This document shows, piece by piece, positions 1-64,000 of a stretch of 64,000 bases of DNA. Numbering within the stretch: position 1 is the first letter of the stretch; each line of letters starts with the position of its first letter. The notes below the pieces were generated by a model. The model saw only the letters and a program-made list of their open reading frames with translations. It did no database searches and was not told where the DNA came from. Both the position numbers and the translations under genes were made by a program. Source of the DNA: an uncultured Clostridia bacterium (GTDB taxonomy: Bacteria; Bacillota; Clostridia; Oscillospirales; Oscillospiraceae); assembly GCA_946061515.1 (NCBI GenBank), contig CAMGRL010000001.1, positions 1 through 64,000 of the forward strand. The letters are read 5' to 3'.

Positions 1-763
1 AGGTATAGTCCCCCAGCAGAGGGTGGCCGATGCTGGCCATGTGGACCCGGATCTGATGGGTCCGTCCGGTCTCCAGACGGCAGCGGATATGGGTATAGCC
101 CCGATAGCGGGCGATGACCTGCCAGTGGGTCACGGCGGGCTTTGCGTTTTTACTGGTGACGGCCATGCGCTTCCGGTCGGTGGGATGGCGGCCAATGGGT
201 GCGTCCACCGTGCCGCTGTCCTCCCGGAAATTTCCCCGGACAATGGCTTCGTACTCGCGGTAAAGGCTGTGGTCGGAGAGCTGAGCGGACAGACCCTGGT
301 GGGCAAAGTCGTTCTTGGCCACGATCAGCAGTCCGGAAGTGTCCTTGTCGATGCGGTGGACGATACCGGGGCGCTTTTCCCCGCCGATGCCGGAGAGAGA
401 ATCCCCGCAGTGCCAGAGCAGAGCGTTCACCAGCGTCCCGTCCGGATGCCCGGGGGCAGGGTGGACCACCATTCCTCTGGCTTTATTAATGACTACCAGG
501 TCTTCATCCTCATAGACAATATCCAGAGGCAGTTCCTGGGCGATCAACGGAACATCCTCCGCTTCCGGCAGGATGATCTGAAAACAGTCCCCGGCGGCGC
601 ATTTGTAATTTTTCTTCACCGGACGGCCATGGAGGGAGACGCTGCCCTGCTCGATAAGCCGCTGTACCGCGCTGCGGGACAGGTCCTCCAAATTGCGCGC
701 GAGGAGAGCGTCGATCCGTTCGCCGCTCTCCTCTGCTGTGATTTCGATACAATTATCGTCCAT
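1..763 (-). CDS. rluD: RluD-type 23S rRNA pseudouridine synthase, C-terminus off the window
   Basis: This is an RluA/RluD-family pseudouridine synthase, which isomerises uridines in 23S rRNA helix 69 or a related site. The N-terminal S4-like RNA-binding segment covers roughly residues 10-60 (SGERIDALLARNL, RSAVQRLIEQGSV). The catalytic motif HRIDKDTSG gives the nucleophile Asp139, and the GRTHQIRVH motif follows. About 254 codons are visible; the reading frame runs off position 1, so the last part of the protein is missing from the window. The ATG at 761-763 lies 7 nt downstream of the lspA stop, so it is the next gene of the same leftward operon. RluD versus another RluA paralogue cannot be separated by eye. 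Confidence 0.9.
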   Translation of the reverse strand, partial: MDDNCIEITAEESGERIDALLARNLEDLSRSAVQRLIEQGSVSLHGRPVKKNYKCAAGDCFQIILPEAEDVPLIAQELPLDIVYEDEDLVVINKARGMVVHPAPGHPDGTLVNALLWHCGDSLSGIGGEKRPGIVHRIDKDTSGLLIVAKNDFAHQGLSAQLSDHSLYREYEAIVRGNFREDSGTVDAPIGRHPTDRKRMAVTSKNAKPAVTHWQVIARYRGYTHIRCRLETGRTHQIRVHMASIGHPLLGDYT

Positions 764-770
764 ATTCTTT

Positions 771-1817
771 TTATTTGAACTCGGAAAGAATGTCTTCCAG
801 GTCAAAGTCCAGTCCGTCAGAGGCCTTTTTGGCCGGGGCAGGCGCAGCGGCAGGCTTCTGCGGCTGGGCAGCGGCCTGGACGGGCTGCTGAACCGGCTGC
901 TGAACCGGCTGTTGTACCGGCTGCTGCACAGGGGCCTTGGGCTGCACAGGCGCGGCGGCCTGCTTCTGGGCCTCTACGCGGCTGTTGGCCCGTTCCCACT
1001 CGGCAAAGGGGTCGGCAGGATCCACGGCAGGAGCCGGCTGCACCGGCGCTGCGGGGGCCTGCTGCTGGCGGGCGGCGCGGGCGGCCTTGAACTGCTCGTA
1101 GTCCTGCTCATACTTGGGCTGACGGGACTTGCGGGCGGGCTGCTTTTGGGCGGGATCTTCCTCTCTCTCCCGGCGGTGCAGGGAACGGACAGGCGCGTCC
1201 TCTTCTTCGTCGTCATCCTCGTCAAAGGCGTCTCTCCTGCGGCGGATGGGCTTTTCTTCCTTTTCGACCCGGCGGCGGGCAGGGACATCCTCCTCGTCCT
1301 CGTCATAATCATCATAATCGTCGTCATCCTCCAGACGGCGGCTCCGGGCAGAGCGTCCCTCCCCGCCGAAGAGGATATACAGGATAAAGACGAAGCAGAA
1401 CACGGTGATGGCGATATCCGCCACGTTGAAGATGGGGAAGTTGAAAAACTCCACCTTGAACATGTCCTGCACATAGCCGTAGAGGATGCGGTCGATACAG
1501 TTGCCGATACCGCCGGCCATGATAAAGACGGCGCTCCAGCGGCCAAGGGAGCCGGAGATGAAATTGGTGGTCAGAGCGACGATCACGGCGATGGTGAAAA
1601 CGGCGCAGATGATGATGAAATAGATCCTGGCGTTTCCGCCGCTCATAAAGCCGAAAGCGGCGCCTGTATTATGGATGTTCACGAGACTGAGCACACCGGG
1701 AACAAGTGTTTTGATTCCTGTGTCGAGCACAATATGTCCGGCAACCCAGTACTTCAGCCACTGGTCGGCGATAATGACCAGCATAGCTACGATGGCATAC
1801 AGCATATCTTTCTCCAA
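771..1817 (-). CDS. lspA: Lipoprotein signal peptidase II with a long low-complexity C-terminal tail
   Basis: LspA is the membrane aspartyl protease that cuts the signal peptide from diacylglyceryl prolipoproteins. Residues 1-150 carry the four-helix fold and both catalytic aspartates: Asp109 in GNCIDR and Asp134 in FNVADI. Family members are usually about 150-170 residues, but this one has 348. The extra ~198 residues are cytoplasmic by topology. They begin with an acidic/arginine-rich stretch (DDDDYDDYDEDEED), continue with Pro/Gln/Ala sequence containing PVQQ repeats, and end with a conserved-looking motif DLEDILSEFK. The gene lies between ileS and rluD, the usual Firmicutes order. The enzyme call is firm; the function of the tail is unknown. 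Confidence 0.95.
   Translation of the reverse strand: MEKDMLYAIVAMLVIIADQWLKYWVAGHIVLDTGIKTLVPGVLSLVNIHNTGAAFGFMSGGNARIYFIIICAVFTIAVIVALTTNFISGSLGRWSAVFIMAGGIGNCIDRILYGYVQDMFKVEFFNFPIFNVADIAITVFCFVFILYILFGGEGRSARSRRLEDDDDYDDYDEDEEDVPARRRVEKEEKPIRRRRDAFDEDDDEEEDAPVRSLHRREREEDPAQKQPARKSRQPKYEQDYEQFKAARAARQQQAPAAPVQPAPAVDPADPFAEWERANSRVEAQKQAAAPVQPKAPVQQPVQQPVQQPVQQPVQAAAQPQKPAAAPAPAKKASDGLDFDLEDILSEFK
881..928 (-). repeat. Four 12-bp tandem repeats inside the lspA tail
   Basis: Four near-identical 12-bp units encode the repeated PVQQ tetrapeptide of the LspA tail. The repeats are in frame, so expansion or contraction would change tail length without a frameshift. Confidence 0.8.
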
Positions 1818-1856
1818 TCTGCCGCCGGGCGAAACCCGCGGCGCGCGAATTGTGGT

Positions 1857-1878
1857 GCCGGCCGCTTATGCGGCCGGC
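1857..1878 (-). other. GC-rich hairpin between ileS and lspA
   Basis: A perfect 9-bp stem (GCCGGCCGC paired with GCGGCCGGC) with a four-base loop sits 13 nt after the ileS stop. No T-run follows on the minus strand, so it is not a standard terminator. It could act as an RNA-processing or stability element within the operon; that is inference. Confidence 0.55.
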
Positions 1879-1891
1879 GCGTACGCCGGGC

Positions 1892-4690
1892 TTAAAGCTT
1901 GGCTACGACAGCGGCGCAGCGGGGGCAAAGCCCGGTTTCGGGGTCAGCCTGCTGGGAGTGCATCCAGCAGCGGGGGCACTTGGTGCCGGGGGCCTCGATG
2001 ACGGAGACGGTAAGGCCGGGGAAGGCGGAGCCTGTGCCCACAACGGCGTCACCGTTTTCAGCTTCGTCAGAGATCAGGCACTGGGAGACGATGAACAGAT
2101 CGGAAAGATTCATATCAGAGATGCTGTCCACCGCGTCCTTCGCGGCCTGGTCGCCAACCTTCAGGGTAACGGCAGCTTCCAGAGACTTGCCGATGCGCTT
2201 GGAGGTGCGGGCGGTTTCCAGAACGCCGTTGACATCACTGCGCACGGCGATCAGGGTATCCCAGCGGGCCAGCTCCTCGTCGGAGAGGGCGTAGTCCGTA
2301 AAGGGCTTGTTCATCTCGTTGAGGACGATATTGCGGGGATCGTCGCCCTCGCGGTGAGGCATGGCCTGCCAGATCTCGTCGCAGGTGAAGGCAAGGATGG
2401 GGGCGAACATCTTTGCCATGCTGTCAAGAATGAGATAGAGGGCGGTCTGGGCGCTGCGGCGCTTCAGGCCGTTCTTTTCTTCACAGTACAGCCTGTCCTT
2501 GATGATGTCAAGATAGAAGCTGGAGAGCTCTACCACGCAGAAGTCGTTGATGGCGTGGGAGACGATGTGGAACTCATAGTCGTTATAGGCCTGAGCCACT
2601 TTTTCAATAAGCTGGTTGAGCTTGGTGATGGCCCAGCGGTCCAGCTCCTCCATATCCTGGGGAGCAACCAGATCGTTGGCGTCAAAGCCGTCCAGGTTGC
2701 CCAGGCAGTAGCGGGCAGTGTTGCGGAACTTCAGGTAGTTCTGGGTGAGCTGCTTGAAGATCTCCTTGGAGCAGCGCACGTCCACATGATAATCGGCGGA
2801 GCCGGCCCAGAGGCGGATCATATCCGCGCCGAATTCCTTGACGATATCGGCAGGGTCAACGCCGTTGCCCAGAGACTTGTGCATGGCCTTGCCTTCGCCG
2901 TCCACGGTCCAGCCGTGGGTCAGGCACTCTTTATAGGGGGCGCCCTTGCCCAGCGCGCCTACGGCCACCAGCAGAGAGGACTGGAACCATCCGCGGTACT
3001 GGTCGCCGCCTTCCAGATACATGTCGGCAGGCCAGAAGCCCTGATCCCGCTGCATGGCGGCAAAGTGGGTGGAGCCGGAGTCGAACCAGCCGTCCAGCGT
3101 GTCGGTCTCCTTGAAGAAGTGGACTCCGCCGCAGTGGGGGCACACAAAGCCCTTGGGCAGGATCTCTTCCGCTTCCATATCGAACCAGGCGTTGCTGCCC
3201 TTTTCCTCAAAGAGCTGGGCGACAGTCTCGATGGTCTCTTCAGTGCAGACGGGCTTTTTGCAGTCCTCGCAGTAGAACACGGGGATGGGCAGACCCCAGC
3301 GGCGCTGACGGGAGATGCACCAGTCGGCGCGCTCGCGGATCATGGCGCCCATACGGTCCTTGCCCCAGGCGGGAAGCCATCTGACGTTCTCACAGGCCTG
3401 GATGGCCTCGTCCTTGAAGGAGTCAACGGAGCAGAACCACTGGGGTGTGGCACGGAAGATGATGGGGCTCTTGCAGCGCCAGCAGTGGGGATAGCTGTGG
3501 ACGATCTCCTCGGAGGCGAAGAGAACGCCGCTCTCCTTCATGTCGGCCAGAATGATGGGGTTGGATTCCTCGGTCTTCAGTCCGGCGTACTTGCCGGCGT
3601 ACTCGGTGTGGCGGCCCTGATCGTCCACAGGCACCACCATGTCCATGCCGTAGCGCATGCAGGTGATATAGTCGTCCGCGCCGAAGCCGGGGGCGGTGTG
3701 TACGCAGCCGGTACCGGAGTCCATGGTGACGTAGTCCGCCAGCAGCAGGCGGGAGGTCTTGTCCAGGAAGGGGTGCTGGGCCAGCATATTTTCAAAGAAG
3801 GTGCCGGGGTGGGTCTCGATGATCTCATAGGAGTCAAAGCCGCCGATCTTCATCACCTTGTCGGTGAGGGCCTGGGCCATGATGTAGATCTCACCGTTGG
3901 GGGCCTTGACCAGGGCGTACTCCTCCACCGGGTTCAGGGCGATGGCCAGGTTGCCGGGCAGGGTCCAGATGGTGGTGGTCCAGATCACGAAGGACAGCTT
4001 GCTGTGGTCGATGTGGCTCAGCTTGCCCAGGTCGTCCTTCATGGGGAATTTCACATATACGGTGGTGCAGGGATCGTCCTGATATTCGATCTCCGCCTCG
4101 GCCAGGGCGGTCTCGTCCTTGGCGCACCAGTAGACAGGCTTCAGGCCCTTGTAGATGTGGCCGTTTAAGTACATCTTGCCGAAGATACGGATCTCGTCCG
4201 CCTCGAAGCCCTTGTTCATGGTCTTGTAGGGGTGCTCCCAGTCGCCGATGACGCCCAGGCGCTTGAAGCCGTCCATCTGACGGTGGATGTACTTCTCCGC
4301 ATAGGCCTCACAGGCGGAGCGGAAGTCGGACACGGACATGGCCTTGTGGTTGAGCTTCTGCTCCTTGATGATGGCGCTCTCAATGGGCATGCCGTGGTTG
4401 TCCCAGCCGGGGATGTAGGGGGTGTAGTAGCCCCGCATGGCGTAGGAGCGGATAATAAAGTCCTTAAGGGTCTTGTTCAGGGCATGGCCCATATGGATAT
4501 CGCCGTTGGAGAAAGGAGGGCCGTCATGCAGGGAGAAGCGGGGCTTGCCCTCGTTCTTCTTCAGCATCTCGTTGTAGATATCCATTTCCTCCCAGCGTTT
4601 GAGCATATCGGGTTCCCGCTTGGGCAGCCCGGCACGCATGGGAAAGTCGGTTTTCGGCAGATTCAAGGTGGAGTTGAAATCCTGTGACAT
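1892..4690 (-). CDS. ileS: Isoleucyl-tRNA synthetase
   Basis: IleS charges tRNA-Ile in the cytoplasm. The class I HIGH signature appears as HMGH at residues 66-69 inside SNGDIHMGHALNKT. The KMSKS loop is present in the variant form GKAMHKSLGN. The large editing domain lies between them (CTTVYVKF, IWTTTIWTLPGNLAIAL), with an anticodon-binding domain after. A C-terminal zinc finger has two CxxC pairs (CPRCW and CPRC). The length of 932 aa is normal for bacterial IleS. Only about 90 nt separate it from divIVA upstream, and a terminator-like hairpin lies in that gap; I saw no T-box leader. Confidence 0.98.
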   Translation of the reverse strand: MSQDFNSTLNLPKTDFPMRAGLPKREPDMLKRWEEMDIYNEMLKKNEGKPRFSLHDGPPFSNGDIHMGHALNKTLKDFIIRSYAMRGYYTPYIPGWDNHGMPIESAIIKEQKLNHKAMSVSDFRSACEAYAEKYIHRQMDGFKRLGVIGDWEHPYKTMNKGFEADEIRIFGKMYLNGHIYKGLKPVYWCAKDETALAEAEIEYQDDPCTTVYVKFPMKDDLGKLSHIDHSKLSFVIWTTTIWTLPGNLAIALNPVEEYALVKAPNGEIYIMAQALTDKVMKIGGFDSYEIIETHPGTFFENMLAQHPFLDKTSRLLLADYVTMDSGTGCVHTAPGFGADDYITCMRYGMDMVVPVDDQGRHTEYAGKYAGLKTEESNPIILADMKESGVLFASEEIVHSYPHCWRCKSPIIFRATPQWFCSVDSFKDEAIQACENVRWLPAWGKDRMGAMIRERADWCISRQRRWGLPIPVFYCEDCKKPVCTEETIETVAQLFEEKGSNAWFDMEAEEILPKGFVCPHCGGVHFFKETDTLDGWFDSGSTHFAAMQRDQGFWPADMYLEGGDQYRGWFQSSLLVAVGALGKGAPYKECLTHGWTVDGEGKAMHKSLGNGVDPADIVKEFGADMIRLWAGSADYHVDVRCSKEIFKQLTQNYLKFRNTARYCLGNLDGFDANDLVAPQDMEELDRWAITKLNQLIEKVAQAYNDYEFHIVSHAINDFCVVELSSFYLDIIKDRLYCEEKNGLKRRSAQTALYLILDSMAKMFAPILAFTCDEIWQAMPHREGDDPRNIVLNEMNKPFTDYALSDEELARWDTLIAVRSDVNGVLETARTSKRIGKSLEAAVTLKVGDQAAKDAVDSISDMNLSDLFIVSQCLISDEAENGDAVVGTGSAFPGLTVSVIEAPGTKCPRCWMHSQQADPETGLCPRCAAVVAKL

Positions 4691-4728
4691 TAGTGTGTCT
4701 CCTAATCTATATTAATTTAAGGCTAATC

Positions 4729-4761
4729 AAATAAAGGGGCGCACGCCTCCGCGCCCGCCCC
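4729..4761 (-). terminator. Rho-independent terminator-like hairpin between divIVA and ileS
   Basis: On the minus strand a GC-rich stem (GGGGCG with CGCCCC, then one G-G mismatch and four more pairs, loop GGAG) is followed by TTTATTT. It follows the divIVA stop and precedes ileS by about 40 nt. It may reduce read-through into ileS rather than end the operon. Confidence 0.65.
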
Positions 4762-4782
4762 GGGATATTTATTCCTGCCCTT

Positions 4783-5451
4783 TTACAGCGTAAAAGGCTG
4801 GGTGCTGTCAAAGCTCTTTGCCGGTTTTGCAGCAGGGACTTCCTTGGCCGGTGCGATGTCAATATTGACAGGGGGTTCCGGCTGTATTCGTGCCATAGAG
4901 CTTTCAATGCTGCGCACTGCGTCCTCAACGGAAACGGCAGGCTCGGCAGCAGCCTTCACGGGCGCGGGCTCCTGCTGGGGCAGAATACCGCTGCTGATGG
5001 TGTCGATATTATTCAGCTGCTTGTTGCACAGTTCGCGGGCGGCCAGAAGGAACTTGGCAGTGGCTTCCTTTGCCGCGGCAAGGCGCTTTTCTTCCGCGGC
5101 GGCCTGGTCGGCAATGGAGCCGATCTGGGCCTGAACCTGGCGCTCCGCGTCGGCGATCATGGCGGCGGCGCGGTTGCGGGCGTCGTTTTCGATCTGGACA
5201 GCCAGCTTCTGGGCGGAGAGAACGGCCATGTTCAGCGCCTCTTCATTGGCGCGGTACTCCTCGATCTTGTCCACGAGGACCTTCATCTTGCTTTTCAGGA
5301 CGGCATTTTCCTTCTGGGAAGCGGTGATGTCGTCGGCAAGCTCCTCCAGGAAATCGTCAACGGAGGCCATATCATAGCCGCTGCCGCCGAATCTGGACTT
5401 CTCAAAGGTTTTTTCCCGAATATCCTGAGCGGTAATCATAACTTTATCCAC
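4783..5451 (-). CDS. divIVA: DivIVA-family division-site/septum protein
   Basis: DivIVA-family proteins bind curved membrane at septa and poles through an N-terminal crossed coiled coil. Here residues about 5-45 carry the DivIVA N-terminal domain (ITAQDIREKTFEKSRFGG, YDMASVDDFLEELADDI). A long predicted coiled coil follows to about residue 130, then a Pro/Ala-rich tail ending in STQPFTL. The length (222 aa) is ordinary. It lies 17 nt downstream of sepF and upstream of ileS, the conserved Firmicutes division cluster order. Function beyond septum/pole targeting cannot be told from sequence. Confidence 0.92.
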   Translation of the reverse strand: MDKVMITAQDIREKTFEKSRFGGSGYDMASVDDFLEELADDITASQKENAVLKSKMKVLVDKIEEYRANEEALNMAVLSAQKLAVQIENDARNRAAAMIADAERQVQAQIGSIADQAAAEEKRLAAAKEATAKFLLAARELCNKQLNNIDTISSGILPQQEPAPVKAAAEPAVSVEDAVRSIESSMARIQPEPPVNIDIAPAKEVPAAKPAKSFDSTQPFTL

Positions 5452-5468
5452 CTTTCATTTCGTTTCTC

Positions 5469-6026
5469 TTAAAAATACTCTCCGCCGGTTTCCGGCTGTT
5501 CGGCCTGGGCCCCCACGATATCCACGTTCTGGGGGGTGATGAAATATGTCTTTGCGGAGACGGGAGTTATCTTGCCCTGAAGGGCAAAGGTTATGCCGGA
5601 CAGGAAGTCCAGCAGACGGCGGGCCTTGTCCGTGGGAAGACCTTCAAGGGTCATCACCAGCGAGCGGCCCTGATACAGATAGTTCACCAGTTCCCCGGCC
5701 TCGTCAAAGGTGTGGGGACTGAAAAGAATCACCTGCTGATCGCTGCCGCCGAAGTTGACGGTGCGCTCCCGCTGAGCGGTTTTGGGGCGGACCGGGCGCT
5801 TCCCGGTCAGCGCGCCCAGCAGTCCGCCTTCTGAAGCGGGCTTGGCCGGCTTGGAGGCCGGCTCGGGCGGGGTGGAAGGTTCCTCACCGAAGGTGCGCTC
5901 AAATTCAGCCTGAGCGGAGCTTACCGCCGCCGTGCTCTTTTGACTTTGGTCTGCACCCTCGAAGAAATCATCCTCTTCGTCGTCATAGGGCTTGGTTAGT
6001 TTTTTGATTCCGTCCAGGAAACCCAT
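5469..6026 (-). CDS. sepF: Cell division protein SepF
   Basis: SepF bundles FtsZ filaments and tethers them to membrane. The N-terminal amphipathic membrane-targeting helix is visible (MGFLDGIKKLTKPYDDEEDD). A Pro/Ser-rich linker follows, then the SepF fold from about residue 90 (RTVNFGGSDQQVILFSPHTF, GRSLVMTLEGLPTDKARRLLDFLSG). The length of 185 aa fits. It is 22 nt downstream of yggS and 17 nt upstream of divIVA, as in other Firmicutes. Confidence 0.95.
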   Translation of the reverse strand: MGFLDGIKKLTKPYDDEEDDFFEGADQSQKSTAAVSSAQAEFERTFGEEPSTPPEPASKPAKPASEGGLLGALTGKRPVRPKTAQRERTVNFGGSDQQVILFSPHTFDEAGELVNYLYQGRSLVMTLEGLPTDKARRLLDFLSGITFALQGKITPVSAKTYFITPQNVDIVGAQAEQPETGGEYF

Positions 6027-6048
6027 TGTTCAGCCTCCAGTGAGATCG

Positions 6049-6759
6049 CTATACTTGCCGGTCAGGGTAAATCCGCGCGCCGAAGATGGCGGAGCCTACC
6101 CGGACCATATTGGCTCCACAGGCGATGGCGGCCTCATAATCGGCGCTCATGCCCATAGACAAAAAATCCATGCGTATATTATCGTATTTTTTTCCGCAAA
6201 TGTCAATAAAAAGCTGCTTCATTCGGACAAAATATGGCTCGATTTCCTGCCGGGAGGAGCAAATCGGGGGGATGGTCATCAATCCCCGGACCCGGACAGA
6301 GGGAAGCTGCGCTATACTGTCAAGGGCGGCGGGCAGTTCTGCCGGGGAAAAACCGGACTTGGAAGCCTCAGCGCCTATGTTTACCTCCACAAGTATGTCC
6401 TGTACAATGCCCCGGGAGAGGGCGGTTTTGTCGATGAGGCGGATGAGTTCAAGGCTGCCCGCGCTCTGGATCAGGGAGGCAAGACCCACAACCTGCTTCA
6501 CCTTGTTTTTCTGCAGATGCCCGATGAAATGGAGCTCCGCGCCCTCGTAGGCGCCCTGGGCCTGCTTTTCCACCATCTCCTGCACCCGGTTTTCGCCGCA
6601 GATCCTTATTCCGGCGGCGATGGCCTCCCGGACTCTGCCGCTGTCGTTCATTTTTGAGGCCGCAACCAGATAAATGTCCTCCGGCCGCCGGCCGGCCTTC
6701 TCTGCCGCGGCGGCGATGTTGGCCTTTACCTGCGCCACGCTCTCTGTAATATCCATCAT
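6049..6759 (-). CDS. YggS/YlmE PLP homeostasis protein (alanine-racemase-like fold)
   Basis: This is a pyridoxal-phosphate-binding protein of the YggS/PLPBP family, a single TIM-barrel domain that buffers PLP and amino-acid pools. The PLP lysine lies in YLVAASKMNDSG at about residue 38. The family motifs GENRVQE, LHFIGHLQKNK and LSMGMSADYEAAI are all present. The gene overlaps the upstream HlyD-like gene by 4 nt, which implies translational coupling, and it leads into sepF as in many Firmicutes. Confidence 0.95.
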   Translation of the reverse strand: MMDITESVAQVKANIAAAAEKAGRRPEDIYLVAASKMNDSGRVREAIAAGIRICGENRVQEMVEKQAQGAYEGAELHFIGHLQKNKVKQVVGLASLIQSAGSLELIRLIDKTALSRGIVQDILVEVNIGAEASKSGFSPAELPAALDSIAQLPSVRVRGLMTIPPICSSRQEIEPYFVRMKQLFIDICGKKYDNIRMDFLSMGMSADYEAAIACGANMVRVGSAIFGARIYPDRQV

Positions 6760-7577
6760 GCTGTCACCTTACCCTCGTCGTTCTCTTGTCCGGAGACGAT
6801 CACCAGATTTCCCTCCCGCAGGCCGTCCGCGTCGGAGGAAAAGGCGGCGATACACATGTCCCCTTCACTGTATATTATATCCACTGCGCGGCGTTCAACC
6901 ACACCGGCGGTGATGGTATAAACAAAATTGTTTCCGTCCTCGTCCCTATGGACGGCCTCTTCCGGCAGACGCAGGCCGGAATATTGGGAAAAAATCAGCT
7001 TCGCGCTGCATTTTCTCAGTGTCATGTATGCGTCCCCGCCCAAAGTCAGGCGCAGAACAAGGGCCCGCTGGCCGTTTTCTTCTGTACTCAAAGACAAAAT
7101 GTTTGCCTCTGCCGGGGCATCGAAGCCCTCAAAAAGTACCCGGCAGCGCCCGGAATCCGGCACCGGCTCATCTGCCGGGACCAAAGCCGCATAGTACCAG
7201 GCATGATCCAGCACCAGCCGCCCGCCCTCCTGAGGAGAGGGCTTTTCGGCGAGAAGCGCCTGGAGTTTCTGCACGTCCAGATCCTCCAGCAGCTCCGGCG
7301 AAAGACGTTCCAGCCCATCGCAGGAACGGTAATACAGCGCGGAGCCGGGGACAGAGGGGACTGTTCCGGCGCCAAGACGCTCTCCGTCCGTAAACAGCCC
7401 CTCTCCGGCGGGGCAGAGCTGCTCCCGCCGGATCACAATACCCTCCAGCTCCGCGCTGTCTGTCAAAGTGACGGCGCGCACCGTCTGCGTCTCGGGAGAG
7501 CGCTCAACGCTGCTCCAGAGCTTCGCGCCCACATAGGCGCTTACTGCCAAAAACAGTACCGCGGCAATGAGCCGCAT
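6756..7577 (-). CDS. HlyD-like membrane-anchored protein of the yggS-sepF cluster
   Basis: The product has one N-terminal membrane helix (LIAAVLFLAVSAYVGAKLW) and an extracytoplasmic domain. Its segments resemble HlyD/membrane-fusion adaptors: a lipoyl-like N-terminal half with SAELEGIVIRREQL and a beta-rich C-terminal half with LRLPEEAVHRDEDGNNFVYTI. I chose the ATG at 7577 because GAGAGAGG lies 9-10 nt upstream. A GTG at 7598 directly abutting the hfq stop is an alternative that adds seven residues. Related proteins are common beside sepF in Clostridia, but their role is not known to me; no outer-membrane partner would be expected here. Confidence 0.75.
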   Translation of the reverse strand: MRLIAAVLFLAVSAYVGAKLWSSVERSPETQTVRAVTLTDSAELEGIVIRREQLCPAGEGLFTDGERLGAGTVPSVPGSALYYRSCDGLERLSPELLEDLDVQKLQALLAEKPSPQEGGRLVLDHAWYYAALVPADEPVPDSGRCRVLFEGFDAPAEANILSLSTEENGQRALVLRLTLGGDAYMTLRKCSAKLIFSQYSGLRLPEEAVHRDEDGNNFVYTITAGVVERRAVDIIYSEGDMCIAAFSSDADGLREGNLVIVSGQENDEGKVTA

Positions 7578-7598
7578 GAACCGTTGACCTCTCTCCAC

Positions 7599-7835
7599 TT
7601 ATGGTTCAAAGTCCAGAGAGATGGGCCGGGGCGGCACAATAGTGGATATGGCGTGCTTATAGATCAGCTGCTGTTTTCCGTCGGAATCCAGCACCAGGGT
7701 AAAGCTGTCAAAACCCTTGACCACCCCGTGAAGCTGGAAACCGTTCATCAGGAATACGGTCACCATAGAACGGTCCCGCCGCGCCTGATTGAGTATGAGA
7801 TCCTGGAGATTTTGCGTTTTCTGCATTTCAGCCAA
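7599..7835 (-). CDS. hfq: RNA chaperone Hfq
   Basis: Hfq is the hexameric Sm-like RNA chaperone. The 78-residue product has the Sm1 region ([39 protein letters not shown]) and the Sm2 signature [10 protein letters not shown], close to the classical YKHA. The short C-terminus is typical of Gram-positive Hfq. It follows miaA, the common miaA-hfq order, and the next gene begins within a few nucleotides of its stop. Confidence 0.96.
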
Positions 7836-7873
7836 CTCCTTTTTCTGAAGCGGCTGTTTCTTTTCGCCGCTCC

Positions 7874-7918
7874 GTTATCATGTATTCGTACTCTTTGAGT
7901 ACGGTACACTATGATAAC
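7874..7918 (-). other. Hairpin spanning the miaA stop and the hfq leader
   Basis: Outer arms GTTATCAT and ATGATAAC enclose an inner hairpin CGTACTC-TTT-GAGTACG. The structure overlaps the miaA stop codon and lies about 40 nt upstream of hfq. No T-run follows, so it looks more like a leader or processing structure than a terminator. Confidence 0.6.
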
Positions 7919-8856
7919 CCGCGGCTGAGTAAAAAATCGGTCGAAAGCCGCCGCGCCTGTTCAAAATCAGGCTGGCGGCCCCAGCGGATGGACAGGACGC
8001 CCTCCGCACGGGAAAACCAGGTCAGCTGCCGCTTGGCATAGCGGCGGCTGTTTTGCTTGATTAATGCGATGGCCTCTTCCCGGCTGATCTGGCCTTTGAG
8101 GGCCTGGGCCGGCTCCTTGTAGCCGATGGCCTGCATGGCAGTGCAGCCTTCGGACAGGCCCTCGTCAAGGAGGCCCTGGACTTCTTCAAAAAGCCCCTGC
8201 TCCGCCATTTCATCCACCCGCCGGTCAATGCGGGCGTAGAGATCGGCCCGGTCTTCAAAGCTCAGGAATATCCGGGCGGCGTTATAGCGGGGCGGAAGCG
8301 CCCGGGTGCGGCGGTCATGCTCGGTGATGGTAAGGCCGGTGAGCATGTAGATCTCTAAAGCCCGGACGATTCGCCGTTTGTCCCCCGGGTGGAGCTTTTC
8401 CGCCCGCTCCGGGTCAACGCTTTTTAGGCGGCGGAGCATCTCCTCGCCCCCCAGGGCGTCGTATTCGGCGGAGAGCCGGTCCCGAAGGCCCGCGTCGCCG
8501 TCGTTATCGGCAAAGTCCCGCCCGGACACCAGAGAGTCGATATAAAGTCCGGTGCCGCCCACCAAAATGGGCAGCTTTCCCCGGGCGAGGATATCGTCAC
8601 AGCAGCGGGAGGCCTCCTCTACATAGCGGGCCACGGAGTAGTTTTCCCAGGGCTCCGCCACGTCCAGCATGTGGTGGACGGCGGCGGCGCGCTCTTCCGC
8701 CGTGGCCTTGGCGGTGCCGATGTCCATGCGCCGGTAGACCTGCATGGAGTCGGCGGAGACGATCTCCCCGTTAAATTGCCTGGCCAGCTCAATGCCGAGC
8801 CTGGTCTTGCCTGTGGCCGTGGGGCCGCAGACGACCACAATTTTCGGAATACTCAT
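7909..8856 (-). CDS. miaA: tRNA dimethylallyltransferase MiaA
   Basis: MiaA adds the dimethylallyl group to A37 of tRNAs that read UNN codons. The P-loop GPTATGKT spans residues 11-18. The family motifs DSMQVYRRMDIGTAKAT, GGTGLYIDSL and the C-terminal GYKEPAQALKG and RRYAKRQLTWF are all present. The length of 315 aa is standard. It overlaps mutL by 4 nt (ATGA), so the two are translationally coupled. MiaB, which methylthiolates the same nucleotide, is encoded divergently at 10856. Confidence 0.97.
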   Translation of the reverse strand: MSIPKIVVVCGPTATGKTRLGIELARQFNGEIVSADSMQVYRRMDIGTAKATAEERAAAVHHMLDVAEPWENYSVARYVEEASRCCDDILARGKLPILVGGTGLYIDSLVSGRDFADNDGDAGLRDRLSAEYDALGGEEMLRRLKSVDPERAEKLHPGDKRRIVRALEIYMLTGLTITEHDRRTRALPPRYNAARIFLSFEDRADLYARIDRRVDEMAEQGLFEEVQGLLDEGLSEGCTAMQAIGYKEPAQALKGQISREEAIALIKQNSRRYAKRQLTWFSRAEGVLSIRWGRQPDFEQARRLSTDFLLSRGLS

Positions 8857-10745
8857 ACAATGCGCTTGAACTGCTTGTCCAGTTCCTTCCTTGTCAGCGT
8901 TACGGACACCGGCCGCCCGTGGGGGCAGTATTTCACCTGCCCGGAGAGCACCGCCTGAACGATGCGCTCCAGCTCCTTCAGGTCATTGTCCCAGCCGGCC
9001 TTGATGGCCGCCTTGCAGGCCACGGTGTGCAAAATCTCGTCCCTGGCCTCCCGGGGGTCGGGACCCTTGCCCCGGCGGAGCTTTTCGCAGATCTCCTCGA
9101 TGGCGGCGGGCACATCCCCGGCGTCCATGTCCGCGGGCACCGCCCGGACGATGAAATCATCCTGGCCGAAGGGCTCAATTTCAAAGCCCAGCTCTGTCAA
9201 AAGCTCCCCGTTTTGCTCCAGCAGCTCCGCGTCGCCGCCGTCGGGACGGACGGTGACGGGGGAGAGCAGGCTCTGGGCCATGATCTGCCGGTCCTGGCTT
9301 TTCAGCCGGTCGAAGATCATGCGCTCATGGGCGGCGTGCTTGTCGATGAGGATCAGGCTTTCGCCCTGCTCCACGATGATGTAAGTCTTTAAGGCCTCCC
9401 CCACTATCTTGTGGTCGGGGATAGGGGACTTTTCAACATTTTGAACAGGTTTTTCAACAATTCTGCTGCCCGCAGGGGGAAAAACCTCAGGCTTTTCAAG
9501 GGGTTTGGGGTCGCTTCCTGCTGAAACGGGCCGAAATGGCAGATCCATGCGGGTCTGATAGACCGGCGCAGGGGATTTCAGCTGGGTGGACGGGCGGGAA
9601 CTGTCCTGCCGTGCCGGGACCTTGGGGGCCGGTTTGGGGGGCGTAACGGAAAAGGAATTGGCCCGAAATTCCGCCGCGCTCATGCTGCGGTAAAAATCGG
9701 CCTTTGGCTCCGCCAGCTTCCGTGTTGAGGGAGAGAGCTCCACCTGGGCTGTCCGCTTTTCTCCGCTGAGGGCGGAGAGAACAGCGTAATAGACCGTGTC
9801 GAAAACCTTTTTCTCGTCGGTAAATTTCACCTCGGTCTTGGCCGGATGGACATTCACGTCTACCCGGGAAAAGCCGATGTCCAGATACAGCACGCAGGAG
9901 GGGTAGCGCCCGGTGAGAAGGCTGTTTTTATAGGCCTGCTCCAAAGCCGCCTGTAAAAGGGCAGATTTGATAAAGCGGCCGTTGCAGAAGAAATACTGCT
10001 CCCGCCGGTTGCCCCTGCCCGCGGAGGGGGAGGAGACATAGCCGGAGAGCTTGATCCCATCATTTTCGCCGGTGCAGAGGAGCATATTGGCGGCGGCGTC
10101 CCTGCCCAGCAGGGCATAGACGCAGGAGTCCTGCCTGCCGTCGCCGGGGGAGAAAAATTCCTCATTCCCGTCCCGGATAAAGCGCACCGAGGCCTCCGGA
10201 TGGCCCAGAGCGCAGCGCAGAGCCGCCAGCTGACAGGCGGAGGCTTCGCTCCGGTCGGATTTCAAAAACTTCAGCCGGGCGGGGGTGTTGTAGAAGATAT
10301 CCCGCACGGTCATGGTGGTGCCCTCCGGGCAGCCCCAGGGGAGCATGTCCTTGATGTCTCCGGCCTCGAGAACCACACGGGTTCCTTCAACGTCGCCTTT
10401 GCGGCGGGTGTTCAGCTCGATTTTTGACACGGCGGAGATGGCGGCCAGCGCCTCGCCCCGGAAACCCATGGTGCTGATCCGCTCCAGACCCTCTTCGTCC
10501 CGGAGCTTGGAGGTGGCATGGCGCAGAAAGGCAATGCCCGCGTCCTCGGGAGACATGCCGCAGCCGTCGTCCGTGACCCGGATGTAGGTGGCGCCGCCGC
10601 CCTTAATTTCCACTGTAATGTTTTTTGCCCCGGCGTCAAAGGCGTTTTCCACCAGCTCCTTGATTACGGAAGCGGGGCGCTCCACCACCTCGCCGGCGGC
10701 GATCATATCCGCCACATGGGGGGAGAGGATATTGATAACAGGCAT
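8853..10745 (-). CDS. mutL: DNA mismatch repair protein MutL
   Basis: MutL couples MutS mismatch recognition to strand removal. The GHKL ATPase motifs are clear: ELVENAFDAGA, DDGCGM and TMGFRGEAL. A Pro-rich linker covers about residues 340-430. The C-terminal domain has DKHAAHER and CPHGRP, which correspond to the metal-binding endonuclease motifs of MutL from bacteria without MutH; the last acidic residue of the DQHAx2Ex4E motif is Asp. The length of 630 aa is normal. MutS is encoded divergently downstream of miaB. Confidence 0.96.
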   Translation of the reverse strand: MPVINILSPHVADMIAAGEVVERPASVIKELVENAFDAGAKNITVEIKGGGATYIRVTDDGCGMSPEDAGIAFLRHATSKLRDEEGLERISTMGFRGEALAAISAVSKIELNTRRKGDVEGTRVVLEAGDIKDMLPWGCPEGTTMTVRDIFYNTPARLKFLKSDRSEASACQLAALRCALGHPEASVRFIRDGNEEFFSPGDGRQDSCVYALLGRDAAANMLLCTGENDGIKLSGYVSSPSAGRGNRREQYFFCNGRFIKSALLQAALEQAYKNSLLTGRYPSCVLYLDIGFSRVDVNVHPAKTEVKFTDEKKVFDTVYYAVLSALSGEKRTAQVELSPSTRKLAEPKADFYRSMSAAEFRANSFSVTPPKPAPKVPARQDSSRPSTQLKSPAPVYQTRMDLPFRPVSAGSDPKPLEKPEVFPPAGSRIVEKPVQNVEKSPIPDHKIVGEALKTYIIVEQGESLILIDKHAAHERMIFDRLKSQDRQIMAQSLLSPVTVRPDGGDAELLEQNGELLTELGFEIEPFGQDDFIVRAVPADMDAGDVPAAIEEICEKLRRGKGPDPREARDEILHTVACKAAIKAGWDNDLKELERIVQAVLSGQVKYCPHGRPVSVTLTRKELDKQFKRIV

Positions 10746-10774
10746 GTTTGACCTCCATAATTTTCAACTTCAAC

Positions 10775-10780
10775 ATTATA
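10775..10780 (-). promoter_or_regulatory. Candidate -10 box for the mutL operon
   Basis: A perfect TATAAT lies 30 nt upstream of the mutL ATG on the minus strand. The matching -35 position (TGGAAG at 17-nt spacing) is weak. It is the only good -10 upstream of the leftward housekeeping block. Confidence 0.45.
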
Positions 10781-10791
10781 CATGATTTCAG

Positions 10792-10821
10792 TTGAAACTT
10801 CCACACATTTTATGATAAGAT
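10792..10821 (+). promoter_or_regulatory. Candidate promoter for miaB-mutS
   Basis: TTGAAA and TAAGAT are separated by 18 nt, ending 35 nt before the miaB start. It sits back to back with the mutL promoter region in a 110-bp divergent gap. Confidence 0.45.
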
Positions 10822-10855
10822 AAAATGAAAATCATTTGTTTTAAGGAAATAAATT

Positions 10856-12274
10856 ATGAACAAAGAGAGAAAAGTCATTGATATACAGCAGATCAAAGCC
10901 CAGGAGCAGATCTGCGCCCGGATCTTCGAGCAGGTCACCGACGGCGGCCGCCGGCCCCTGGCCATGGTGGACACCTACGGCTGCCAGCAGAACGAGGCGG
11001 ACAGTGAAAAGATCAGGGGCTACCTTGCGGAGATGGGCTACGGCTTTACCCAGGACGAGTTTCAGGCAGACGTGATCGTTATCAACACCTGTGCTGTCCG
11101 GGAGCACGCGGAAATGCGGGTACTGGGCAATGTGGGCGCGCTGAACCACAGCAAGAAAAATAAGCCCCAGCAGATCATCGCCGTCTGCGGCTGCATGGTG
11201 CAGCAGCAGCACATGGCGGAGAAAATCAAAAAATCCTACCCGGTGGTGGACCTGGTGTTCGGGCCCCACGAGCTCTGGCGCTTCCCGGAGCTTTTGGAGC
11301 AGGTGATGACCCGGCACAAGCGGGTCTTTGCCACCGAGAACAGCAACGGCGCCGTGGCCGAGGGCATCCCCCTGCGCCGGGACGGAAAGGTGAAGGCCTG
11401 GCTGTCCATCATGTACGGCTGCAACAACTTCTGCTCCTACTGCATCGTGCCCTATGTGCGGGGCAGGGAGCGCTCCCGCCTGCCGGAGGATATCGTCAGG
11501 GAGGCCAGGGAGCTGGTGGAGCAGGGCTATAAGGACATCACCCTGCTGGGCCAGAACGTGAACTCCTACGGCAAGGACCTGGACTGCGGGGTGGACTTCT
11601 CCGACCTGATCCGAATGATCAACGACATCCCGGGGGATTTTCTCATCCGCTTTATGACCAGCCACCCCAAGGACGCCACGGAAAAGCTGTTTCAGACCAT
11701 GGCGGCGTGCGAAAAATGCGCCCACCATATCCACCTGCCGGTCCAGTCCGGCAGCGACCGGATTTTGAAGGTGATGAACCGGAACTACGACAGCGCAAAG
11801 TATATCCGCCAGGCGGAGCTGGCCCGAAGCTATATGCCCGATCTGGTGATCACCACGGACATTATCGTGGGCTTCCCCGGCGAGACGGAGGAGGATTTTG
11901 AGGATACCATACGTCTGTGCGAGAAGGTGCGCTTTGACGCCATGTTCACCTTTATCTACTCCAAGCGTGTGGGCACCCCCGCAGCCTCCATGCCCGACCC
12001 CTACACCAGAGAGGACAAGCAGAAGCATTTTGACCGGCTCATGGAGGTGTCCAACCGCATCTCCGCCGAAAAGCATAAGGAATATGAGGGAAAGAGCTTC
12101 CGCGTCCTGGTGGACGGGGAGACCGGGAAGGACGAATATAACCTGTCCTCCCGCACCAACGGGGGCAGGCTGGTGCACCTGAAGGGGGACCCCGCCCTGG
12201 TGGGGCAGTTTGTTAAGGTAAAGATCACCGCCAGCAATACCTGGGCACTGTATGGAGAGATAGAAAATGGCTGA
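10856..12274 (+). CDS. miaB: tRNA-2-methylthio-N6-dimethylallyladenosine synthase MiaB
   Basis: MiaB is a radical-SAM methylthiotransferase that converts i6A37 to ms2i6A37. Its N-terminal UPF0004 domain carries three cluster cysteines (DTYGCQQN, NTCAVREHAE, CGCMVQQ). The radical-SAM CxxxCxxC motif is in YGCNNFCSYCIVPYVRGRE, and a C-terminal TRAM domain ends the protein. The length of 472 aa is normal. Its last 8 nt overlap the start of mutS, implying coupling. It completes the modification begun by MiaA. Confidence 0.97.
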   Translation: MNKERKVIDIQQIKAQEQICARIFEQVTDGGRRPLAMVDTYGCQQNEADSEKIRGYLAEMGYGFTQDEFQADVIVINTCAVREHAEMRVLGNVGALNHSKKNKPQQIIAVCGCMVQQQHMAEKIKKSYPVVDLVFGPHELWRFPELLEQVMTRHKRVFATENSNGAVAEGIPLRRDGKVKAWLSIMYGCNNFCSYCIVPYVRGRERSRLPEDIVREARELVEQGYKDITLLGQNVNSYGKDLDCGVDFSDLIRMINDIPGDFLIRFMTSHPKDATEKLFQTMAACEKCAHHIHLPVQSGSDRILKVMNRNYDSAKYIRQAELARSYMPDLVITTDIIVGFPGETEEDFEDTIRLCEKVRFDAMFTFIYSKRVGTPAASMPDPYTREDKQKHFDRLMEVSNRISAEKHKEYEGKSFRVLVDGETGKDEYNLSSRTNGGRLVHLKGDPALVGQFVKVKITASNTWALYGEIENG

Positions 12275-14870
12275 GCTTACGCCGATGAAACGGCAATATT
12301 ATGAGATCAAGCAGCAGCATCAGGACTGCCTGCTGTTCTTCCGCCTGGGCGATTTTTACGAGATGTTCGACGAGGACGCAAAGCTTGCGTCCCGGGAGCT
12401 GGATATCGCCCTGACCACCAGAGACCGGAATGTGGAAAACCCGGACGACCGCACGCCCATGTGCGGCGTGCCCTATCACAGCGCCGAGGCCTATATCGCC
12501 CGGCTCATCGCCAAGGGCTACAAGGTGGCCATCTGCGAGCAGACCGAGGACCCGGCCCTGGCCAAGGGCCTGGTGCAGCGGGACGTGATCCGCATCATCA
12601 CCCCCGGCACGGTGACGGAGAGTTCCATGCTGGAGGAGGGGCGCAGTAACTATATCTGCGCCGTGTACCTGAACAATAACGACGGGGGAGTGGCCTTCTG
12701 CGACATCTCCACCGGCGAATTCTGCTGCGCCGCCTTTGATAACGACGCGGTGAACCATGTGATGAACGAGCTGGGCCGCTTTTCCCCCCGGGAGGCGGTG
12801 CTGTCCGCCGGGGCGGAGAGCTGCCCCCCGATCCGGGACTTTCTCAGTAAAAAGCTGTCCGCCATGCCGGAAAAAGGCGGGGACAAGTTTGAGTTTATGC
12901 CCGCCGCCGCGCTGGTCTGCCAGCAGTTCGGCTTCGAGGATGTGGACCAGTGCGGCCTGGGAGACCAGCCCGCCGCCGTCTGCGCCGCGGGCGCCCTTCT
13001 GGCCTATATTATCGAGACCCAGAAATTCGACATCAGCCATATCAGCCAGCTGGACGTCTTCTTCGGCGGAAGGTATATGGAGCTGGACTGGACTACCCGG
13101 CGAAACCTGGAGCTGACCGAATCCCTCCGCAGCGGGGAGAAAAAAGGCTCTCTCCTCTGGGTGCTGGACAGAACAAAGACCCCCATGGGGGGCCGGCTTC
13201 TGCGCGCCTGGGTGGAAAGACCCTTGCTGTCCGCCGTGGCCATCAAACGCCGCCTCTCCGCGGTCAACGAGCTGTTTACGGACAACGTGAAGCGGGGCGA
13301 GATCGCCCTTATGCTGAAAAATATAACGGATATGCAGCGCCTGGTGGGCAGGGCGGTGTACGGCACCGCCGGGGGCAGGGATCTGCGCTCCCTGGCCAAC
13401 TGCTGCGCCGCGCTGCCGGAGCTGAAAAAGCAGCTGGAGGGCTTTAAGAGTCTGGAGCTGAGGGATATCTGCGCCATGGACGCCCTGGAGGATCTGCGCT
13501 TTCAGATCGACCGGGCCGTCTGCGACGACCCGCCCTTCTCCGTCCGCGAGGGCGGCATCCTGCGCACCGGTTATTCGGAGGAAGTGGACAAGCTCCGCAA
13601 TATCCGGGATAACGGCGCGGAGCTGATCCGGGATCTGGAGGCCCGGGAGCGGGAGCGCACCGGCATCAAAAAGCTGAAGGTGGGCTACAACAAGGTCTTC
13701 GGCTATTTTATCGACGTGCCCAAGTCCGCGGGGCTGGAGAATATCCCCGACGATTACATACGCAAGCAGACCCTGGTCTCCAACGAGCGCTACTTTACCC
13801 AGGAGCTGAAGGAGCTGGAAAATACCCTTCTCACCGCCAGAGACAGGATCAACGAGCTGGAATACCAGTATTTCTGCGAGCTGCGGGACATGGTGGCCGC
13901 CCAGGTGAACCGGGTGCAGGCCACGGCGGACGCGGTAGCCAGGCTGGACGCCCTGTGTTCTCTGGCCGAGGTGGCCGTCCGCAATAACTACACCATGCCC
14001 GAGGTGGACACCTCCCGGGAGCTGCATATTGTGGAAGGCCGCCATCCGGTGGTGGAACAGACCATGAAGGACGTGCTCTTCGTCCCCAACGACACCTTTT
14101 TAAACGACGGGGAGGACCGGGTGGCCATTGTCACCGGCCCCAATATGGCCGGTAAATCCACCTATATGCGCCAGACGGCGCTGATCGTCCTCATGGCCCA
14201 GATCGGCTCCTTTGTCCCGGCCAAAAGCGCCACCGTCGGCATTGTGGACCGGGTGTTCACCCGCATCGGCGCTTCCGACGATCTGGCCTCCGGCCAGTCC
14301 ACCTTCATGGTGGAGATGAACGAGATGGCCAACATCCTAAAACACGCCACGGCTTCTTCTCTGCTGATCCTGGACGAGATCGGCCGGGGCACCTCCACCT
14401 ATGACGGCATGGCCATCGCCCGGGCGGTGCTGGAGTTCTGCGCCGACAAGCGGAAGCTGGGCGCAAAGACCATGTTTGCCACCCACTACCATGAGCTGTC
14501 CGCCCTGGAGGGCCAGCTCTCCGGCGTGAGAAATTACAACATCACCGCCAAAAAGCAGGGCGGGACCCTGGTGTTTCTGCGAAAGATCGTCCGGGGCGCG
14601 GCGGATGACAGCTACGGCATCGAAGTGGCCAAGCTGGCCGGTCTGCCGGACAGCGTCATCGGCAAGGCCAAGGGCTATCTGAAGGAGCTGAACGAGAGCG
14701 GGGCCGCCCCCAAATTTGAGACGGCCAAGGCCGCCGACGACCAGATCAGCTTTGCCGATGTGGGGGCGGACGAGGTCAGCCGCATCCTGCGGGAGACCGA
14801 CCTGAACACCATCACCCCCATCGAGGCCATGAATCTGCTCTTTGAATTACAAAAGAAAGCGAGAGGCTGA
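12267..14870 (+). CDS. mutS: DNA mismatch repair protein MutS
   Basis: MutS recognises base mismatches. The N-terminal mismatch-binding domain shows the Phe-x-Glu motif in FYEMFDEDA, preceded by LFFRLGD. The C-terminal ABC-type ATPase carries Walker [10 protein letters not shown] and Walker [16 protein letters not shown], plus the [10 protein letters not shown] switch region. The length of 867 aa is standard for MutS1. Its TGA overlaps the next ATG by one base. Confidence 0.98.
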
Positions 14871-15565
14871 TGAACAGAAAAACCTTGCCATTCACAAGCC
14901 GTCTGACCAAAGGGCAGGCCATCGCGGCGCTGGTCTATCTGCCGGTGCATATGGTGCTGCTGCCTGTGATTGTCACTATTATGATGCTCAGGGGGCTGCT
15001 GGACGAGACCCAGGCCAATCTTCTGTGCTATGTGCTGGGCGTCGCCTATATGCTGATCTTCCTGTGGAAATTCTTCCGCCGGGACTTTGACGCCCTGTGT
15101 GACCGGCCCTGGGCCTGCATCCGGGAGGTGCTGGTCTGCTACGGTCTGATGCTGTGCTGCAATTTCGTGGTCAACAGCATCATGCTCCTGCTGGGTATGG
15201 GCGACAACCCCAACAGCGAGGCCGTGTTCGACATGGCCGGGATGACCTTCGGGCCCATCGCCGCCATGGCGGTGTTCATGGCCCCCATTGTGGAGGAGTC
15301 CCTCTTCCGGGCGGGACTTTTTGGGCTTATTCGCCGCCGGAACCGGACGCTGGCCTATGTGGTCAGCATGGCCATGTTCTCCCTGTACCATGTCTGGTCT
15401 TATGCGCTGATGGATCTGAAAAACCTGCTCTATCTGCTGCAATATATCCCTGTCTCCTACCTGCTCTGCCGCTGCTATGAGCGCACAAACTCCATCTGGG
15501 GCAGCATTTTCCTGCATATGCTGGTCAACGGCGTCTCCATGTGGCTGCTCTATGCTATGATGTGA
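14870..15565 (+). CDS. CPBP-family intramembrane metalloprotease (CAAX protease/ABI domain)
   Basis: This polytopic membrane protein has about six to seven hydrophobic segments. It carries the CPBP/ABI motifs: EESLFRAGLFG (EExxxR), then FSLYHVW, then HMLVNG. These supply the glutamates and histidines of the putative intramembrane site. Its ATG overlaps the mutS stop by one base, so it is expressed with the repair genes, although no functional link to them is evident. Substrates of this family are mostly unknown. Confidence 0.85.
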   Translation: MNRKTLPFTSRLTKGQAIAALVYLPVHMVLLPVIVTIMMLRGLLDETQANLLCYVLGVAYMLIFLWKFFRRDFDALCDRPWACIREVLVCYGLMLCCNFVVNSIMLLLGMGDNPNSEAVFDMAGMTFGPIAAMAVFMAPIVEESLFRAGLFGLIRRRNRTLAYVVSMAMFSLYHVWSYALMDLKNLLYLLQYIPVSYLLCRCYERTNSIWGSIFLHMLVNGVSMWLLYAMM

Positions 15566-15569
15566 GCCT

Positions 15570-16247
15570 ATGGAATACACGATAAAAGCCATCGCCCGGA
15601 TCAGGAGCGATTTTCCCACCAAATTCGGCATACCCCGCCAGGCGGGGATCGTGGAGGAGCTGGAGGCCCGGATCGTGTTCGAGCCGGAATATCGGAATCC
15701 CGACGCCCTGCGGGGCCTGGAGGGCTTTTCCCACATCTGGCTGATCTGGCAGTTTTCCGAAGCAGTGAGAGAGGACTGGTCTCCTACAGTCCGGCCCCCC
15801 AGACTGGGCGGCAACACCCGGATGGGCGTTTTTGCCACCCGCTCGCCCTTCCGGCCCAATGCCCTGGGCCTGTCCTGCGTTCGGCTGCTGGGCATCGAGG
15901 ACACGGAGGAGGGAAAGACCCTCCGTGTGGCGGGCGCCGATCTGATGGACGGCACCCCGATTTTCGACATCAAGCCTTATATCCCCTATGCCGACTGCAA
16001 GCCGGAGGCCGAAAGCGGTTTTGCCCCGGACCCGGGGGCGCAGCTCACGGTGGAATTTTTGCCGGAAGCGGAAAAGCAGATCCCGCCGGAAAAGCGGGAA
16101 GCCCTGCGGGGCGTGCTGGCAAACGACCCCCGGCCCCGCTACAAGCAGGACGGGGAGCGGGTCTATGCCCTGGAATTTGCGGGGCGGGAAGTGAAGTTTC
16201 AGGTAAAGAATAACGTCCTCCGCGTTCTCTCAGCGAAGAAATTATAG
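15570..16247 (+). CDS. trmO: tRNA (N6-threonylcarbamoyladenosine-37) N6-methyltransferase TrmO
   Basis: TrmO (TsaA/YaeB family) uses SAM to methylate t6A37 in tRNA-Thr. The beta-barrel motifs are visible in order: IARIRSDFPTKFGIPRQAG, GLEGFSHIWLIWQF, RLGGNTRMGVFATRSPFRPN and DGTPIFDIKPYIPYAD. The length of 225 aa fits the family. It begins 4 nt after the CPBP protease and is the last gene before a strong terminator. It is another tRNA position-37 enzyme near miaA and miaB. Confidence 0.93.
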   Translation: MEYTIKAIARIRSDFPTKFGIPRQAGIVEELEARIVFEPEYRNPDALRGLEGFSHIWLIWQFSEAVREDWSPTVRPPRLGGNTRMGVFATRSPFRPNALGLSCVRLLGIEDTEEGKTLRVAGADLMDGTPIFDIKPYIPYADCKPEAESGFAPDPGAQLTVEFLPEAEKQIPPEKREALRGVLANDPRPRYKQDGERVYALEFAGREVKFQVKNNVLRVLSAKKL

Positions 16248-16256
16248 AAAAATTTT

Positions 16257-16291
16257 GGGCTTGCCGTCTGCTTCAGGCGGCAAGCCCTTTT
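16257..16291 (+). terminator. Terminator after trmO
   Basis: The stem GGGCTTGCC/GGCAAGCCC is followed by TTTT. It ends the miaB-mutS-CPBP-trmO unit and may also serve the convergent gene at 16307. Confidence 0.85.
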
Positions 16292-16306
16292 CAACGTTTG
16301 CGTTAT

Positions 16307-17002
16307 TCACAGGAAGCGCAGGCTCCAGGCAATGAGCAGCTGGGCCGCGTAATAAGTGATATGTACCGCACGGTCCACCGCCCGGCTGCGGGCTGTACCG
16401 AAGCAGTAGGCGCAGAGCAGATTATCGCTGATGGCAAAGCAGATCCCGCCGGCGGCGAAGAGCAGCAGCCCCACGCTGAAGCCCCGGACGGCAGCGGCGC
16501 AGGCCACGGAGGCCATAAACACCACCAGCGCGATATACAGCGTGGCAGGGAGCTGAAGCTTTGCTGCGTCCGTCTTTTTTGCCCGCTGATAAAGCCAGGA
16601 TGCGCCAATCCCCAGTACCAGAACGGGCAGAGACAGCGGCAGCAGGCCCCGATCCTGCAGAAAAAGAGCCGTTATGTACAGCAGGTGCCCCAGGGCGAAC
16701 ACGGCCGCACCCTGAGAAAAGAAGGCGTCGTGCCGTTCCGGCTTAATATAGCGCATAGCCAGCAGTTCATCACCCAGAAATCCCAAACACAGACCCATCT
16801 GGATAATCAGGCCAAAAAGGCCGTCCGGGCAGAGTCGGCGATTAACCGCGCCCAGAAGCACAAAGCACATACTGGCTGTACCTTTGAGCAGAAGCGCCCG
16901 CCGGTAGTCCTCCCGCCAACCGGCGCGAAGGAAAAAATGGGCAGTGACAGCGCAGCCCAGGCTGAGCAGAACGCCCAACATCAGCAATAAGGTGTCGTTC
17001 AT
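16307..17002 (-). CDS. YhhN/TMEM86-family membrane protein (lysoplasmalogenase-like)
   Basis: A 231-residue polytopic membrane protein with about eight hydrophobic segments. Motifs GFLGDELLAMRYI and AISDNLLCAYCF supply the two conserved Asp regions of the YhhN family, and the C-terminus (ITYYAAQLLIAWSLRFL) matches the family's usual YYxAQxLI ending. Animal members hydrolyse lysoplasmalogens, and plasmalogens do occur in anaerobic Clostridia, so a lipid role is plausible. I chose the ATG at 17002 because AAGGAG lies about 8 nt upstream; an ATG nine codons earlier lacks one. Confidence 0.82.
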   Translation of the reverse strand: MNDTLLLMLGVLLSLGCAVTAHFFLRAGWREDYRRALLLKGTASMCFVLLGAVNRRLCPDGLFGLIIQMGLCLGFLGDELLAMRYIKPERHDAFFSQGAAVFALGHLLYITALFLQDRGLLPLSLPVLVLGIGASWLYQRAKKTDAAKLQLPATLYIALVVFMASVACAAAVRGFSVGLLLFAAGGICFAISDNLLCAYCFGTARSRAVDRAVHITYYAAQLLIAWSLRFL

Positions 17003-17168
17003 TTTAAGGCTCCTTTTCAGGATGGTCATGCTTTGTCTTGATTATATCATTATATATATGCAGAAAAAACTAAAAATAACTTAAGAATACGGAACTTTCC
17101 TTTTTTCTCCGCCGTCACAAGGGCAGAGGACAACACAATAATACAATAAAAAAGATGGAGGACAGAAT

Positions 17169-18122
17169 ATGAAAAAAGCGCTTTCTCTGCTGCTTGCGGC
17201 GCTGTTGGTTTTCGCGCTGTGCGCCTGCGGCTCCGCCGATACCGCGTCCAGCGCCCCCGCAGCCTCATACGACATGGCCGTTACGGAGGCCGACTACCCC
17301 GCAGAGGTGGAAGAATACGGCGGCTTTGCCGTCACCGGCGGCACCCAGCTGGAGTCCGGGTCCGGCGCCGCCCCGGAGGGCAGCCCGGAAAAGCTGATTT
17401 ACTCCGCCTCCGCCACGGTGGAGACCACGGAATTTGACGGGACCATCGAAAAGCTCTCCGCGCTGGTGGAACAATACGGCGGCTTCGTGGAGTCCAGCAG
17501 CGTCAACGGCAGCAATTACTACACCCAGTCCCGGGGCTATTCTTCCACCCGCTACGCAAGCTACGTCATCCGGGTGCCCAGCGACAAATTTTCCGCCCTG
17601 ATGGGCAGCCTGTCCACCCTGGGCAATGTGCCCTACAGCCACACCTATACCGAGAACATCACCGCCCAGTATTACGACACCGACGCCCGTCTGACTGCTT
17701 ATCAGACCCAGGAGGCCCGGCTGCTGGAGATGATGGAGGCGGCAAAGACCGTGGAGGATCTGATCGCCATCGAGGAAAAGCTGACGGAGCTGCGCTATCA
17801 GATCGAGAGCCTCCAGTCCACCCTGAAAAACTGGGACCGTCAGGTGGCTTACAGCACCCTGGATCTGGAGGTCCAGGAGGTCATTGAGTACACCCCGGAA
17901 AGCCGCATGAGCTACGGGCAGGAGCTGGCCCTGGCGCTGACTAACGGGCTCAAACGCACCGGCGAGTTTTTCAAGGACCTGCTGCTGGCCATCGTGGGGG
18001 CACTGCCCGCCCTGGTGATCCTGGCCGTGGTCCTGGCCATCCTCATCCCTGTCTGGAAGAAGCGCCGGAAAGCCCGCAAGGCAAGAAAGAACCCGCCCGC
18101 CGAAAAGCCGAAAGAGGAATAA
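17169..18122 (+). CDS. DUF4349 lipoprotein with C-terminal membrane helix
   Basis: The signal peptide ends in the lipobox LCAC (Cys20), so the N-terminus is lipid-anchored outside the membrane. The DUF4349 domain follows at about residues 75-290 (SASATVETTEFDGTIEKLSALVEQYGG, IRVPSDKFSALM, coiled coil DLIAIEEKLTELRYQIESLQ). A membrane helix (LLLAIVGALPALVILAVVLA) and a short basic tail end the protein. The double anchoring of lipid plus C-terminal helix is typical of this family, whose role is unknown. GGAGG lies 8 nt before the ATG. Confidence 0.9.
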   Translation: MKKALSLLLAALLVFALCACGSADTASSAPAASYDMAVTEADYPAEVEEYGGFAVTGGTQLESGSGAAPEGSPEKLIYSASATVETTEFDGTIEKLSALVEQYGGFVESSSVNGSNYYTQSRGYSSTRYASYVIRVPSDKFSALMGSLSTLGNVPYSHTYTENITAQYYDTDARLTAYQTQEARLLEMMEAAKTVEDLIAIEEKLTELRYQIESLQSTLKNWDRQVAYSTLDLEVQEVIEYTPESRMSYGQELALALTNGLKRTGEFFKDLLLAIVGALPALVILAVVLAILIPVWKKRRKARKARKNPPAEKPKEE

Positions 18123-18123
18123 G

Positions 18124-18173
18124 CAAAAAATATTGTCATCCTGAGCGCAAGCGAAGGATGACAATATTTTTTG
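18124..18173 (+). terminator. Long perfect hairpin terminator after the DUF4349 gene
   Basis: An 18-bp perfect stem with the loop TGAGCGCAAGCGAA is flanked by A-run and T-run, so it could terminate on both strands. Its core (TCATCCTGAG...GAAGGATGA) belongs to the same repeat family as 18611-18645 and 28752-28843. Confidence 0.85.
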
Positions 18174-18659
18174 CTCCGGCCGCCGGGCGGCCTGAAAAGG
18201 CGTTATAGGGGCCGCCCTGTGTGGCGGTCCGCGTAAAGGCGCCCCATTAGGGGGAGCTGTCAGCCGTGGCTGACTGAGGAGGGTACTGCCGCGGATTCAA
18301 CTTCCGACAAGCCCCCCCTACCGTCATTTGCTGCGCAAATGCCACCTCCCCCTCCAGGGGGAGGCTTGAAGGGTGCGCGGCAAATGGAGGGGAAACGAGG
18401 CCCGGAGGCCGGATGAGATAGCCTTCCCGGGAAGGAAAGCCCCGCCCCTACGGTTTTGCACCAGACTGCCGGTGATGTTGTAGGGGCGACCCTTGCGACG
18501 CAGGGACGGTCGCCCGTAAAAAAAGGCTCCCCTTGTCAGGGGAGCTGTCAGCCGTGGCTGACTGAGGGGTAGTCAAAGGCAGAAGTAATCGTGAAAAGTG
18601 AATTAGTACGGGATCCTTCGTCGCTTCGTTCTTCAGGATGACAGTGTTTTTTCTGTGTT
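18174..18659. repeat. Gene-free gap packed with interspersed repeats
   Basis: No credible gene was found here. It holds two direct copies of a 29-bp repeat (18251-18279 and 18539-18567, beginning GGGGAGCTGTCAGCC). It also has one copy of a ~53-bp repeat (18436-18488) that recurs inverted at 28677-28726, and a TCATCCTGA-type repeat at 18611-18645 near the tdk end. Several segments are self-complementary. The pattern is of short non-autonomous interspersed elements accumulated between convergent genes. Confidence 0.75.
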
Positions 18660-19241
18660 TTATGCCTTTTCCTGTTCCACGATTTTCTGCTTCCAGCATT
18701 TATGGCACATGGCCACATAGCTGTCGTTGCCGCCAAGAAGCACCTGGTCGCCCTGGGTGATGATGCGGCCCTGCTGGTCGATTCTGGCGTTCACCGTGGC
18801 CTTCCGGCCGCAGGCACAGACGGTCTTGACCTCCGTGATGGAGTCGGCAAGCTCCATCAGCCGCCGGGCGCCGGGGAAAAAGTGGGTCAGAAAATCCGTG
18901 CGCAGGCCGAAGCACAGTACCGGCAGATCCTCCGTGTCCACAAGATAGCGGAGCTGGTCGATCTGCTCCGGGGTGAAAAACTGGGCCTCGTCGGCAATAA
19001 TTACGTCGTGCTTGCCCTCCCGGCGGTACTCTTCACAAATGTCCTGCTCCGGGGTGATGACCCTGGCCCGGCGCTCAAGCCCGATACGGCTGCGGATGAT
19101 ATCCGCCCCGTCTCTGGTGTCGGTGCTGGGCTTGATGAGCCAGACGCTCATGCCCAGCTCCTCGTAGTTGAACTGGGTGATCAGCGCCTGGGCGGATTTG
19201 GAAGAGCCCATGGCCCCATATTTGAAGTACAGCTTTGCCAT
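18660..19241 (-). CDS. tdk: Thymidine kinase
   Basis: Tdk phosphorylates thymidine (and deoxyuridine) for salvage. The N-terminal P-loop is YGAMGSSKSAQAL. The DE motif is IIADEAQFF, and the lasso region contains structural zinc ligands in CACGRKATVNARI and CHKCWKQK. The length of 193 aa is normal for the type II enzyme. It begins 17 nt after the udk stop, so the two salvage kinases form an operon driven by the promoter at 19917-19945. Confidence 0.96.
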   Translation of the reverse strand: MAKLYFKYGAMGSSKSAQALITQFNYEELGMSVWLIKPSTDTRDGADIIRSRIGLERRARVITPEQDICEEYRREGKHDVIIADEAQFFTPEQIDQLRYLVDTEDLPVLCFGLRTDFLTHFFPGARRLMELADSITEVKTVCACGRKATVNARIDQQGRIITQGDQVLLGGNDSYVAMCHKCWKQKIVEQEKA

Positions 19242-19258
19242 ATTTTACAGGTTTCCTT

Positions 19259-19879
19259 TCAGTTCTTTTCCAGATGGGCCCGGACCCGCTCCATCACCAT
19301 GTCCAGCGCCACCTGGTTGTGGCCGCCCTCGGGGATGATGATGTCCGCATTGCGCTTGCTGGGCTCCACAAACTGCTCATGCATGGGCTTTACGGTGCTG
19401 AGATACTGATTGATGACCCCTTCCAGACTGCGGCCACGGTCCCGCACATCCCGGGTAATGCGGCGCAGAATACGCACGTCCGCGTCGGTGTCCACATAGA
19501 TCTTGATGTCCATCTGCTGGCAGAGCTCCCGGCTCTGGAAGATCAAAATCCCCTCCACCACGATCACCTTGGTGGGCTTTATGGTGATGGTCTTGTCCGT
19601 GCGGTCATGGATGGAGTAATCGTACACGGGGCAGGTGACGGCGCGTCCCTGCTTCAGTTCCTTGATGGCCTCCACCAGCATGTCCGTGTCAAAAGCGTTG
19701 GGGTGGTCGTAGTTGAGCTTGCTGCGCTGCTCAAAGGGCATGTCGTGGTGGGCCTTGTAGTAGTTGTCGTGGTAGATGACCGACACATTGCTGCCGAAGC
19801 GCTGCATCAGCTTTTTGGTGATGGTGGTTTTGCCGCTGCCGGTGCCGCCGGCGATACCGATTACCATTACATCGCTCAT
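19259..19879 (-). CDS. udk: Uridine kinase
   Basis: Udk phosphorylates uridine and cytidine with ATP or GTP. The Walker A motif GGTGSGKTTI starts near residue 11. The family segments YHDNYYKAHHDMPFEQR, NYDHPNAFDTD, VEGILIF and RITRDVRDRGRSLEGVINQYL are all present. The length of 206 aa is standard. It is the first gene of a two-gene pyrimidine salvage operon with tdk and is divergent from deoD. Confidence 0.96.
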   Translation of the reverse strand: MSDVMVIGIAGGTGSGKTTITKKLMQRFGSNVSVIYHDNYYKAHHDMPFEQRSKLNYDHPNAFDTDMLVEAIKELKQGRAVTCPVYDYSIHDRTDKTITIKPTKVIVVEGILIFQSRELCQQMDIKIYVDTDADVRILRRITRDVRDRGRSLEGVINQYLSTVKPMHEQFVEPSKRNADIIIPEGGHNQVALDMVMERVRAHLEKN

Positions 19880-19916
19880 ATCCTGTAATCCCCTGACATT
19901 TTAGTTTTTTCGTCTT

Positions 19917-19945
19917 AGTATAACATATCGTTCCGGCCGTTTCAA
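19917..19945 (-). promoter_or_regulatory. Promoter of udk-tdk
   Basis: TTGAAA and TATACT are separated by exactly 17 nt on the minus strand, about 40 nt upstream of udk. Its -35 lies one base from the -35 of the divergent deoD promoter. Confidence 0.8.
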
Positions 19946-19946
19946 T

Positions 19947-19975
19947 TTGACTTTTGCTTTTTCTCCTAATATAAT
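19947..19975 (+). promoter_or_regulatory. Promoter of deoD
   Basis: TTGACT and a perfect TATAAT are separated by 17 nt, ending 33 nt before the deoD ATG. AGGAGG lies between. Confidence 0.85.
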
Positions 19976-20008
19976 AGAAAAAAGAAATTATTTCAGGAGG
20001 CTGATACC

Positions 20009-20737
20009 ATGTCCGTTCCTACCCCCCATATTGCCGCGAAGAAAGAGAATATTGCAAAGACCGTGCTCATGCCCGGCGATCCCCTCCGCGCCAAATTCAT
20101 TGCGGAAAATTTCCTTACCGACCCGGTTCTGGTGAATAATGTCCGAGGCGTTCAGGGCCACACCGGCACCTGGAAAGGCGTCCCCGTCACTGTTATGGCC
20201 TCCGGCATGGGTATGCCGGCCATCGGCATATACAGCTGGGAGCTGTTCAACTTCTACGATGTGGACAACATCATTCGCATCGGCTCTGCCGGCGCCCTGA
20301 GCGACGAGCTAAAGCTGATGGACATCGTGGCCGGCCAGGGCGCCTGCACCAATTCCAACTACGGCGACCAGTTCGGCCTGCCCGGGACCTTTGCCCCCGT
20401 TGCGGATTTCGCGCTGCTCTCCGCCGCTGTGGAAGCGGGCCGTGAGCACGGCGTGGACATCAAGGTGGGCAACATCCTCTCCTCTGACAACTTCTATTAC
20501 GCCGAGGGCTCCAACTACTCCGACCTCTGGAAGCGCATGGGCGTTCTGGCGGTGGAGATGGAGGCGGCGGCTCTGTACATGAACGCGGCCTACGCCGGGA
20601 AGCGGGGTCTGTGTCTGTGCACCGTTTCCGACCATCTGTACCGGGATGAGGCCCTCTCTCCGGAGGACAGGCAGAACTCCTTTACCCAGATGATGGAAAT
20701 CGCCCTGGACACCGCCGTCAAGATGTCCAATCTGTAA
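20009..20737 (+). CDS. deoD: Purine-nucleoside phosphorylase, DeoD type
   Basis: DeoD cleaves purine (deoxy)nucleosides with phosphate to a base and (deoxy)ribose-1-phosphate. The motifs VLMPGDPLRAKFIAENFL, ASGMGMPAIGIYSWELF, RIGSAGAL and the C-terminal VEMEAAALYMNA are typical of the hexameric enzyme. The length of 242 aa is normal. An AGGAGG ribosome site precedes the ATG. It sits immediately upstream of a BMP-type nucleoside importer, so imported purine nucleosides would be its substrates. Confidence 0.97.
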   Translation: MSVPTPHIAAKKENIAKTVLMPGDPLRAKFIAENFLTDPVLVNNVRGVQGHTGTWKGVPVTVMASGMGMPAIGIYSWELFNFYDVDNIIRIGSAGALSDELKLMDIVAGQGACTNSNYGDQFGLPGTFAPVADFALLSAAVEAGREHGVDIKVGNILSSDNFYYAEGSNYSDLWKRMGVLAVEMEAAALYMNAAYAGKRGLCLCTVSDHLYRDEALSPEDRQNSFTQMMEIALDTAVKMSNL

Positions 20738-20776
20738 ATTTCTTTACTTATTTTTGTGATTTTACGCACATTCTTC

Positions 20777-20806
20777 TTGATTTGTAAAGCAGGGACATGC
20801 TATAAT
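20777..20806 (+). promoter_or_regulatory. Promoter of the BMP lipoprotein gene
   Basis: TTGATT and TATAAT are separated by 18 nt. The ~60-nt leader that follows contains a small hairpin (CGGCGTG/CACGCCG). No purine-riboswitch signature was seen. Confidence 0.7.
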
Positions 20807-20873
20807 GCCCATGCGGCGTGAAAAGCACGCCGGAAATTCTGTTGCAAAAAAATATTATTATGGAGGAAAAAAC

Positions 20874-22112
20874 ATGAAAAAGATTCTGGCACTTGTCATG
20901 GCTCTGTGCATGGTCTTTGCCCTCTGCGCCTGCGGCCAGTCCGCAGCTCCCGCTGAGAGCGCAGCTCCCGCTGAGGAGAGCGCCGCTCCTGCTGAAGAGA
21001 GCGCCGAGCCCGTCGCAGCCGAGTACAAGGTGGCAATGATCACCGACTACGGCGACATCACCGACCAGTCCTTTAACCAGACCACCTATGAGGCCTGCAA
21101 GGCATTCTGCGAGGAAAATTCCGTTGAGTTCAAGTACTACAAGCCCGCAGGCGACTCCACCGCTGAGCGTGTTGCTATGGTCGACGCCGCTGTGGCCGAT
21201 GGCTACAATGTCATCGTGATGCCCGGCTATGCATTTGGCGGAACTATCGTGGAAGCTGCGCCTCTCTATCCTGATGTGAAGTTTATTGCTTTGGACGTTG
21301 CAAAGGGAGACCTGCTTGAGGCTGGTGTTGCTGCTAAGGGCGAGTCCTACGACTACAATCCTGACAACTGGGTTCTCGAGGATTACGTTGACATGAGCAA
21401 TGTCTACTGCGCAATTTATCAGGAAGAGCTGTGCGGCTACATGGCCGGTTACGCAGCCGTGAAGCTGGGCTACACCAAGCTGGGCTTCCTGGGCGGCATG
21501 GCTGTTCCCGCTGTTGTCCGCTATGGCTACGGCTTTGTTCAGGGTGCTGACGCCGCTGCCGCTGAGCTGGGCGCAGATGTCTCCATCAACTACGCATACG
21601 GCAACCAGTTCTACGGAGATCCCGACATCACCGCAGCTATGGATACCTGGTATGCAGGTGGCACTGAGGTCGTCTTCGCTTGCGGCGGCGGTATCTACAC
21701 CTCCGCAGCTGAGGCTGCTGCCAAGGTCGACGGCAAGGTCATCGGCGTCGATGTCGACCAGGCTGCTATTATTGACAGCCTTCAGAATACTGAAGGTATG
21801 ACCGTTACCTCTGCAATGAAGGGTCTGTATCCCACTACATATGACACGCTGACCGATGTTGTCGTAAATGGCAACTGGGAAGCATATGTAGGCAAGATTG
21901 AGTCTCTGGGCCTCGTTTCCGGTGACGATCCCACCCTCAACTATGTCCAGATTCCTATGGAATCTACGCAGTGGTCCGACAGCTTCACCCAGGACGACTA
22001 CAAGGCTCTCGTCTCTGCAATGTTCAACGGTGAGATTGTCGTATCCAATGATATCAGTGCAGAGCCCGCAGTCACCACCGTGACCGTCGATTACCAGGGC
22101 AACATTAAGTAA
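20874..22112 (+). CDS. BMP-family nucleoside-binding lipoprotein of an ABC importer
   Basis: This is the substrate-binding lipoprotein of a nucleoside ABC transporter, of the Bmp/Med/NupN family. The signal peptide ends in lipobox LCAC (Cys20). A low-complexity AAPAESAAPAEE linker follows, then the two-lobe periplasmic-binding fold (VAMITDYGDITDQSFNQTTYE, VIVMPGYAFGG, GFLGGMAVPAVVRYGYGFVQGA). I start it at the ATG at 20874, 7 nt after GGAGG; an upstream in-frame ATG at 20805 would precede the signal peptide and lacks a ribosome site. Codon use is less GC-biased than the neighbours, as often in abundant proteins. Confidence 0.93.
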   Translation: MKKILALVMALCMVFALCACGQSAAPAESAAPAEESAAPAEESAEPVAAEYKVAMITDYGDITDQSFNQTTYEACKAFCEENSVEFKYYKPAGDSTAERVAMVDAAVADGYNVIVMPGYAFGGTIVEAAPLYPDVKFIALDVAKGDLLEAGVAAKGESYDYNPDNWVLEDYVDMSNVYCAIYQEELCGYMAGYAAVKLGYTKLGFLGGMAVPAVVRYGYGFVQGADAAAAELGADVSINYAYGNQFYGDPDITAAMDTWYAGGTEVVFACGGGIYTSAAEAAAKVDGKVIGVDVDQAAIIDSLQNTEGMTVTSAMKGLYPTTYDTLTDVVVNGNWEAYVGKIESLGLVSGDDPTLNYVQIPMESTQWSDSFTQDDYKALVSAMFNGEIVVSNDISAEPAVTTVTVDYQGNIK

Positions 22113-22131
22113 TTTCATCCCAGGCACTTGG

Positions 22132-22157
22132 AAGGACAGGCCGAAAGGCCTGTCCTT
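22132..22157 (+). repeat. First copy of a duplicated terminator hairpin
   Basis: The stem GGACAGGCC-GAAA-GGCCTGTCC lies 19 nt after the lipoprotein stop. An identical hairpin recurs at 22318-22340 with the T-run attached. Together they bracket the 160-nt structured element. Confidence 0.9.
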
Positions 22158-22317
22158 CAGACTGTAGACAAAGCTATCGGCAGTGTATAGAGTTGCATGG
22201 GGAGAGCGCCGAGAGGGGACGGGAGTCCCCTTTCGGCGTTCAATCTATGCTTATTCAGGCGTATTTTCGAATACGCCTGAATAAGTTTTCAAGGCGTCGA
22301 ACGATGTCGACGCCTTG
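22158..22317 (+). ncRNA. 160-nt structured element, copy 1, between duplicated terminator hairpins
   Basis: The sequence begins with a conserved single-stranded-looking block (CAGACTGTAGACAAAGCTAT onward). Three hairpins follow: 22207-22238 (with a GGGGAC/GTCCCC inner stem), 22250-22285 and 22290-22317 (11 perfect pairs). A second copy of exactly the same length lies inverted at 59817-59976. Stems 1 and 2 differ between copies by compensatory changes, so base pairing rather than sequence is conserved. It has no ORF. It separates the lipoprotein gene from the transporter ATPase gene. Calling it an RNA is inference; a DNA-level mobile element is the alternative. Confidence 0.7.
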
Positions 22318-22346
22318 AGGACAGGCCGAAAGGCCTGTCCTTTTTT
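22318..22346 (+). terminator. Terminator after the BMP lipoprotein gene (second hairpin copy)
   Basis: The stem AGGACAGGCC-GAAA-GGCCTGTCCT is followed by TTTTTT. It would reduce transcription from the lipoprotein gene into the transporter genes, which have their own promoter candidate. Confidence 0.85.
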
Positions 22347-22406
22347 GCGCCCAAGAAACCTTGGCCCGGTCCCCATGAAAAATCTTCCGAACAGCGTGAA
22401 AATTGT

Positions 22407-22435
22407 TTGTAATCCGGCGATAAATGGTGTAATAT
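22407..22435 (+). promoter_or_regulatory. Candidate promoter of the nucleoside transporter genes
   Basis: TTGTAA and TAATAT are separated by 17 nt, 35 nt upstream of the ATPase start. Confidence 0.5.
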
Positions 22436-22470
22436 AAATACATCTATTGTTTAAAGGGAGGTCGGTACGG

Positions 22471-24009
22471 TTGGAGAATCCATATGCAATTGAGATGCTT
22501 CACATTACCAAAAAATTTCCCGGTATCATCGCCAATGACGATATCACCCTGCAGCTGAAAAAAGGCGAAATTCATGCCCTGCTGGGTGAAAACGGCGCGG
22601 GCAAGTCCACCCTGATGAGCGTGCTTTTCGGCCTTTATCAGGCGGAGGAGGGCGTCATCAAAAAGGACGGCCGGGAGGTCCAGATCAAAAACCCCAACGA
22701 CGCCAACGACCTTGGCATAGGCATGGTGCACCAGCATTTCAAGCTGGTGGAGTGCTTTACCGTGCTGGACAACATCATTCTGGGCGTGGAGCCCAACAAG
22801 CACGGATTTTTGCAGAAGCAGGAGGCCCGGGAAAAGGTTCTTGCCCTGTCGGAGCGGTATGGACTGCATGTTGATCCGGACGCCCTGATCGAGGATATCA
22901 CCGTGGGCATGCAGCAGCGTACCGAGATCCTCAAAATGCTGTACCGCGACAATGAGATCCTTATTTTCGACGAGCCTACCGCCGTTCTGACCCCCCAGGA
23001 GATCGACGAGCTGATGCAGATCATGAAAAACCTCTCCGCCGAGGGAAAGAGCATTCTCTTTATCTCCCATAAGCTCAATGAGATCATGGAAGTCTCCGAC
23101 CGGGTAACGGTCCTTCGCAAAGGTAAGTACATAGGCACAGTGGAGACCGCAAAGACCAGCAAGGAGGAGCTGAGCCGCATGATGGTAGGCCGCGACGTGG
23201 AATTTGTGGTCGCCAAGGACGAGGCAAAGCCCGGCGATGTGGTGCTGGATGTGGAGGGCATCACGGTTGCCTCAAAAGTACACAGCAACAATGCGGTGAA
23301 AGACGTCAGCTTCCAGGTTCACGCCGGTGAGATCCTGTGTATTGCCGGTATCGACGGCAACGGCCAGACCGAGCTTGTCTACGGCATTACCGGGCTGGAG
23401 CCGCTGAAAGCCGGAAAGCTCACGCTCTGCGGACAAGATATCACCAAAGCGCCTATCCGCCGCCGATCTGTTATGGGCATGAGCCATATTCCCGAGGACC
23501 GGCATAAGCATGGCCTGGTTCTGGATTACTCCCTTGAATACAACATGGTGCTCCAGCGCTACTTTGAGCCGGAATTCACCAACAAGGCCGGCTTCCTGAA
23601 GCGGCCGCAGATTCGTAAGTACGCCGAGAAATTGATCGACCAGTACGACGTGCGTTCCGGCCAGGGTCCCATCACGGTGGCCCGCAGCATGTCCGGCGGC
23701 AACCAGCAGAAGGCCATTGTGGCCCGTGAGCTGGACAAGGATCCCAAGCTTCTGGTGGCCGTTCAGCCCACCCGAGGCCTGGATGTAGGCGCCATTGAGT
23801 ATATTCATAAACAGCTGGTGGCCCAGCGGGACGCCGGAGGCGCAGTGCTTCTGGTCTCCCTGGAGCTGGACGAGGTCATGAGCCTTTCCGACCGCATCCT
23901 TGTGATGTACGAGGGCGAGATCGTAGGCGAGCTTGACCCGAAAACCACCACCGTGGAAGAGCTTGGTCTGTACATGGCCGGCGCGAAGAGGAAGGAGGCC
24001 GCCCAATGA
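22471..24009 (+). CDS. Nucleoside ABC importer, tandem ATPase subunit (NupO/YufO-like)
   Basis: A double-NBD ATPase of the sugar/nucleoside importer class, 512 aa. NBD1 carries Walker [10 protein letters not shown] and Walker [14 protein letters not shown]2 carries a degenerate Walker A ([10 protein letters not shown]), signature MSGGNQQK and [10 protein letters not shown], as usual for this class. The start is taken as the TTG at 22471 because GGGAGG lies 9 nt upstream; a TTG at 22447 precedes that ribosome site. It overlaps the first permease by 4 nt. Confidence 0.93.
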
Positions 24010-25139
24010 AAAAGATCCTGAAAAACCAGGCGGTCCAGTCCCTGCTGGCTTCTCTGCTGTGCGTACTGGCGGGCCTGCTGATCGGCTATATCGTTCTGCT
24101 GTTCATTAACCCTGCCGGGGCTTGGGAGGCCATCGTCACCGTCGTCAAAAACTTCTTCTATTATCCCAGCAAGGCCGCTGTGGTCAAATATTTTGGCAAT
24201 ACTTTGGTTAAGACTGCACCGCTGCTGATGTGCGGCCTGTCTGTGCTCTTTGCCTATAAGGTGGGGCTGTTCAATATCGGCGCCGCCGGCCAGTATGTGG
24301 TGGGCGTGGCCGCCAGCCTTTATCTGGCGCTGGCTCTGCATATGCCCTGGTATGTGTGCCTGATTGCCGCAATGCTGGCAGGTGCGCTGCTGGGCGCCAT
24401 CTCCGGCCTGCTGAAGTCCTACTGCAACGTCAACGAGGTTATCTCCTGCATTATGCTCAACTGGATCAGTCTGTATGGCACCAATCTTCTGCTTAACAAT
24501 GTTAAGGAAACAGCAAGCCCGTATACCTTTAATCTTGTCAACGTGAATGCTTCTGCCCTTATTCCGTCTATGGGGCTGAGTAAGCTGTTTGCCGGCAACC
24601 GTTATGTTACAATCGCAATTCCCATAGCTGTCATTGTCGCGATTCTGGTATGGGTCATTCTGGAAAAGACCAAGTTCGGTTATGAGCTCCGCGCCACCGG
24701 TAACAATAAAAACGCAGCCAAATACTGCGGTATGAATGAAAAGCGGAATATCATCCTCACCATGATGATCTCCGGCGCGCTGGCAGGTCTGGGTGCGGCG
24801 CTGCTGTACCTGACCGGCTTTGAGCAGTGGCAGTGCAGCCAGTCCAGCGTCCCGGGTATGGGCTTCAACGGTATTGCCGCCGCCTTCCTGGGCGGCCTGA
24901 ACCCCATCGGCACCATCTTCTCCTCATACTTTATCCAGCATATTACCAATGGCGGCGCGTATGTGGACAAGAGCATGTACTGCGCACAGATATCCGACCT
25001 TATCTCTTCAATCATTATCTACCTCTGCGGCTTCGTGGCCTTCTTCAAGTACTTTATGAACTCCGCCATAGACCGGCGTGAAGCCAAAAAAGCCGAGAAG
25101 CTTGCCCGGGCCGAGACTGAGGAAGGAGGTCAGAAATAA
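24006..25139 (+). CDS. Nucleoside ABC importer permease 1 (NupP/YufP-like)
   Basis: A BPD_transp_2-type permease of 377 aa with about eight to ten membrane helices. Signature segments are [47 protein letters not shown] (cytoplasmic coupling loop) and [19 protein letters not shown]. It overlaps both the ATPase (4 nt) and the next permease (1 nt). Together these genes form a BMP-type nucleoside uptake system. Confidence 0.93.
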
Positions 25140-26080
25140 TGCTGCTTCTTATCCAGTATACCCTGATTTTCGCCTCTGTTCTGCTTCTGGTCGCGTTGGG
25201 CGGCTGCTTTTCCGAGCATTCCGGTGTAATCAACATCGGACTTGAGGGCATTATGGTTATGGGCGCTCTGGGCGGCGCGCTGGTCATGAAATACATGCCG
25301 GCAGGATCGCCCGCCGTGGTCATGATTTTTGCCACGCTGATCGGCGCTGTCCTTGTAGGCGTATTCTTCTCCTGCCTGCTGGCTGTGGCCTGTATCAATT
25401 TCAAGGCAGACCAGACCATCGTGGGTACAGCCATGAACCTGCTGGGCGTGGCTGCTGCCACGGTCATTGTCAAAGCAATCAACACCGCTGAGAATCCGGA
25501 CAACGTCTCCGCAACCATCCAGTACATCAGCCAGAAGAAGGCTTTCCTTCTGAATATCGGCAGCTTTGAGTTCAACTGGTTCATGGTCATTGCAGTCCTG
25601 GCCCTGATCTTTGCCTATGTCACCCTTTATAAGACCAAGTTTGGTCTCCGTCTCATGGCCTGTGGCGAGCATCCCCAGGCAGCGGACTCCGTGGGTATCA
25701 ACGTGTATAAAATGCGTTGGGCCGGCGTGCTCATCTCCGGCGTGCTGGGCGGCCTGGGCGGTATCTGCTACATTCTGGCCGGTGTGTCCGAGTGGAAGTT
25801 TGAAAACGGTGTGGCTGGCTTTGGCTTCCTGGCGCTGGCAGTCATGATCTTCGGCCAGTGGAAGCCCACCCGAATTGCCCTGGCGGCGCTGCTCTTCGGT
25901 ATGTTCCGCGCCCTGTCCAATGTCTATACCGGGTTCAGCTTTCTGACTGCGCTGAACATCCCCAGTACTGTTTACAATATGCTGCCCTATATCATCTCCC
26001 TTGTCGTGCTGGCCTTTACGTCCAAGAAGTCCCGGGCCCCCAAGGCCGAGGGTATACCTTACGATAAAGGCTCCCGCTGA
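25139..26080 (+). CDS. Nucleoside ABC importer permease 2 (NupQ/YufQ-like)
   Basis: The second permease is 313 aa with about eight membrane helices. Typical motifs are GCFSEHSGVINIGLEGIMVMGAL, FGLRLMACGEHPQAADSVGINV and GFGFLALAVMIFGQWKP. It pairs with the preceding permease to make the membrane channel. A terminator 16 nt after the stop ends the transporter operon. Confidence 0.93.
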   Translation: MLLLIQYTLIFASVLLLVALGGCFSEHSGVINIGLEGIMVMGALGGALVMKYMPAGSPAVVMIFATLIGAVLVGVFFSCLLAVACINFKADQTIVGTAMNLLGVAAATVIVKAINTAENPDNVSATIQYISQKKAFLLNIGSFEFNWFMVIAVLALIFAYVTLYKTKFGLRLMACGEHPQAADSVGINVYKMRWAGVLISGVLGGLGGICYILAGVSEWKFENGVAGFGFLALAVMIFGQWKPTRIALAALLFGMFRALSNVYTGFSFLTALNIPSTVYNMLPYIISLVVLAFTSKKSRAPKAEGIPYDKGSR

Positions 26081-26095
26081 GCCTTACATGCATAG

Positions 26096-26134
26096 ATACC
26101 GGAGATACGGCTTGCCCGCATCTCCGGTATTTTT
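26096..26134 (+). terminator. Terminator after the nucleoside transporter
   Basis: The stem ATACCGGAGAT/ATCTCCGGTAT is followed by TTTTT. Confidence 0.88.
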
Positions 26135-26155
26135 ACATTATTTATATTTGTCGAC

Positions 26156-26183
26156 TTGACTTTCCACAAATATGGCATACAAT
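26156..26183 (+). promoter_or_regulatory. Promoter of psuG
   Basis: TTGACT and TACAAT are separated by 16 nt, 29 nt upstream of the ATG. Confidence 0.7.
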
Positions 26184-26212
26184 ATCCATGCTATCAAACA
26201 CAGGAGGTTCGT

Positions 26213-27124
26213 ATGAACAAATATCTTGACATTGCTCCCGAGGTAAAGGAGGCTCTTGCACAGGGCAGGCCCGTTGTCGCGCTGGAGAGCACCATCATCT
26301 CCCACGGCATGCCCTACCCCAAAAATGTGGAGACCGCCCTGCTGGTGGAAGACACCATTCGCAAAAACGGCGCTGTTCCCGCCACCATCGCCGTCATCGG
26401 CGGCCGGCTGAAGGCAGGTCTGAGCCATGAGGAGATCGAGTATCTGGGCAAAGCCGGACGGGATGTGGCGAAAGCCAGCCGCCGTGACCTGCCGGCCCTG
26501 GTGGCCCGGGGCGCGGACGGCGCGACCACCGTCACCACCACCATGATTATCGCCCATATGGCCGGGATCCAGGTCTTTGCCACCGGCGGTATCGGCGGCG
26601 TACACCGGGGCGCGGAGACCACCATGGACATCTCCGCCGACCTGGAGGAGCTGGCCCAGACACCGGTGATGGTGGTCTGCGCCGGTGCAAAGTCCATTCT
26701 GGACCTGGGCCTGACTCTGGAGTACCTGGAGACCCACGGCGTGCCCGTCATCGGCTACGGCACCGAGGAGCTGCCCGCCTTCTACACCCGGAAGAGCGGC
26801 TTTGGCGTGGACTACCGGGTGGACAGCCCCGAGGAGCTGGCCGCCATGTTCCGCGCACAGCGGGATCTGGGCTACAAGGGCGGCATGCTGGTCACAAACC
26901 CCATCCCTGAGGAGTATGCCATGGACAAGGCCGTCATTGACGCCGCCATCGAACAGGCCCTCAAGGAGAGCGTGGAACAGGGCGTTCACGGCAAGGAGAC
27001 CACGCCCTTCCTGCTGGCCCGGGTGGTGGAGCTCACCGGTGGCGACAGCCTGGAGAGCAACATCAAGCTGGTGCTGAATAACGCCGCTGTGGCGGCCCGG
27101 ACCGCCTGCCGACTCTGTGAATAA
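26213..27124 (+). CDS. psuG: Pseudouridine-5'-phosphate glycosidase
   Basis: PsuG cleaves the C-C bond of pseudouridine 5'-phosphate to uracil and ribose-5-phosphate. Diagnostic segments are VALESTIISHGMPYPKN, GRDVAKASRRDLPALVARG, ATGGIGGVHRGAE and LVTNPIPEEYAMD. I use the ATG at 26213, with AGGAGG 6 nt upstream, giving 303 aa; an earlier in-frame TTG lies inside the promoter. It follows the nucleoside importer, but no pseudouridine kinase (PsuK) gene lies beside it here. Confidence 0.95.
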   Translation: MNKYLDIAPEVKEALAQGRPVVALESTIISHGMPYPKNVETALLVEDTIRKNGAVPATIAVIGGRLKAGLSHEEIEYLGKAGRDVAKASRRDLPALVARGADGATTVTTTMIIAHMAGIQVFATGGIGGVHRGAETTMDISADLEELAQTPVMVVCAGAKSILDLGLTLEYLETHGVPVIGYGTEELPAFYTRKSGFGVDYRVDSPEELAAMFRAQRDLGYKGGMLVTNPIPEEYAMDKAVIDAAIEQALKESVEQGVHGKETTPFLLARVVELTGGDSLESNIKLVLNNAAVAARTACRLCE

Positions 27125-27133
27125 AAATAAACG

Positions 27134-27165
27134 AAAAACGGGAGGGTGAAGACCCTCCCGTTTTT
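27134..27165 (+). terminator. Terminator after psuG, probably bidirectional
   Basis: A 14-bp perfect stem (AAAAACGGGAGGGT/ACCCTCCCGTTTTT) with loop GAAG. The A-run on one side and T-run on the other fit use by both psuG and the convergent small gene at 27164. Confidence 0.9.
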
Positions 27166-27370
27166 ACCCAGAACTCCGGAATACACAGTTTTCCCGGCAT
27201 TTGGGTGTACACGGCAGCCCTTTGCGCATGTTGTTCAGGCAGCGGGAGCTGATCCGCGCCCCGAAACGCCGCCGCACCAGGCTGATGATAATGCTGTTGC
27301 CCCAACCGTAAGAGAGGTAACGCCGTACACTGCTCTCCACTTCCAAGGGCATTCTGTCCGTTTGCGTCAT
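27164..27370 (-). CDS. Small basic cysteine-containing protein, unknown function
   Basis: This is a 68-residue ORF with a good ribosome site (GAGGGAG, 5 nt before the ATG) and a shared terminator at its end, which argues for a real gene. The protein is basic. Its middle (NSIIISLVRRRFGARISSRCLN) could be a small helical DNA- or RNA-binding segment, and it ends with Cx3Cx3C (CTPKCRENC). I do not recognise a family. The ORF is read toward psuG. Confidence 0.55.
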   Translation of the reverse strand: MTQTDRMPLEVESSVRRYLSYGWGNSIIISLVRRRFGARISSRCLNNMRKGLPCTPKCRENCVFRSSG

Positions 27371-27466
27371 GCTGCTCCCTCTTTTCCGTATGGTGTACGT
27401 CTATTTTACAGGAAAACCGGAAAAATGGCAAAAGGATCCTTTCGCGGCCAGGGAAATATTCCCCTG

Positions 27467-27495
27467 TTGATAAGTTCTCTCTTTTCTGGTATAAT
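27467..27495 (+). promoter_or_regulatory. Promoter of the DivIVA-like gene
   Basis: TTGATA and TATAAT are separated by 17 nt, 41 nt upstream of the ATG. Confidence 0.85.
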
Positions 27496-27536
27496 CCACC
27501 TACAGGAACGTTTTTTCCCGGAACAGGAGGCCCGTT

Positions 27537-28052
27537 ATGGCACTGGACAAGGAGTATTTCGACGCGATCCACATCGACGTGGTGAAGAAAAAATATTATA
27601 ACGCCAACAAGGTGGAGACCGTATTGCAGGATATCCGCCAGCAGGCGCTGGCCCTCAGCGAAGAGAACGCGCTGCTTCAGCGCCAGCTTTCCCTGCTCAA
27701 CGGCCAGAAAAACGAGATTGGCGACGCGTTGCTTTCCGCTAAAACCATCTCCCAGCAGATCATCATGGACGCCCAGGCGCGGGCGGAGGAGATCGTGGCG
27801 GAAGCCCGGGCGCAGAGAGAGGAGATTCTGGCCCAGGCGCAGCAGCGGGAGGACTACGCTGTGGAGCGGGTTGAGGCCTGTTTCTCCCGCATGAAGGAGC
27901 AGCACATGGCCTGTATCGAGGCGCTGAACGAAGAATGGCAGGATTTCCTCTGTGGCCTGTATCCGGAGGAAGCGCCCAAAGCGCCCGACGATCTGAGCCA
28001 GAAGGTGGACGCCATCGCCAAAGAGCTGTTCTCCATAGAGGAAGAAGAATAA
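27537..28052 (+). CDS. DivIVA-like coiled-coil protein
   Basis: A 171-residue protein built around a long coiled coil (about residues 25-120). Its N-terminus (KEYFDAIHIDVVKKKYYNANKVETVLQDI) resembles the membrane-binding N-terminal region of DivIVA/GpsB proteins. The Ala/Glu-rich centre (IIMDAQARAEEIVAEARAQ) closely resembles that of the divIVA product at 4783. AGGAGG precedes the ATG. It is monocistronic with its own promoter and terminator, so it is a second, separately regulated DivIVA-type protein. Its exact role is unknown. Confidence 0.75.
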   Translation: MALDKEYFDAIHIDVVKKKYYNANKVETVLQDIRQQALALSEENALLQRQLSLLNGQKNEIGDALLSAKTISQQIIMDAQARAEEIVAEARAQREEILAQAQQREDYAVERVEACFSRMKEQHMACIEALNEEWQDFLCGLYPEEAPKAPDDLSQKVDAIAKELFSIEEEE

Positions 28053-28055
28053 AAG

Positions 28056-28098
28056 CAAAGTCAAACCCGGACAATGATTTGTCCGGGTTTTGACTTTG
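28056..28098 (+). terminator. Terminator between the DivIVA-like and XRE genes, bidirectional
   Basis: A long stem (CAAAGTCAAAACCCGGACAA-type arms, one bulge) begins 4 nt after the DivIVA-like stop and ends at the XRE stop. T-rich arms on both strands suit two convergent genes. Confidence 0.85.
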
Positions 28099-28326
28099 TT
28101 AGGGCCTGTTGACCTGTTTTACGTCTGTTCTGCCAATGAGGTAGTCCAGGGAGACATCAAACAGATCAGCGATTTTTGCAAGGATCTCCAGTTTTGGCTC
28201 CCGCGTCATCAGCTCATAATTCTGGTATGCCTTTTCCGAAATGTCGCAGTACACCGCGACTTCCCACTGGGTCAAGCCCTTCTCTTTTCTGCACTGCTTC
28301 AAACGCTTTGCCAGAAGTTCTCTCAT
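28099..28326 (-). CDS. XRE-family helix-turn-helix regulator
   Basis: A 75-residue single-domain Cro/CI-type DNA-binding protein. The HTH is clear (LAKRLKQCRKEKGLTQWEVA, ISEKAYQNYELMTREPKLEILAKIADLF), followed by the common SLDYLIGRTD ending. I prefer the ATG at 28326; a TTG at 28341 is possible. It is divergent from the small CxxC protein at 28423. An inverted repeat pair in the gap looks like its operator. Confidence 0.9.
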   Translation of the reverse strand: MRELLAKRLKQCRKEKGLTQWEVAVYCDISEKAYQNYELMTREPKLEILAKIADLFDVSLDYLIGRTDVKQVNRP

Positions 28327-28337
28327 CTTTTTCACCC

Positions 28338-28397
28338 ACAATCGTTCTTGACAACCACAGTATGCGGGATTAGAATAGAGAATATACCAACGATTGT
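28338..28397. promoter_or_regulatory. Inverted repeat pair, candidate XRE operator
   Basis: ACAATCGTT (28338-28346) and its exact reverse complement AACGATTGT (28389-28397) flank the rightward promoter. One abuts the -35, the other covers the early transcribed region. This is the arrangement expected for a repressor controlling both divergent genes. Confidence 0.6.
28348..28376 (+). promoter_or_regulatory. Promoter of the small CxxC protein
   Basis: A perfect TTGACA and TAGAAT are separated by 17 nt. Confidence 0.75.
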
Positions 28398-28422
28398 TCG
28401 TAAAATGGATGTGAGAATAATA

Positions 28423-28638
28423 ATGGCCGAATTTTGTCTCGCGTGCTGGAATAAATTAAATAAAAGAAATGACCCGGCGGAAAGATACGTCATCTCCAGG
28501 GAGTTGGATCTGTGCGAAGGCTGTGGAGAATGGAAAAATGTTATTATAAGGGAACGTAAATCATTTTTGTGGAAATCTCGAGGGCGTGCAGTACAGATTT
28601 TTAACCGAGACCGCGGAGGAAACGATACTTCAGCATAA
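28423..28638 (+). CDS. Small zinc-ribbon-like protein with two CxxC pairs
   Basis: A 71-residue product with FCLACWNKLN at residues 4-13 and DLCEGCGEW at 29-37, giving two CxxC pairs that could bind one zinc or iron. A basic tail follows (IIRERKSFLWKSRGR). The pattern FCLxCWNKLN...LCEGCGEW is one I associate with small conserved proteins of Clostridia of unknown role. The ribosome site is weak (GTGAGAA), and an in-frame ATG at 28405 would add six residues. Confidence 0.65.
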   Translation: MAEFCLACWNKLNKRNDPAERYVISRELDLCEGCGEWKNVIIRERKSFLWKSRGRAVQIFNRDRGGNDTSA

Positions 28639-28864
28639 ATCAGCAGACGACAAAAAAGGGCCGCCCAGAGGGGCGGCCCCTACAACATCATCGGCAGTCT
28701 GGTGCAAGGCCGTAGGGGCGGGGTTTCCCCGCCCGCAGGAGTAAAAAACGCTGTCATCCTGAAGAACGAAGTGAAGGATCCCGTAAACAGACGCTGCTGC
28801 ATAAACAGACGGAATCCTTCATCACTTCGTTCTTCAGAATGCCAGACGACTGGAAGCGCAAAAA
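28639..28864. repeat. Intergenic repeats between the CxxC protein and the ABC exporter
   Basis: No gene was seen. The gap contains a small hairpin (GGGCCGCCC-type, about 28658-28680). It has an inverted copy of the 18436-18488 repeat (28677-28726). Two TCATCCTGAAGAACGAAG-type repeats in opposite orientation (28752-28783 and 28811-28843) together form a stem of about 20 bp around a ~28-nt loop. Confidence 0.75.
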
Positions 28865-30655
28865 TTATATCGCGTACTGACTGGTATAGAGCTGATAATA
28901 AAAGCCCTTTTTGTCCAGCAGCTCATGGTGCTTGCCTGTCTCCACGATCTGCCCGTCCCGCAGGACCAGGATCAGGTCCGCGTCCACGATGGTGGAGAGA
29001 CGGTGGGCGATGACAAAGCAGGTCTTGCCCCGCATCAGCTTGTCCATGGCCTTCTGGATCAGAATCTCCGTGCGGGTGTCCACGTTGGAGGTGGCCTCGT
29101 CCAGAATCAGCAGCCGCCGGTCGGCCAGCAGGGCCCGGGCGATGGTCAGAAGCTGCTTCTGACCGCCGGAAATGCTCACGGTGTCCTCACTGACCTGGGT
29201 GTCGTAGCCCTGGGGCAGGGTGCGGATAAAGTGGTGACAATAGGCCTCGTCACAGGCCTTGATGATCTCCTCCCGGCTGGCCTCTGGCCGCCCGTAGGCC
29301 ACGTTGTCGGCAATGCTGCCGCTGAACAGCCAGGTGTCCTGAAGCACCATGCCAAAGAGTCCGCGCAGCTCGTCCCGGGAGACGTCGGATATGTCCTGCC
29401 CGTCGATGCGTATTTTGCCGCTGTCGATGTCGTAAAAGCGCATAAGCAGATTGACAATGGTGGTCTTTCCCGCGCCGGTGGGGCCCACGATGGCCACCTT
29501 CTGCCCCTGTTTCACGTCGATGTTCAGATCGCGGATCAGGGGCGTTTCTTTGTTGTACGAAAAATCCACATGTTCAAAGCGAACATCGCCCCGGATATTT
29601 TCCGGCAGATGCCCGGTCAGGGGCTGCTCCTCCGGCTCGTCCAGCAGCGAAAACACCCGCTTGGCCGCGGCCTTGGTCCGCTGCATGGTGCTGAGACCCT
29701 GGGCGATCTGCTCCAACGGGGCGGAAAACTGCTTGGCAAACAGCACAATGGTCACCACCACGCCCACGGACACGCCGTAGTTGACGATAAGCACGCCGCC
29801 CACCACGTTGATAATGATGTAGGCCAGAGCATTGGTGAAGGTGATGCAGGGCCGGACCATGGCGCCTAAAAAGTTGGCGGTGGTCTCCGCTTTTTGCTGC
29901 CGCTGGTTGACCTCCTGATGGGCGCGGATGGTGTCCGCCTCAAAGTTATAGGCCTTGCTGGTCTGGTAGTTGGCATAGCTCTCCTCCACCACGGAGTAGA
30001 GCTTTCCGCTCTCCTCAAACATCTCGTCAAAGTGCTTCTCGCTGAGAGAGGAGATGCGGGCGGAGAGCCAGATGGACAGGGGCATGAAGATCAGCACGAT
30101 CAGAGCCAGCCGCCAGTCCTCCAGCAGCATCACCACCGACAGGGTGATGATCTGCAAAAAGCCCACTGTCAGGGTGTCCACAATATCGTGGATGGAGCCG
30201 CCCAGATGGGATACATCGTCGTTCATTCGTTCCAGAATCTGTCCGGCCGGGGTATTGTCGATATAGCGCACCGGCAGGCGGCTGATCTTGTCCGATATAC
30301 GGATGCGCAGGGCGCAGGTGAAATAGCGGCTGACCACGTTGTTCAGCAGGTACATTTTCAGATAGTTCATGCCGCTTTGCAGCAGATATACCGCCGCCAG
30401 CACGCAGCAGCCGGGGAGCAAGGCCCGGGTCAGGCTGCTGCCCTGAAAGGTCCCGGCCCAGAAGTCGTACAAAAGCTGCACGCAGCTGCCCAGAATTTTG
30501 GGGGACATCACCGCGCAGGTGATGATGACGCAGCTGATCAGACTGGCCAATACCAGCCAGCCGTAGATCGGCCGGGCTTCCCGAATGATGCGAAGGATCA
30601 CCTGTTTGTCCTCCCGGCGCTGCGCCCGGGTCTTTTTTTCGGCCTTTTTCTTCAT
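28865..30655 (-). CDS. ABC exporter half-transporter with canonical ATPase site (heterodimer partner)
   Basis: A 596-residue type IV (ABCB-like) exporter half: six membrane helices in the first ~330 residues, then one nucleotide-binding domain. Walker A is GPTGAGKTT, the signature is ISGGQKQ, and Walker B runs LLILDEATSN with the catalytic Glu present. Its start overlaps the upstream half-transporter by 4 nt. With one canonical and one degenerate ATPase site, the pair resembles the heterodimeric multidrug exporters BmrCD, LmrCD and TM287/288. The substrate is unknown. Confidence 0.93.
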   Translation of the reverse strand: MKKKAEKKTRAQRREDKQVILRIIREARPIYGWLVLASLISCVIITCAVMSPKILGSCVQLLYDFWAGTFQGSSLTRALLPGCCVLAAVYLLQSGMNYLKMYLLNNVVSRYFTCALRIRISDKISRLPVRYIDNTPAGQILERMNDDVSHLGGSIHDIVDTLTVGFLQIITLSVVMLLEDWRLALIVLIFMPLSIWLSARISSLSEKHFDEMFEESGKLYSVVEESYANYQTSKAYNFEADTIRAHQEVNQRQQKAETTANFLGAMVRPCITFTNALAYIIINVVGGVLIVNYGVSVGVVVTIVLFAKQFSAPLEQIAQGLSTMQRTKAAAKRVFSLLDEPEEQPLTGHLPENIRGDVRFEHVDFSYNKETPLIRDLNIDVKQGQKVAIVGPTGAGKTTIVNLLMRFYDIDSGKIRIDGQDISDVSRDELRGLFGMVLQDTWLFSGSIADNVAYGRPEASREEIIKACDEAYCHHFIRTLPQGYDTQVSEDTVSISGGQKQLLTIARALLADRRLLILDEATSNVDTRTEILIQKAMDKLMRGKTCFVIAHRLSTIVDADLILVLRDGQIVETGKHHELLDKKGFYYQLYTSQYAI

Positions 30656-32373
30656 CTGCGCTCACCTCCCGTCTGGGAAACGTAGATCTCCTGATAAATT
30701 TTGCAGCGCTCCAGCAGCTCCTGGTGGCTGCCCGCGTCCACAAGGCGGCCCTTGTCCATGACGAAGATGCAGTCACAGCTCATGGCGGAGCTGACCCGCT
30801 GGGTGATGACGATGCGGGTTTTCCCCGCTGTGCGTTCTGAAAGCGCTTTGCGGAGCCTGGCTTCCGTGAGGAAATCCAGAGCGGAAAAGCTGTCGTCAAA
30901 AATGTAGATGGGGGCGTTTTTCAAAACCGCCCGGGCAATGCAGATCCGCTGCTTCTGTCCGCCGGACAGGTTCTTGCCCGACTGGGTCAACTCGTGGTCC
31001 AGCCCCTCCGGCAGGGAGGCCAGATAGTCCCCCATCTGGGCGATCTCCGCCGCGGCCAGCAGCTCCTCATCGGTGGCGCCGGGCCTGCCCATGGCGATGT
31101 TTTTCCGTATGCTGCCGGAGTAGATGGCAGCCTTTTGCAGCACGCAGCTGATGTTTTCACGGATGGTTTTGGGGCTGATGCTCACGCTGTCCCGCCCGTC
31201 AAAATAGATTTGCCCGGCGGAGGGACGGCGAAAGCCCATCAGCAGCTGCACCAGCGTGGATTTGCCGCTGCCCGTTCCGCCGATGACGGCAACCTGCTGG
31301 CCGGGCCGGATGTGCAGGCTGATCTCGCTGACCGCGTTTTCCGCCGCGCCCTCGTAGCCGAAGCTCAGGCTTTCCAGGCGGATATCCCCGGAAAAATGCA
31401 GCGCCTCTTCCTCCGGCTCCGCCGGGGACTCCACATCCAGCACCTCGCCGATGCGCTTGGCGGCCACCTTGGCGTGGGGGTACATGACGATGGAAAAGGC
31501 CGCCATGACCACGCCGTTCATAATGAGAGTGATGTACTGGATCACGGCGAAAATGTCGCCGCCGCTGGCGGAGCTGATGCCCCGCTCCATGCGAAAGCCG
31601 CCCAGATACACGATCAGCACCACGGCCATATTCATCAGCGCAATGGACAGGGGAGAGATAACGCCCATGCTCACGTTGGCGCGGATGATGTTTTCCGCCA
31701 TGACCTGGGTGGCGTCCTCAATGCGCTTGTGCTCCCGCGGCTCGCTGTTGAAGGCTCGGATGACCCGGATGCCGTGTAGCCGCTCCCGGACGATATCGTT
31801 CTGCTTGTCCATGTATTTGTCGGAGGTCTCCCACAGGGGCTCGATCTTCTTTCCGATTTTCACCACCGCGGCAAAGACCAGAGGGATAAACAACAGCAGC
31901 ACCAGCGACAGCACCGCGTCCTTGCCCAGGGCCAGCACCACGCCGCCGATGAACAGCACCGGAATGGTGATGATGCTGCCGGACAGTATGGAGGCCACCC
32001 AGGACAGGGTGCCCACATCGTGGGTGGAGCGGGTCAGCAGGGCGGAGCTGCCCATGCGGCTGATATCCTCAAAGCGCATGGTGTTTACCTTGCGGAAAAC
32101 GCCCTGCCGCAGATCGGCGCAGAAACCGGCCACGACCCTGGAGCTGATGTACCAGCCGCCCAGCACGGAGCCAAGGCTGACCAGGGCCACCACCAGCATC
32201 TTTGCGCAGCAGCGGAAGATGTAGCTCAGGTCCGCGTTGTATACGCCGGTGTTCAGAATGTCGCTCATGATATCGGGCAGGAGCAGCTCGCACACCGTGG
32301 ATATGGCCATAAGCAGCATACCCAGGATCAGTCCGCCCCGGTAGGGTTTTAAGTAAGCAAAAATTTTCTTCAT
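30652..32373 (-). CDS. ABC exporter half-transporter with degenerate catalytic glutamate
   Basis: A 573-residue ABCB-like half exporter: six membrane helices, then an NBD with Walker A GGTGSGKST and signature LSGGQKQR. Walker B ends IYIFDDSFSALD, so Asp replaces the catalytic Glu, as in the non-hydrolysing subunit of heterodimeric exporters. A strong ribosome site (AAAGGAG) precedes the ATG. It is the first exporter gene and lies 175 nt downstream of a leader-peptide terminator. That arrangement echoes bmrB-bmrC-bmrD of Bacillus subtilis. Confidence 0.93.
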   Translation of the reverse strand: MKKIFAYLKPYRGGLILGMLLMAISTVCELLLPDIMSDILNTGVYNADLSYIFRCCAKMLVVALVSLGSVLGGWYISSRVVAGFCADLRQGVFRKVNTMRFEDISRMGSSALLTRSTHDVGTLSWVASILSGSIITIPVLFIGGVVLALGKDAVLSLVLLLFIPLVFAAVVKIGKKIEPLWETSDKYMDKQNDIVRERLHGIRVIRAFNSEPREHKRIEDATQVMAENIIRANVSMGVISPLSIALMNMAVVLIVYLGGFRMERGISSASGGDIFAVIQYITLIMNGVVMAAFSIVMYPHAKVAAKRIGEVLDVESPAEPEEEALHFSGDIRLESLSFGYEGAAENAVSEISLHIRPGQQVAVIGGTGSGKSTLVQLLMGFRRPSAGQIYFDGRDSVSISPKTIRENISCVLQKAAIYSGSIRKNIAMGRPGATDEELLAAAEIAQMGDYLASLPEGLDHELTQSGKNLSGGQKQRICIARAVLKNAPIYIFDDSFSALDFLTEARLRKALSERTAGKTRIVITQRVSSAMSCDCIFVMDKGRLVDAGSHQELLERCKIYQEIYVSQTGGERR

Positions 32374-32547
32374 GGATTCTCCTTTTTCCGCGTTCCTTTT
32401 CCTGCTGCCGCCATTTTAACGACACAGCGGGGAAAAAGCCATAACGCAGCCGTTGAACAGCCGGGACAATGGCTCAACCGGCGGTTGAGCCTTCTTCCGG
32501 CATGGATTTCAGCTCTCCTATGCTCCTGTACCGGGAAATTTGCGCGC
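32374..32547 (-). other. Untranslated region between the attenuator and the ABC exporter
   Basis: No gene was seen. A perfect palindromic hairpin (GGCTCAACC/GGTTGAGCC, loop GCC on the minus strand) at 32471-32491 lies about 100 nt upstream of the exporter ATG. No T-run follows it. Confidence 0.6.
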
Positions 32548-32580
32548 AAAAATGCCCGGAAGAGCAGTTCTCCCGGGCAT
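32548..32580 (-). terminator. Attenuator terminator downstream of the leader peptide
   Basis: A 12-bp stem on the minus strand (ATGCCCGGGAGA with TCTTCCGGGCAT, one G-U, loop ACTGC) is followed by TTTTT. It starts 24 nt after the leader-peptide stop and stands between the promoter and the exporter genes. Read-through would be needed to express them. Confidence 0.88.
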
Positions 32581-32604
32581 GATAACATACCTATCCGTGA
32601 AAAA

Positions 32605-32667
32605 TCACATGGAGAGCCGCCTGTTTATCAAGTTGTTGTTCATAAGATTCATGGTAGTGATGGACAT
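32605..32667 (-). CDS. 20-residue leader peptide upstream of the ABC exporter
   Basis: The ORF encodes MSITTMNLMNNNLINRRLSM and stops. It has a strong ribosome site (AAGGAG, 8 nt before the ATG), a near-ideal promoter 36 nt upstream of the ATG and a terminator right after it. Its codons 16-19 (positions 32611-32620, GCGGCTCTCC) can pair with the 5' arm and loop of the terminator (32564-32573, GGAGAACTGC): ten positions with one mismatch and one G-U. Stalling early in the ORF would expose this segment and favour antitermination. That mechanism is inferred by analogy with BmrB and other antibiotic-sensing leaders. Confidence 0.75.
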   Translation of the reverse strand: MSITTMNLMNNNLINRRLSM

Positions 32668-32702
32668 TTTGGCGACTCCTTTCTTAAAAAATTACATTGG
32701 TT

Positions 32703-32731
32703 ATTATAACAGGCTTATACAGGTTTGGCAA
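32703..32731 (-). promoter_or_regulatory. Promoter of the leader peptide and ABC exporter
   Basis: TTGCCA and a perfect TATAAT are separated by exactly 17 nt, starting 4 nt after the phosphatase stop codon. It gives an untranslated leader of about 29 nt before the leader-peptide ATG. Confidence 0.85.
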
Positions 32732-32734
32732 TAC

Positions 32735-33439
32735 TTATTTTACCGTTTCGAAAGAAACTCCCGCCTCCCGGAAAATATCACAGATACTGTCGGCGTAGGA
32801 GGCAATGTCGCTCTCCGCGTCGGGCAGGCGGATGATAAAATGCTTGCCCTTGTGGGGCAGCCCGGTGAGCACGTCCCACAGCGCGTCCAGGTTGCTGCCG
32901 TACCACTTCTGCCAGTCCATTTTCTCCCGCATCTCGCGGAAAAGCTCCTGCTTTTCGGTGCAGCGGGAGAAGTCCAGTTCCACCGGCTCGGCCAGCAGGG
33001 CAAAAAGCCCCAGACAGCCGGCCTCCACATCCCGCCAGGTGGCCTCAAAATCCCGGGTGTACCAGGGGTCCGCCACGGCCTCGCCGGGCCGGCCCGCAAA
33101 CTCCAGCAGCAAATGGAGCTTTCCGTCCGGATCGCCGCCGAACAGGCGGCGCATATTGCGCAGGTTTTCCTCGTCCATGCCGATGAGCATGTCGAAGTTC
33201 CGGTAGTCCTCCGGGCGCATCCGCCTGGCCGTCTTGCCCGCGCAGCCGATGCCGTGCTCGGCCAGCTTCCTGGCCGCAGGGGGGTAGACCGGATTGCCCA
33301 GCTCCTCGCTGCTGGTGGCGGCGGACGCAATGGCAAACTCATCCCCCACCCCCGCCGTACTCACGATATTTTTCATCACAAATTCCGCCATAGGACTGCG
33401 GCAGATATTGCCGTGGCAGATGAAAAGAATTTTTACCAT
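32735..33439 (-). CDS. Low-molecular-weight protein tyrosine phosphatase fused to a barstar domain
   Basis: Residues 1-150 form an LMW-PTPase: the P-loop CHGNICRS (Cys8 to Ser15, catalytic Cys8 and Arg14) and the general-acid Asp124 in ADPWYT. Residues about 152-234 match barstar, the barnase inhibitor: WYGSNLDALWDVLTG at 179-193 corresponds to barstar YYGENLDALWDCLTG. IFREA at 222-226 supplies the glutamate equivalent to barstar Glu76. LMW-PTPases normally end near residue 150-160, so this is a true fusion in one frame. It follows the polysaccharide operon across a terminator. No barnase-like gene is visible. A -10 box (TATAAT, about 33476-33481) lies upstream. Confidence 0.9.
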   Translation of the reverse strand: MVKILFICHGNICRSPMAEFVMKNIVSTAGVGDEFAIASAATSSEELGNPVYPPAARKLAEHGIGCAGKTARRMRPEDYRNFDMLIGMDEENLRNMRRLFGGDPDGKLHLLLEFAGRPGEAVADPWYTRDFEATWRDVEAGCLGLFALLAEPVELDFSRCTEKQELFREMREKMDWQKWYGSNLDALWDVLTGLPHKGKHFIIRLPDAESDIASYADSICDIFREAGVSFETVK

Positions 33440-33493
33440 ACGCGCATTTCCCCTCCCGCCGAAAAACTCATCTTAATTATAGCAAAAAATACG

Positions 33494-33523
33494 AAAAAGG
33501 CCAGAGAAAATCTGCCTCTGGCC
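33494..33523 (-). terminator. Terminator of the polysaccharide operon
   Basis: The minus-strand stem GGCCAGAG/CTCTGGCC (loop GCAGATTTT) is followed by TTTTT. It lies 52 nt after the last glycosyltransferase stop and upstream of the phosphatase gene. Confidence 0.88.
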
Positions 33524-33575
33524 TCAATATTATTCGGGGTTTACCCAACGATTGACGTTGAGCTATTTTGTATAT

Positions 33576-34661
33576 TCATTTGAACAGCGCCGATATGGTT
33601 TCCTCCACGACCAGGCGTTTGTCAAACTCCCGCAGCATTTTTTCGTGGGCGGCCTGCCCCATGGCCTGGCGTGTAGCGGGAGAGATCTCCGCCACCCGGG
33701 CCATCTGCGTGTACAGGCTTTCGCTGTCACCGGCTATGCAGAGGAGGCCGGTTTTTCCGTTCTCCACGGCCTCGCGGCAGCCGGGGATGTCGCTGGTGAT
33801 CACCGGCCGGCCGGTGGCGGCGGCTTCCAGCAGCACATTGCTCATGCCCTCGTGATAGCTGGGCAGCACCACGCAGTCTGCGGCGGCGTAATAGGGCGCG
33901 GGATCGCTCTGAAAGCCGTGATACACGGCGATCCCCTCAGCCGCCAGCTCTTCCACCTGGGCCTTATAGCCCTCGTCATCGTAAAAACCGACAATATCCA
34001 GGACCACGCCCGCGCCGAACTTCTCCCGGAGCTTTCGCATGGCGGCAAACAGCTCGTCCATGCCTTTTTCCCTCATGATCCGGCCCAGATACAAAAAGCG
34101 TACCGCTTCGTTTTCCGGATAAGGGACATAGGGGTAGCGCTCCAGATTGATGCCGGCCCCGGAAAGGACAGTCTCTTTTTCGGCGGAAAGGATTCCCCGG
34201 CGGCAAAATTCTTCCGCGTTTGCCCTGTTCTCGAAAAATACGGTCTTCGCCTTTCCCAGCGCCAGTTTATACAGGACCGTCACAAACTGGGCAAGGCCCT
34301 TCCGCTGGAACGCGGTCCCAAGGCCCTGCACATTGGCGCAATAGGGAATACCGGCCATTCGGCAGGCCAGGCCGCCGTAAATGTTCGGCTTGATGGAGTA
34401 GGTGATCACCAGGTCCGGCCGCTCTTTTTTCAGCAGCCTTTGATAGGTTCGAAACAGCTTCAGGTCCGTGGCTGGATCAATGCCGCGGCGGTCTATATCC
34501 GTCTCAATGCAGCGAAGCCCCAGGGCCTGAAAATCCTCCTCATGCCCCACAAAAGGCATACTAAGCACAACTTCGTGGCTTTTCATCAGCTCCTGTATCA
34601 GCTCCAGCCGGAAACGGTAGAGCATGTAGGAGTGGTTGGTCAGGATCAGGATCTTGCTCAT
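33576..34661 (-). CDS. Glycosyltransferase family 4, last gene of the polysaccharide operon
   Basis: A GT-B fold retaining glycosyltransferase of 361 aa. The N-terminal acceptor domain starts KILILTNHSYMLYRFRLELI and contains TYSIKPNIYGGLAC. The C-terminal donor domain has FLYLGRIMREKGMDEL and the GT4 motif PSYHEGMSNVLLEAAATGRPVI (EGxxxxxLEA). It overlaps the sugar transferase start by 4 nt. It probably adds the second sugar to the lipid-linked first sugar, inferred from its coupling to the priming enzyme. Confidence 0.9.
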   Translation of the reverse strand: MSKILILTNHSYMLYRFRLELIQELMKSHEVVLSMPFVGHEEDFQALGLRCIETDIDRRGIDPATDLKLFRTYQRLLKKERPDLVITYSIKPNIYGGLACRMAGIPYCANVQGLGTAFQRKGLAQFVTVLYKLALGKAKTVFFENRANAEEFCRRGILSAEKETVLSGAGINLERYPYVPYPENEAVRFLYLGRIMREKGMDELFAAMRKLREKFGAGVVLDIVGFYDDEGYKAQVEELAAEGIAVYHGFQSDPAPYYAAADCVVLPSYHEGMSNVLLEAAATGRPVITSDIPGCREAVENGKTGLLCIAGDSESLYTQMARVAEISPATRQAMGQAAHEKMLREFDKRLVVEETISALFK

Positions 34662-35281
34662 TTCAGCGCAGGCTCCTTTTCCTCGTGGAGCGTGCCGGTG
34701 CCGCCCTCGACCACGCCGTCGTGCCGCAGGACCTTAAAAATGGTGCCGAAGAAGCAGCGGCAGTCGAAAAGAAAGCTGATGTTCTGAACATATTCGCCGT
34801 CCAGACGGGCCTTTACCGGGATCTCCAGCTCGTCCCGCCCGTTGATCTGGGCCCAGCCGGTCAGCCCGGGGCGTACGTCGTTTGCGCCGTACTTGTCCCG
34901 TTCCTCGATCAGGTCGTCCTGGTTCCACAGGGCGGGCCGGGGGCCGATAATGCTCATCTTCCCGGTGAAAATGCAGAGGATCTGCGGCAGCTCATCAATG
35001 GACAGCTTCCGGAACCAGGCGCCGGAGCGGGTGATCCATCTCTGCGGGTCAGAGAGGAGATGGGTGGGCATATTGGCCGGGGTGTCGGTGTACATGGTCC
35101 GGAACTTGGGCATCATGAAGGTCTGCTTGTGGAGGCCTACCCGCTTCTGCCAAAACAGAACCGGCCCGGGGGAGTCCAGCTTCACGATCAGCGCGAATAC
35201 CAGCATGGGTATCGCCAGAACAATAAGCCCCACAAGAGACAGCACAATATCAATAAATCTTTTGATGGTTCTTTGGTACAT
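34658..35281 (-). CDS. Priming sugar transferase (undecaprenyl-phosphate hexose-1-phosphate transferase)
   Basis: A bacterial sugar transferase of 207 aa with one N-terminal membrane helix (IDIVLSLVGLIVLAIPMLVFALIV) and the catalytic domain. Key motifs are SPGPVLFWQKRVG, KFRTM, LRKLSIDELPQ-type (FRKLSIDELPQ) and GPRP, then RPGLTGWAQINGRD. It moves a sugar phosphate from a UDP-sugar onto undecaprenyl phosphate at the inner leaflet. It is the short monotopic type (PglC-like), which lacks the extra N-terminal membrane domain of WbaP. Confidence 0.93.
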   Translation of the reverse strand: MYQRTIKRFIDIVLSLVGLIVLAIPMLVFALIVKLDSPGPVLFWQKRVGLHKQTFMMPKFRTMYTDTPANMPTHLLSDPQRWITRSGAWFRKLSIDELPQILCIFTGKMSIIGPRPALWNQDDLIEERDKYGANDVRPGLTGWAQINGRDELEIPVKARLDGEYVQNISFLFDCRCFFGTIFKVLRHDGVVEGGTGTLHEEKEPALK

Positions 35282-35327
35282 AGTTGTATTCCTCTTCCAA
35301 AGGCAAGTAAGATTTAAATTATCTTCT

Positions 35328-36641
35328 TCAGGAATTTTTGGCTATCCTGCGAAGCTTCCGCTTAAGAAAATTGAAGCAGCGTTTTATGAATTTGACTAAG
35401 GGATCAGGCGCTTTGTTGTCTTTTTCTATCTGGCGATAAAGGACGGATGGGTTAGTATCATAGAATGCACCGGCCTGAAGCTTTTTCAGATCGGCCTTCA
35501 TTGCAGATCGGAAAGAGGCAGAGTCTTTTTCCCGCGGAACGCCGGTATTCAGATCAAGATGATCATCAATTGTCTTTGCCTTCAAATCCCCATAATACAA
35601 ATTGTTCAGCCGATAATCTATTGCCTGTGCATTCTGAATCTCACCGATTCCAATTTCGTGGATCTCCAGCAGGCTCCTGGCAACAGCCCATGCGCTTTCT
35701 CCGGCTGGGGTACGGATAATAACGGAGTTGCTTCCCAGCTTGGAAGCATCTTTTCCCGTATAATTATCGCCCAGAGAAATGTCTGCGCAGGCGTTCAGCT
35801 TATCGATACAATAGAGACAGCGCTCAGGCATAAAGTACGCCTTTGCCTTCATGCGGTCTGCCAACGGACGATAAAACGGCTCGCCTTCTTTGGGGAAAAA
35901 CTTCATGTCACCGGGCCACCCGCCGCTTTCTTTGTTCTTGAAATGCAGCGCTTCAAGCGGTGAATCCGGGGAGTAAGTATCGTTAAAATAGGAAATGACG
36001 TTGTAATTAAAAACCTTGTCACAAAACAGGCCGATAAACAGATATTGCCCGCGATCCAGGTTCAACTTATTCATGGCGGCTTGCAGACCCCGTACGGCAC
36101 AGGCGGTTCCCACAAAAATCAACCGGGCGCTCCGGTGCTCCTTCATATACGCGACTGCGTTTTCGTGAGAAACCGGAAGATACCGGGATTTTGGCGCATT
36201 GGACGCAGACCAATGCGCGGCGGCGTCTTCAGCAGTATACAGCCGGGTTTTTAACTGCTCCCGGTAATCGTAAGAATCCAGGCAGAACGCGCCATCATAA
36301 GCTCCATCGGCAAGTAACTTCTGAATAAGCGTGGAAACCACACCGCCGGAAGCGCTGACATGGCGAAGCGCCGCATCAAGGCTCCAGGCATTATAGCACG
36401 CTAAAACAGGGCCGGTCACTGTTTCTGCCGCGCTTTTTGCCGGCTCATAGCGATGACCCAGTCCGGGGCAAACGGAGGCACAAACGCCGCAGTGAACACA
36501 GAGTTCCTCGTTGACCTGGGGCGTGTACAAACCGTTTTTTCTCTCCCAAGAAATACTGCCCTTCGGGCAAATTCCTTTGCAGACGCCACATCCGCTGCAC
36601 AGTCCGGTCTGCACAGCAGTGTATACAGTATTCTGCTCCAT
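35328..36641 (-). CDS. FrhB-like iron-sulfur flavoprotein (F420 hydrogenase beta-subunit family) in a polysaccharide locus
   Basis: The N-terminus has two [4Fe-4S] ferredoxin motifs: CSGCGVCKGICP (about residues 15-26) and CVHCGVCASVCP. The remainder matches the coenzyme F420 hydrogenase/dehydrogenase beta-subunit N- and C-terminal domains (ASGGVVSTLIQKLLADG, FVGTACAVRGLQAAM, CLYCIDKLNACADISLGDN). Such proteins often accompany polysaccharide pyruvyl transferases in capsule loci, as here. The reaction is unknown; a redox step on a nucleotide- or lipid-linked sugar is a guess. The length of 437 aa fits. Confidence 0.87.
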   Translation of the reverse strand: MEQNTVYTAVQTGLCSGCGVCKGICPKGSISWERKNGLYTPQVNEELCVHCGVCASVCPGLGHRYEPAKSAAETVTGPVLACYNAWSLDAALRHVSASGGVVSTLIQKLLADGAYDGAFCLDSYDYREQLKTRLYTAEDAAAHWSASNAPKSRYLPVSHENAVAYMKEHRSARLIFVGTACAVRGLQAAMNKLNLDRGQYLFIGLFCDKVFNYNVISYFNDTYSPDSPLEALHFKNKESGGWPGDMKFFPKEGEPFYRPLADRMKAKAYFMPERCLYCIDKLNACADISLGDNYTGKDASKLGSNSVIIRTPAGESAWAVARSLLEIHEIGIGEIQNAQAIDYRLNNLYYGDLKAKTIDDHLDLNTGVPREKDSASFRSAMKADLKKLQAGAFYDTNPSVLYRQIEKDNKAPDPLVKFIKRCFNFLKRKLRRIAKNS

Positions 36642-36661
36642 ACATACTTCCTTCGCTTTCG

Positions 36662-38182
36662 TTAAAGTTGCCTTTTCATAATCCGCTGAACCATAACCAT
36701 CATTTCCTTAAATTCCGGACGTTTACAATTGCACAGCGCAAAGAGAACATTCGGAACTACAACGCAAACACACATCCGCAGCAAAAAGCTGAGAATACTG
36801 TCTTCAAACAGGGAGCAGATCCAGAAAGTCACGAAGCCGGCCAGCAGCATGGTTCCTGCGCTGAAAGCCATCTTTCCATAGTAAGTTTTACTGCTTCGTT
36901 TAAAGACATATTTAAAAATCGTGTAGTTTTCCCAGGGGATAGAAATGAAGAGGGAAAAAACAGTGGAAAGAATAATTCCTGAGATACCGATGATCTGAAC
37001 CAAAACGATGTTCAGCACAATGTTTACCACCATGCAGATATAAGGCCGGAAGCGGTCTTCCCACCAGATACCGGCCGCGTCTTTATAGACTACCGGGATC
37101 TTGCGGATCTGATAGACGTAGAAATACAGGCCCATTTCCAAAACAACGTAGAACGGGAACATCAGATCTTTCTTGACCCAGATCAACATGAGCGGCTGGT
37201 ACAGACACACCAGACAGACAGTGCACCAGCCGACCATCCAGGAATTGATAAAAGAAAATTTCTCAAAGTTGCGGTAGTTGGTTTCCAGCGAATCCGTCTG
37301 CAGGCTGTTGCCCAGGCCGGCGGTCATGGAGGAATAAATTATACCCGTAAATCCCGTAATTGCCGTCATTATGTAGTGGTAATTGCCGTACATTGCAATT
37401 ACAGTCAGGCCAAGGAAAGCGGACATGACCAGATTATCGGCTGCATTCAGCACTACCGTGTTTAACTTTGTGCCGATCAGAGCAGTGGTCTTTTTGAAGA
37501 TGGAATGCTTTAATTCAGCAGAGACTTCGCCTTCCGGCTTCATCTCCGGGAAAAGACGGTTGACCAGGATCAAGCGAAGAACATTGGTCAGCACGGTAAA
37601 AACAGGAAGCCAAAGGACATAGGCGTAATAGTTCTTCGTCAAGAACAGGCAAAGCAGCATGACAACATAAGAGGCCGGGGTGATAATCGAAGCGATTTTG
37701 CTGTTGACATCATCCCGCTGGTATGCCTGCAGCAGTGCGTTCTTATAGGCAAAGAGCCAATAACTCAGGACTGCGTTGAACAAGTAGATCAGATACAGCA
37801 GATAAAGATTAATTTCCGGAGGCAATTCCTCCGGAACCAGAATCTTGAGAAACGGTATCAGCAGCAAACCGATGATCAGAATTACCGTTCCGATAATTCG
37901 ATACAGCTTCCGATACAGGTTCAGCAAGGCCCTGATCGTTGTATAGTCGTTTTCTGCAATGGGCTTGTACATACTGTACACCATTGCAGCGCCGACACCC
38001 AGTTCAGTAAGGCTCAGAAAACTGAGAATAGAGGAAAAAAGACTGCTTAAACCCAGGTACTGTGTACCCATGACATAGAGGATCACCGTTCTGGAGATAA
38101 AGGGCAGAACGATATTGATGATACGGTTCACTGAGCCAAACGCAATATTGCGCAAGGTGTTTTTTGTTCGCGCAAATCTCAT
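36662..38182 (-). CDS. Polysaccharide flippase (Wzx/MATE-type)
   Basis: A 506-residue membrane protein with about 12-14 hydrophobic helices of the MOP exporter superfamily. The N-terminus (FGSVNRIINIVLPFISRTVILYVMG) and the following GLSSLFSSILSFLSLTELGVG match Wzx flippases. It would move lipid-linked repeat units across the membrane. The sequence is clearly more AT-rich than the housekeeping genes. Together with the EpsG-like protein at 51770 it points to a Wzx/Wzy-type pathway. Confidence 0.92.
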   Translation of the reverse strand: MRFARTKNTLRNIAFGSVNRIINIVLPFISRTVILYVMGTQYLGLSSLFSSILSFLSLTELGVGAAMVYSMYKPIAENDYTTIRALLNLYRKLYRIIGTVILIIGLLLIPFLKILVPEELPPEINLYLLYLIYLFNAVLSYWLFAYKNALLQAYQRDDVNSKIASIITPASYVVMLLCLFLTKNYYAYVLWLPVFTVLTNVLRLILVNRLFPEMKPEGEVSAELKHSIFKKTTALIGTKLNTVVLNAADNLVMSAFLGLTVIAMYGNYHYIMTAITGFTGIIYSSMTAGLGNSLQTDSLETNYRNFEKFSFINSWMVGWCTVCLVCLYQPLMLIWVKKDLMFPFYVVLEMGLYFYVYQIRKIPVVYKDAAGIWWEDRFRPYICMVVNIVLNIVLVQIIGISGIILSTVFSLFISIPWENYTIFKYVFKRSSKTYYGKMAFSAGTMLLAGFVTFWICSLFEDSILSFLLRMCVCVVVPNVLFALCNCKRPEFKEMMVMVQRIMKRQL

Positions 38183-38193
38183 GGGGACTCCTT

Positions 38194-39381
38194 TTAATTC
38201 TGCGTCAATACATCGAATACATTCTGTTTCTGAACAGCAGCCAAGCCCTTTTGAATTTTTTCCGATTCATCCGGGTAATGGGCGTCCATCAGGTCAATAG
38301 CCGCAGTAATCTGCCCGGCTCCGATTTTGCTGCGGACGTCAAGAATATATTGCTCCTGACCGAACAGCTTCAGCAGGTCATGATATTTGGTTGCCCATCC
38401 TAAAGCGATACAGGGGACTCCGTTTTTAAAGGCATGGACGATGGAATGAAAACGGGAAGCAATCAGATAATCAAATTTCTTTACCAGCGCATTGAACTCC
38501 AGACAGCTGAAATCCTGCGTCAACAGAATCACGTTTTCATTGGTCAGGAAAGGCTCCTTCAGCTTACTGCACAGGGCGGAATCCACGGTTGAATGACTTA
38601 ACAAATAAACGGTTTTCCCCTGGCTGAGCAAAGCATGGATGGCCTTCGTGTAAAGCTCCAGCACGGCCTCCTGGCTGCTGACGCTTGAATTCATCGAATT
38701 GGGGATGACCGCTACGCTGTTCGGCCTGATTTCCGGCAAATCAAGAGTGGGGGCAGAAACGAAAATATTGGCTAAATCGATTCCCTTGTTGCCAAGCACC
38801 AAATCATGGGCCAGGCGCACATTCTTTAGCCCATAGGTATTCACGAGGGCGTCATAGCCCTCCTGCTCCCGCGCAAAGATAACTTTTGCGGTAGGAAGCA
38901 GCCTTTGTATGCGGGCGTTCAAGGCCTGACGCTCCTCCCCAAAGTCGAAGGGGCCAAAAGACTGGGGCATGAGATAGACGGGAATGCCAAAAGCCTGGGC
39001 AAATTCCAGAATATCCAGGTAATCGTTGCAAATTTTATCACTCCAGTTTGCCCCGAGAGCGTATCCGCTGACATCCACGATAAAGTCAGTGTTGCGGTAA
39101 ATTGCTTCGGCTTCCAACAGCTCCGATCGGCTACGAAGCAAAATGATCCCTCGCTGAACAGGGTTGTGCTGGCAATGGGCAAATTTAAGGGGATACCACC
39201 CGAGAAAATTGAACGTAAATTTGCGCTTGTCCAACGCCGAATCAGCCAGATCAACCGGAGAATATAAATAAATTTTATGATCGGGAAAGCGCTCGCGCAG
39301 TTCGTGCACGGCGATTAACGTCATTGCCTGCGCGCCTTTGTTCGCCATGCCTCCGCCGGTGATAATAATATTTCTCATCAT
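38194..39381 (-). CDS. Polysaccharide pyruvyl transferase family protein
   Basis: A CsaB/WcaK-like protein of 395 aa. The N-terminal segment IIITGGGMANKGAQAMTLIA and the C-terminal SRFHSIVHAFKNGVPCIALGWATKY are family hallmarks. Members transfer pyruvate from PEP to make ketal groups on surface sugars. It overlaps the upstream GT2 gene by 4 nt and lies near the FrhB-like protein. Ketal formation on this polymer is therefore plausible but not proven. Confidence 0.9.
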   Translation of the reverse strand: MMRNIIITGGGMANKGAQAMTLIAVHELRERFPDHKIYLYSPVDLADSALDKRKFTFNFLGWYPLKFAHCQHNPVQRGIILLRSRSELLEAEAIYRNTDFIVDVSGYALGANWSDKICNDYLDILEFAQAFGIPVYLMPQSFGPFDFGEERQALNARIQRLLPTAKVIFAREQEGYDALVNTYGLKNVRLAHDLVLGNKGIDLANIFVSAPTLDLPEIRPNSVAVIPNSMNSSVSSQEAVLELYTKAIHALLSQGKTVYLLSHSTVDSALCSKLKEPFLTNENVILLTQDFSCLEFNALVKKFDYLIASRFHSIVHAFKNGVPCIALGWATKYHDLLKLFGQEQYILDVRSKIGAGQITAAIDLMDAHYPDESEKIQKGLAAVQKQNVFDVLTQN

Positions 39382-40298
39382 TTACCCAACCCCTTTTTAA
39401 CCCCGTGCAATATACCATGAGCTACGGCGGCAAACCAGATAAACGGCAGCGGGGCGCCAATATACTTTGCACACTGAGGGATAGTCAGCCGGTATTGTTC
39501 CTCACAGCAACTGTGATCACAATAGAAGGTATACCACATTTTCATTTTCTTGCGCAGCGGATCACCGATAAAGTCTGCTTTTTCCCGCTGCCACAGGCCG
39601 GCACCCTGGGGATTTTTGATAAAATTCTTTCCCACATTGGCAGTCAAACCGTCCGGCTGATACTCGTAGACCCAAATAATATCGTCGAACACCCGTACTT
39701 GATAGCCATCATGAGCCATCCGGTTCCATGTGACCGCGGGAGTTACGAACTTTTCACCTTCAAATTCCGGATATTTATATTTTTTCTGAATTTCTGTAAA
39801 GAACACCGGGGCCCGCTCACCGTCAATGGGATGCGCTGCATAGTCTGCGTAGCGCTCCAAAAGCGTTGCATCCCGATAAGGCGCGTCCAAAGGCGTGTTG
39901 GGCGTCTGCGTGGGGCTGGTTCCTAAATTCCCCACCACGCCGCAGAAATTCCCGCCTTCGGGCAGACTGTCCACCCAATGGGAAACTTTTCCCAGCGCAT
40001 CATCGGTCAGGTAATCATCACTGTCCACATTGAAGAACAGTTCTCCCTCAGCCAGGTCGACACCGTAGTTGATGGCCCGGCATTTGCCGCCGTTCTCCTT
40101 CTTATAATAGCGAATGGGAAAATCGTTTCCCTCCTGCAGCCACGCAGAAACAACTTCCGCCGTGTTGTCGGAGGAGCCGTCGTCCACGATCAGCCATTCA
40201 AAGTCGCGAAAGGTCTGGCGCTGTAGAGAGCGGTATAATTTTTCAATGATGTACGCCCGGTTGTAGGTCGGGGTGAATACGGTAATTCTCACAAACAA
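39378..40298 (-). CDS. Glycosyltransferase family 2
   Basis: A GT-A fold enzyme of 306 aa. The nucleotide-binding N-terminus is TVFTPTYNRAYIIEKLYRSL, and VDDGSSDNT and NVDSDDYL supply the acidic metal-binding motifs. A weakly hydrophobic C-terminus (PLPFIWFAAVAHGIL) may associate with membrane. Its ATG may be at 40298 or 40292 (MFV versus a later start); neither has a strong ribosome site. The donor and acceptor sugars are unknown. Confidence 0.9.
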   Translation of the reverse strand: MFVRITVFTPTYNRAYIIEKLYRSLQRQTFRDFEWLIVDDGSSDNTAEVVSAWLQEGNDFPIRYYKKENGGKCRAINYGVDLAEGELFFNVDSDDYLTDDALGKVSHWVDSLPEGGNFCGVVGNLGTSPTQTPNTPLDAPYRDATLLERYADYAAHPIDGERAPVFFTEIQKKYKYPEFEGEKFVTPAVTWNRMAHDGYQVRVFDDIIWVYEYQPDGLTANVGKNFIKNPQGAGLWQREKADFIGDPLRKKMKMWYTFYCDHSCCEEQYRLTIPQCAKYIGAPLPFIWFAAVAHGILHGVKKGLGK

Positions 40299-40334
40299 AT
40301 TCCTCGCTTTTTTCGTGACAAACTCAAATGCTGT

Positions 40335-41654
40335 TTACAATCTCCAGCACCGCACACCAGACTGCGCTATCGCGCTTCGATCCAATACACCCTTTACGTC
40401 TACAATAACTTTTTCGTCATTGGGCATATCACGGAACAGCTTCAGATATTGCTCAACGCTCATCTGGCGGAATTCGTTATGGGCAACAGCCAGGATCAGG
40501 CAGTCCAAATCACCCACTTCTTCCATGGGCGTCAGGGTTACGCCATATTCGCGCATGGCGTCCTGCTCGCTCGCCCAGGGGTCTGCGACCATAGGCGCAA
40601 TGCCATACTCCTTCAAGCGGTCAATAATATCTGCCACTTTGGAATTCCGGGTGTCGGGGCAGTTTTCCTTGAAGGTCAGGCCGAAAATGGCAACCTTTGC
40701 GTTCTTGGGAGACTTGCCGGCCAACACCATTTCTTTGATGGCGGCGTCCGCCACGAAAGCGCCCATACCGTCGTTGACCTTCCGGCCAGCCAGGATGATC
40801 TGGCTGTGATAGCCCAGCTTTTCGGCTTCATAGACGAAGTAATAGGGGTCGACGCCGATGCAGTGGCCGCCAACCAAGCCGGGGCGGAACCCCAGGGCGT
40901 TCCACTTGGTATTCATGCCGTCCACTACCTCATTGGTGTCTATACCCATGCGGTCAAAGACCATCGCCAGTTCATTCATAAACGCGATGTTAATGTCGCG
41001 CTGGCTGTTTTCCACCACTTTGATCGCCTCGGCGGTTTTTATGGAAGACACAGGATATGTACCGACTTCAATGACCAAATCGTAGATATTTTTGATCTCT
41101 TCCAGGGTCTCCGCATCCATGCCGGAAACAATTTTGGTAATGTTTTCAATGCGATGAATTTTATCTCCCGGGTTGTTGCGTTCAGGAGAATAGCCGACCT
41201 TAAAATCTTTTCCGCATTTCAGGCCGGACTCTTTTTCCAGAATAGGCACACAAATATCTTCCGTAACGCCGGGGTAAACAGTGGATTCATAGACAACAAT
41301 GGAACCGGGAGTCAGATTACGGCCGACTACGGTACTGGCGTCGATAACCGGCGTAAGATCAGGGGTCTTGTCCTGATTGACCGGAGTGGGAACCGCCACG
41401 ATCAGAAATTTGGCATTGCGCAGGTCTGCCTCATCGGAAGTAAAGAAAACCGATGTATTACGAATTGCTTCGTCGCCGACCTCAAGAGTGGGATCAACGC
41501 CGGAACGATACAAATTGACCTTTGCTTTGTTGATGTCGAACCCGATAACATCAACTTTTTTTGCAAAAGCGACGGCGATAGGCATACCCACATAGCCAAG
41601 ACCAACCAGAGCAAGCTTTTCCTGATGATCAACAATCTTTTTATACAGTGACAT
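40335..41654 (-). CDS. UDP-sugar 6-dehydrogenase (TviB/WbpO-like)
   Basis: An NAD-dependent nucleotide-sugar dehydrogenase of 439 aa that oxidises C6 of a UDP-sugar to a uronic acid. The N-terminal Rossmann motif is LVGLGYVGMPIAVAF, and the catalytic Cys lies in GGHCIGVDPYYFVYEAEKLG. NSQRDINIAFMNELA and GLTFKENCPDTRNSK are typical of the TviB/WbpO subgroup that acts on UDP-GlcNAc or UDP-GalNAc rather than UDP-glucose. It implies an acidic sugar in the polymer. The exact substrate is inferred. Confidence 0.92.
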   Translation of the reverse strand: MSLYKKIVDHQEKLALVGLGYVGMPIAVAFAKKVDVIGFDINKAKVNLYRSGVDPTLEVGDEAIRNTSVFFTSDEADLRNAKFLIVAVPTPVNQDKTPDLTPVIDASTVVGRNLTPGSIVVYESTVYPGVTEDICVPILEKESGLKCGKDFKVGYSPERNNPGDKIHRIENITKIVSGMDAETLEEIKNIYDLVIEVGTYPVSSIKTAEAIKVVENSQRDINIAFMNELAMVFDRMGIDTNEVVDGMNTKWNALGFRPGLVGGHCIGVDPYYFVYEAEKLGYHSQIILAGRKVNDGMGAFVADAAIKEMVLAGKSPKNAKVAIFGLTFKENCPDTRNSKVADIIDRLKEYGIAPMVADPWASEQDAMREYGVTLTPMEEVGDLDCLILAVAHNEFRQMSVEQYLKLFRDMPNDEKVIVDVKGVLDRSAIAQSGVRCWRL

Positions 41655-41669
41655 AGTATATCCTCCGTT

Positions 41670-42644
41670 TTAAATACATATTTTCAAACTGTTACGCAGT
41701 TTACATGCTGCGGGAAAAGATATTTCTGACAGAACCAGCCACACGCGCTGTTTCAGCGGCAGGCGGCTCCTGTCCTTGCTTGTCAAAGGATAGTGTCTCA
41801 TGGCAGAATAAAGAATCTCAAAGGCTTCCGCCTGCTGAGCTTTGTCCATGTGGAGCAGGGACATCTGCCCCATATACAGGCAAGTATACCACAGGTTGAT
41901 TCTGGCCAGAGGGACCAGTTCGGGGAAACGCTCTTGCAGGAGACCAAGACGCTGACATTTGGCATCCACCGCCTGAAGGCGCTGCAGGGAAAAGGCCAGA
42001 TGCATTACTGAGCCAGGCTGCTGTCGGTAGGCATACATTTTACAGGAAGTATGTACCAGCTTTCTGGCATTCGCGATTACGCGATAGGTCCAGAACTCAT
42101 CGTCAATGCGCTTGCCCACCGGAAAACGAATTTCGCCAATTGTGCTGCGGCGGTAAAGCTTATTTGGAGGAGTTTGCCGGAAAAGTGAATCTGAAATGTG
42201 CAGCTGCATAGCCTCCTGAACGCTGTAGATCTTGCTCTCGCAGCTGCTGCCGTTATCCAGAGCAGCATAATCATTTCCTGTCTCCAGAATACCACATTCT
42301 GCAATGTCGACATCCGGCTCCATCAAGCTGAACAGGTGCGCATACATATGAGGTTCAATATAGTCATCACTATCTATGAACGAAATCAGTTCCCCTTGCG
42401 CGGCATCCAGGGCCACATTCCGCGCAGCCCCGCCGCCTGCGTTCTTCTGATGAATAACTTTGATACGGCTGTCTTTTTCCGCCCAGGCGTCGCATAGGAC
42501 GGGACAGTTGTCCGGAGACCCGTCATCCACAAGGATGATCTCAAGATTTTTGTAGCTCTGATCGACAATGGACTGGACACAGCGATCAAGATACGCCTCC
42601 ACATTATATACAGGTACGATCACGCTGATCAAGGGCATTCCCAT
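41670..42644 (-). CDS. Glycosyltransferase family 2
   Basis: An EpsJ/CpsJ-like GT2 of 324 aa with VIVPVYNVEAYLDRCVQSI, LVDDGSPDN, AGGGAARNVALD and FIDSDDYIEP. The C-terminal half is helical. I start at the ATG at 42644, preceded by GAGGGG; an upstream start at 42668 overlaps the previous gene. Its specificity is unknown. Confidence 0.9.
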   Translation of the reverse strand: MGMPLISVIVPVYNVEAYLDRCVQSIVDQSYKNLEIILVDDGSPDNCPVLCDAWAEKDSRIKVIHQKNAGGGAARNVALDAAQGELISFIDSDDYIEPHMYAHLFSLMEPDVDIAECGILETGNDYAALDNGSSCESKIYSVQEAMQLHISDSLFRQTPPNKLYRRSTIGEIRFPVGKRIDDEFWTYRVIANARKLVHTSCKMYAYRQQPGSVMHLAFSLQRLQAVDAKCQRLGLLQERFPELVPLARINLWYTCLYMGQMSLLHMDKAQQAEAFEILYSAMRHYPLTSKDRSRLPLKQRVWLVLSEISFPAACKLRNSLKICI

Positions 42645-42664
42645 ATAATCCCCTCTTTCTACGG

Positions 42665-43675
42665 TCATTTTTCATAGAGTTTGTCGAGACCGGTAATCTT
42701 TTCATACAGACGATGGACCAGGGCATAAGACCCCGGCCAGACAGCGGCCCATAAGCCCATAAGCTTGAATTTTTTGGTGTAACAGCTGCCCTTGAGAATA
42801 TCCGGGAGCATACGGCGGAGCTCTTTTCGGGCTGACGCGCGAGCGGGCCAGGTGATTTCAGGGCTGTTGCTGACATTCAGCGTGGACAGAGAAACTAACT
42901 GCCGTACCAGCTGGTTTGCGACGAGAGCGTGGCACTCCGGGTCGTTTACGGTTTCCTGAAACAGTATTTTTTTGACCTTCAACGGATCTTGCAGCTGGTG
43001 CTCATTGATGGCCGCGTTTGCGGCAGATCCCGGTCTTAAAATATAGTGGTAGGGACAAGTGTCTTCATAGACAGACCGCTTTGCTTCGCGGAATAGATAA
43101 TAATTCATCAGCAGGTCTTCTGTATTCCTGATAGAGGTATCAAAATGAACCGAAGACAGGAACGATTCAACAACTGAACGGGCGTACAGCTTGTTCCACA
43201 GGCTTGGTTCAATAAAACTGTTGTCCAAAAGATCTTTTACACCGGTATGGTTATCTTGTATCGCAAGTTTCCCCGTCCCGTAATACGGGCGAATCTTTCC
43301 GCTGGGCAGGACCATTTGATAGCCACAATGGGAAATATCCGCTCCGTATTGCTCTGCGTTTTTTAAAAGCCGCTCGTACATCCAGGGCTCAACAAAGTCG
43401 TCTCCATCCACAAAAGCAATCCATGTCCCGGTAGCCTCTTGTAAACCCCTTAAACGGGCGCTGCTTACCCCGCCGTTTTCTTTGTGAACGGCAACAATTC
43501 GGCTATCCTTTTCCGCATAAGAATTGATCAACGCGGCAGTTCCGTCTTTTGAACCATCATTAACAACAATGACCTCAAGATTCGTATGAGTTTGGGCCAA
43601 GACAGAGTCCAGCGTTCTCCCTAAATATTTTTCTATATTATAGGCCGGAATAATTACAGAAATTTTATCGTCCAT
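42665..43675 (-). CDS. Glycosyltransferase family 2
   Basis: A GT2 of 336 aa with VIIPAYNIEKYLGRTLDSVL, VVNDGSKDGT, GGVSSARLRGL and FVDGDDFVEPWMYERL. It overlaps the acetyltransferase gene by one base, so the two are coupled. It is a close structural relative of the GT2 that follows it, possibly an old duplication. Its specificity is unknown. Confidence 0.9.
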   Translation of the reverse strand: MDDKISVIIPAYNIEKYLGRTLDSVLAQTHTNLEVIVVNDGSKDGTAALINSYAEKDSRIVAVHKENGGVSSARLRGLQEATGTWIAFVDGDDFVEPWMYERLLKNAEQYGADISHCGYQMVLPSGKIRPYYGTGKLAIQDNHTGVKDLLDNSFIEPSLWNKLYARSVVESFLSSVHFDTSIRNTEDLLMNYYLFREAKRSVYEDTCPYHYILRPGSAANAAINEHQLQDPLKVKKILFQETVNDPECHALVANQLVRQLVSLSTLNVSNSPEITWPARASARKELRRMLPDILKGSCYTKKFKLMGLWAAVWPGSYALVHRLYEKITGLDKLYEK

Positions 43676-44217
43676 CAGTCAATATATCCTATTTTGCCGT
43701 CCAGGTCCTTCTTTTGATCCATGCGTTTTTCCATAGATACATTTTTGCGAAGCGTATAGTCTTCACCGTAGCAAGGTGACGTCCCCATACGCTCCCGCTC
43801 TTTTTTTAAATACGCCTCAAGCGTGGAGATTACTCGTGCAGGACTCCCAACAGCAACAGAATTTTCAGGAATATCACGGGTCACAGTGCTGTTGGCACCA
43901 ATAACAACATTGCTGCCAATGGTTACTCCCGGCAGGACAACGCTTTCTGCCCCGATGAACACATTGTCTCCGATGGTAACGCGTCCAATTTTTGTATAGT
44001 TCAAAAATGTCTTTGTGCTGGCGTCGTGACACAGAATATGTACACGGGGAGCCAGTGTCACATTGTCACCGATCTCAATCAGCCAGCAATGCCCGGGGTC
44101 CAGTATTACGCCATTCAGCCGCTTAAAATTGCGGCCCACTTTCATCCCCATGGAAACCAGCCTTTCGGTTGTGTATTCTCCTCGCAAACGATAGACAAAT
44201 TCTTTTACCCAGTTCAT
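43675..44217 (-). CDS. Hexapeptide-repeat O-acetyltransferase
   Basis: A left-handed beta-helix acyltransferase of 180 aa. The hexapeptide repeats run from about residue 30 to 130 ([72 protein letters not shown] in segments). It resembles WbbJ/serine-acetyltransferase-like sugar O-acetyltransferases with acetyl-CoA as donor. It overlaps DUF1919 upstream by 4 nt and a GT2 downstream by 1 nt. Confidence 0.88.
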
Positions 44218-44903
44218 CTGTGTTTTCCCTTCGTGTACGGCGATATATCAAAATCGGATTCACCGCTGGCTTCATTAAACCACTTCACAAAATCAAAATA
44301 TTTTTCATATTCCCGGCTGTCATCCCAATAGGATTTTGACAGGATCTCGCCGACTTCGCCGGCAGACGCATATTTTGGAATCTGCAAAGCATAGGGGATG
44401 TCCGGATAGGCGTTGGCGGTGAACACAACCAGGCCCCGTGCATGAATGCTGCCCAAACGCAGAATATCTTCACGGGTCAAACCGTCGCGTTCCTCCAAAA
44501 ACACAAACAGGTTATCGCGATCAATTCTGGCAGAACGTTCCGCCCATTTCTGCGCTGCTTCTTCCTCCGTGTGATAGTGGGTAAAGTGCAGCGTGATATC
44601 TCCCAAATGCGCACATGGACAGGTGTACTCCGGGTGCTTAAAAAAGACAAGCTCCTCAGCCAGATAATGGTCCAGGTCAAGAACAAACTTGGCAAAATCC
44701 GTTTGCAGCATCATCAGATTTACCGTAGGAGACCGGAATTGGAGCCCTAAATCGTGAAACAGGATACCGCCAATGCAGTTCGGGCACAGAAATGTGGGGG
44801 TGGTATTGATAAGCTGGGCCCTCATTTTCTCCCGCCGGCGGATGGCGGCAGGATTCTTTTCGGAAAGCAGGTGTTTAACGGTTTCTTTTATACTCAAAAT
44901 CAA
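44214..44903 (-). CDS. DUF1919 exopolysaccharide-locus protein
   Basis: A 229-residue protein matching DUF1919 as I know it: [77 protein letters not shown]. Members occur in capsule and exopolysaccharide loci. The invariant-looking SPTVNL and HFTHY residues suggest an enzyme, perhaps a glycosyl- or phosphotransferase, but no activity is established. It is coupled to the acetyltransferase gene by a 4-nt overlap. Confidence 0.8.
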
Positions 44904-46022
44904 TCATTCCTTTAATTGGAGCAACATTTGCTCCACATCTTTGACGGTTTCCTCTGTACGAAAGTTCTGGCCCCGCAGGATCGCGCGACTTTTATAATGG
45001 GCCAACAGGTCAGGAGAATCCAGTAATTTTTTGATTCCCACATAAAGGGCTTCTTCGCTGTTCTCCGTCACGACGCCCCATTCGTTGTTCTCGCCCAGCA
45101 TCTCCTTCATGCCGGAGACCTCCACGGTACAAACGGGCGTGCCGACGATCAGCGCTTCGGTCACGGCGGTGGAAAAGCCTTCCGATAAAGAACAGCAGAT
45201 AAATAAGTCGCTTTTTGCTACATATTTATAAGGATTGGAATCATAGCCGAGAAAAGAAACAGTTTCGTTTTCGCCTAAATCAGCAGCCAGATGTTGCAAT
45301 TTTTCTAAATCAGGTCCCTGCCCCAGAAAGTAGGTATGAACCGGATATCCTGCGTTTCTCAAGCGACCATGAATGCGGATCAGCCGGTCAAAGGCTTTGA
45401 CAGGCTTCAGGCTCCCAACGGTAATTAGATTTATCTCATCCTCATGGAATAGACCGTCCGGGAGAGGAGCCGTTGACTTCTCGAGAATTAAATTACTCTC
45501 AACAGTGTTGTAAATAATTTTCACATTTCTGATATTGGAGAATGTTTCCGTAAAAACTCGCTTAGTCCATTTGGACACACAAATAATCTGATGGAAACGA
45601 CCATAGCAGTCTCGCGATTCCTGAACGCATCGAAAAGACCGTGCTGCGTCTTTAAGGCTTGGAATTGTGCTATGAATCCAACACACCAGTTTCGTATCCG
45701 GGTCCTGACACCCACTGATGACACGGGCGGAGGGGCCTTCCAGATAGGAGACCTCGATATCGTAATGTTCCTTCACACACAGCTTGTGGAGCTGCGCCGG
45801 CGTCAGCAGCTTCATGAGCTTGCTGTTTCCCGGCACCTCTTTGGGAAATACCGCATGAAAGTGAATGTCCGGAGCCAAAAACTGCTCATTGACGCCGCCG
45901 CCAAAGAGAACTGTGACGGAAATATCAAATTTTGACCGGTCCATATTGTTGACCAGGTTGACCAGTACCTTTTCGGCACCGCCCTGGCCAAGATCGTGGA
46001 TCAGAAAAAGGACTTTTTTCAT
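44904..46022 (-). CDS. Glycosyltransferase family 4
   Basis: A GT-B enzyme of 372 aa. The N-terminus KVLFLIHDLGQGGAEKVLVNLVN is typical of GT4. The donor domain has LITVGSLKPVKAFDRLIRIH and the ExxE-type SLSEGFSTAVTEALIVGTPV. I use the ATG at 46022, since the in-frame GTG at 46034 abuts the ribosome site. The linkage formed is unknown. Confidence 0.9.
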   Translation of the reverse strand: MKKVLFLIHDLGQGGAEKVLVNLVNNMDRSKFDISVTVLFGGGVNEQFLAPDIHFHAVFPKEVPGNSKLMKLLTPAQLHKLCVKEHYDIEVSYLEGPSARVISGCQDPDTKLVCWIHSTIPSLKDAARSFRCVQESRDCYGRFHQIICVSKWTKRVFTETFSNIRNVKIIYNTVESNLILEKSTAPLPDGLFHEDEINLITVGSLKPVKAFDRLIRIHGRLRNAGYPVHTYFLGQGPDLEKLQHLAADLGENETVSFLGYDSNPYKYVAKSDLFICCSLSEGFSTAVTEALIVGTPVCTVEVSGMKEMLGENNEWGVVTENSEEALYVGIKKLLDSPDLLAHYKSRAILRGQNFRTEETVKDVEQMLLQLKE

Positions 46023-46039
46023 GGAAGATTTCACTTCCT

Positions 46040-46855
46040 TCAGGTATGATCGCTATGATTTAATTTCCAGGCATGGATATTTCGGTAAATAAAAGTTGGA
46101 ACGAATGCTTTCAATACAATTACATATGGTTTGTAGCAGACGAATCCGCGGAAACCCATAAGTTTATACCCCCGGCATCTGGTTCGCGCACTGTTGAGCC
46201 GGGCCTGAAACGTCCGCCGCTTGACTGCACGCGTATTTTCCAGAATGACATAGAGCTCATCGGGCAGATTGTACCCTTTGAAGCCCTTTGCCAGAAAACG
46301 GCACCACAAATCCACATCTTCCACTCGCAACACAGTCGGATCCAGAGAATAGCCGCCCAGTTCATCATAGACACGCTTATAGGTCATAATGGTGGCATGG
46401 GAGAATGCGTTCTGCTTCAGCATGGTTTCCTTTGTGGGAATGGGTGTTTTAATAATAGAGGCAATCTTCTTTTCTCCGTCAAATACTGTAACACCAGTGC
46501 CCACAAGATCATATTCCGGATGCGCTTTCAAGAAAGAAACCTGCTTCTCAAAACGGTCTGGAGCAGACCAATCGTCGCCGTCCATCCGCGCAACCAGATC
46601 CGTTTCCACATATTCCAGACAGTGGTTCAGGGAGTACGGGAGTTTTCGGTTGGTTTCGTTTTGGATAATGACAAACTTGTCCGGGTACTGCGCTTTATAA
46701 CGGTTCAGAATTTCCAACGTATTATCCGAGGAACCGTCGTCGCAGATAATCATTACCCAGTTTTCGTATGATTGCGTCAGGATAGAATCAATTGCCTTTT
46801 CAACGGTGTCTGCACAGTTATAGGTTGCCATGATGACCGAAATTTTATCGTTCAT
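46040..46855 (-). CDS. Glycosyltransferase family 2
   Basis: A short GT2 of 271 aa with VIMATYNCADTVEKAIDSIL, CDDGSSDNTLEIL, LPYSLNHCLEYVETDLVARMDGDDWS and a VEDVDLWCRFL motif in the acceptor loop. The layout is similar to WaaE/PgaC-like soluble GT2s. It sits between the FkbH-like gene and a GT4. Its specificity is unknown. Confidence 0.9.
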   Translation of the reverse strand: MNDKISVIMATYNCADTVEKAIDSILTQSYENWVMIICDDGSSDNTLEILNRYKAQYPDKFVIIQNETNRKLPYSLNHCLEYVETDLVARMDGDDWSAPDRFEKQVSFLKAHPEYDLVGTGVTVFDGEKKIASIIKTPIPTKETMLKQNAFSHATIMTYKRVYDELGGYSLDPTVLRVEDVDLWCRFLAKGFKGYNLPDELYVILENTRAVKRRTFQARLNSARTRCRGYKLMGFRGFVCYKPYVIVLKAFVPTFIYRNIHAWKLNHSDHT

Positions 46856-46867
46856 GGTAAAAGCCTC

Positions 46868-48625
46868 TCATTCAACGTCAACAATGGTGCTGTTCTGTAA
46901 ATTGGCAGTAAAAGTATATGACATGGTGTCGGCCGTATCGCTTTCCGTCCGAAAACCAATCTGCTCCAAAGTATTGCGCAGCAAAGTGTTCTTCTTGGTT
47001 TTCTGGACGGCAAAGGAACCGGTTTTGCAGTTTTCTCTCTCCAGCAAACAGGCAAACAACGCGCTCTCCACAAATTTTCCGGCCACACGGCAGGACATGG
47101 CAAACTCTGTGAAGACCAGAATGTCACCATCTACCCGGTACTGGCCAAAGCCCACGATCCCGTACTCGCCAAAATCATCCGCACAGGAGAACGCGAAATT
47201 CTGATGGCCCGGCCGGGCAAGCACTTCCGCGAATTCCTCCGGCGTATACTTTTTGCCGGACATATTCAGCTGGTTCGTGCGGACGATCAGCTCATAGCAG
47301 CGCAGCTTTTCCTCCTCAGCCGTCGGGGTGAAAAGGTGCAGCTTCAGATGGCATTTGCGCAGGAAGCCTACAATATCCGTATGCTCCGCTTTCATCAGCG
47401 TGTTTCGCTGCTCTTCCGCGCGATACATGGCCCGGCGGCTGCGGCTCTCTGCGGTTGCAGGTACATCAAATTCCGGACGAGCCAAAAGCGACTCGATCTC
47501 TGTTACATCGTATGTGCGCACCTGAGGCCAAACGGACCGGACCTGCTGACGCTCAAAGGCGGTGTCATCAATCAGGGCCAGCGCATCTATACCGATGTTC
47601 AGGCTTTTGGCAATCTGCTCCACGGCGCCGCTCTTGGGACCCCAGGAAATCTGCGGGTACAGGAAATACTCCGCAAGGCCCAGCCGCTCCAGGACGGCCA
47701 TGGCGGGCGCATAATCATTTTTGCTTGCCACAGACTGGATGATGCCCCGCTGATCCAGAGTCTCCACAACGTCCCGGATACCGGGATTCAGGGTCAGGGC
47801 TGCCGGGTCATCCGTTTCGATCAGGGTCCCGTCCCAAAGGGTGTTGTCCAGGTCCCAGACAACGCACTTGACCTTTGCCGCGGGCTGCTCTGCCGCAGCG
47901 GGCTGGCCCTTGACGAAATCACACCAGAGAATGTCCAGTTCCGCCTCCAGATTGTTTTCCGGGTAGACTTTTACCAGATTACCGGCTTTGGAACATTCCG
48001 GAGAGAGGTCTGAAATCACGGCGATATTCTCACCGGGCCGGATCGCCACGGCGGTTTTCCAGACGGGGGTATGATCGTCATAAACTTCTACGATCAGCCG
48101 ATAACTTTCCGCCGAATAACTGTAGCCCTGAAACAGAAAGGCGTCCGCCGTGTTGTCAAGGCCCTTCAGCTTCCGCAGGCCGCGGCGGCGCAGATACTCC
48201 GGGATCCGAATGCCCTGCCAGCGCAGAGCCTGGGGCAGCTTACTTCCATCAACCGCACCCAGAAAATTGCCAAGGGACTCATTTTTCCTCTGCAAAGAGG
48301 CATATTGTGCTTCGTCCAGCATGGCCGGAAACAGGACGGTCATCATGTTGCCCCACTTACGGAACTTCACGTGAGCGCCTTGCCCACAGCAGGCTTTTTC
48401 GTCCGCAAAGGTCAGCAGGCCGTTGTCAAAGCGCTTGCAGCGGCCATCACTGCGGGGAAGATAGTGGACACAGCTTTCAAAGCAGGCCGGGGCGGAGCAT
48501 TCCAGACAATGCTCTTCCCACATAGCGGGACGAATTGCGGTGATCTGAAACCGGTCGCGGATATTCTCTTGGCAAGATTTACGATCCCATGTTTTGGCCT
48601 TGTCGGCGTAGTAAAATTGATACAT
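46868..48625 (-). CDS. FkbH-like HAD-IIIC protein with N-terminal cysteine cluster domain
   Basis: A 585-residue two-part protein. Residues about 250-585 are an FkbH-type HAD domain with CVVWDLDNTLWDGTL (nucleophile Asp258, acid Asp260), DDTAFERQQV and a GNAT-like tail (LRCYELIVRTNQLNMSG, FGEYGIVGFGQYRV). FkbH proteins make glyceryl-ACP from 1,3-bisphosphoglycerate. Residues 1-240 carry a cysteine cluster (Cys40, 43, 48, 52 and 63) resembling an iron-sulfur or zinc site, then a beta-rich region. No acyl-carrier protein gene lies in the operon, so the acceptor is unclear; a glyceryl or lactyl decoration of sugar is possible. Confidence 0.85.
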   Translation of the reverse strand: MYQFYYADKAKTWDRKSCQENIRDRFQITAIRPAMWEEHCLECSAPACFESCVHYLPRSDGRCKRFDNGLLTFADEKACCGQGAHVKFRKWGNMMTVLFPAMLDEAQYASLQRKNESLGNFLGAVDGSKLPQALRWQGIRIPEYLRRRGLRKLKGLDNTADAFLFQGYSYSAESYRLIVEVYDDHTPVWKTAVAIRPGENIAVISDLSPECSKAGNLVKVYPENNLEAELDILWCDFVKGQPAAAEQPAAKVKCVVWDLDNTLWDGTLIETDDPAALTLNPGIRDVVETLDQRGIIQSVASKNDYAPAMAVLERLGLAEYFLYPQISWGPKSGAVEQIAKSLNIGIDALALIDDTAFERQQVRSVWPQVRTYDVTEIESLLARPEFDVPATAESRSRRAMYRAEEQRNTLMKAEHTDIVGFLRKCHLKLHLFTPTAEEEKLRCYELIVRTNQLNMSGKKYTPEEFAEVLARPGHQNFAFSCADDFGEYGIVGFGQYRVDGDILVFTEFAMSCRVAGKFVESALFACLLERENCKTGSFAVQKTKKNTLLRNTLEQIGFRTESDTADTMSYTFTANLQNSTIVDVE

Positions 48626-48632
48626 GAATTGA

Positions 48633-49595
48633 TCACCTGTGTAAAACTTCCTGTGCTGCCTCTCCCATATTCAGGCTGCGCATTCCGTATTTTTCTTTCA
48701 GCTCTTCGTAAAAACTGAAGATCTCCTCCAGCTGCTTCATGTGGAAATCCGTTCGGACACCCACGTTGTGGGGGTGCCACCAGAGATGGAAGGTCAAGCC
48801 TTTCTTTGCCGCGTGAAGCATCTGCTTCTTGATCCGGTGAACTTTCAGCCCTTCCAGAAAGGCCAGGGGCCTAAAATATGGCTTATACATCCGGGAACCA
48901 ACCAGATTGACAATGCCGTTTTCGATTTCCGGCACATAGCCGCCCTGCCCGGTCAGCGGCAGATACACATCCGCAAGGCGCAAAAGGCGCATCAGCGGAC
49001 GGAATCTGATCTTTTCATGGATCCAGTCGTTTTCCTCGTCCCGGTAGGCGGTAAAGCCCAGCTCATTCAGCACTTGGGTGTATTCCGGTTCGCACTGGTT
49101 CCGGGGCAGAATCACAGATTTCAGGTCATAGCCTTTATCGGCGGCAATGGCTTTTGCTGCCAGCATATCAGCCCGAAACTGCTCCACGGTCTGGCCGGCC
49201 TCCCGGCAATAGTAGTGGGAGAAGGTATGGCTGCCGATCTCCTGACCGGGGGCAGCGGCGATCATCCCGATCAGACTGGGAGCGTAGAAGCAGGGAGCTT
49301 CCTGTTCGTTCTGCCCGATGCTGCCAAAGCAGCGGTAGCTGGACAGCGCGGGATTATCATAAGTCGGCTTCTGATCGGGGAAATATTTCCTTGCTTCGAC
49401 TTCGCTTTCTGCGAACTGAAAGCCAACAGTCGCCCAGGTGGCGTGGATACCGTGCTTTTGGAACAGATCCAGCATCTGCGGAATCGCCTTCCGGCCGCCC
49501 AGAACGTGGTCTTCATATTCAGATAGCGCCCAACCGTCCTGCATACCCCAGAACAGCTCAAAATCAAGGGAGACAATCAAAGTGGGTTGGCTCAT
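48633..49595 (-). CDS. Polysaccharide deacetylase (NodB-type)
   Basis: A carbohydrate esterase family 4-like protein of 320 aa. The catalytic Asp-Asp region appears as VSLDFELFWG (the second acidic residue is Glu), with the metal His pair in GSHTFSHYY. A late catalytic His is in FHLWWHPHNVG. It has no signal peptide, so it would act in the cytoplasm on a precursor. It overlaps the upstream GT2 by 4 nt and leads into the FkbH-like gene, suggesting consecutive steps on the same sugar. Confidence 0.88.
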   Translation of the reverse strand: MSQPTLIVSLDFELFWGMQDGWALSEYEDHVLGGRKAIPQMLDLFQKHGIHATWATVGFQFAESEVEARKYFPDQKPTYDNPALSSYRCFGSIGQNEQEAPCFYAPSLIGMIAAAPGQEIGSHTFSHYYCREAGQTVEQFRADMLAAKAIAADKGYDLKSVILPRNQCEPEYTQVLNELGFTAYRDEENDWIHEKIRFRPLMRLLRLADVYLPLTGQGGYVPEIENGIVNLVGSRMYKPYFRPLAFLEGLKVHRIKKQMLHAAKKGLTFHLWWHPHNVGVRTDFHMKQLEEIFSFYEELKEKYGMRSLNMGEAAQEVLHR

Positions 49596-50566
49596 TGCGG
49601 AAGCCCCCGTCGAAAGATTTTTGACCAGAGAGGATAACTTATACTTAAAACAAGCCCAGAGAGATAGTATTTATAACCCCACTTGTAATGGAGCAAAGCG
49701 GATTTGTTCTTCTTTACATAAGCAATAGTCTCGTCAATATATTGGGTGTCGGGTTTTTCCAGTTTCCGCAGAACGGTTTGGTAAAACATAACCGTCCTGG
49801 CTCTGGCTTGATTTCCCAGCTCATGGGAGAATGATTCCATTACTTCGGTACAGAATCTCCAGCTTCTGGGAAGATCCAAATAAACACTGCCTACCATGCG
49901 GTTGTCGCGGAATGTACTTGTAATGCTTCCATCAGTCGTAATGTAATAATATAGTTGCTCATCAAGGAATACCGCTTTTCTGCAATGGATCAAGTAATCC
50001 ATTATGAAATACATGTCTTCCATTGCACGGCAGTCCTTGCGGAACCGGATCTCGTTTTTTTCTATGACCTCCGCTTTGTAGAGCTTATTCCAAACGTATT
50101 GACCATATCCGCCTGTCATAACCTTTTGTGCGGTGTCGGTCTGGTTTGTAATTGTCTGGTGAGTAATGGGAATTTCAGTCGCATCAAGTTCTTCTCTTCT
50201 GCACCGCCGGAACCGGCAGGCGGTCATATCTATGTCTGGCCCCATGCAATATACTAAAGCCTCAAACATATTAGGGGCAATTACGTCATCTGCATCAACA
50301 AAGCCAACATACTGCCCGGAAGCATGATCGATTCCCAGGTTCCTGGCATTGGCCAAGCCGGAATTTGTTGTATGGAAAACCTGGATGACAGAATACTTTT
50401 CTGCAAGCCTGTCGCATAAGCTGCCGGTGCCATCCACGGAGCCATCGTCAATCAGCAGAATCTCGAAATCTTGATAAGTTCCGGCCATAATACTTTCAAT
50501 ACAATCTTCCAAATAGGAAACGACGTTATATGCGGGGATAATGATGCTTAATGAAACGGCCATCAC
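49592..50566 (-). CDS. Glycosyltransferase family 2
   Basis: A GT2 of 324 aa with IIIPAYNVVSYLEDCIESIM, LIDDGSVDGTGSLCDRLAEKY, GLANARNLGIDHASG and FVDADDVIAPNMFEAL. It starts 3 nt after the glycerophosphotransferase stop and overlaps the deacetylase by 4 nt. It is noticeably AT-rich. Its specificity is unknown. Confidence 0.9.
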   Translation of the reverse strand: MMAVSLSIIIPAYNVVSYLEDCIESIMAGTYQDFEILLIDDGSVDGTGSLCDRLAEKYSVIQVFHTTNSGLANARNLGIDHASGQYVGFVDADDVIAPNMFEALVYCMGPDIDMTACRFRRCRREELDATEIPITHQTITNQTDTAQKVMTGGYGQYVWNKLYKAEVIEKNEIRFRKDCRAMEDMYFIMDYLIHCRKAVFLDEQLYYYITTDGSITSTFRDNRMVGSVYLDLPRSWRFCTEVMESFSHELGNQARARTVMFYQTVLRKLEKPDTQYIDETIAYVKKNKSALLHYKWGYKYYLSGLVLSISYPLWSKIFRRGLPQ

Positions 50567-50569
50567 ATA

Positions 50570-51745
50570 TTACTCCTTGAAAATGATCTGTATTGCTTTT
50601 CCTGCAGCATCTCCATATGTTGCAATATATTCGTGTTTAATGTGGCTCCTTGTATACTCGCATTCCTGTTTGTAGTTGATTTCTTGAATTGCCTTGAGCA
50701 CCTCATCTTCGGTGCGCAGAACCCCATGGGAAAAAAGCTGCTCCAAGTCTGTATATAGTCCGCGCTCCACTGAATAGGCATCATAATCGTATCCATAACA
50801 GAAAATGGGACGCTCCATAATGGAATAATCAAATACAATACTGGAATAGTCAGAGATCAGAATGTCAGACACTTTGATCAAATCGTTCAGCACAGGATAT
50901 TGAAAAGCGTTGACGACAAAATCATTTTTCGGCAGTTCATCCAGTAGTTTTGCAACCTCATAGTGGGCTGTTACCAACAGCACATATTCCTGCCCCAAAG
51001 CCTCTTCCCATTTTGAAAAATCAATTGGAATACCAAGCGCGTTTCTTCCATCCTCTGCACGGCTAAACTCCCGGAACGTGGGGGCATACAGGATAACTTT
51101 TTTTGATTGTGGAATGCCCAGACGTTTTTTTATGCATCTGATTTCATCTTCCGTAACCGTTGCAAGGTCATCATTTCGCGGTAAACCAGTCATATGGAAC
51201 ACAGAAGGGTCCATCTGCCACGCATGGGCCAATATGGGGATCTCTTTAGACCCCTCCACAAAGATACCATCAAATTGCTCCTGAAAACCGATGCGGAATG
51301 CCTTGTCAAACTGCTCGACATCAATACCAATTTTTTTGATGCCGGTTAAACCATGCGTAAAACAGAAATTCTTTGTTTGCTTTTTGCGAAAGTTCAAGCC
51401 TCTTGATGCACTGGAATTGGTGATCCAATACCCGGCACGCATGGCCGTAATATAGTAGGATAACGTGTCCACTTTGACCTTTTGCTCCACCTGCGGAAAT
51501 TTATCAGGTTCAATAAAAGCCCAAACATGTTTGTGCTTGGAGGACACGGGGTGCTCCAGCAGATATTCATAAACCACTCTGGGACTGTCATCATATTTTT
51601 GACCGCCATAACTAATGAACAGGATTAAATTGGGATCTGTCTTAACAAACAACCCGATAAAACGCAGGAATAAAGACCCCAAATGATAGTAAAGGTTGTA
51701 AATGATCTTGTTGCCTTTTACGAAGGCTTTTAGTTTACTTTTCAT
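50570..51745 (-). CDS. CDP-glycerol glycerophosphotransferase family protein (TagB/TagF-like)
   Basis: A GT-B fold enzyme of 391 aa. Diagnostic segments are WITNSSASRGLNFRKKQTKNFCFTHG (shown in part), VILYAPTFREF, LISDYSSIVFDYSIMERPIFCYGYDYDAY and ERGLYTDLEQL. Family members transfer glycerol phosphate from CDP-glycerol to teichoic acid or capsular sugar. No CDP-glycerol synthase (TagD) gene is in the window, so the donor must come from elsewhere or the substrate differs. It lies second in the operon. Confidence 0.9.
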   Translation of the reverse strand: MKSKLKAFVKGNKIIYNLYYHLGSLFLRFIGLFVKTDPNLILFISYGGQKYDDSPRVVYEYLLEHPVSSKHKHVWAFIEPDKFPQVEQKVKVDTLSYYITAMRAGYWITNSSASRGLNFRKKQTKNFCFTHGLTGIKKIGIDVEQFDKAFRIGFQEQFDGIFVEGSKEIPILAHAWQMDPSVFHMTGLPRNDDLATVTEDEIRCIKKRLGIPQSKKVILYAPTFREFSRAEDGRNALGIPIDFSKWEEALGQEYVLLVTAHYEVAKLLDELPKNDFVVNAFQYPVLNDLIKVSDILISDYSSIVFDYSIMERPIFCYGYDYDAYSVERGLYTDLEQLFSHGVLRTEDEVLKAIQEINYKQECEYTRSHIKHEYIATYGDAAGKAIQIIFKE

Positions 51746-51769
51746 TTTTATTCTTTATTCCTCACTTCG

Positions 51770-52921
51770 TTAGCCAAAAAGACTAAGGATAAATTGCCAC
51801 AGACTGATGGCGGCGTAGTTATTAGCGAAAGCTTTTGTGATTCCGAACTCAAAATAGAAATAACCGAAATAGAGTAAGGTAGCCACCACGGTTACAAACT
51901 GTACAGATTGTTTCGTAAACAGTTTCTTGACGATCCAAGGGAGAGCGATTACTGTTGCGATCTCAAAATACGCTGCCATGCGGGCATAAAGATTTGCACC
52001 CTGGACCAGTCCGATGGTCAATATAAACGCACTGACGATACTCATATTGACAAATAAATTCTCTGTTCTCGTTGAATCGTGAAACAAACGGTTGCGGAAA
52101 ACCAGAGCCAAGACAGCCGGAACCCAATACACCATTACGCGGAGAATGTTGATCTGATGATTGTCAAATACTTCGTCGTCTGCGACAAGCGCGCCAATTG
52201 ATTGCGCATATTCCATAAACGCCCCCAATGTAACATCGTAGGTGGCCATGGCAAATAATGTTGTGCCAAGCAATATCCAAGTTAGCTTTCCCCACGGTTT
52301 GTCTAATAGGAGCGGAACAATAGCAAACATAAAGGCATGGGTATGGAACATGATCGCAACCAGCACCAAAAGATAAAAGCGTATGTATTTCCTGTCAATT
52401 GCATATGGAATTGATAAAAGCAGGAAAAACATAGCCAGACATTGCTTTAATGCGGCAATATATGTGACATATGTTCCAATAGAAAAGAAGATCAGAATAC
52501 TGAATGCTGGATTAACAGAATAGCGTTTGAAAAGCTTGATAACAGCAAAGCTGCTTAAAAAAGCAGGAAAAAAGAAATAAATATGATAGTTTTCGGTGAT
52601 ATCGTGCATCAAGCTCCGGTACAGCATAGACCACGGATTGCCTGTCCAATCTGTAAAGGTTCCGGCTTTAATGCCTTCTGCAACGCTCATGGCGTTTTTA
52701 AAAGAGAAAATATAGTTTCCCGTATCATTATAGCTGGTCCTTAAAAACGAGAAGCATGTCATCCAAGCGATGACGATGACCATAAAAATATCCGACCTGC
52801 GCCGCATGAAATGATACTTTCCGGTCTGTTTGCCTTCGATCTGCACATCCACCGGATGATACACTTCGGACAGGTACATCAGGAATACGCAGCCCCAATA
52901 TAGTAAAACGAGTTGTTTCAC
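51770..52921 (-). CDS. EpsG-family membrane protein, probable polysaccharide polymerase
   Basis: A 383-residue protein with about ten membrane helices. EpsG-like motifs include SFLRTSYNDTGNYIFSFKNA (the Arg-rich DTxxY region) and YVTYIAALKQCLAMFFLLLSI (the RQ-type loop). EpsG proteins are the Wzy-like polymerases of Gram-positive exopolysaccharide loci. It is the first gene of the operon, read from a GTG start with GAGAGGA upstream and driven by the promoter at 52984-53012. Confidence 0.87.
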   Translation of the reverse strand: MKQLVLLYWGCVFLMYLSEVYHPVDVQIEGKQTGKYHFMRRRSDIFMVIVIAWMTCFSFLRTSYNDTGNYIFSFKNAMSVAEGIKAGTFTDWTGNPWSMLYRSLMHDITENYHIYFFFPAFLSSFAVIKLFKRYSVNPAFSILIFFSIGTYVTYIAALKQCLAMFFLLLSIPYAIDRKYIRFYLLVLVAIMFHTHAFMFAIVPLLLDKPWGKLTWILLGTTLFAMATYDVTLGAFMEYAQSIGALVADDEVFDNHQINILRVMVYWVPAVLALVFRNRLFHDSTRTENLFVNMSIVSAFILTIGLVQGANLYARMAAYFEIATVIALPWIVKKLFTKQSVQFVTVVATLLYFGYFYFEFGITKAFANNYAAISLWQFILSLFG

Positions 52922-52971
52922 GCTGAAGTCCTCTCGAATAATTGATATTGCGAAAGGGCATAATAACCCTT

Positions 52972-53241
52972 TTAGATTAAGCTATTATAATATATTTTAC
53001 TGATTTTGTAAACCGCTAACGGCGCTTTGCGCGTAAAGAAATCATAAAAACCGTCTATCTGGGAGAAAGAAATAAGCTTGTATGGTTTTTCCTGTAAAAC
53101 CGTTGACAGAGCGGCGGTTTCCTGCCCATAAAAAACGGTCTGCTGCCCCGCGCCTGCGGACAGAATCTCAATTGCGGCGATTCTTCCCCACAGAGCGAAA
53201 AAACCGGACGGTAATTGTTGACTTGATAATTTCCTTATGAT
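52972..53241 (-). pseudogene. Open-frame remnant without a start codon
   Basis: A 90-codon open frame reads like real protein (GRIAAIEILSAGAGQQTVFY, then QIDGFYDFFTRKAPLAVYKI) and ends at a TAA. It contains no ATG, GTG or TTG start. Its codon use resembles coding DNA. The promoters for the polysaccharide operon and for the lipoprotein at 53285 are embedded in its two ends. It is best explained as the C-terminal remnant of a gene. I do not recognise the family, and a chance open frame is possible. Confidence 0.4.
52984..53012 (-). promoter_or_regulatory. Promoter of the polysaccharide operon
   Basis: TTTACA and a perfect TATAAT are separated by exactly 17 nt, 63 nt upstream of the EpsG start. 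It appears to be the only strong promoter for the 18-gene operon. Confidence 0.8.
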
Positions 53242-53246
53242 TTAAT
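53218..53246 (+). promoter_or_regulatory. Promoter of the transglutaminase-like lipoprotein
   Basis: TTGACT and TTTAAT are separated by 17 nt, 39 nt upstream of the ATG at 53285. Confidence 0.6.
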
Positions 53247-53284
53247 GCCAGTATCACGATGTGGAAGATTATGGGGGCCTTGAT

Positions 53285-55357
53285 ATGGCGCAGATAAGGT
53301 TGTTTAAACGGAAAGGGTGTTTGCTTGCTGCTTTTGTCCTGATAGCCGTCCTCCTCTCCGGCTGCGGCGCACCGAAGGAATATACGCTCAGATATCAATA
53401 TAACGGAGAGGTCCTGCGGGAGCTGACGCTGACCGCCGGCGAGCTGCCGCCGGAATACGTCCCCGAGATTCCCGGCATGCGCTTTATCTGCTGGACGGAT
53501 CAGGCGGGCGCGCCTGTGGAGCCTTCCGCCGCCGGGAGCGGGAAAGACGCCGTGTACACGGCCTGCGTCCTCCCCGCGCTGGACAGCCATGTGCCCTACC
53601 TCTTTGCGGATGAAAGCGGTTTTCTCCGCCCGGAAGACAGCATCAGCGCGGAGGAATTGAGCCGGGCTGTCTCGGCGCTGCTGTCTCCGGAAGCGGACGT
53701 TCAGCCGGTTTTGCCGGAGGGGGAAGGGCCGGCCTCCCGGGCGGAGATCGTGCAGGTCCTGGGCCAGTTTTTCACCGATGAGGAGCTGGCGGAATATGCC
53801 GGGGAGGGCAGTATGTCCCGGGCGGAATTTGCCGCCATGCTCAACCGGCTCACCGGCAGGGGCGCAGACGAGCGGGTGAAAACCGAGGGTGCCGCTCCGG
53901 TGGATCTGGACAGGAACAGCCCCTATTTTGCCGACCTGCTGGAAGCCGCCGTTTGGCACAGCATATCAGCAGAGGGAACGCGCTGGGAAGAGACGGAGAT
54001 CTCCTCCGGCTATGAGCCGGGGGTGTTTCTGCTCTCCGGCAGCCTCTATTGCTGCGGGGAGGACGGTCTGCTGCTGCGGGACGCTTACGCCGGCCCCCTT
54101 TATTTCGGCGCGGATGGGCGCTATACCTCCGGGGACAGCGAGCTGGACGGGTATGTCTCCGAAACCATTCTGGCGCTCTGCGCCCAGCACCCGGAGGCGG
54201 CGCAGGACAGAGAGGCCCTGCTGCGGCTTATCTATGAATATGTGCGGGACAGCTTCCAGTATTTGAGCCGGAACCACTATGCTGAAGGGGCGACCGAATG
54301 GGAGACGGACGACGCGAAAGTGATGTTTGAAACCGGTCTGGGCAACTGCTTTAATTCCGCCGCGGCCTTCTGGGCGCTGGCCCGGGGGATCGGTTATCCC
54401 GCTGTGACCATCTGCCGCCCGCTGGATGCTCTGGGCGGCGTCCACGGCTGGACGGAAATCGAGATCGACGGGGTACCGTATATCTTTGACCCCCAGCTGG
54501 AGAAAAACTTCAAGAATGACCGGTATAAGCTCAGCTATGAGGAGGGCAGAAAATACGGCTACCGCCGCCCGGCCTCTCCGGAGGAGCTGGTCTATGAGGA
54601 CTACCGGGACATGGTCTATTTCAAGCCCACAGAGCTGGGCGAGGTCGTCAGCGCCACAGGGGAGGACGGCGCCACATATCTCATCTATCTGCCCTATGGC
54701 TACGATGAGAACCGGCAGTATAAGGTCCTGCTGTATCTGAACGGCGCCGACGGCGACCCCTATAAGATGCTGGGTACAGGCCCCAGCTATTCCCACCGGA
54801 ACATCTATTTCGGCCGTCAGATCAACACCAAAACCTATCTGGACTTTCTGATCCAGGAGGGCTACTGCGATCCGCTCATTATCGTCTCCACAAACACCAC
54901 GACTTCCGCCGAGCATGTGGGCAGGTATCTGTCCCTGATCCAGTACACGGTGGACAACTTTTCCACCTACGCAGCGGATTCCTCCGTGGAAGCGCTTGTG
55001 GCGGCAAGGGAGAATTTCGCCATTGCCGGCCCCTCCACCGCCGCCCAGTCCATATGCATAGCCATTCAGGAGCTGCCGGATATCTTTGCCTATTACGGCC
55101 TGTTTTCCGGCATGGCCCAGGAGGAGGCCACCCTGGAGGCGTTTTCCCAAAAGCAGGAGATCAAATATCTGGTTATGGCGGCAGGCGAGCTGGACTATAA
55201 GCTGAACACCATGAGAGAGGCGTACCCGGCCTTTTCCCAGCTGGACAACGTGACCGATTCCACCCTGATGATCGTTGAGGACGGCGATCACGACTGGACG
55301 GTGTTCGACGGGGCTATACGGGAGCTTTTGTTCCGTTTTGCGCCGGCCGGCGGATAA
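53285..55357 (+). CDS. Lipoprotein combining SLH-like, transglutaminase-like and esterase-like domains
   Basis: Signal peptide with lipobox LSGC (Cys27), so the protein is anchored outside. Residues ~100-210 contain two SLH-like segments (GFLRPEDSISAEELSRAVSA, GSMSRAEFAAMLNRLTG). A transglutaminase-like fold follows with the triad Cys355 (GNCFNSAAAFWALARG), His387 (GGVHGW) and Asp402. The C-terminal ~240 residues resemble an alpha/beta-hydrolase esterase (IYLPYGYDENRQYKVLLYLNG) with Ser584 in GPSTA and His669 in DGDHDW. I start at the ATG at 53285, 8 nt after GGGGG, rather than the GTG at 53261. The substrate is unknown; cell-wall or glycan processing is likely. Confidence 0.8.
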   Translation: MAQIRLFKRKGCLLAAFVLIAVLLSGCGAPKEYTLRYQYNGEVLRELTLTAGELPPEYVPEIPGMRFICWTDQAGAPVEPSAAGSGKDAVYTACVLPALDSHVPYLFADESGFLRPEDSISAEELSRAVSALLSPEADVQPVLPEGEGPASRAEIVQVLGQFFTDEELAEYAGEGSMSRAEFAAMLNRLTGRGADERVKTEGAAPVDLDRNSPYFADLLEAAVWHSISAEGTRWEETEISSGYEPGVFLLSGSLYCCGEDGLLLRDAYAGPLYFGADGRYTSGDSELDGYVSETILALCAQHPEAAQDREALLRLIYEYVRDSFQYLSRNHYAEGATEWETDDAKVMFETGLGNCFNSAAAFWALARGIGYPAVTICRPLDALGGVHGWTEIEIDGVPYIFDPQLEKNFKNDRYKLSYEEGRKYGYRRPASPEELVYEDYRDMVYFKPTELGEVVSATGEDGATYLIYLPYGYDENRQYKVLLYLNGADGDPYKMLGTGPSYSHRNIYFGRQINTKTYLDFLIQEGYCDPLIIVSTNTTTSAEHVGRYLSLIQYTVDNFSTYAADSSVEALVAARENFAIAGPSTAAQSICIAIQELPDIFAYYGLFSGMAQEEATLEAFSQKQEIKYLVMAAGELDYKLNTMREAYPAFSQLDNVTDSTLMIVEDGDHDWTVFDGAIRELLFRFAPAGG

Positions 55358-55363
55358 AAAATC

Positions 55364-55473
55364 TGCCGTTAAAAATACCGGGAGTGAGGATGACTCTGCG
55401 GCTTAGCGGGCTTTACCTGCTGAAGTGCGGCCATCGGCCGGAGAAACTCCTTCTCCCAGTATTTTTAACGGCA
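55364..55473. other. Large structured intergenic element with a 21-bp closing stem
   Basis: TGCCGTTAAAAATAC...GGGAG at 55364-55384 pairs with CTCCC...GTATTTTTAACGGCA at 55453-55473 (20 pairs, one C-A mismatch). Inside lie three small hairpins (AGCGGG/CCTGCT, GGCC/GGCC, GGAG/CTCC), giving a multibranched fold. On the minus strand it ends with TTTTTT, so that orientation could be a terminated RNA. On the plus strand it follows the lipoprotein stop by 6 nt. Confidence 0.65.
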
Positions 55474-55808
55474 AATTTACGCGAAAAATTGTAAAAACAT
55501 CACTTTACAAAAGTAAAAATGTGGTATAAAGTTCAAATGAGAATCAAGTGCAATTTTTATAGATAATATCACATTTTGTCGCGGTTTTCTGAGAGACTGC
55601 ATAATTTGCAGTTTTACAGGAATAATTTGCAGAAAAGCGATGTTAGAGATAATGATGAGCACTTTGGCGCTGCGCGGAGCTGGCTGACAAAGCGGCGAGG
55701 TCTCCGGCGGGAGAGCTGGGGAAAGACCCGGCCCGGAGGCCTTCGCCAGGAGAAAAAAGGCGGGCGCATTTACGCAAAACGGATTTAAAGACTTGGGGCG
55801 GATAGGGT
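55474..55808. other. Leader region of the LytTR regulator with direct repeats
   Basis: No convincing gene; the left half is strongly AT-rich. Two copies of ATAATTTGCAG (55601-55611 and 55622-55632) are spaced 21 bp start to start, two helical turns. That is the spacing typical of LytTR-type binding sites, though the sequence does not match the usual consensus. A 15-codon ORF at about 55639 has no good ribosome site. Confidence 0.5.
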
Positions 55809-56525
55809 ATGGTACATATCGCCATATGCGATGATGATTACAAGCAGAGCCAAAAGACCGAAAAACTCATTCTGGAAAAAGCGGAACGCTTCTCCCCGGA
55901 GACAGAGCTGTTTTCCGACGGTACAGAGCTGATCAAAGCCGTTAAAAACGGAGGCTACACGCCGGACCTGGCCGTTCTGGACATCCATATGCCCGGGACC
56001 AGCGGGATAGATGTGGCAAAGACGCTGAACCTGCTGGTCCCGGAGTGCAACATCATTTTTCTTACCAGTTTTCTTGGCTATGCCACGGAGGTATATGAGA
56101 CCCGCCACAGCTATTTCATCTTAAAATCCGAGCTGGAAGAGCGCATTGACGCCGCGCTGACAAAGGTTTTGGCGGACAGGACGCAGGAACTGCGCATCCG
56201 CTTCCGGGAGGGGCGGACAGTGCAGACGGTGACGGCAGCGGAAGTTCTGTATCTGGAACGGATTTTGAAAAAGACCGCCATTGTTCTTTGCAGCGGGAAA
56301 AAGCATTTTACCACCGCAAAGGCGGAAGAGCTGCTGAAGGATTTCCCGGCGGACCGCTTTGCCCACTGCCACCAGAGCTTCTGGGTCAATGTGGAAAAGA
56401 TCACTGGCATGAAAACGGAGAGCTTCTCCCTGATCAACGGAGAGGAGATCCCCATCAGCCGCAGCCGGAAAAAGGAGGCAAAGGACGCCTTTTTTGCCCA
56501 GCTTGAACGGCAGACGGAACATTAA
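55809..56525 (+). CDS. LytTR-family response regulator (AgrA/ComE-like), orphan
   Basis: A 238-residue two-domain regulator. The receiver domain has the acidic pocket CDDD (8-10), phospho-acceptor Asp58 in VLDIHMPG and the conserved Lys106. The LytTR DNA-binding domain follows from about residue 125 (VTAAEVLYLERILKKTAIVL, FAHCHQSFWVNVEKI, EIPISRSRKKEAKDAF). No histidine kinase gene adjoins it, so its partner is elsewhere or absent. Upstream direct repeats may be its own sites. Confidence 0.92.
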   Translation: MVHIAICDDDYKQSQKTEKLILEKAERFSPETELFSDGTELIKAVKNGGYTPDLAVLDIHMPGTSGIDVAKTLNLLVPECNIIFLTSFLGYATEVYETRHSYFILKSELEERIDAALTKVLADRTQELRIRFREGRTVQTVTAAEVLYLERILKKTAIVLCSGKKHFTTAKAEELLKDFPADRFAHCHQSFWVNVEKITGMKTESFSLINGEEIPISRSRKKEAKDAFFAQLERQTEH

Positions 56526-56534
56526 AAAAGGAAA

Positions 56535-56567
56535 ACATCCTGAGCCTTTGCTCGGGATGTTTTTTTG
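56535..56567 (+). terminator. Terminator after the LytTR regulator
   Basis: A 10-bp stem (ACATCCTGAG/CTCGGGATGT, one G-U) is followed by seven T residues. Confidence 0.88.
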
Positions 56568-56586
56568 ATGGCGGTGGGCCGCCGCG

Positions 56587-57495
56587 TTATAATGTGGGCT
56601 GGATCCGCTGCCGGAGATAGCCCTCCCGGACGCCGTAACGACTGACGGCGATATGGGATATCCGGTAACAGCCCGCCACATGGCGCAGGACCATAAGGCC
56701 GGGGATCAGCGTGTGGATGCGCTCCGGCTCATAGCGCAAAATCAGGTCGGCGGCGTCCTTGTCCGCCTTGCAGAGCTGTTCGGTCAGCTGCTCCAGCTGC
56801 GCTCTGGTGAAGCTGCGGCTGCCGTCTGGCAGACCGAAAAGATTTTTGCAAAGCCGCAGGGCCGCCCGGGCGGTGCCGCCCACACAGAGAAGCTGGTCCA
56901 TGGCCGGGAGTTCTTTCAGCGCGCCGTCTTCAAAGGCGGTCTGGATCGCGTCCTTGATCCGCTGCTGGGAGCCTTTTCCCGGCAGAATATTTTTCACACA
57001 GTCCCGGTACAGCTTCAGCGAGCCTACCGGCACGCTTCCGGCCTTTTGCAGCTGTCCGCCGGTGAGCAGGCCCAGTTCCGTGCTGGCCCCGCCGATATCC
57101 GCGAACAGCCCGTCGGCCATTTCCATATCGCAGACTGCCCCGTAAAAGCCGCATTCGGCCTCCGCTTCGCCGGAGAGCACCTCCACCTCCACGCCGGTCT
57201 CCCGGCGGATCTGCTCCACGGCCTGAATGGTGTTGGAGATGTTCCGCAAAGAGGCCGTGGCGAATACCGCTAAATGCTCGATGTGGAGAAGCTCCAGGGT
57301 GGTCTGAAATTCCCGCAGACTGCGGCAGGCGCAGTCAATGCCGTCCTGGGTCAGCCGCCCATGCTCCACATAGCCTGCAAGCCCTGCCATGATTTTTTCC
57401 TTAAACAGGATCTTGAAGCTGCTTTCGTCCAGGTCATAGACCGTCAGCCGGATGCTGTTGGAGCCCATGTCGATCAATGCGTATTTCATGTGCAT
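56587..57495 (-). CDS. Ppx/GppA-family exopolyphosphatase
   Basis: An ASKHA-fold phosphatase of 302 aa that releases phosphate from polyphosphate or pppGpp. The P-loop DMGSNSIRLTVYD is at the N-terminus, FADIGGASTELGLL forms the second phosphate loop, and the GxxGxGSxQ-like LPGKGSQQRIKDA is present. It lacks the C-terminal HD domain of long GppA proteins. It starts 14 nt after the ppk1 stop, so synthesis and breakdown of polyphosphate are encoded together. Confidence 0.93.
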   Translation of the reverse strand: MHMKYALIDMGSNSIRLTVYDLDESSFKILFKEKIMAGLAGYVEHGRLTQDGIDCACRSLREFQTTLELLHIEHLAVFATASLRNISNTIQAVEQIRRETGVEVEVLSGEAEAECGFYGAVCDMEMADGLFADIGGASTELGLLTGGQLQKAGSVPVGSLKLYRDCVKNILPGKGSQQRIKDAIQTAFEDGALKELPAMDQLLCVGGTARAALRLCKNLFGLPDGSRSFTRAQLEQLTEQLCKADKDAADLILRYEPERIHTLIPGLMVLRHVAGCYRISHIAVSRYGVREGYLRQRIQPTL

Positions 57496-57509
57496 CGCTC
57501 CACTTAAAG

Positions 57510-59645
57510 TTACTTGGCTTCCTTCCGGAAGGCCCGGCGCAGCCAGCCTGGCAGCTGCCGAGATTTATCCGCAGAAGTGGGTGCCGCAGGCGCGGGCTCC
57601 GAAGGTTCAGACGCCTGCTGATAGGCCTGCCGGTAGAAATATTCCTGGGAATTCAGCGGCGGGTCATTATTCTGCACGCGCACATATTTTCCCGTGTTTT
57701 GCAGCTCCCGGGCCTGCTGATTGTCCCGCAGCATGGTTTGGAACATCTCCGTCAGCCGCCGGCGCAGCCCGGCGTCCAGGATCGGGGCGGCCACCTCCAC
57801 CCGCCGCAGGGTGTTGCGGGTCATAAAGTCGGCGGAGGCGATATAGACGATCTGCCGCTCCCCAGTTCCGAAGATATAAATGCGGGAGTGCTCCAAAAAG
57901 CGGCCCACAATGCTGATGACCCGGATGTTTTCCGTGTCCCCCGGCACGCCGGGCAGCAGACAGCAGATGCCGCGGACCACCAGGTCGATCTTCACGCCCT
58001 CCTGAGAGGCCTGGATCAGCCGGTCGATGATGGTCTTGTCCGTGAGAGAGTTGATCTTTATGCCGATATAGGCCGGCTCGCCCTTCCGGGCATAAGCGAT
58101 CTCCCGGTCGATCAGGGCCAGCACCCGGTTTTGCAGGCTCCTGGGGGCCACCAGCAGATGCTGGGAATCCTCCACCATTTCGCCCTTGGCCAGGGCCTGA
58201 AACACCGCGGCGGCCTCCATTCCGATGGCCGGGTCTGCCGTCATCAGGGACAGGTCGGTGTAGAGCCGGGCGGTCTTTTCGTTGTAGTTTCCGGTGCCTA
58301 TCTGGGTATAATACTCGGTCTGGCCCTCCGCCCGGCGGGTCACAAGACAGAGCTTGCAGTGGACCTTGTAGCCGTCCAGCCCGTAGATCACCTGGCAGCC
58401 GGCCTCCTCCAGACGGCGGGACCATTCGATGTTGTTCTCCTCGTCAAAGCGGGCTTTCAGCTCCACCAGCACCAGAACATTCTTGCCGTTTTCCGCCGCT
58501 TCAATGAGACTTTCCACGATCTTGCTGTGCCGGGCCACCCGGTACAGGGTCATTTTGATGGACACCACGCTGGGATCATTTGCCGCCTCCTGAAGGAAAT
58601 CCAGAAAGGGCTTCATGCTCTCAAAGGGATAGGACAGCAGCTTGTCCCCCGCTTTGATCTGGGGCATCACAGCGCAGTGGGGACGAAACTGAGAAGGGCG
58701 CTGGGGAAAGCGTTTTTCATAGAAAAGTTCCGGATCCTGCCGTAGGGAGTCCTGGATCTGAGACAGAAAGGACAGGTCCAGGGGCGAGCGGCAGCGGAAA
58801 ACCGCTTCCGGTTTCAGATCCGTATAGGAGCACAAAGTCTCCACAATGTCGCCGTCCAGCTCCCGGGACAGCTCCAGCCGCACCGGCGCCAGGCGACGGC
58901 GGCGCTTGATGAGCTGGGCCATAAACTCCCGGTAATCCAGATCCTCGTCATAGAGGGCGTCGGCGTCGATGTCCGCGTTTCGCGTCACCCGGATCAGGGA
59001 CTTGGAGGCCACCCGGTGGCTGCTGAACACCTTGGGCAGGAAGTGGAGGATCAGCTCCTCCGACAGCATCATGGCCCCCGGCTGCCCAGGCACGCGGATG
59101 AGCCGGGGAAAAACCCCGGTGCCGCAGGGGATAATGCCCAGCTTTTCCCCGCCGTTTTTTCCGGCCAGCACGCCCACGGCGTAGATCTCCTTGTTTTGCA
59201 GAAAGGGGAAGGGCTGCCGCTTGCTCACCACCGTGGGCGAGAGCAGCGGCGCGATCTCCGCGTCAAAATACCGCTCCAGCTCGCCGCTCTCTCGCGCGCC
59301 GATCTTCTGAAAATTGACCAGGCGGACGCCCTGCTCTTCCAGACGGCTCATCAGCGCGGCATAGACCGCGTCCCGCCGCCGGTTCAGCCGGGCGACTTCT
59401 TTCAGTATGGCGCTGATCTGCTCGGCGTCGGTCATGCGAGTCTTGTTGTCCCGCAGATCCCGGGACACCAGCAGCTGGTCCTCCAGGGAGCCCACCCGCA
59501 CCATGAAAAACTCGTCCAGATTGCTCTGAAAAATGGAGGCAAAGCTCAGCCGCTCGCACAGGGGCACGCGCTCATCCTCCGCCTCTTCAAGGACCCGTTC
59601 GTTGAATTTCAGCCAGGACAGCTCCCGGTTACTATATGTGTTCAT
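57510..59645 (-). CDS. ppk1: Polyphosphate kinase 1
   Basis: Ppk1 reversibly transfers the ATP gamma-phosphate to inorganic polyphosphate. The N domain opens NRELSWLKFNERVLEEA, and the head domain includes the NLDEFFMVRVG segment. The two phospholipase-D-like catalytic domains carry RVARHSKIVESLIEAAENGK, YKVHCKLCLVTRR (catalytic His in HxK) and GTGNYNEKTARLYTDLSL. The length of 711 aa is normal. A structured element with terminator hairpins lies 140 nt upstream. Confidence 0.96.
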   Translation of the reverse strand: MNTYSNRELSWLKFNERVLEEAEDERVPLCERLSFASIFQSNLDEFFMVRVGSLEDQLLVSRDLRDNKTRMTDAEQISAILKEVARLNRRRDAVYAALMSRLEEQGVRLVNFQKIGARESGELERYFDAEIAPLLSPTVVSKRQPFPFLQNKEIYAVGVLAGKNGGEKLGIIPCGTGVFPRLIRVPGQPGAMMLSEELILHFLPKVFSSHRVASKSLIRVTRNADIDADALYDEDLDYREFMAQLIKRRRRLAPVRLELSRELDGDIVETLCSYTDLKPEAVFRCRSPLDLSFLSQIQDSLRQDPELFYEKRFPQRPSQFRPHCAVMPQIKAGDKLLSYPFESMKPFLDFLQEAANDPSVVSIKMTLYRVARHSKIVESLIEAAENGKNVLVLVELKARFDEENNIEWSRRLEEAGCQVIYGLDGYKVHCKLCLVTRRAEGQTEYYTQIGTGNYNEKTARLYTDLSLMTADPAIGMEAAAVFQALAKGEMVEDSQHLLVAPRSLQNRVLALIDREIAYARKGEPAYIGIKINSLTDKTIIDRLIQASQEGVKIDLVVRGICCLLPGVPGDTENIRVISIVGRFLEHSRIYIFGTGERQIVYIASADFMTRNTLRRVEVAAPILDAGLRRRLTEMFQTMLRDNQQARELQNTGKYVRVQNNDPPLNSQEYFYRQAYQQASEPSEPAPAAPTSADKSRQLPGWLRRAFRKEAK

Positions 59646-59788
59646 CCCACGCCCACTCTTTTCCTGTTAATGACTACCAGTATGCGAAAAAGTGCATTTG
59701 CCCGATACCGCCGCCCGGTAAACTCTCTGTCAAATGATCGTAAAGTATTTTCCCCGGTTGAAGCCGCAAGAATACAGAAAACAAAAAT

Positions 59789-59816
59789 ACACCAGGTCTC
59801 AAAAGAAACCTGGTGT
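59789..59816 (-). terminator. Terminator hairpin, distal copy (with T-run)
   Basis: On the minus strand the hairpin ACACCAGGTTTC.../GACCTGGTGT is followed by ATTTTTG. An identical 28-nt hairpin lies at 59977-60004, so the pair brackets the structured element. Confidence 0.85.
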
Positions 59817-59976
59817 CAAGGCGTCGACAAAGTTCGACGCCTTGAAAACTTATACAGGAGTATTAAAAAATACTCCTGTATAAGTATGGATTGAACGCAG
59901 AAAGGGGACTCCCGTCCCCTCTCTGCACTCTCCCCATGCGACTTTATACACTGCCGATAGCTTTGTCTACAGTCTG
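59817..59976 (-). ncRNA. 160-nt structured element, copy 2
   Basis: On the minus strand this copy matches the element at 22158-22317 over its whole length of 160 nt. The first ~32 nt are identical. The three hairpins are conserved, with compensatory changes in stems 1 and 2 and changes confined to the loop in stem 3. It lies downstream of the lipoprotein gene at 60162 and upstream of ppk1, in the same orientation relative to its upstream gene as copy 1. Confidence 0.7.
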
Positions 59977-60004
59977 ACACCAGGTCTCAAAAGAAACCTG
60001 GTGT
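59977..60004 (-). repeat. Terminator hairpin, proximal copy
   Basis: This 28-nt hairpin is identical to 59789-59816 but lacks the T-run. It is unrelated in sequence to the hairpins flanking copy 1 of the element. Confidence 0.88.
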
Positions 60005-60161
60005 ATTAATGCGCGCGGTATGCGCATGTTCAGCAAGATGAAAGGCGCGGATTTGCCCGGCATGAAGTTTCGCGTTTTGTGGGCCGAATAGCGGTGGTAT
60101 AAACGGTGTACACGGCGGTACGGGAGGTCAGTCTCTCAAATAGCAGTCTGCCCGAACACAA

Positions 60162-61268
60162 TCAGGAAAGCTTCAGGCTCCATACATGGTCTGTGCGGTA
60201 TTTGCCGTCGCTGTAGGCCATGGCGCCGGACTCAAACAGAACCAGCACATTGCCGTCCGGGCCTGTACACAGGGCCTCGGTCATGGGCATGGCGGTGATG
60301 GCCTCCCGCAGGGCGCCGCTGTCCAGAATAGTTGCCGGAACCTCACTGCCGCCCACCGGGACAGAGCCGTCCGCCCGGTCCAGATCCAGGTCATAGCGCA
60401 GCAGGGTGGAGTTATTCTTGCGGCCGTAGGACTGGCTCAGCAGCACGGTGCCGTCATCGCAGAAAACCATGCCCTGAATACGGTCTGGGGCCACCAGCAC
60501 ATAATCCGGGGCAGGGGCCGTGCCGGTATCGCCGCCCAGTGTGCCACCGCCCAGAGCATAGCCCAGAATATAGCAGCCATAGTCGCCGTCTGCCGTCTTC
60601 GTTGTGAAGTCCATGCCGGCGGACAGGCCGTAGTCCGCGGAGGGGTGATAGAAATTGCCCACCCAGAGGATGTCTTGGGAGTAATTCAGGAAGGATGGGG
60701 AGACGGGCAACGTCACGGCCTTTTCAATGGTGATGTCGTGGCTCCCCTCCGGCGGCAGGCTTTCAAGGGGAATGACGGCCACGCTGTAGCTGCCGTCGTT
60801 ATCCAGCTTCGCGGAGACGTAAAGCTGGTCTCCCGCCGCGGCCAGCCCGCCCACATGGCTGGTAAAGGGGCTGCCGTCGGCGTTATAAAGCCGGTATTCC
60901 GCCGCAAAGTCACCGCTCGACCCGTCAAGGGCCATGATCACGGAGGGCACAGCATCGGTTTTGTAGTAGGCGGAGAGATAGACCAGGCCAGTGCTTTCGC
61001 ACCAGCTCATGCCCTGGGGGATGGCCGCCTCATTCAGCCCGGGGATCAGGTAAGTCTTTTCCGCCCGGGACAGGAAGTCCGCAAACTCGCTCTTCCCCAG
61101 GTATTTTTCGGCGGAGACGGACGGCGTCTGGCTGAGCTGAAGGCCCTTTTCTCCGGCCGTTTCGGCAGGCGGGGTATCCGCTGCGGGCTGTGCCGCCGTG
61201 CTGCCGCAGCCGCAGAGCAGGCAGAGACAAAGGCACAAGGCGCAGATGCGCACGATTCGCGTGTTCAT
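60162..61268 (-). CDS. Lipoprotein of unknown function, beta-propeller-like
   Basis: The signal peptide ends in lipobox LCGC (Cys21), so the protein is exported and lipid-anchored. The body of 368 aa has repeated strands of the kind VYLSAYYKTD, LYVSAKLDN and ILWVGNFYH that suggest a beta-propeller, plus RIQGMVFCDDGTVLLSQS near the end. I start at the ATG at 61268, only 4 nt after the PHP gene stop, with the ribosome site inside that gene. The two are therefore coupled. No enzyme motif is recognised. Confidence 0.75.
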   Translation of the reverse strand: MNTRIVRICALCLCLCLLCGCGSTAAQPAADTPPAETAGEKGLQLSQTPSVSAEKYLGKSEFADFLSRAEKTYLIPGLNEAAIPQGMSWCESTGLVYLSAYYKTDAVPSVIMALDGSSGDFAAEYRLYNADGSPFTSHVGGLAAAGDQLYVSAKLDNDGSYSVAVIPLESLPPEGSHDITIEKAVTLPVSPSFLNYSQDILWVGNFYHPSADYGLSAGMDFTTKTADGDYGCYILGYALGGGTLGGDTGTAPAPDYVLVAPDRIQGMVFCDDGTVLLSQSYGRKNNSTLLRYDLDLDRADGSVPVGGSEVPATILDSGALREAITAMPMTEALCTGPDGNVLVLFESGAMAYSDGKYRTDHVWSLKLS

Positions 61269-61272
61269 GTTT

Positions 61273-62307
61273 TCATTCACCTTCCCCGGCACAGCAAATT
61301 TTCATCTCTCCCCGGGTATAAGCGCGGGTGTGGGCCTCCGTCCCGTCAGGGCCAAACACGGAGAAATACACATAGGGGGCGCTGTCGGGGATGTCAAACT
61401 CCGCAAATTCCAGGGTTTCGCCCGGCTGGGCGCAGACATTCTGACTGCGCTTGGGGCTCATATGCATGGTGATGCGCCGGGCCTCCGAGCAGCGCAGGGT
61501 CACATGGCCGTCCCTGAAGTGCAGCTCCCGGATCTCCGGCCCGGTGCTGGCGTAAAAATTGCCCAATTCCAGTGCCTGGATGATGGCCGGATAGCTCAGC
61601 TCCGGCGCGATGATCATGGTCCACGCGCCGAAAGAGTCGCAGCGCGGGTCGTCAAAGGGCTGCTTGTTGTGGTTGTCGTCCGCACCGTGGACATAGGGGA
61701 ACTTACCGTGGCGCAGGAGCCTGTCATACAGGCCCAGATTGTTCTCGTGGCCGTTAATCACCATGGAGCCGGTGTTGAAGATCTCCAGACTGAAAAAGCC
61801 GTCGTAGTGCAAAATCTCCTCTGGTTCCTCCATGGACCAGTTGGGGTGGTTGTAGGTGACCAGGTATCCGGCGTTTTTCGCCTCCTGGATAAAGCGCTGG
61901 ATATATTCCCTTTCATAGCGGCGGGGCCCGAGATTGCCCGCCTGTTCTCTGGACTCGGCCAGCGCATGGGGCATGTACTTGCAGAAATTGGGGTCATAGG
62001 CCACAAAACAGGTGTTGTGGGGCTCCTTTGCCAACAGATTGAGATGGATCTCCGGCCCGTAGACATCCAGCTGGCAGTTGGACGAGGGGCGGATATAGGC
62101 CTCATACCCGGTGAGCATCAGAAAATCGGGGGTGCTGAGATGGGTGTGGTCATAGGGGGCCTCGTGGTCGGTAATGGCCAGAACGGAATAGCCCCGGGAC
62201 TTATAGGCCTCGGCCATGGCCTCCGGCGTCAGGCTGCCGTCAGACAGGTTGGAGTGGCTGTGCAGATTTGCCTTGAACTGAGGGAGATCGGGAGTGATTT
62301 GGTACAT
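61273..62307 (-). CDS. PHP-domain metal-dependent phosphoesterase
   Basis: A PHP-family hydrolase of 344 aa. The metal-binding motifs are visible in order: NLHSHSNLSDGSL, LAITDHEAPYDH, TYNHPNW and VHGADDNH. Members hydrolyse phosphate esters (histidinol phosphate, nucleotides or cyclic phosphates); no subfamily is obvious here. The C-terminal ~100 residues form an extra beta-rich domain (GHVTLRCSEARRITMHM). I use the ATG at 62307, 9 nt after GAAAGGA. It is the first gene of a two-gene operon with the lipoprotein. Confidence 0.88.
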   Translation of the reverse strand: MYQITPDLPQFKANLHSHSNLSDGSLTPEAMAEAYKSRGYSVLAITDHEAPYDHTHLSTPDFLMLTGYEAYIRPSSNCQLDVYGPEIHLNLLAKEPHNTCFVAYDPNFCKYMPHALAESREQAGNLGPRRYEREYIQRFIQEAKNAGYLVTYNHPNWSMEEPEEILHYDGFFSLEIFNTGSMVINGHENNLGLYDRLLRHGKFPYVHGADDNHNKQPFDDPRCDSFGAWTMIIAPELSYPAIIQALELGNFYASTGPEIRELHFRDGHVTLRCSEARRITMHMSPKRSQNVCAQPGETLEFAEFDIPDSAPYVYFSVFGPDGTEAHTRAYTRGEMKICCAGEGE

Positions 62308-62657
62308 GGTTCCGTTTCCTTTCAAACAATGGGTCTGGTTGACAAAAATCAGTTACTCTTGTTATAATAATACGTTCTGAACAAAGCCGCAAGCCTTGAA
62401 AGCCTCGGCTTTCAAGGCCAACAGGCTTTGTTCAAGTGCAAGGGATTTGTGCTTGTTTGCACAAAATCCTTGCACCTTTCCTTGGCGTGGTGCGCCACGC
62501 CAAGGAAAATACGCATTGTTACAATGACTGAATTCCATAAAACGGTTAAAAGAGCCGTTTTATGGAATTTCACGGCATAAGCCGTGTGAATAAACCGCAA
62601 AGCGGTTTATTCAGCAGTCATTATAATAAAATTTAAGCATTTACAGGGGGGATAACT
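62308..62657. other. Hairpin-rich divergent gap between the PHP operon and a DeoR gene
   Basis: No gene was seen. Between 62379 and 62622 at least six perfect or near-perfect hairpins lie end to end: 62379-62433, 62436-62475, 62477-62508, 62531-62569, 62571-62586 and 62588-62612. The last three are enclosed by AATGACTG (62523-62530) and CAGTCATT (62615-62622). AT-rich segments at both ends (TTATAATAA) could serve as promoters for the flanking genes. Confidence 0.7.
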
Positions 62658-63401
62658 GTGCGCGAGCTGCGGCTGCTGGATATTTTGGGGACAATAAGGG
62701 AAAAAGGCTATATGACGACCCAGGAGTTGGCGGAGAAATTCAACGTCAGCGTGTCCACCATACGGCGCGACCTGTCTGAACTGAACCGGCGGGGCATGGT
62801 TTCCGTCAGCAAAAACGGCGTTGTCCCCATATCGGAGACCATCGTTGACACGCCGGTGGGCTTTCGTTCCACGGTGAATGTCCAGGCTAAGGCGCTCATT
62901 GCCCGAAACGCGCTGCAATTGGTGAGCAGCGGCAGCGTGATCTTCCTGGATTCCTCCTCCACCGTACTGCAGATGGTCAGCGGCCTGCGGAACATGAGAA
63001 ATATCGTTGTGGTGACAAACAGTCTGCCCGTGGCCACCCGCTTTCAGGGCAGTTTGGTGCCGGTCCATCTGCTCGGCGGGGAGATGTCTACCTTATCCAA
63101 GGGCTTTTTTGGCCCGGCGGCAGAAGAGGCTGTGCGCGCTTTCAATTTTGACCTGGCCTTTTTCTCCCCGGTGGCGGTGACACCCACGGGCTTCGCGGCG
63201 GAAACCACGGAGTATGCGGCCTCTCTCCGCAGAGCGGCCATGGAGCAGGCCCAAAGCGCGGTGCTGCTGTTTGACCACAGCAAGATCGGACTGACACGGC
63301 CCTACAACTTTGCCCACCTGGATGCGTTCCGCTATCTGATCACGGACGATGAAAAGCATCCGCTTTCCGCCAGAGCCATTGTCAGACGGGTACACGCCTG
63401 A
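62658..63401 (+). CDS. DeoR/GlpR-family transcriptional regulator
   Basis: A 247-residue regulator. The N-terminal winged HTH is DILGTIREKGYMTTQELAEKFNVSVSTIRRDLSELNRRG. The C-terminal sugar-phosphate sensor domain has SVIFLDSSSTVLQMVSGL, VVVTNSLPVATRF and LLFDHSKIG, the usual phosphosugar-binding motifs. It starts at GTG with GGGGGG 7 nt upstream. It is divergent from the PHP operon and followed by a second DeoR-type gene, so a carbohydrate role is likely. Confidence 0.92.
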   Translation: MRELRLLDILGTIREKGYMTTQELAEKFNVSVSTIRRDLSELNRRGMVSVSKNGVVPISETIVDTPVGFRSTVNVQAKALIARNALQLVSSGSVIFLDSSSTVLQMVSGLRNMRNIVVVTNSLPVATRFQGSLVPVHLLGGEMSTLSKGFFGPAAEEAVRAFNFDLAFFSPVAVTPTGFAAETTEYAASLRRAAMEQAQSAVLLFDHSKIGLTRPYNFAHLDAFRYLITDDEKHPLSARAIVRRVHA

Positions 63402-63424
63402 GTGCGGCGGGAAAGGAGACAGAG

Positions 63425-64000
63425 ATGTCGGAAGAACGCCTTCAAAAAATCCTGCGGCTGATTGAGAGCAGCCGTACCATAACCGCAAAGGAGCTGGAGT
63501 CCCAGCTCTATGTCAGTTCGGCCACCATTCGCAGGGATCTGACCGAGCTGTCCCGCCGTGGGCTGATCGTCAGAAGCCACGGCAAGGCAATGGCCGTGAC
63601 CCGCATGGCCCACGCCGTAACCCATGGCGAACCTGTTCAGCCCGACGACCCCATTGTGGCCGCGGCGGCTGCATTGGTCAAGCCCCACAGCACCATCTTT
63701 ATCGCTGCGGGCCGCTTCAGTCGCTCCCTGGCAAAGGCGGTGAGCCGGGTGGCGGATCTGACTGTGGTGACAGACAGCTTAGCCGCGGCTGACGCGCTGT
63801 GCGGCCATGCGGCCCACGTCCACTGCACCGGCGGGCGGCTGCAGGCGAGGGATGACGCGCTGTCCGGCAGCCAGGCGGCGGAGCTGGCCGGTCTGCTCTA
63901 TACCCATATGGCCTTCTTCAGCGGCGACGCGCTGACGGAGGACGGAGACATCACATTTTATCATATTGACCGCATGTCTGTTCTCCGCTCGGCGGCAAGG
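63425..64000 (+). CDS. DeoR-family transcriptional regulator, C-terminus off the window
   Basis: The frame is open from the ATG at 63425 to the window edge (192 codons). The HTH is clear (LQKILRLIESSRTITAKELE, VSSATIRRDLTELSRRGLI), and the sensor domain begins with STIFIAAGRFSRSLAKAV and VVTDSLAAADAL. AAAGGAGA precedes the ATG. It lies 23 nt after another DeoR gene, so the two are probably cotranscribed and may hetero-interact or regulate related operons. Confidence 0.88.
   Translation, partial: MSEERLQKILRLIESSRTITAKELESQLYVSSATIRRDLTELSRRGLIVRSHGKAMAVTRMAHAVTHGEPVQPDDPIVAAAAALVKPHSTIFIAAGRFSRSLAKAVSRVADLTVVTDSLAAADALCGHAAHVHCTGGRLQARDDALSGSQAAELAGLLYTHMAFFSGDALTEDGDITFYHIDRMSVLRSAAR

Follow-up and report, generated by a model that had tools for sequence, protein, structure and literature searches.

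Within the window, which is the whole 64,000-nt stretch of DNA analysed here from an uncultured Clostridia bacterium of the Oscillospiraceae, the end of one gene is separated from the start of the next by a hairpin, a core of 160 nt and the same hairpin once more. The hairpin AGGACAGGCCGAAAGGCCTGTCCTT occupies positions 22,133-22,157 and again 22,318-22,342, with 25 of 25 nt identical, and a run of T (22,341-22,346) follows the right-hand hairpin only. The core fills the space between both 25-nt hairpins exactly (22,158-22,317). A second copy of the core, also of 160 nt, is found on the minus strand at 59,817-59,976. It is enclosed by another hairpin, ACACCAGGTCTCAAAAGAAACCTGGTGT in plus-strand letters, which is present at 59,789-59,816 and at 59,977-60,004 with 28 of 28 nt identical. 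The two cores have an identity of 91%; their hairpins are unrelated. Both arrangements had been noticed in a preliminary description of this DNA, and the positions, the T-run on the right hairpin and the identities of the hairpins and cores were confirmed. The features of the two loci are listed in Table 1.

Table 1. Features of the element and its surroundings in the window.
Feature	Position	Strand	Remarks
Upstream ORF, 435 aa, resembling a lipoprotein substrate-binding protein	20,805-22,112	+	Resemblance by inspection only; its terminator is the target of copy 1
Left target hairpin, copy 1 (upstream copy of the 25-nt target duplication, 22,133-22,157)	22,132-22,157	+	T-run lost to the insertion; hairpin single in the orthologous site of congeneric genome G012
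MITE core of copy 1 (160 nt), with no room for a transposase gene	22,158-22,317	+	17 near-full copies in the assembly; fold z-score -12.3
Left terminal repeat CAGACTGTAGACAAAG	22,158-22,173	+	Same sequence as the end of IS1182-family elements
Internal hairpin A (GGGGACGGGAGTCCCC core)	22,195-22,250	+	Core alignment, folding
Internal hairpin B, variable in sequence, with compensatory changes	22,251-22,284	+	Core alignment, folding
Right-end hairpin C, including the right terminal repeat (CGATGTCGACGCCTTG here; CTTTGTCGACGCCTTG in most copies of the assembly)	22,290-22,317	+	Copy comparison, alignment, folding
Right target hairpin, copy 1 (downstream copy of the 25-nt duplication)	22,318-22,342	+
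T-run on the right hairpin	22,341-22,346	+	A terminator-like hairpin thus still lies downstream of the element
Downstream ORF, 520 aa, ABC-transporter ATPase	22,447-24,009	+	By Walker motif, inspection only
Hairpin of 28 nt at the right end of copy 2	59,789-59,816	-	T-rich minus-strand stretch beyond
MITE core, copy 2, 160 nt	59,817-59,976	-
Identical 28-nt hairpin at the left end of copy 2	59,977-60,004	-

A search of the assembly from which the window derives (2.22 Mb, 118 contigs, 81% complete) returned 17 copies with 153 or more of the 160 nt, located on 16 contigs, together with fragments. The 16 copies other than copy 1 have 90-96% identity to it and their flanks differ from site to site. 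The core was matched in seven of 60 genomes searched, this assembly included. A genome of the same genus (G012) yielded 16 matches and G018 yielded eight diverged ones; more were found in G023, G061, G066 and G062. The preliminary proposal that the core is mobile or dispersed and that its flanks are local fits these scattered copies, each of which has private hairpins.

Hairpin duplication was measured in 41 copies at 40 loci from this assembly and congeneric genomes, a set that stands apart from the partial copies L219 and L221, matches to fewer than about 80 core nucleotides and further unfetched matches in G012 and G018. The score was the length of the duplication less 4 for each mismatch and less offsets, with a threshold of at least 10. 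By this measure, a duplicated hairpin accompanies 22 of the 41 copies (8/17 in the assembly itself, 9/13 in G012 and 5/11 in the others), compared to 3 of 1640 control pairs made of a left flank from one copy and a right flank from another. The eight scored duplications of the assembly range from 24 to 40 nt. Given the 17 near-full copies and the difference from the control, the observation is not a product of chance, and the duplication of whole hairpins is virtually certain. A duplication of 15 nt or longer is present in 24 copies, and its length follows that of the independently detected left hairpin (r = 0.95); the difference between the two lengths is zero in 15 and at most 4 nt in the remainder. 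At one locus of G012 (C18, L205), two elements form a tandem in the order hairpin, element, hairpin, element, hairpin, from which it is evident that a duplicated hairpin can serve as a target again.

The surroundings of the hairpins were also considered. Of the 22 duplicated targets, 20 are followed by four or more T within 8 nt or preceded by four or more A within 8 nt; the same is true of 20% of randomly chosen positions in the window and of 34% of those that are rich in A+T. Among the 22 copies with a scored duplication, the orientation of the element relative to the T-run was not significantly biased (Wilcoxon p = 0.26). Taken together, the base composition and the lack of an orientation bias suggest that the targets resemble intrinsic terminators in either orientation.

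Searching 61 genomes of the genus for the surroundings of copy 1 and fetching the best match per genome led to 29 loci, of which the distant ones are putative orthologues. None of the 29 contains the core; in 26, a terminator-like hairpin lies no more than 170 nt beyond the presumed stop codon. The other three are L175 and L181, in which the script misplaced the stop codon and a hairpin is visible, and L202, which begins at a contig end. On contig C10 of G012, both flanks of copy 1 are present with a single hairpin and no element between them. The 25 nt of this hairpin are covered by both flank matches, and the intergenic sequence reads GAAGGACAGGCCGAACGGCCTGTCCTTTTTC. In G007, which is one of the 26, the terminator of copy 1 is occupied by a different element of approximately 210 nt in the opposite orientation. 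The ends of this element, CAAGCTGTCGACAAAG ... TTTGTCTACAGTCTG, are related to those of the 160-nt element and two identical 27-nt hairpins surround it. Thus, one terminator is seen empty in G012, filled by the 160-nt element in the assembly studied here, and filled by another element in G007. The site of copy 2 also has a counterpart in G012, with a single hairpin after the same gene and no element, in which only one flank is orthologous. An orthologous locus with a single terminator and no element had been named beforehand as something to look for, and G012:C10 is such a locus. The accompanying idea, that the element entered at a terminator and copied its target, is upheld by this empty site, by the second element at the same terminator in G007 and by the filled and empty plasmid sites of the parent family that are described below.

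The left terminal repeat CAGACTGTAGACAAAG matches, in 16 of 16 positions, the ends of elements that encode a transposase of the IS1182 family (NF033551). A scan of genome contigs with this 16-nt left end identified at least 115 stretches, in a collection so large that a 16-mer also matches by chance. The motif occurs twice, inverted and about 1.6 kb apart, in L044, L049, L089 and L094. The DNA between the two motifs of L044 encodes a transposase that matches NF033551 with an E-value of 6.7e-137, and its Pfam matches are DDE_Tnp_1_6, DUF772 and DDE_Tnp_1. Among the matches listed, the left end adjoins a hairpin at the 3' foot of that hairpin in 99 of 123 occurrences (those with less than 30 nt of outer flank excluded), and the corresponding figure for random positions in the same loci is 0.85% of 2460. 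The 28 viral contigs that contain the 16-nt end serve as a negative control for this association, since a hairpin adjoins only 4 of 29 occurrences there. Extended to 28 nt, the left end had no match in the viral contigs.

An exact duplication of the whole hairpin around an element with a confirmed IS1182 transposase was found in Tetragenococcus (L042, 27 nt), Anaerostipes (L044 and L094, 28 and 29 nt), Enterococcus (L112, 33 nt) and Lacrimispora (L145, 29 nt). An IS1182 element of Sporomusa malonica has a duplicated hairpin of 30 nt, and the IS1182-like copy at L049 has different hairpins on its two sides. Short elements of 163-277 nt that have the left end and no room for a transposase gene were identified at L038, L090, L093, L096, L111, L117 and L129. 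The element in the window is very probably a miniature inverted-repeat transposable element (MITE) of the IS1182 type.

Within the genus, IS1182 transposases with 60-64% identity to the Anaerostipes protein are encoded in G085, G113, G018, G097, G074 and G030. The exact left end of the MITE lies beside a hairpin in the IS1182 copies of G018, G097, G074 and G030, and the end of the G085 element is CAGCCTGTAGACAAAG. At L251 (G016), a congeneric IS1182 element has a duplicated hairpin of approximately 31 nt. For the remaining 16 loci examined alongside it, several of which are cut by contig ends, the script detected no direct repeat of at least 13 nt; some of these loci belong to an IS1182 subgroup with the ends GGGGCTGTCTCAAAA. 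The assembly studied here, being 81% complete, contains one fragment and a single intact IS1182 element (G000:C16), the latter with other ends, CAGTCTGTCGAAAAAG, and a different hairpin on each side. Among the 17, 12 and 9 loci inspected after searches of 61 and 102 congeneric genomes, matches were to the left end of the MITE only, and no insertion sequence with both of its ends was found. Read inward, the right end of the MITE is CAAGGCGTCGACAAAG and the apparent right end in G018 is CAAATTGTCGACAAAC. The two have the inner GACAAA in common without matching in full, and are of the same asymmetric type. The congeneric IS1182 elements are candidate partners of the MITE.

Plasmids of Enterococcus allow the outcome of IS1182 insertion to be compared directly at filled and empty sites. 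Six IS1182 copies were opened from 1920 matching plasmid records. A near-palindrome of 20-23 nt is duplicated at the ends of five copies, and the sixth (L299) has none. The filled site of pGTC3, with the palindrome AGCAAAGAGAACTTCTTTGCT, has an empty counterpart in pMP8-1 with a flank that is 98% identical. For the filled site at L303, there are three similar plasmids without the insertion sequence, each with a single palindrome, and the filled site at L300 corresponds to an empty site in pBP5067_P1 (palindrome AATAGAGCTTTTCAGCTCTATT). Since the palindrome is single in all five empty counterparts of these three filled sites, it is doubled by the insertion of IS1182. The copy L302, on an E. faecium plasmid with an ISEfa7 annotation, lies beside another copy of its own end, and its apparent target is the hairpin just inside that end.

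Other elements with related ends were encountered during the searches. Positions 3669-5515 of L122 (Sporomusa malonica DSM 5090, NZ_FWXI01000013.1) hold an element of 1847 nt with IS1182-type ends and an exactly duplicated hairpin of 23 nt. It has no recognised transposase and encodes a Thoeris-like pair of genes (PADLOC ThsA1, E-value 8.1e-132; ThsB1, E-value 1.8e-114), a defence system apparently carried as cargo by a cassette that targets terminators. IS1182 transposases are also encoded in this genome. At the other extreme, L040 (3245-3295, 51 nt) and L327 (4099-4145, 47 nt) consist of two inverted ends only, each placed between two different hairpins. A composite of 569 nt (L150, 310-878, on G000:C53) starts with a variant of the MITE left end, contains further repeats and lies between identical hairpins, ACCGGCTGAAACGGGTTTCAGCCGGT.

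The core of the MITE is highly structured. As RNA, the core of copy 1 has a predicted folding energy of -92.8 kcal/mol with a z-score of -12.3, which surpasses each of 200 shuffled sequences. An alignment of 36 copies (35 distinct), from which those with incomplete ends or a size outside of 150-170 nt were excluded, is consistent with three hairpins and 47 base pairs. Changes on both sides are seen in 16 of the 47 pairs, a figure with no shuffle control behind it that counts sequences and not independent events since the cores are related. The stem of the right-end hairpin differs in sequence between subfamilies and the right terminal repeat lies inside it; only the inner part, GACAAAG, is common to the right and left ends of the MITE. 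When the window was compared with Rfam, no family attained the gathering threshold.

Three internal hairpins and paired changes in 35 related cores might be expected from a functional RNA or a regulatory element of the 3'-UTR that spread long ago, is now immobile, and is kept for its structure. Given that the insertion pattern, the empty sites and the left end are transposon-like and that presence varies between congeners, this explanation is very improbable in its exclusive form; the element could be both a transposon and a functional RNA. The same structured core with its paired changes might also suggest a group IIC intron or another RNA-borne element that makes use of terminators, as terminator hairpins are the sites that group IIC introns use. 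To our knowledge, introns do not duplicate their target. The absence of an Rfam match, the duplicated target, the left end of a DDE transposon and a length of 160 nt, which cannot hold a reverse transcriptase gene, led to the rejection of this candidate, whose probability is negligible. A single-strand element of the IS200/IS605 type would be compatible with hairpins that adjoin both ends. However, the end hairpins of IS200/IS605 elements are carried by the element itself and we know of no target duplication by them. The hairpins described here differ between copies and are single in empty sites, and so belong to the site and not to the element. With site-specific duplicated hairpins, empty sites in which the hairpin was already there, and an IS1182-type end, an IS200/IS605 element is scarcely conceivable and was rejected as well. 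Both of these groups had already been set aside in the preliminary description, with which the ends, the duplication and the empty sites agree.

Not every copy conforms. Copies without duplicated flanks had been named in the preliminary description as evidence that would refute the targeting of terminators; 19 of the 41 measured copies are of this kind and count in part against the idea, though 17 of those 19 still adjoin at least one hairpin. No hairpin was detected on either side of L015 and L212 only. Short duplications of 4-9 nt are present at L004, L015, L212, L220 and L227, and at L004, L220 and L227 the repeated segment is the end of the 3' arm. A complete hairpin that differs between the two sides is seen at L006, L010, L014 and L213. 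Recombination between copies, misassembly at short repeats or another route could be behind such cases. The IS1182 copies L148 (G000:C16) and L284 (G085:C52) also have different complete hairpins on each side, like the MITEs L006, L010 and L014. At L003, the stem is duplicated and the loop is not; by eye, the right loop resembles the inverted left loop with one mismatch. L203 and L228 have flanking hairpins with related stems and altered letters or loops, and L228 resembles L003 in having a common stem with different loops. The hairpin is one-sided at L012, L013, L017, L204, L218, L224 and L225. The 17 copies that adjoin a hairpin without a scored duplication appear to be decayed, recombined, or inserted with a duplication of 4-9 nt. 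The simple insertion model does not account for all of these misfit copies.

Dispersal, a left end identical to that of IS1182 elements, the targeting of hairpins, the duplication of the whole hairpin and the empty sites are observed. A good case can be made that the element is a non-autonomous MITE that relies on an IS1182 DDE transposase in trans, selects a hairpin and not a sequence, and duplicates that hairpin in its entirety. We infer the following order of steps. An IS1182-family DDE transposase would mobilise the MITE in trans, and its target would be any hairpin-forming palindrome, mostly an intrinsic terminator. The palindrome would be extruded as a cruciform in which the 5' feet of the stems, distant in linear DNA, meet at a four-way junction. 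The two ends of the element would be joined at these 5' feet, after which gap repair would make each single-stranded hairpin into a full copy, and about 20-40 nt would be duplicated. Joining at the 5' feet would therefore leave the hairpin duplicated and joining at the 3' feet would leave it lost. If the ends are joined at the feet of a hairpin, the length of the duplication would be set by the length of the hairpin.

Target duplications made by DDE transposases normally have a fixed stagger or a length set by the transposase. A duplication length that tracks the secondary structure of the target points to a target that is folded DNA at the time of joining. A cruciform with joining at its 5' feet is rather probable as an account of the sequence data. 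What these data fix are the two joining points at the edges of the palindrome, and a dimeric transposase of the same family could reach them on a double-stranded palindrome through two independent joins, with no extrusion and with the same element. All 22 scored duplications start with A and 18 of them finish with T, which could reflect a weak sequence preference at the edges. However, no common stem sequence is apparent by eye, which is hard to square with duplex binding, and passages on IS1272 in PMC5678879 favor structure over sequence. The duplex-bound dimer is on balance unlikely. Returning to joining at the feet of a cruciform, the downstream hairpin retains its T-run, so the terminator would go on working with little cost to the host, and every insertion would turn one target into two.

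This rule of insertion could lie behind the repeats with flanking hairpins that are seen at terminators in many Bacillota. It would explain why such elements are tolerated by their hosts, and offers a way in which a pair of defence genes may come to reside at a terminator. In its widest form, a DDE transposase would read the shape of a cruciform, and the geometry of the four-way junction would give rise to a duplication of hairpin length. A large group of IS1182 elements and MITEs across the Bacillota would then settle silently behind genes, re-create terminators, double their targets and carry cargo, such as the Thoeris-like pair of Sporomusa, to the same safe sites. The chances that this wider picture is correct are about even.

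The preliminary description knew of no described element with such behavior. This view was not sustained: the element is assigned to a family in which the targeting of palindromes and terminators has been described before (passages in PMC5678879 and PMC4923244), and its kind is therefore not unknown. With respect to IS1272, passages in PMC5678879 describe a hairpin that is lost; the model figure draws alternatives, and duplication of the whole stem-loop is pathway b, a possibility only. In passages of PMC4923244, TnSha1 is described as partially deleting the hairpin and, with reference to Siguier et al. 2015, some IS1182 members are said to target palindromes. A table in PMC3281130 includes ISPse1, of the IS1182 family, with a direct repeat of 4 nt; judging by that entry, duplication of the whole hairpin is not universal in the family. 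A table in PMC3852290 includes ISMac2-derived IS1182 MITEs of Methanosarcina of 160 and 169 nt, and the word IS1182 is absent from a review of prokaryotic MITEs (PMC10969869). Among the papers listed by full-text searches of the open literature, none appears to report the duplication of a whole terminator by IS1182 elements or by this MITE. The element is a new MITE in a known, little-studied family, and its mode of duplication is given only as a model in the open literature searched. Long duplications are reportedly listed in ISfinder for some IS1182 members.

Among known systems, group IIC introns and IS200/IS605 elements have an association with hairpins in common with the MITE and differ from it in their ends and in target duplication. 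The ISMac2-derived MITEs of Methanosarcina are also non-autonomous, of the IS1182 family and of similar length; they are archaeal, and hairpin targets are unmentioned in the source table. IS1272 and the composite elements TnSha1 and TnSha2 (IS1182 family, Staphylococcus) likewise depend on DDE transposition and, in the passages cited above, aim at inverted repeats or terminator hairpins regardless of sequence. According to the same passages, their hairpin is replaced or partly deleted with no target duplication, whereas the hairpin is kept and doubled by the MITE. Transposition of the hairpin-replacing IS1272 type was rejected for the MITE on the basis of the hairpins duplicated in 22 of 41 congeneric copies and the filled and empty sites of Enterococcus. 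The closest relatives are the IS1182 transposons (NCBIfam NF033551, of which ISEfa7 is a named member), which have the same 16-nt end, the same position at the foot of a hairpin and the same duplication of the whole hairpin. Compared to these, the MITE is reduced to 160 nt, lacks a transposase gene, and has a hairpin with a variable stem as its right end.
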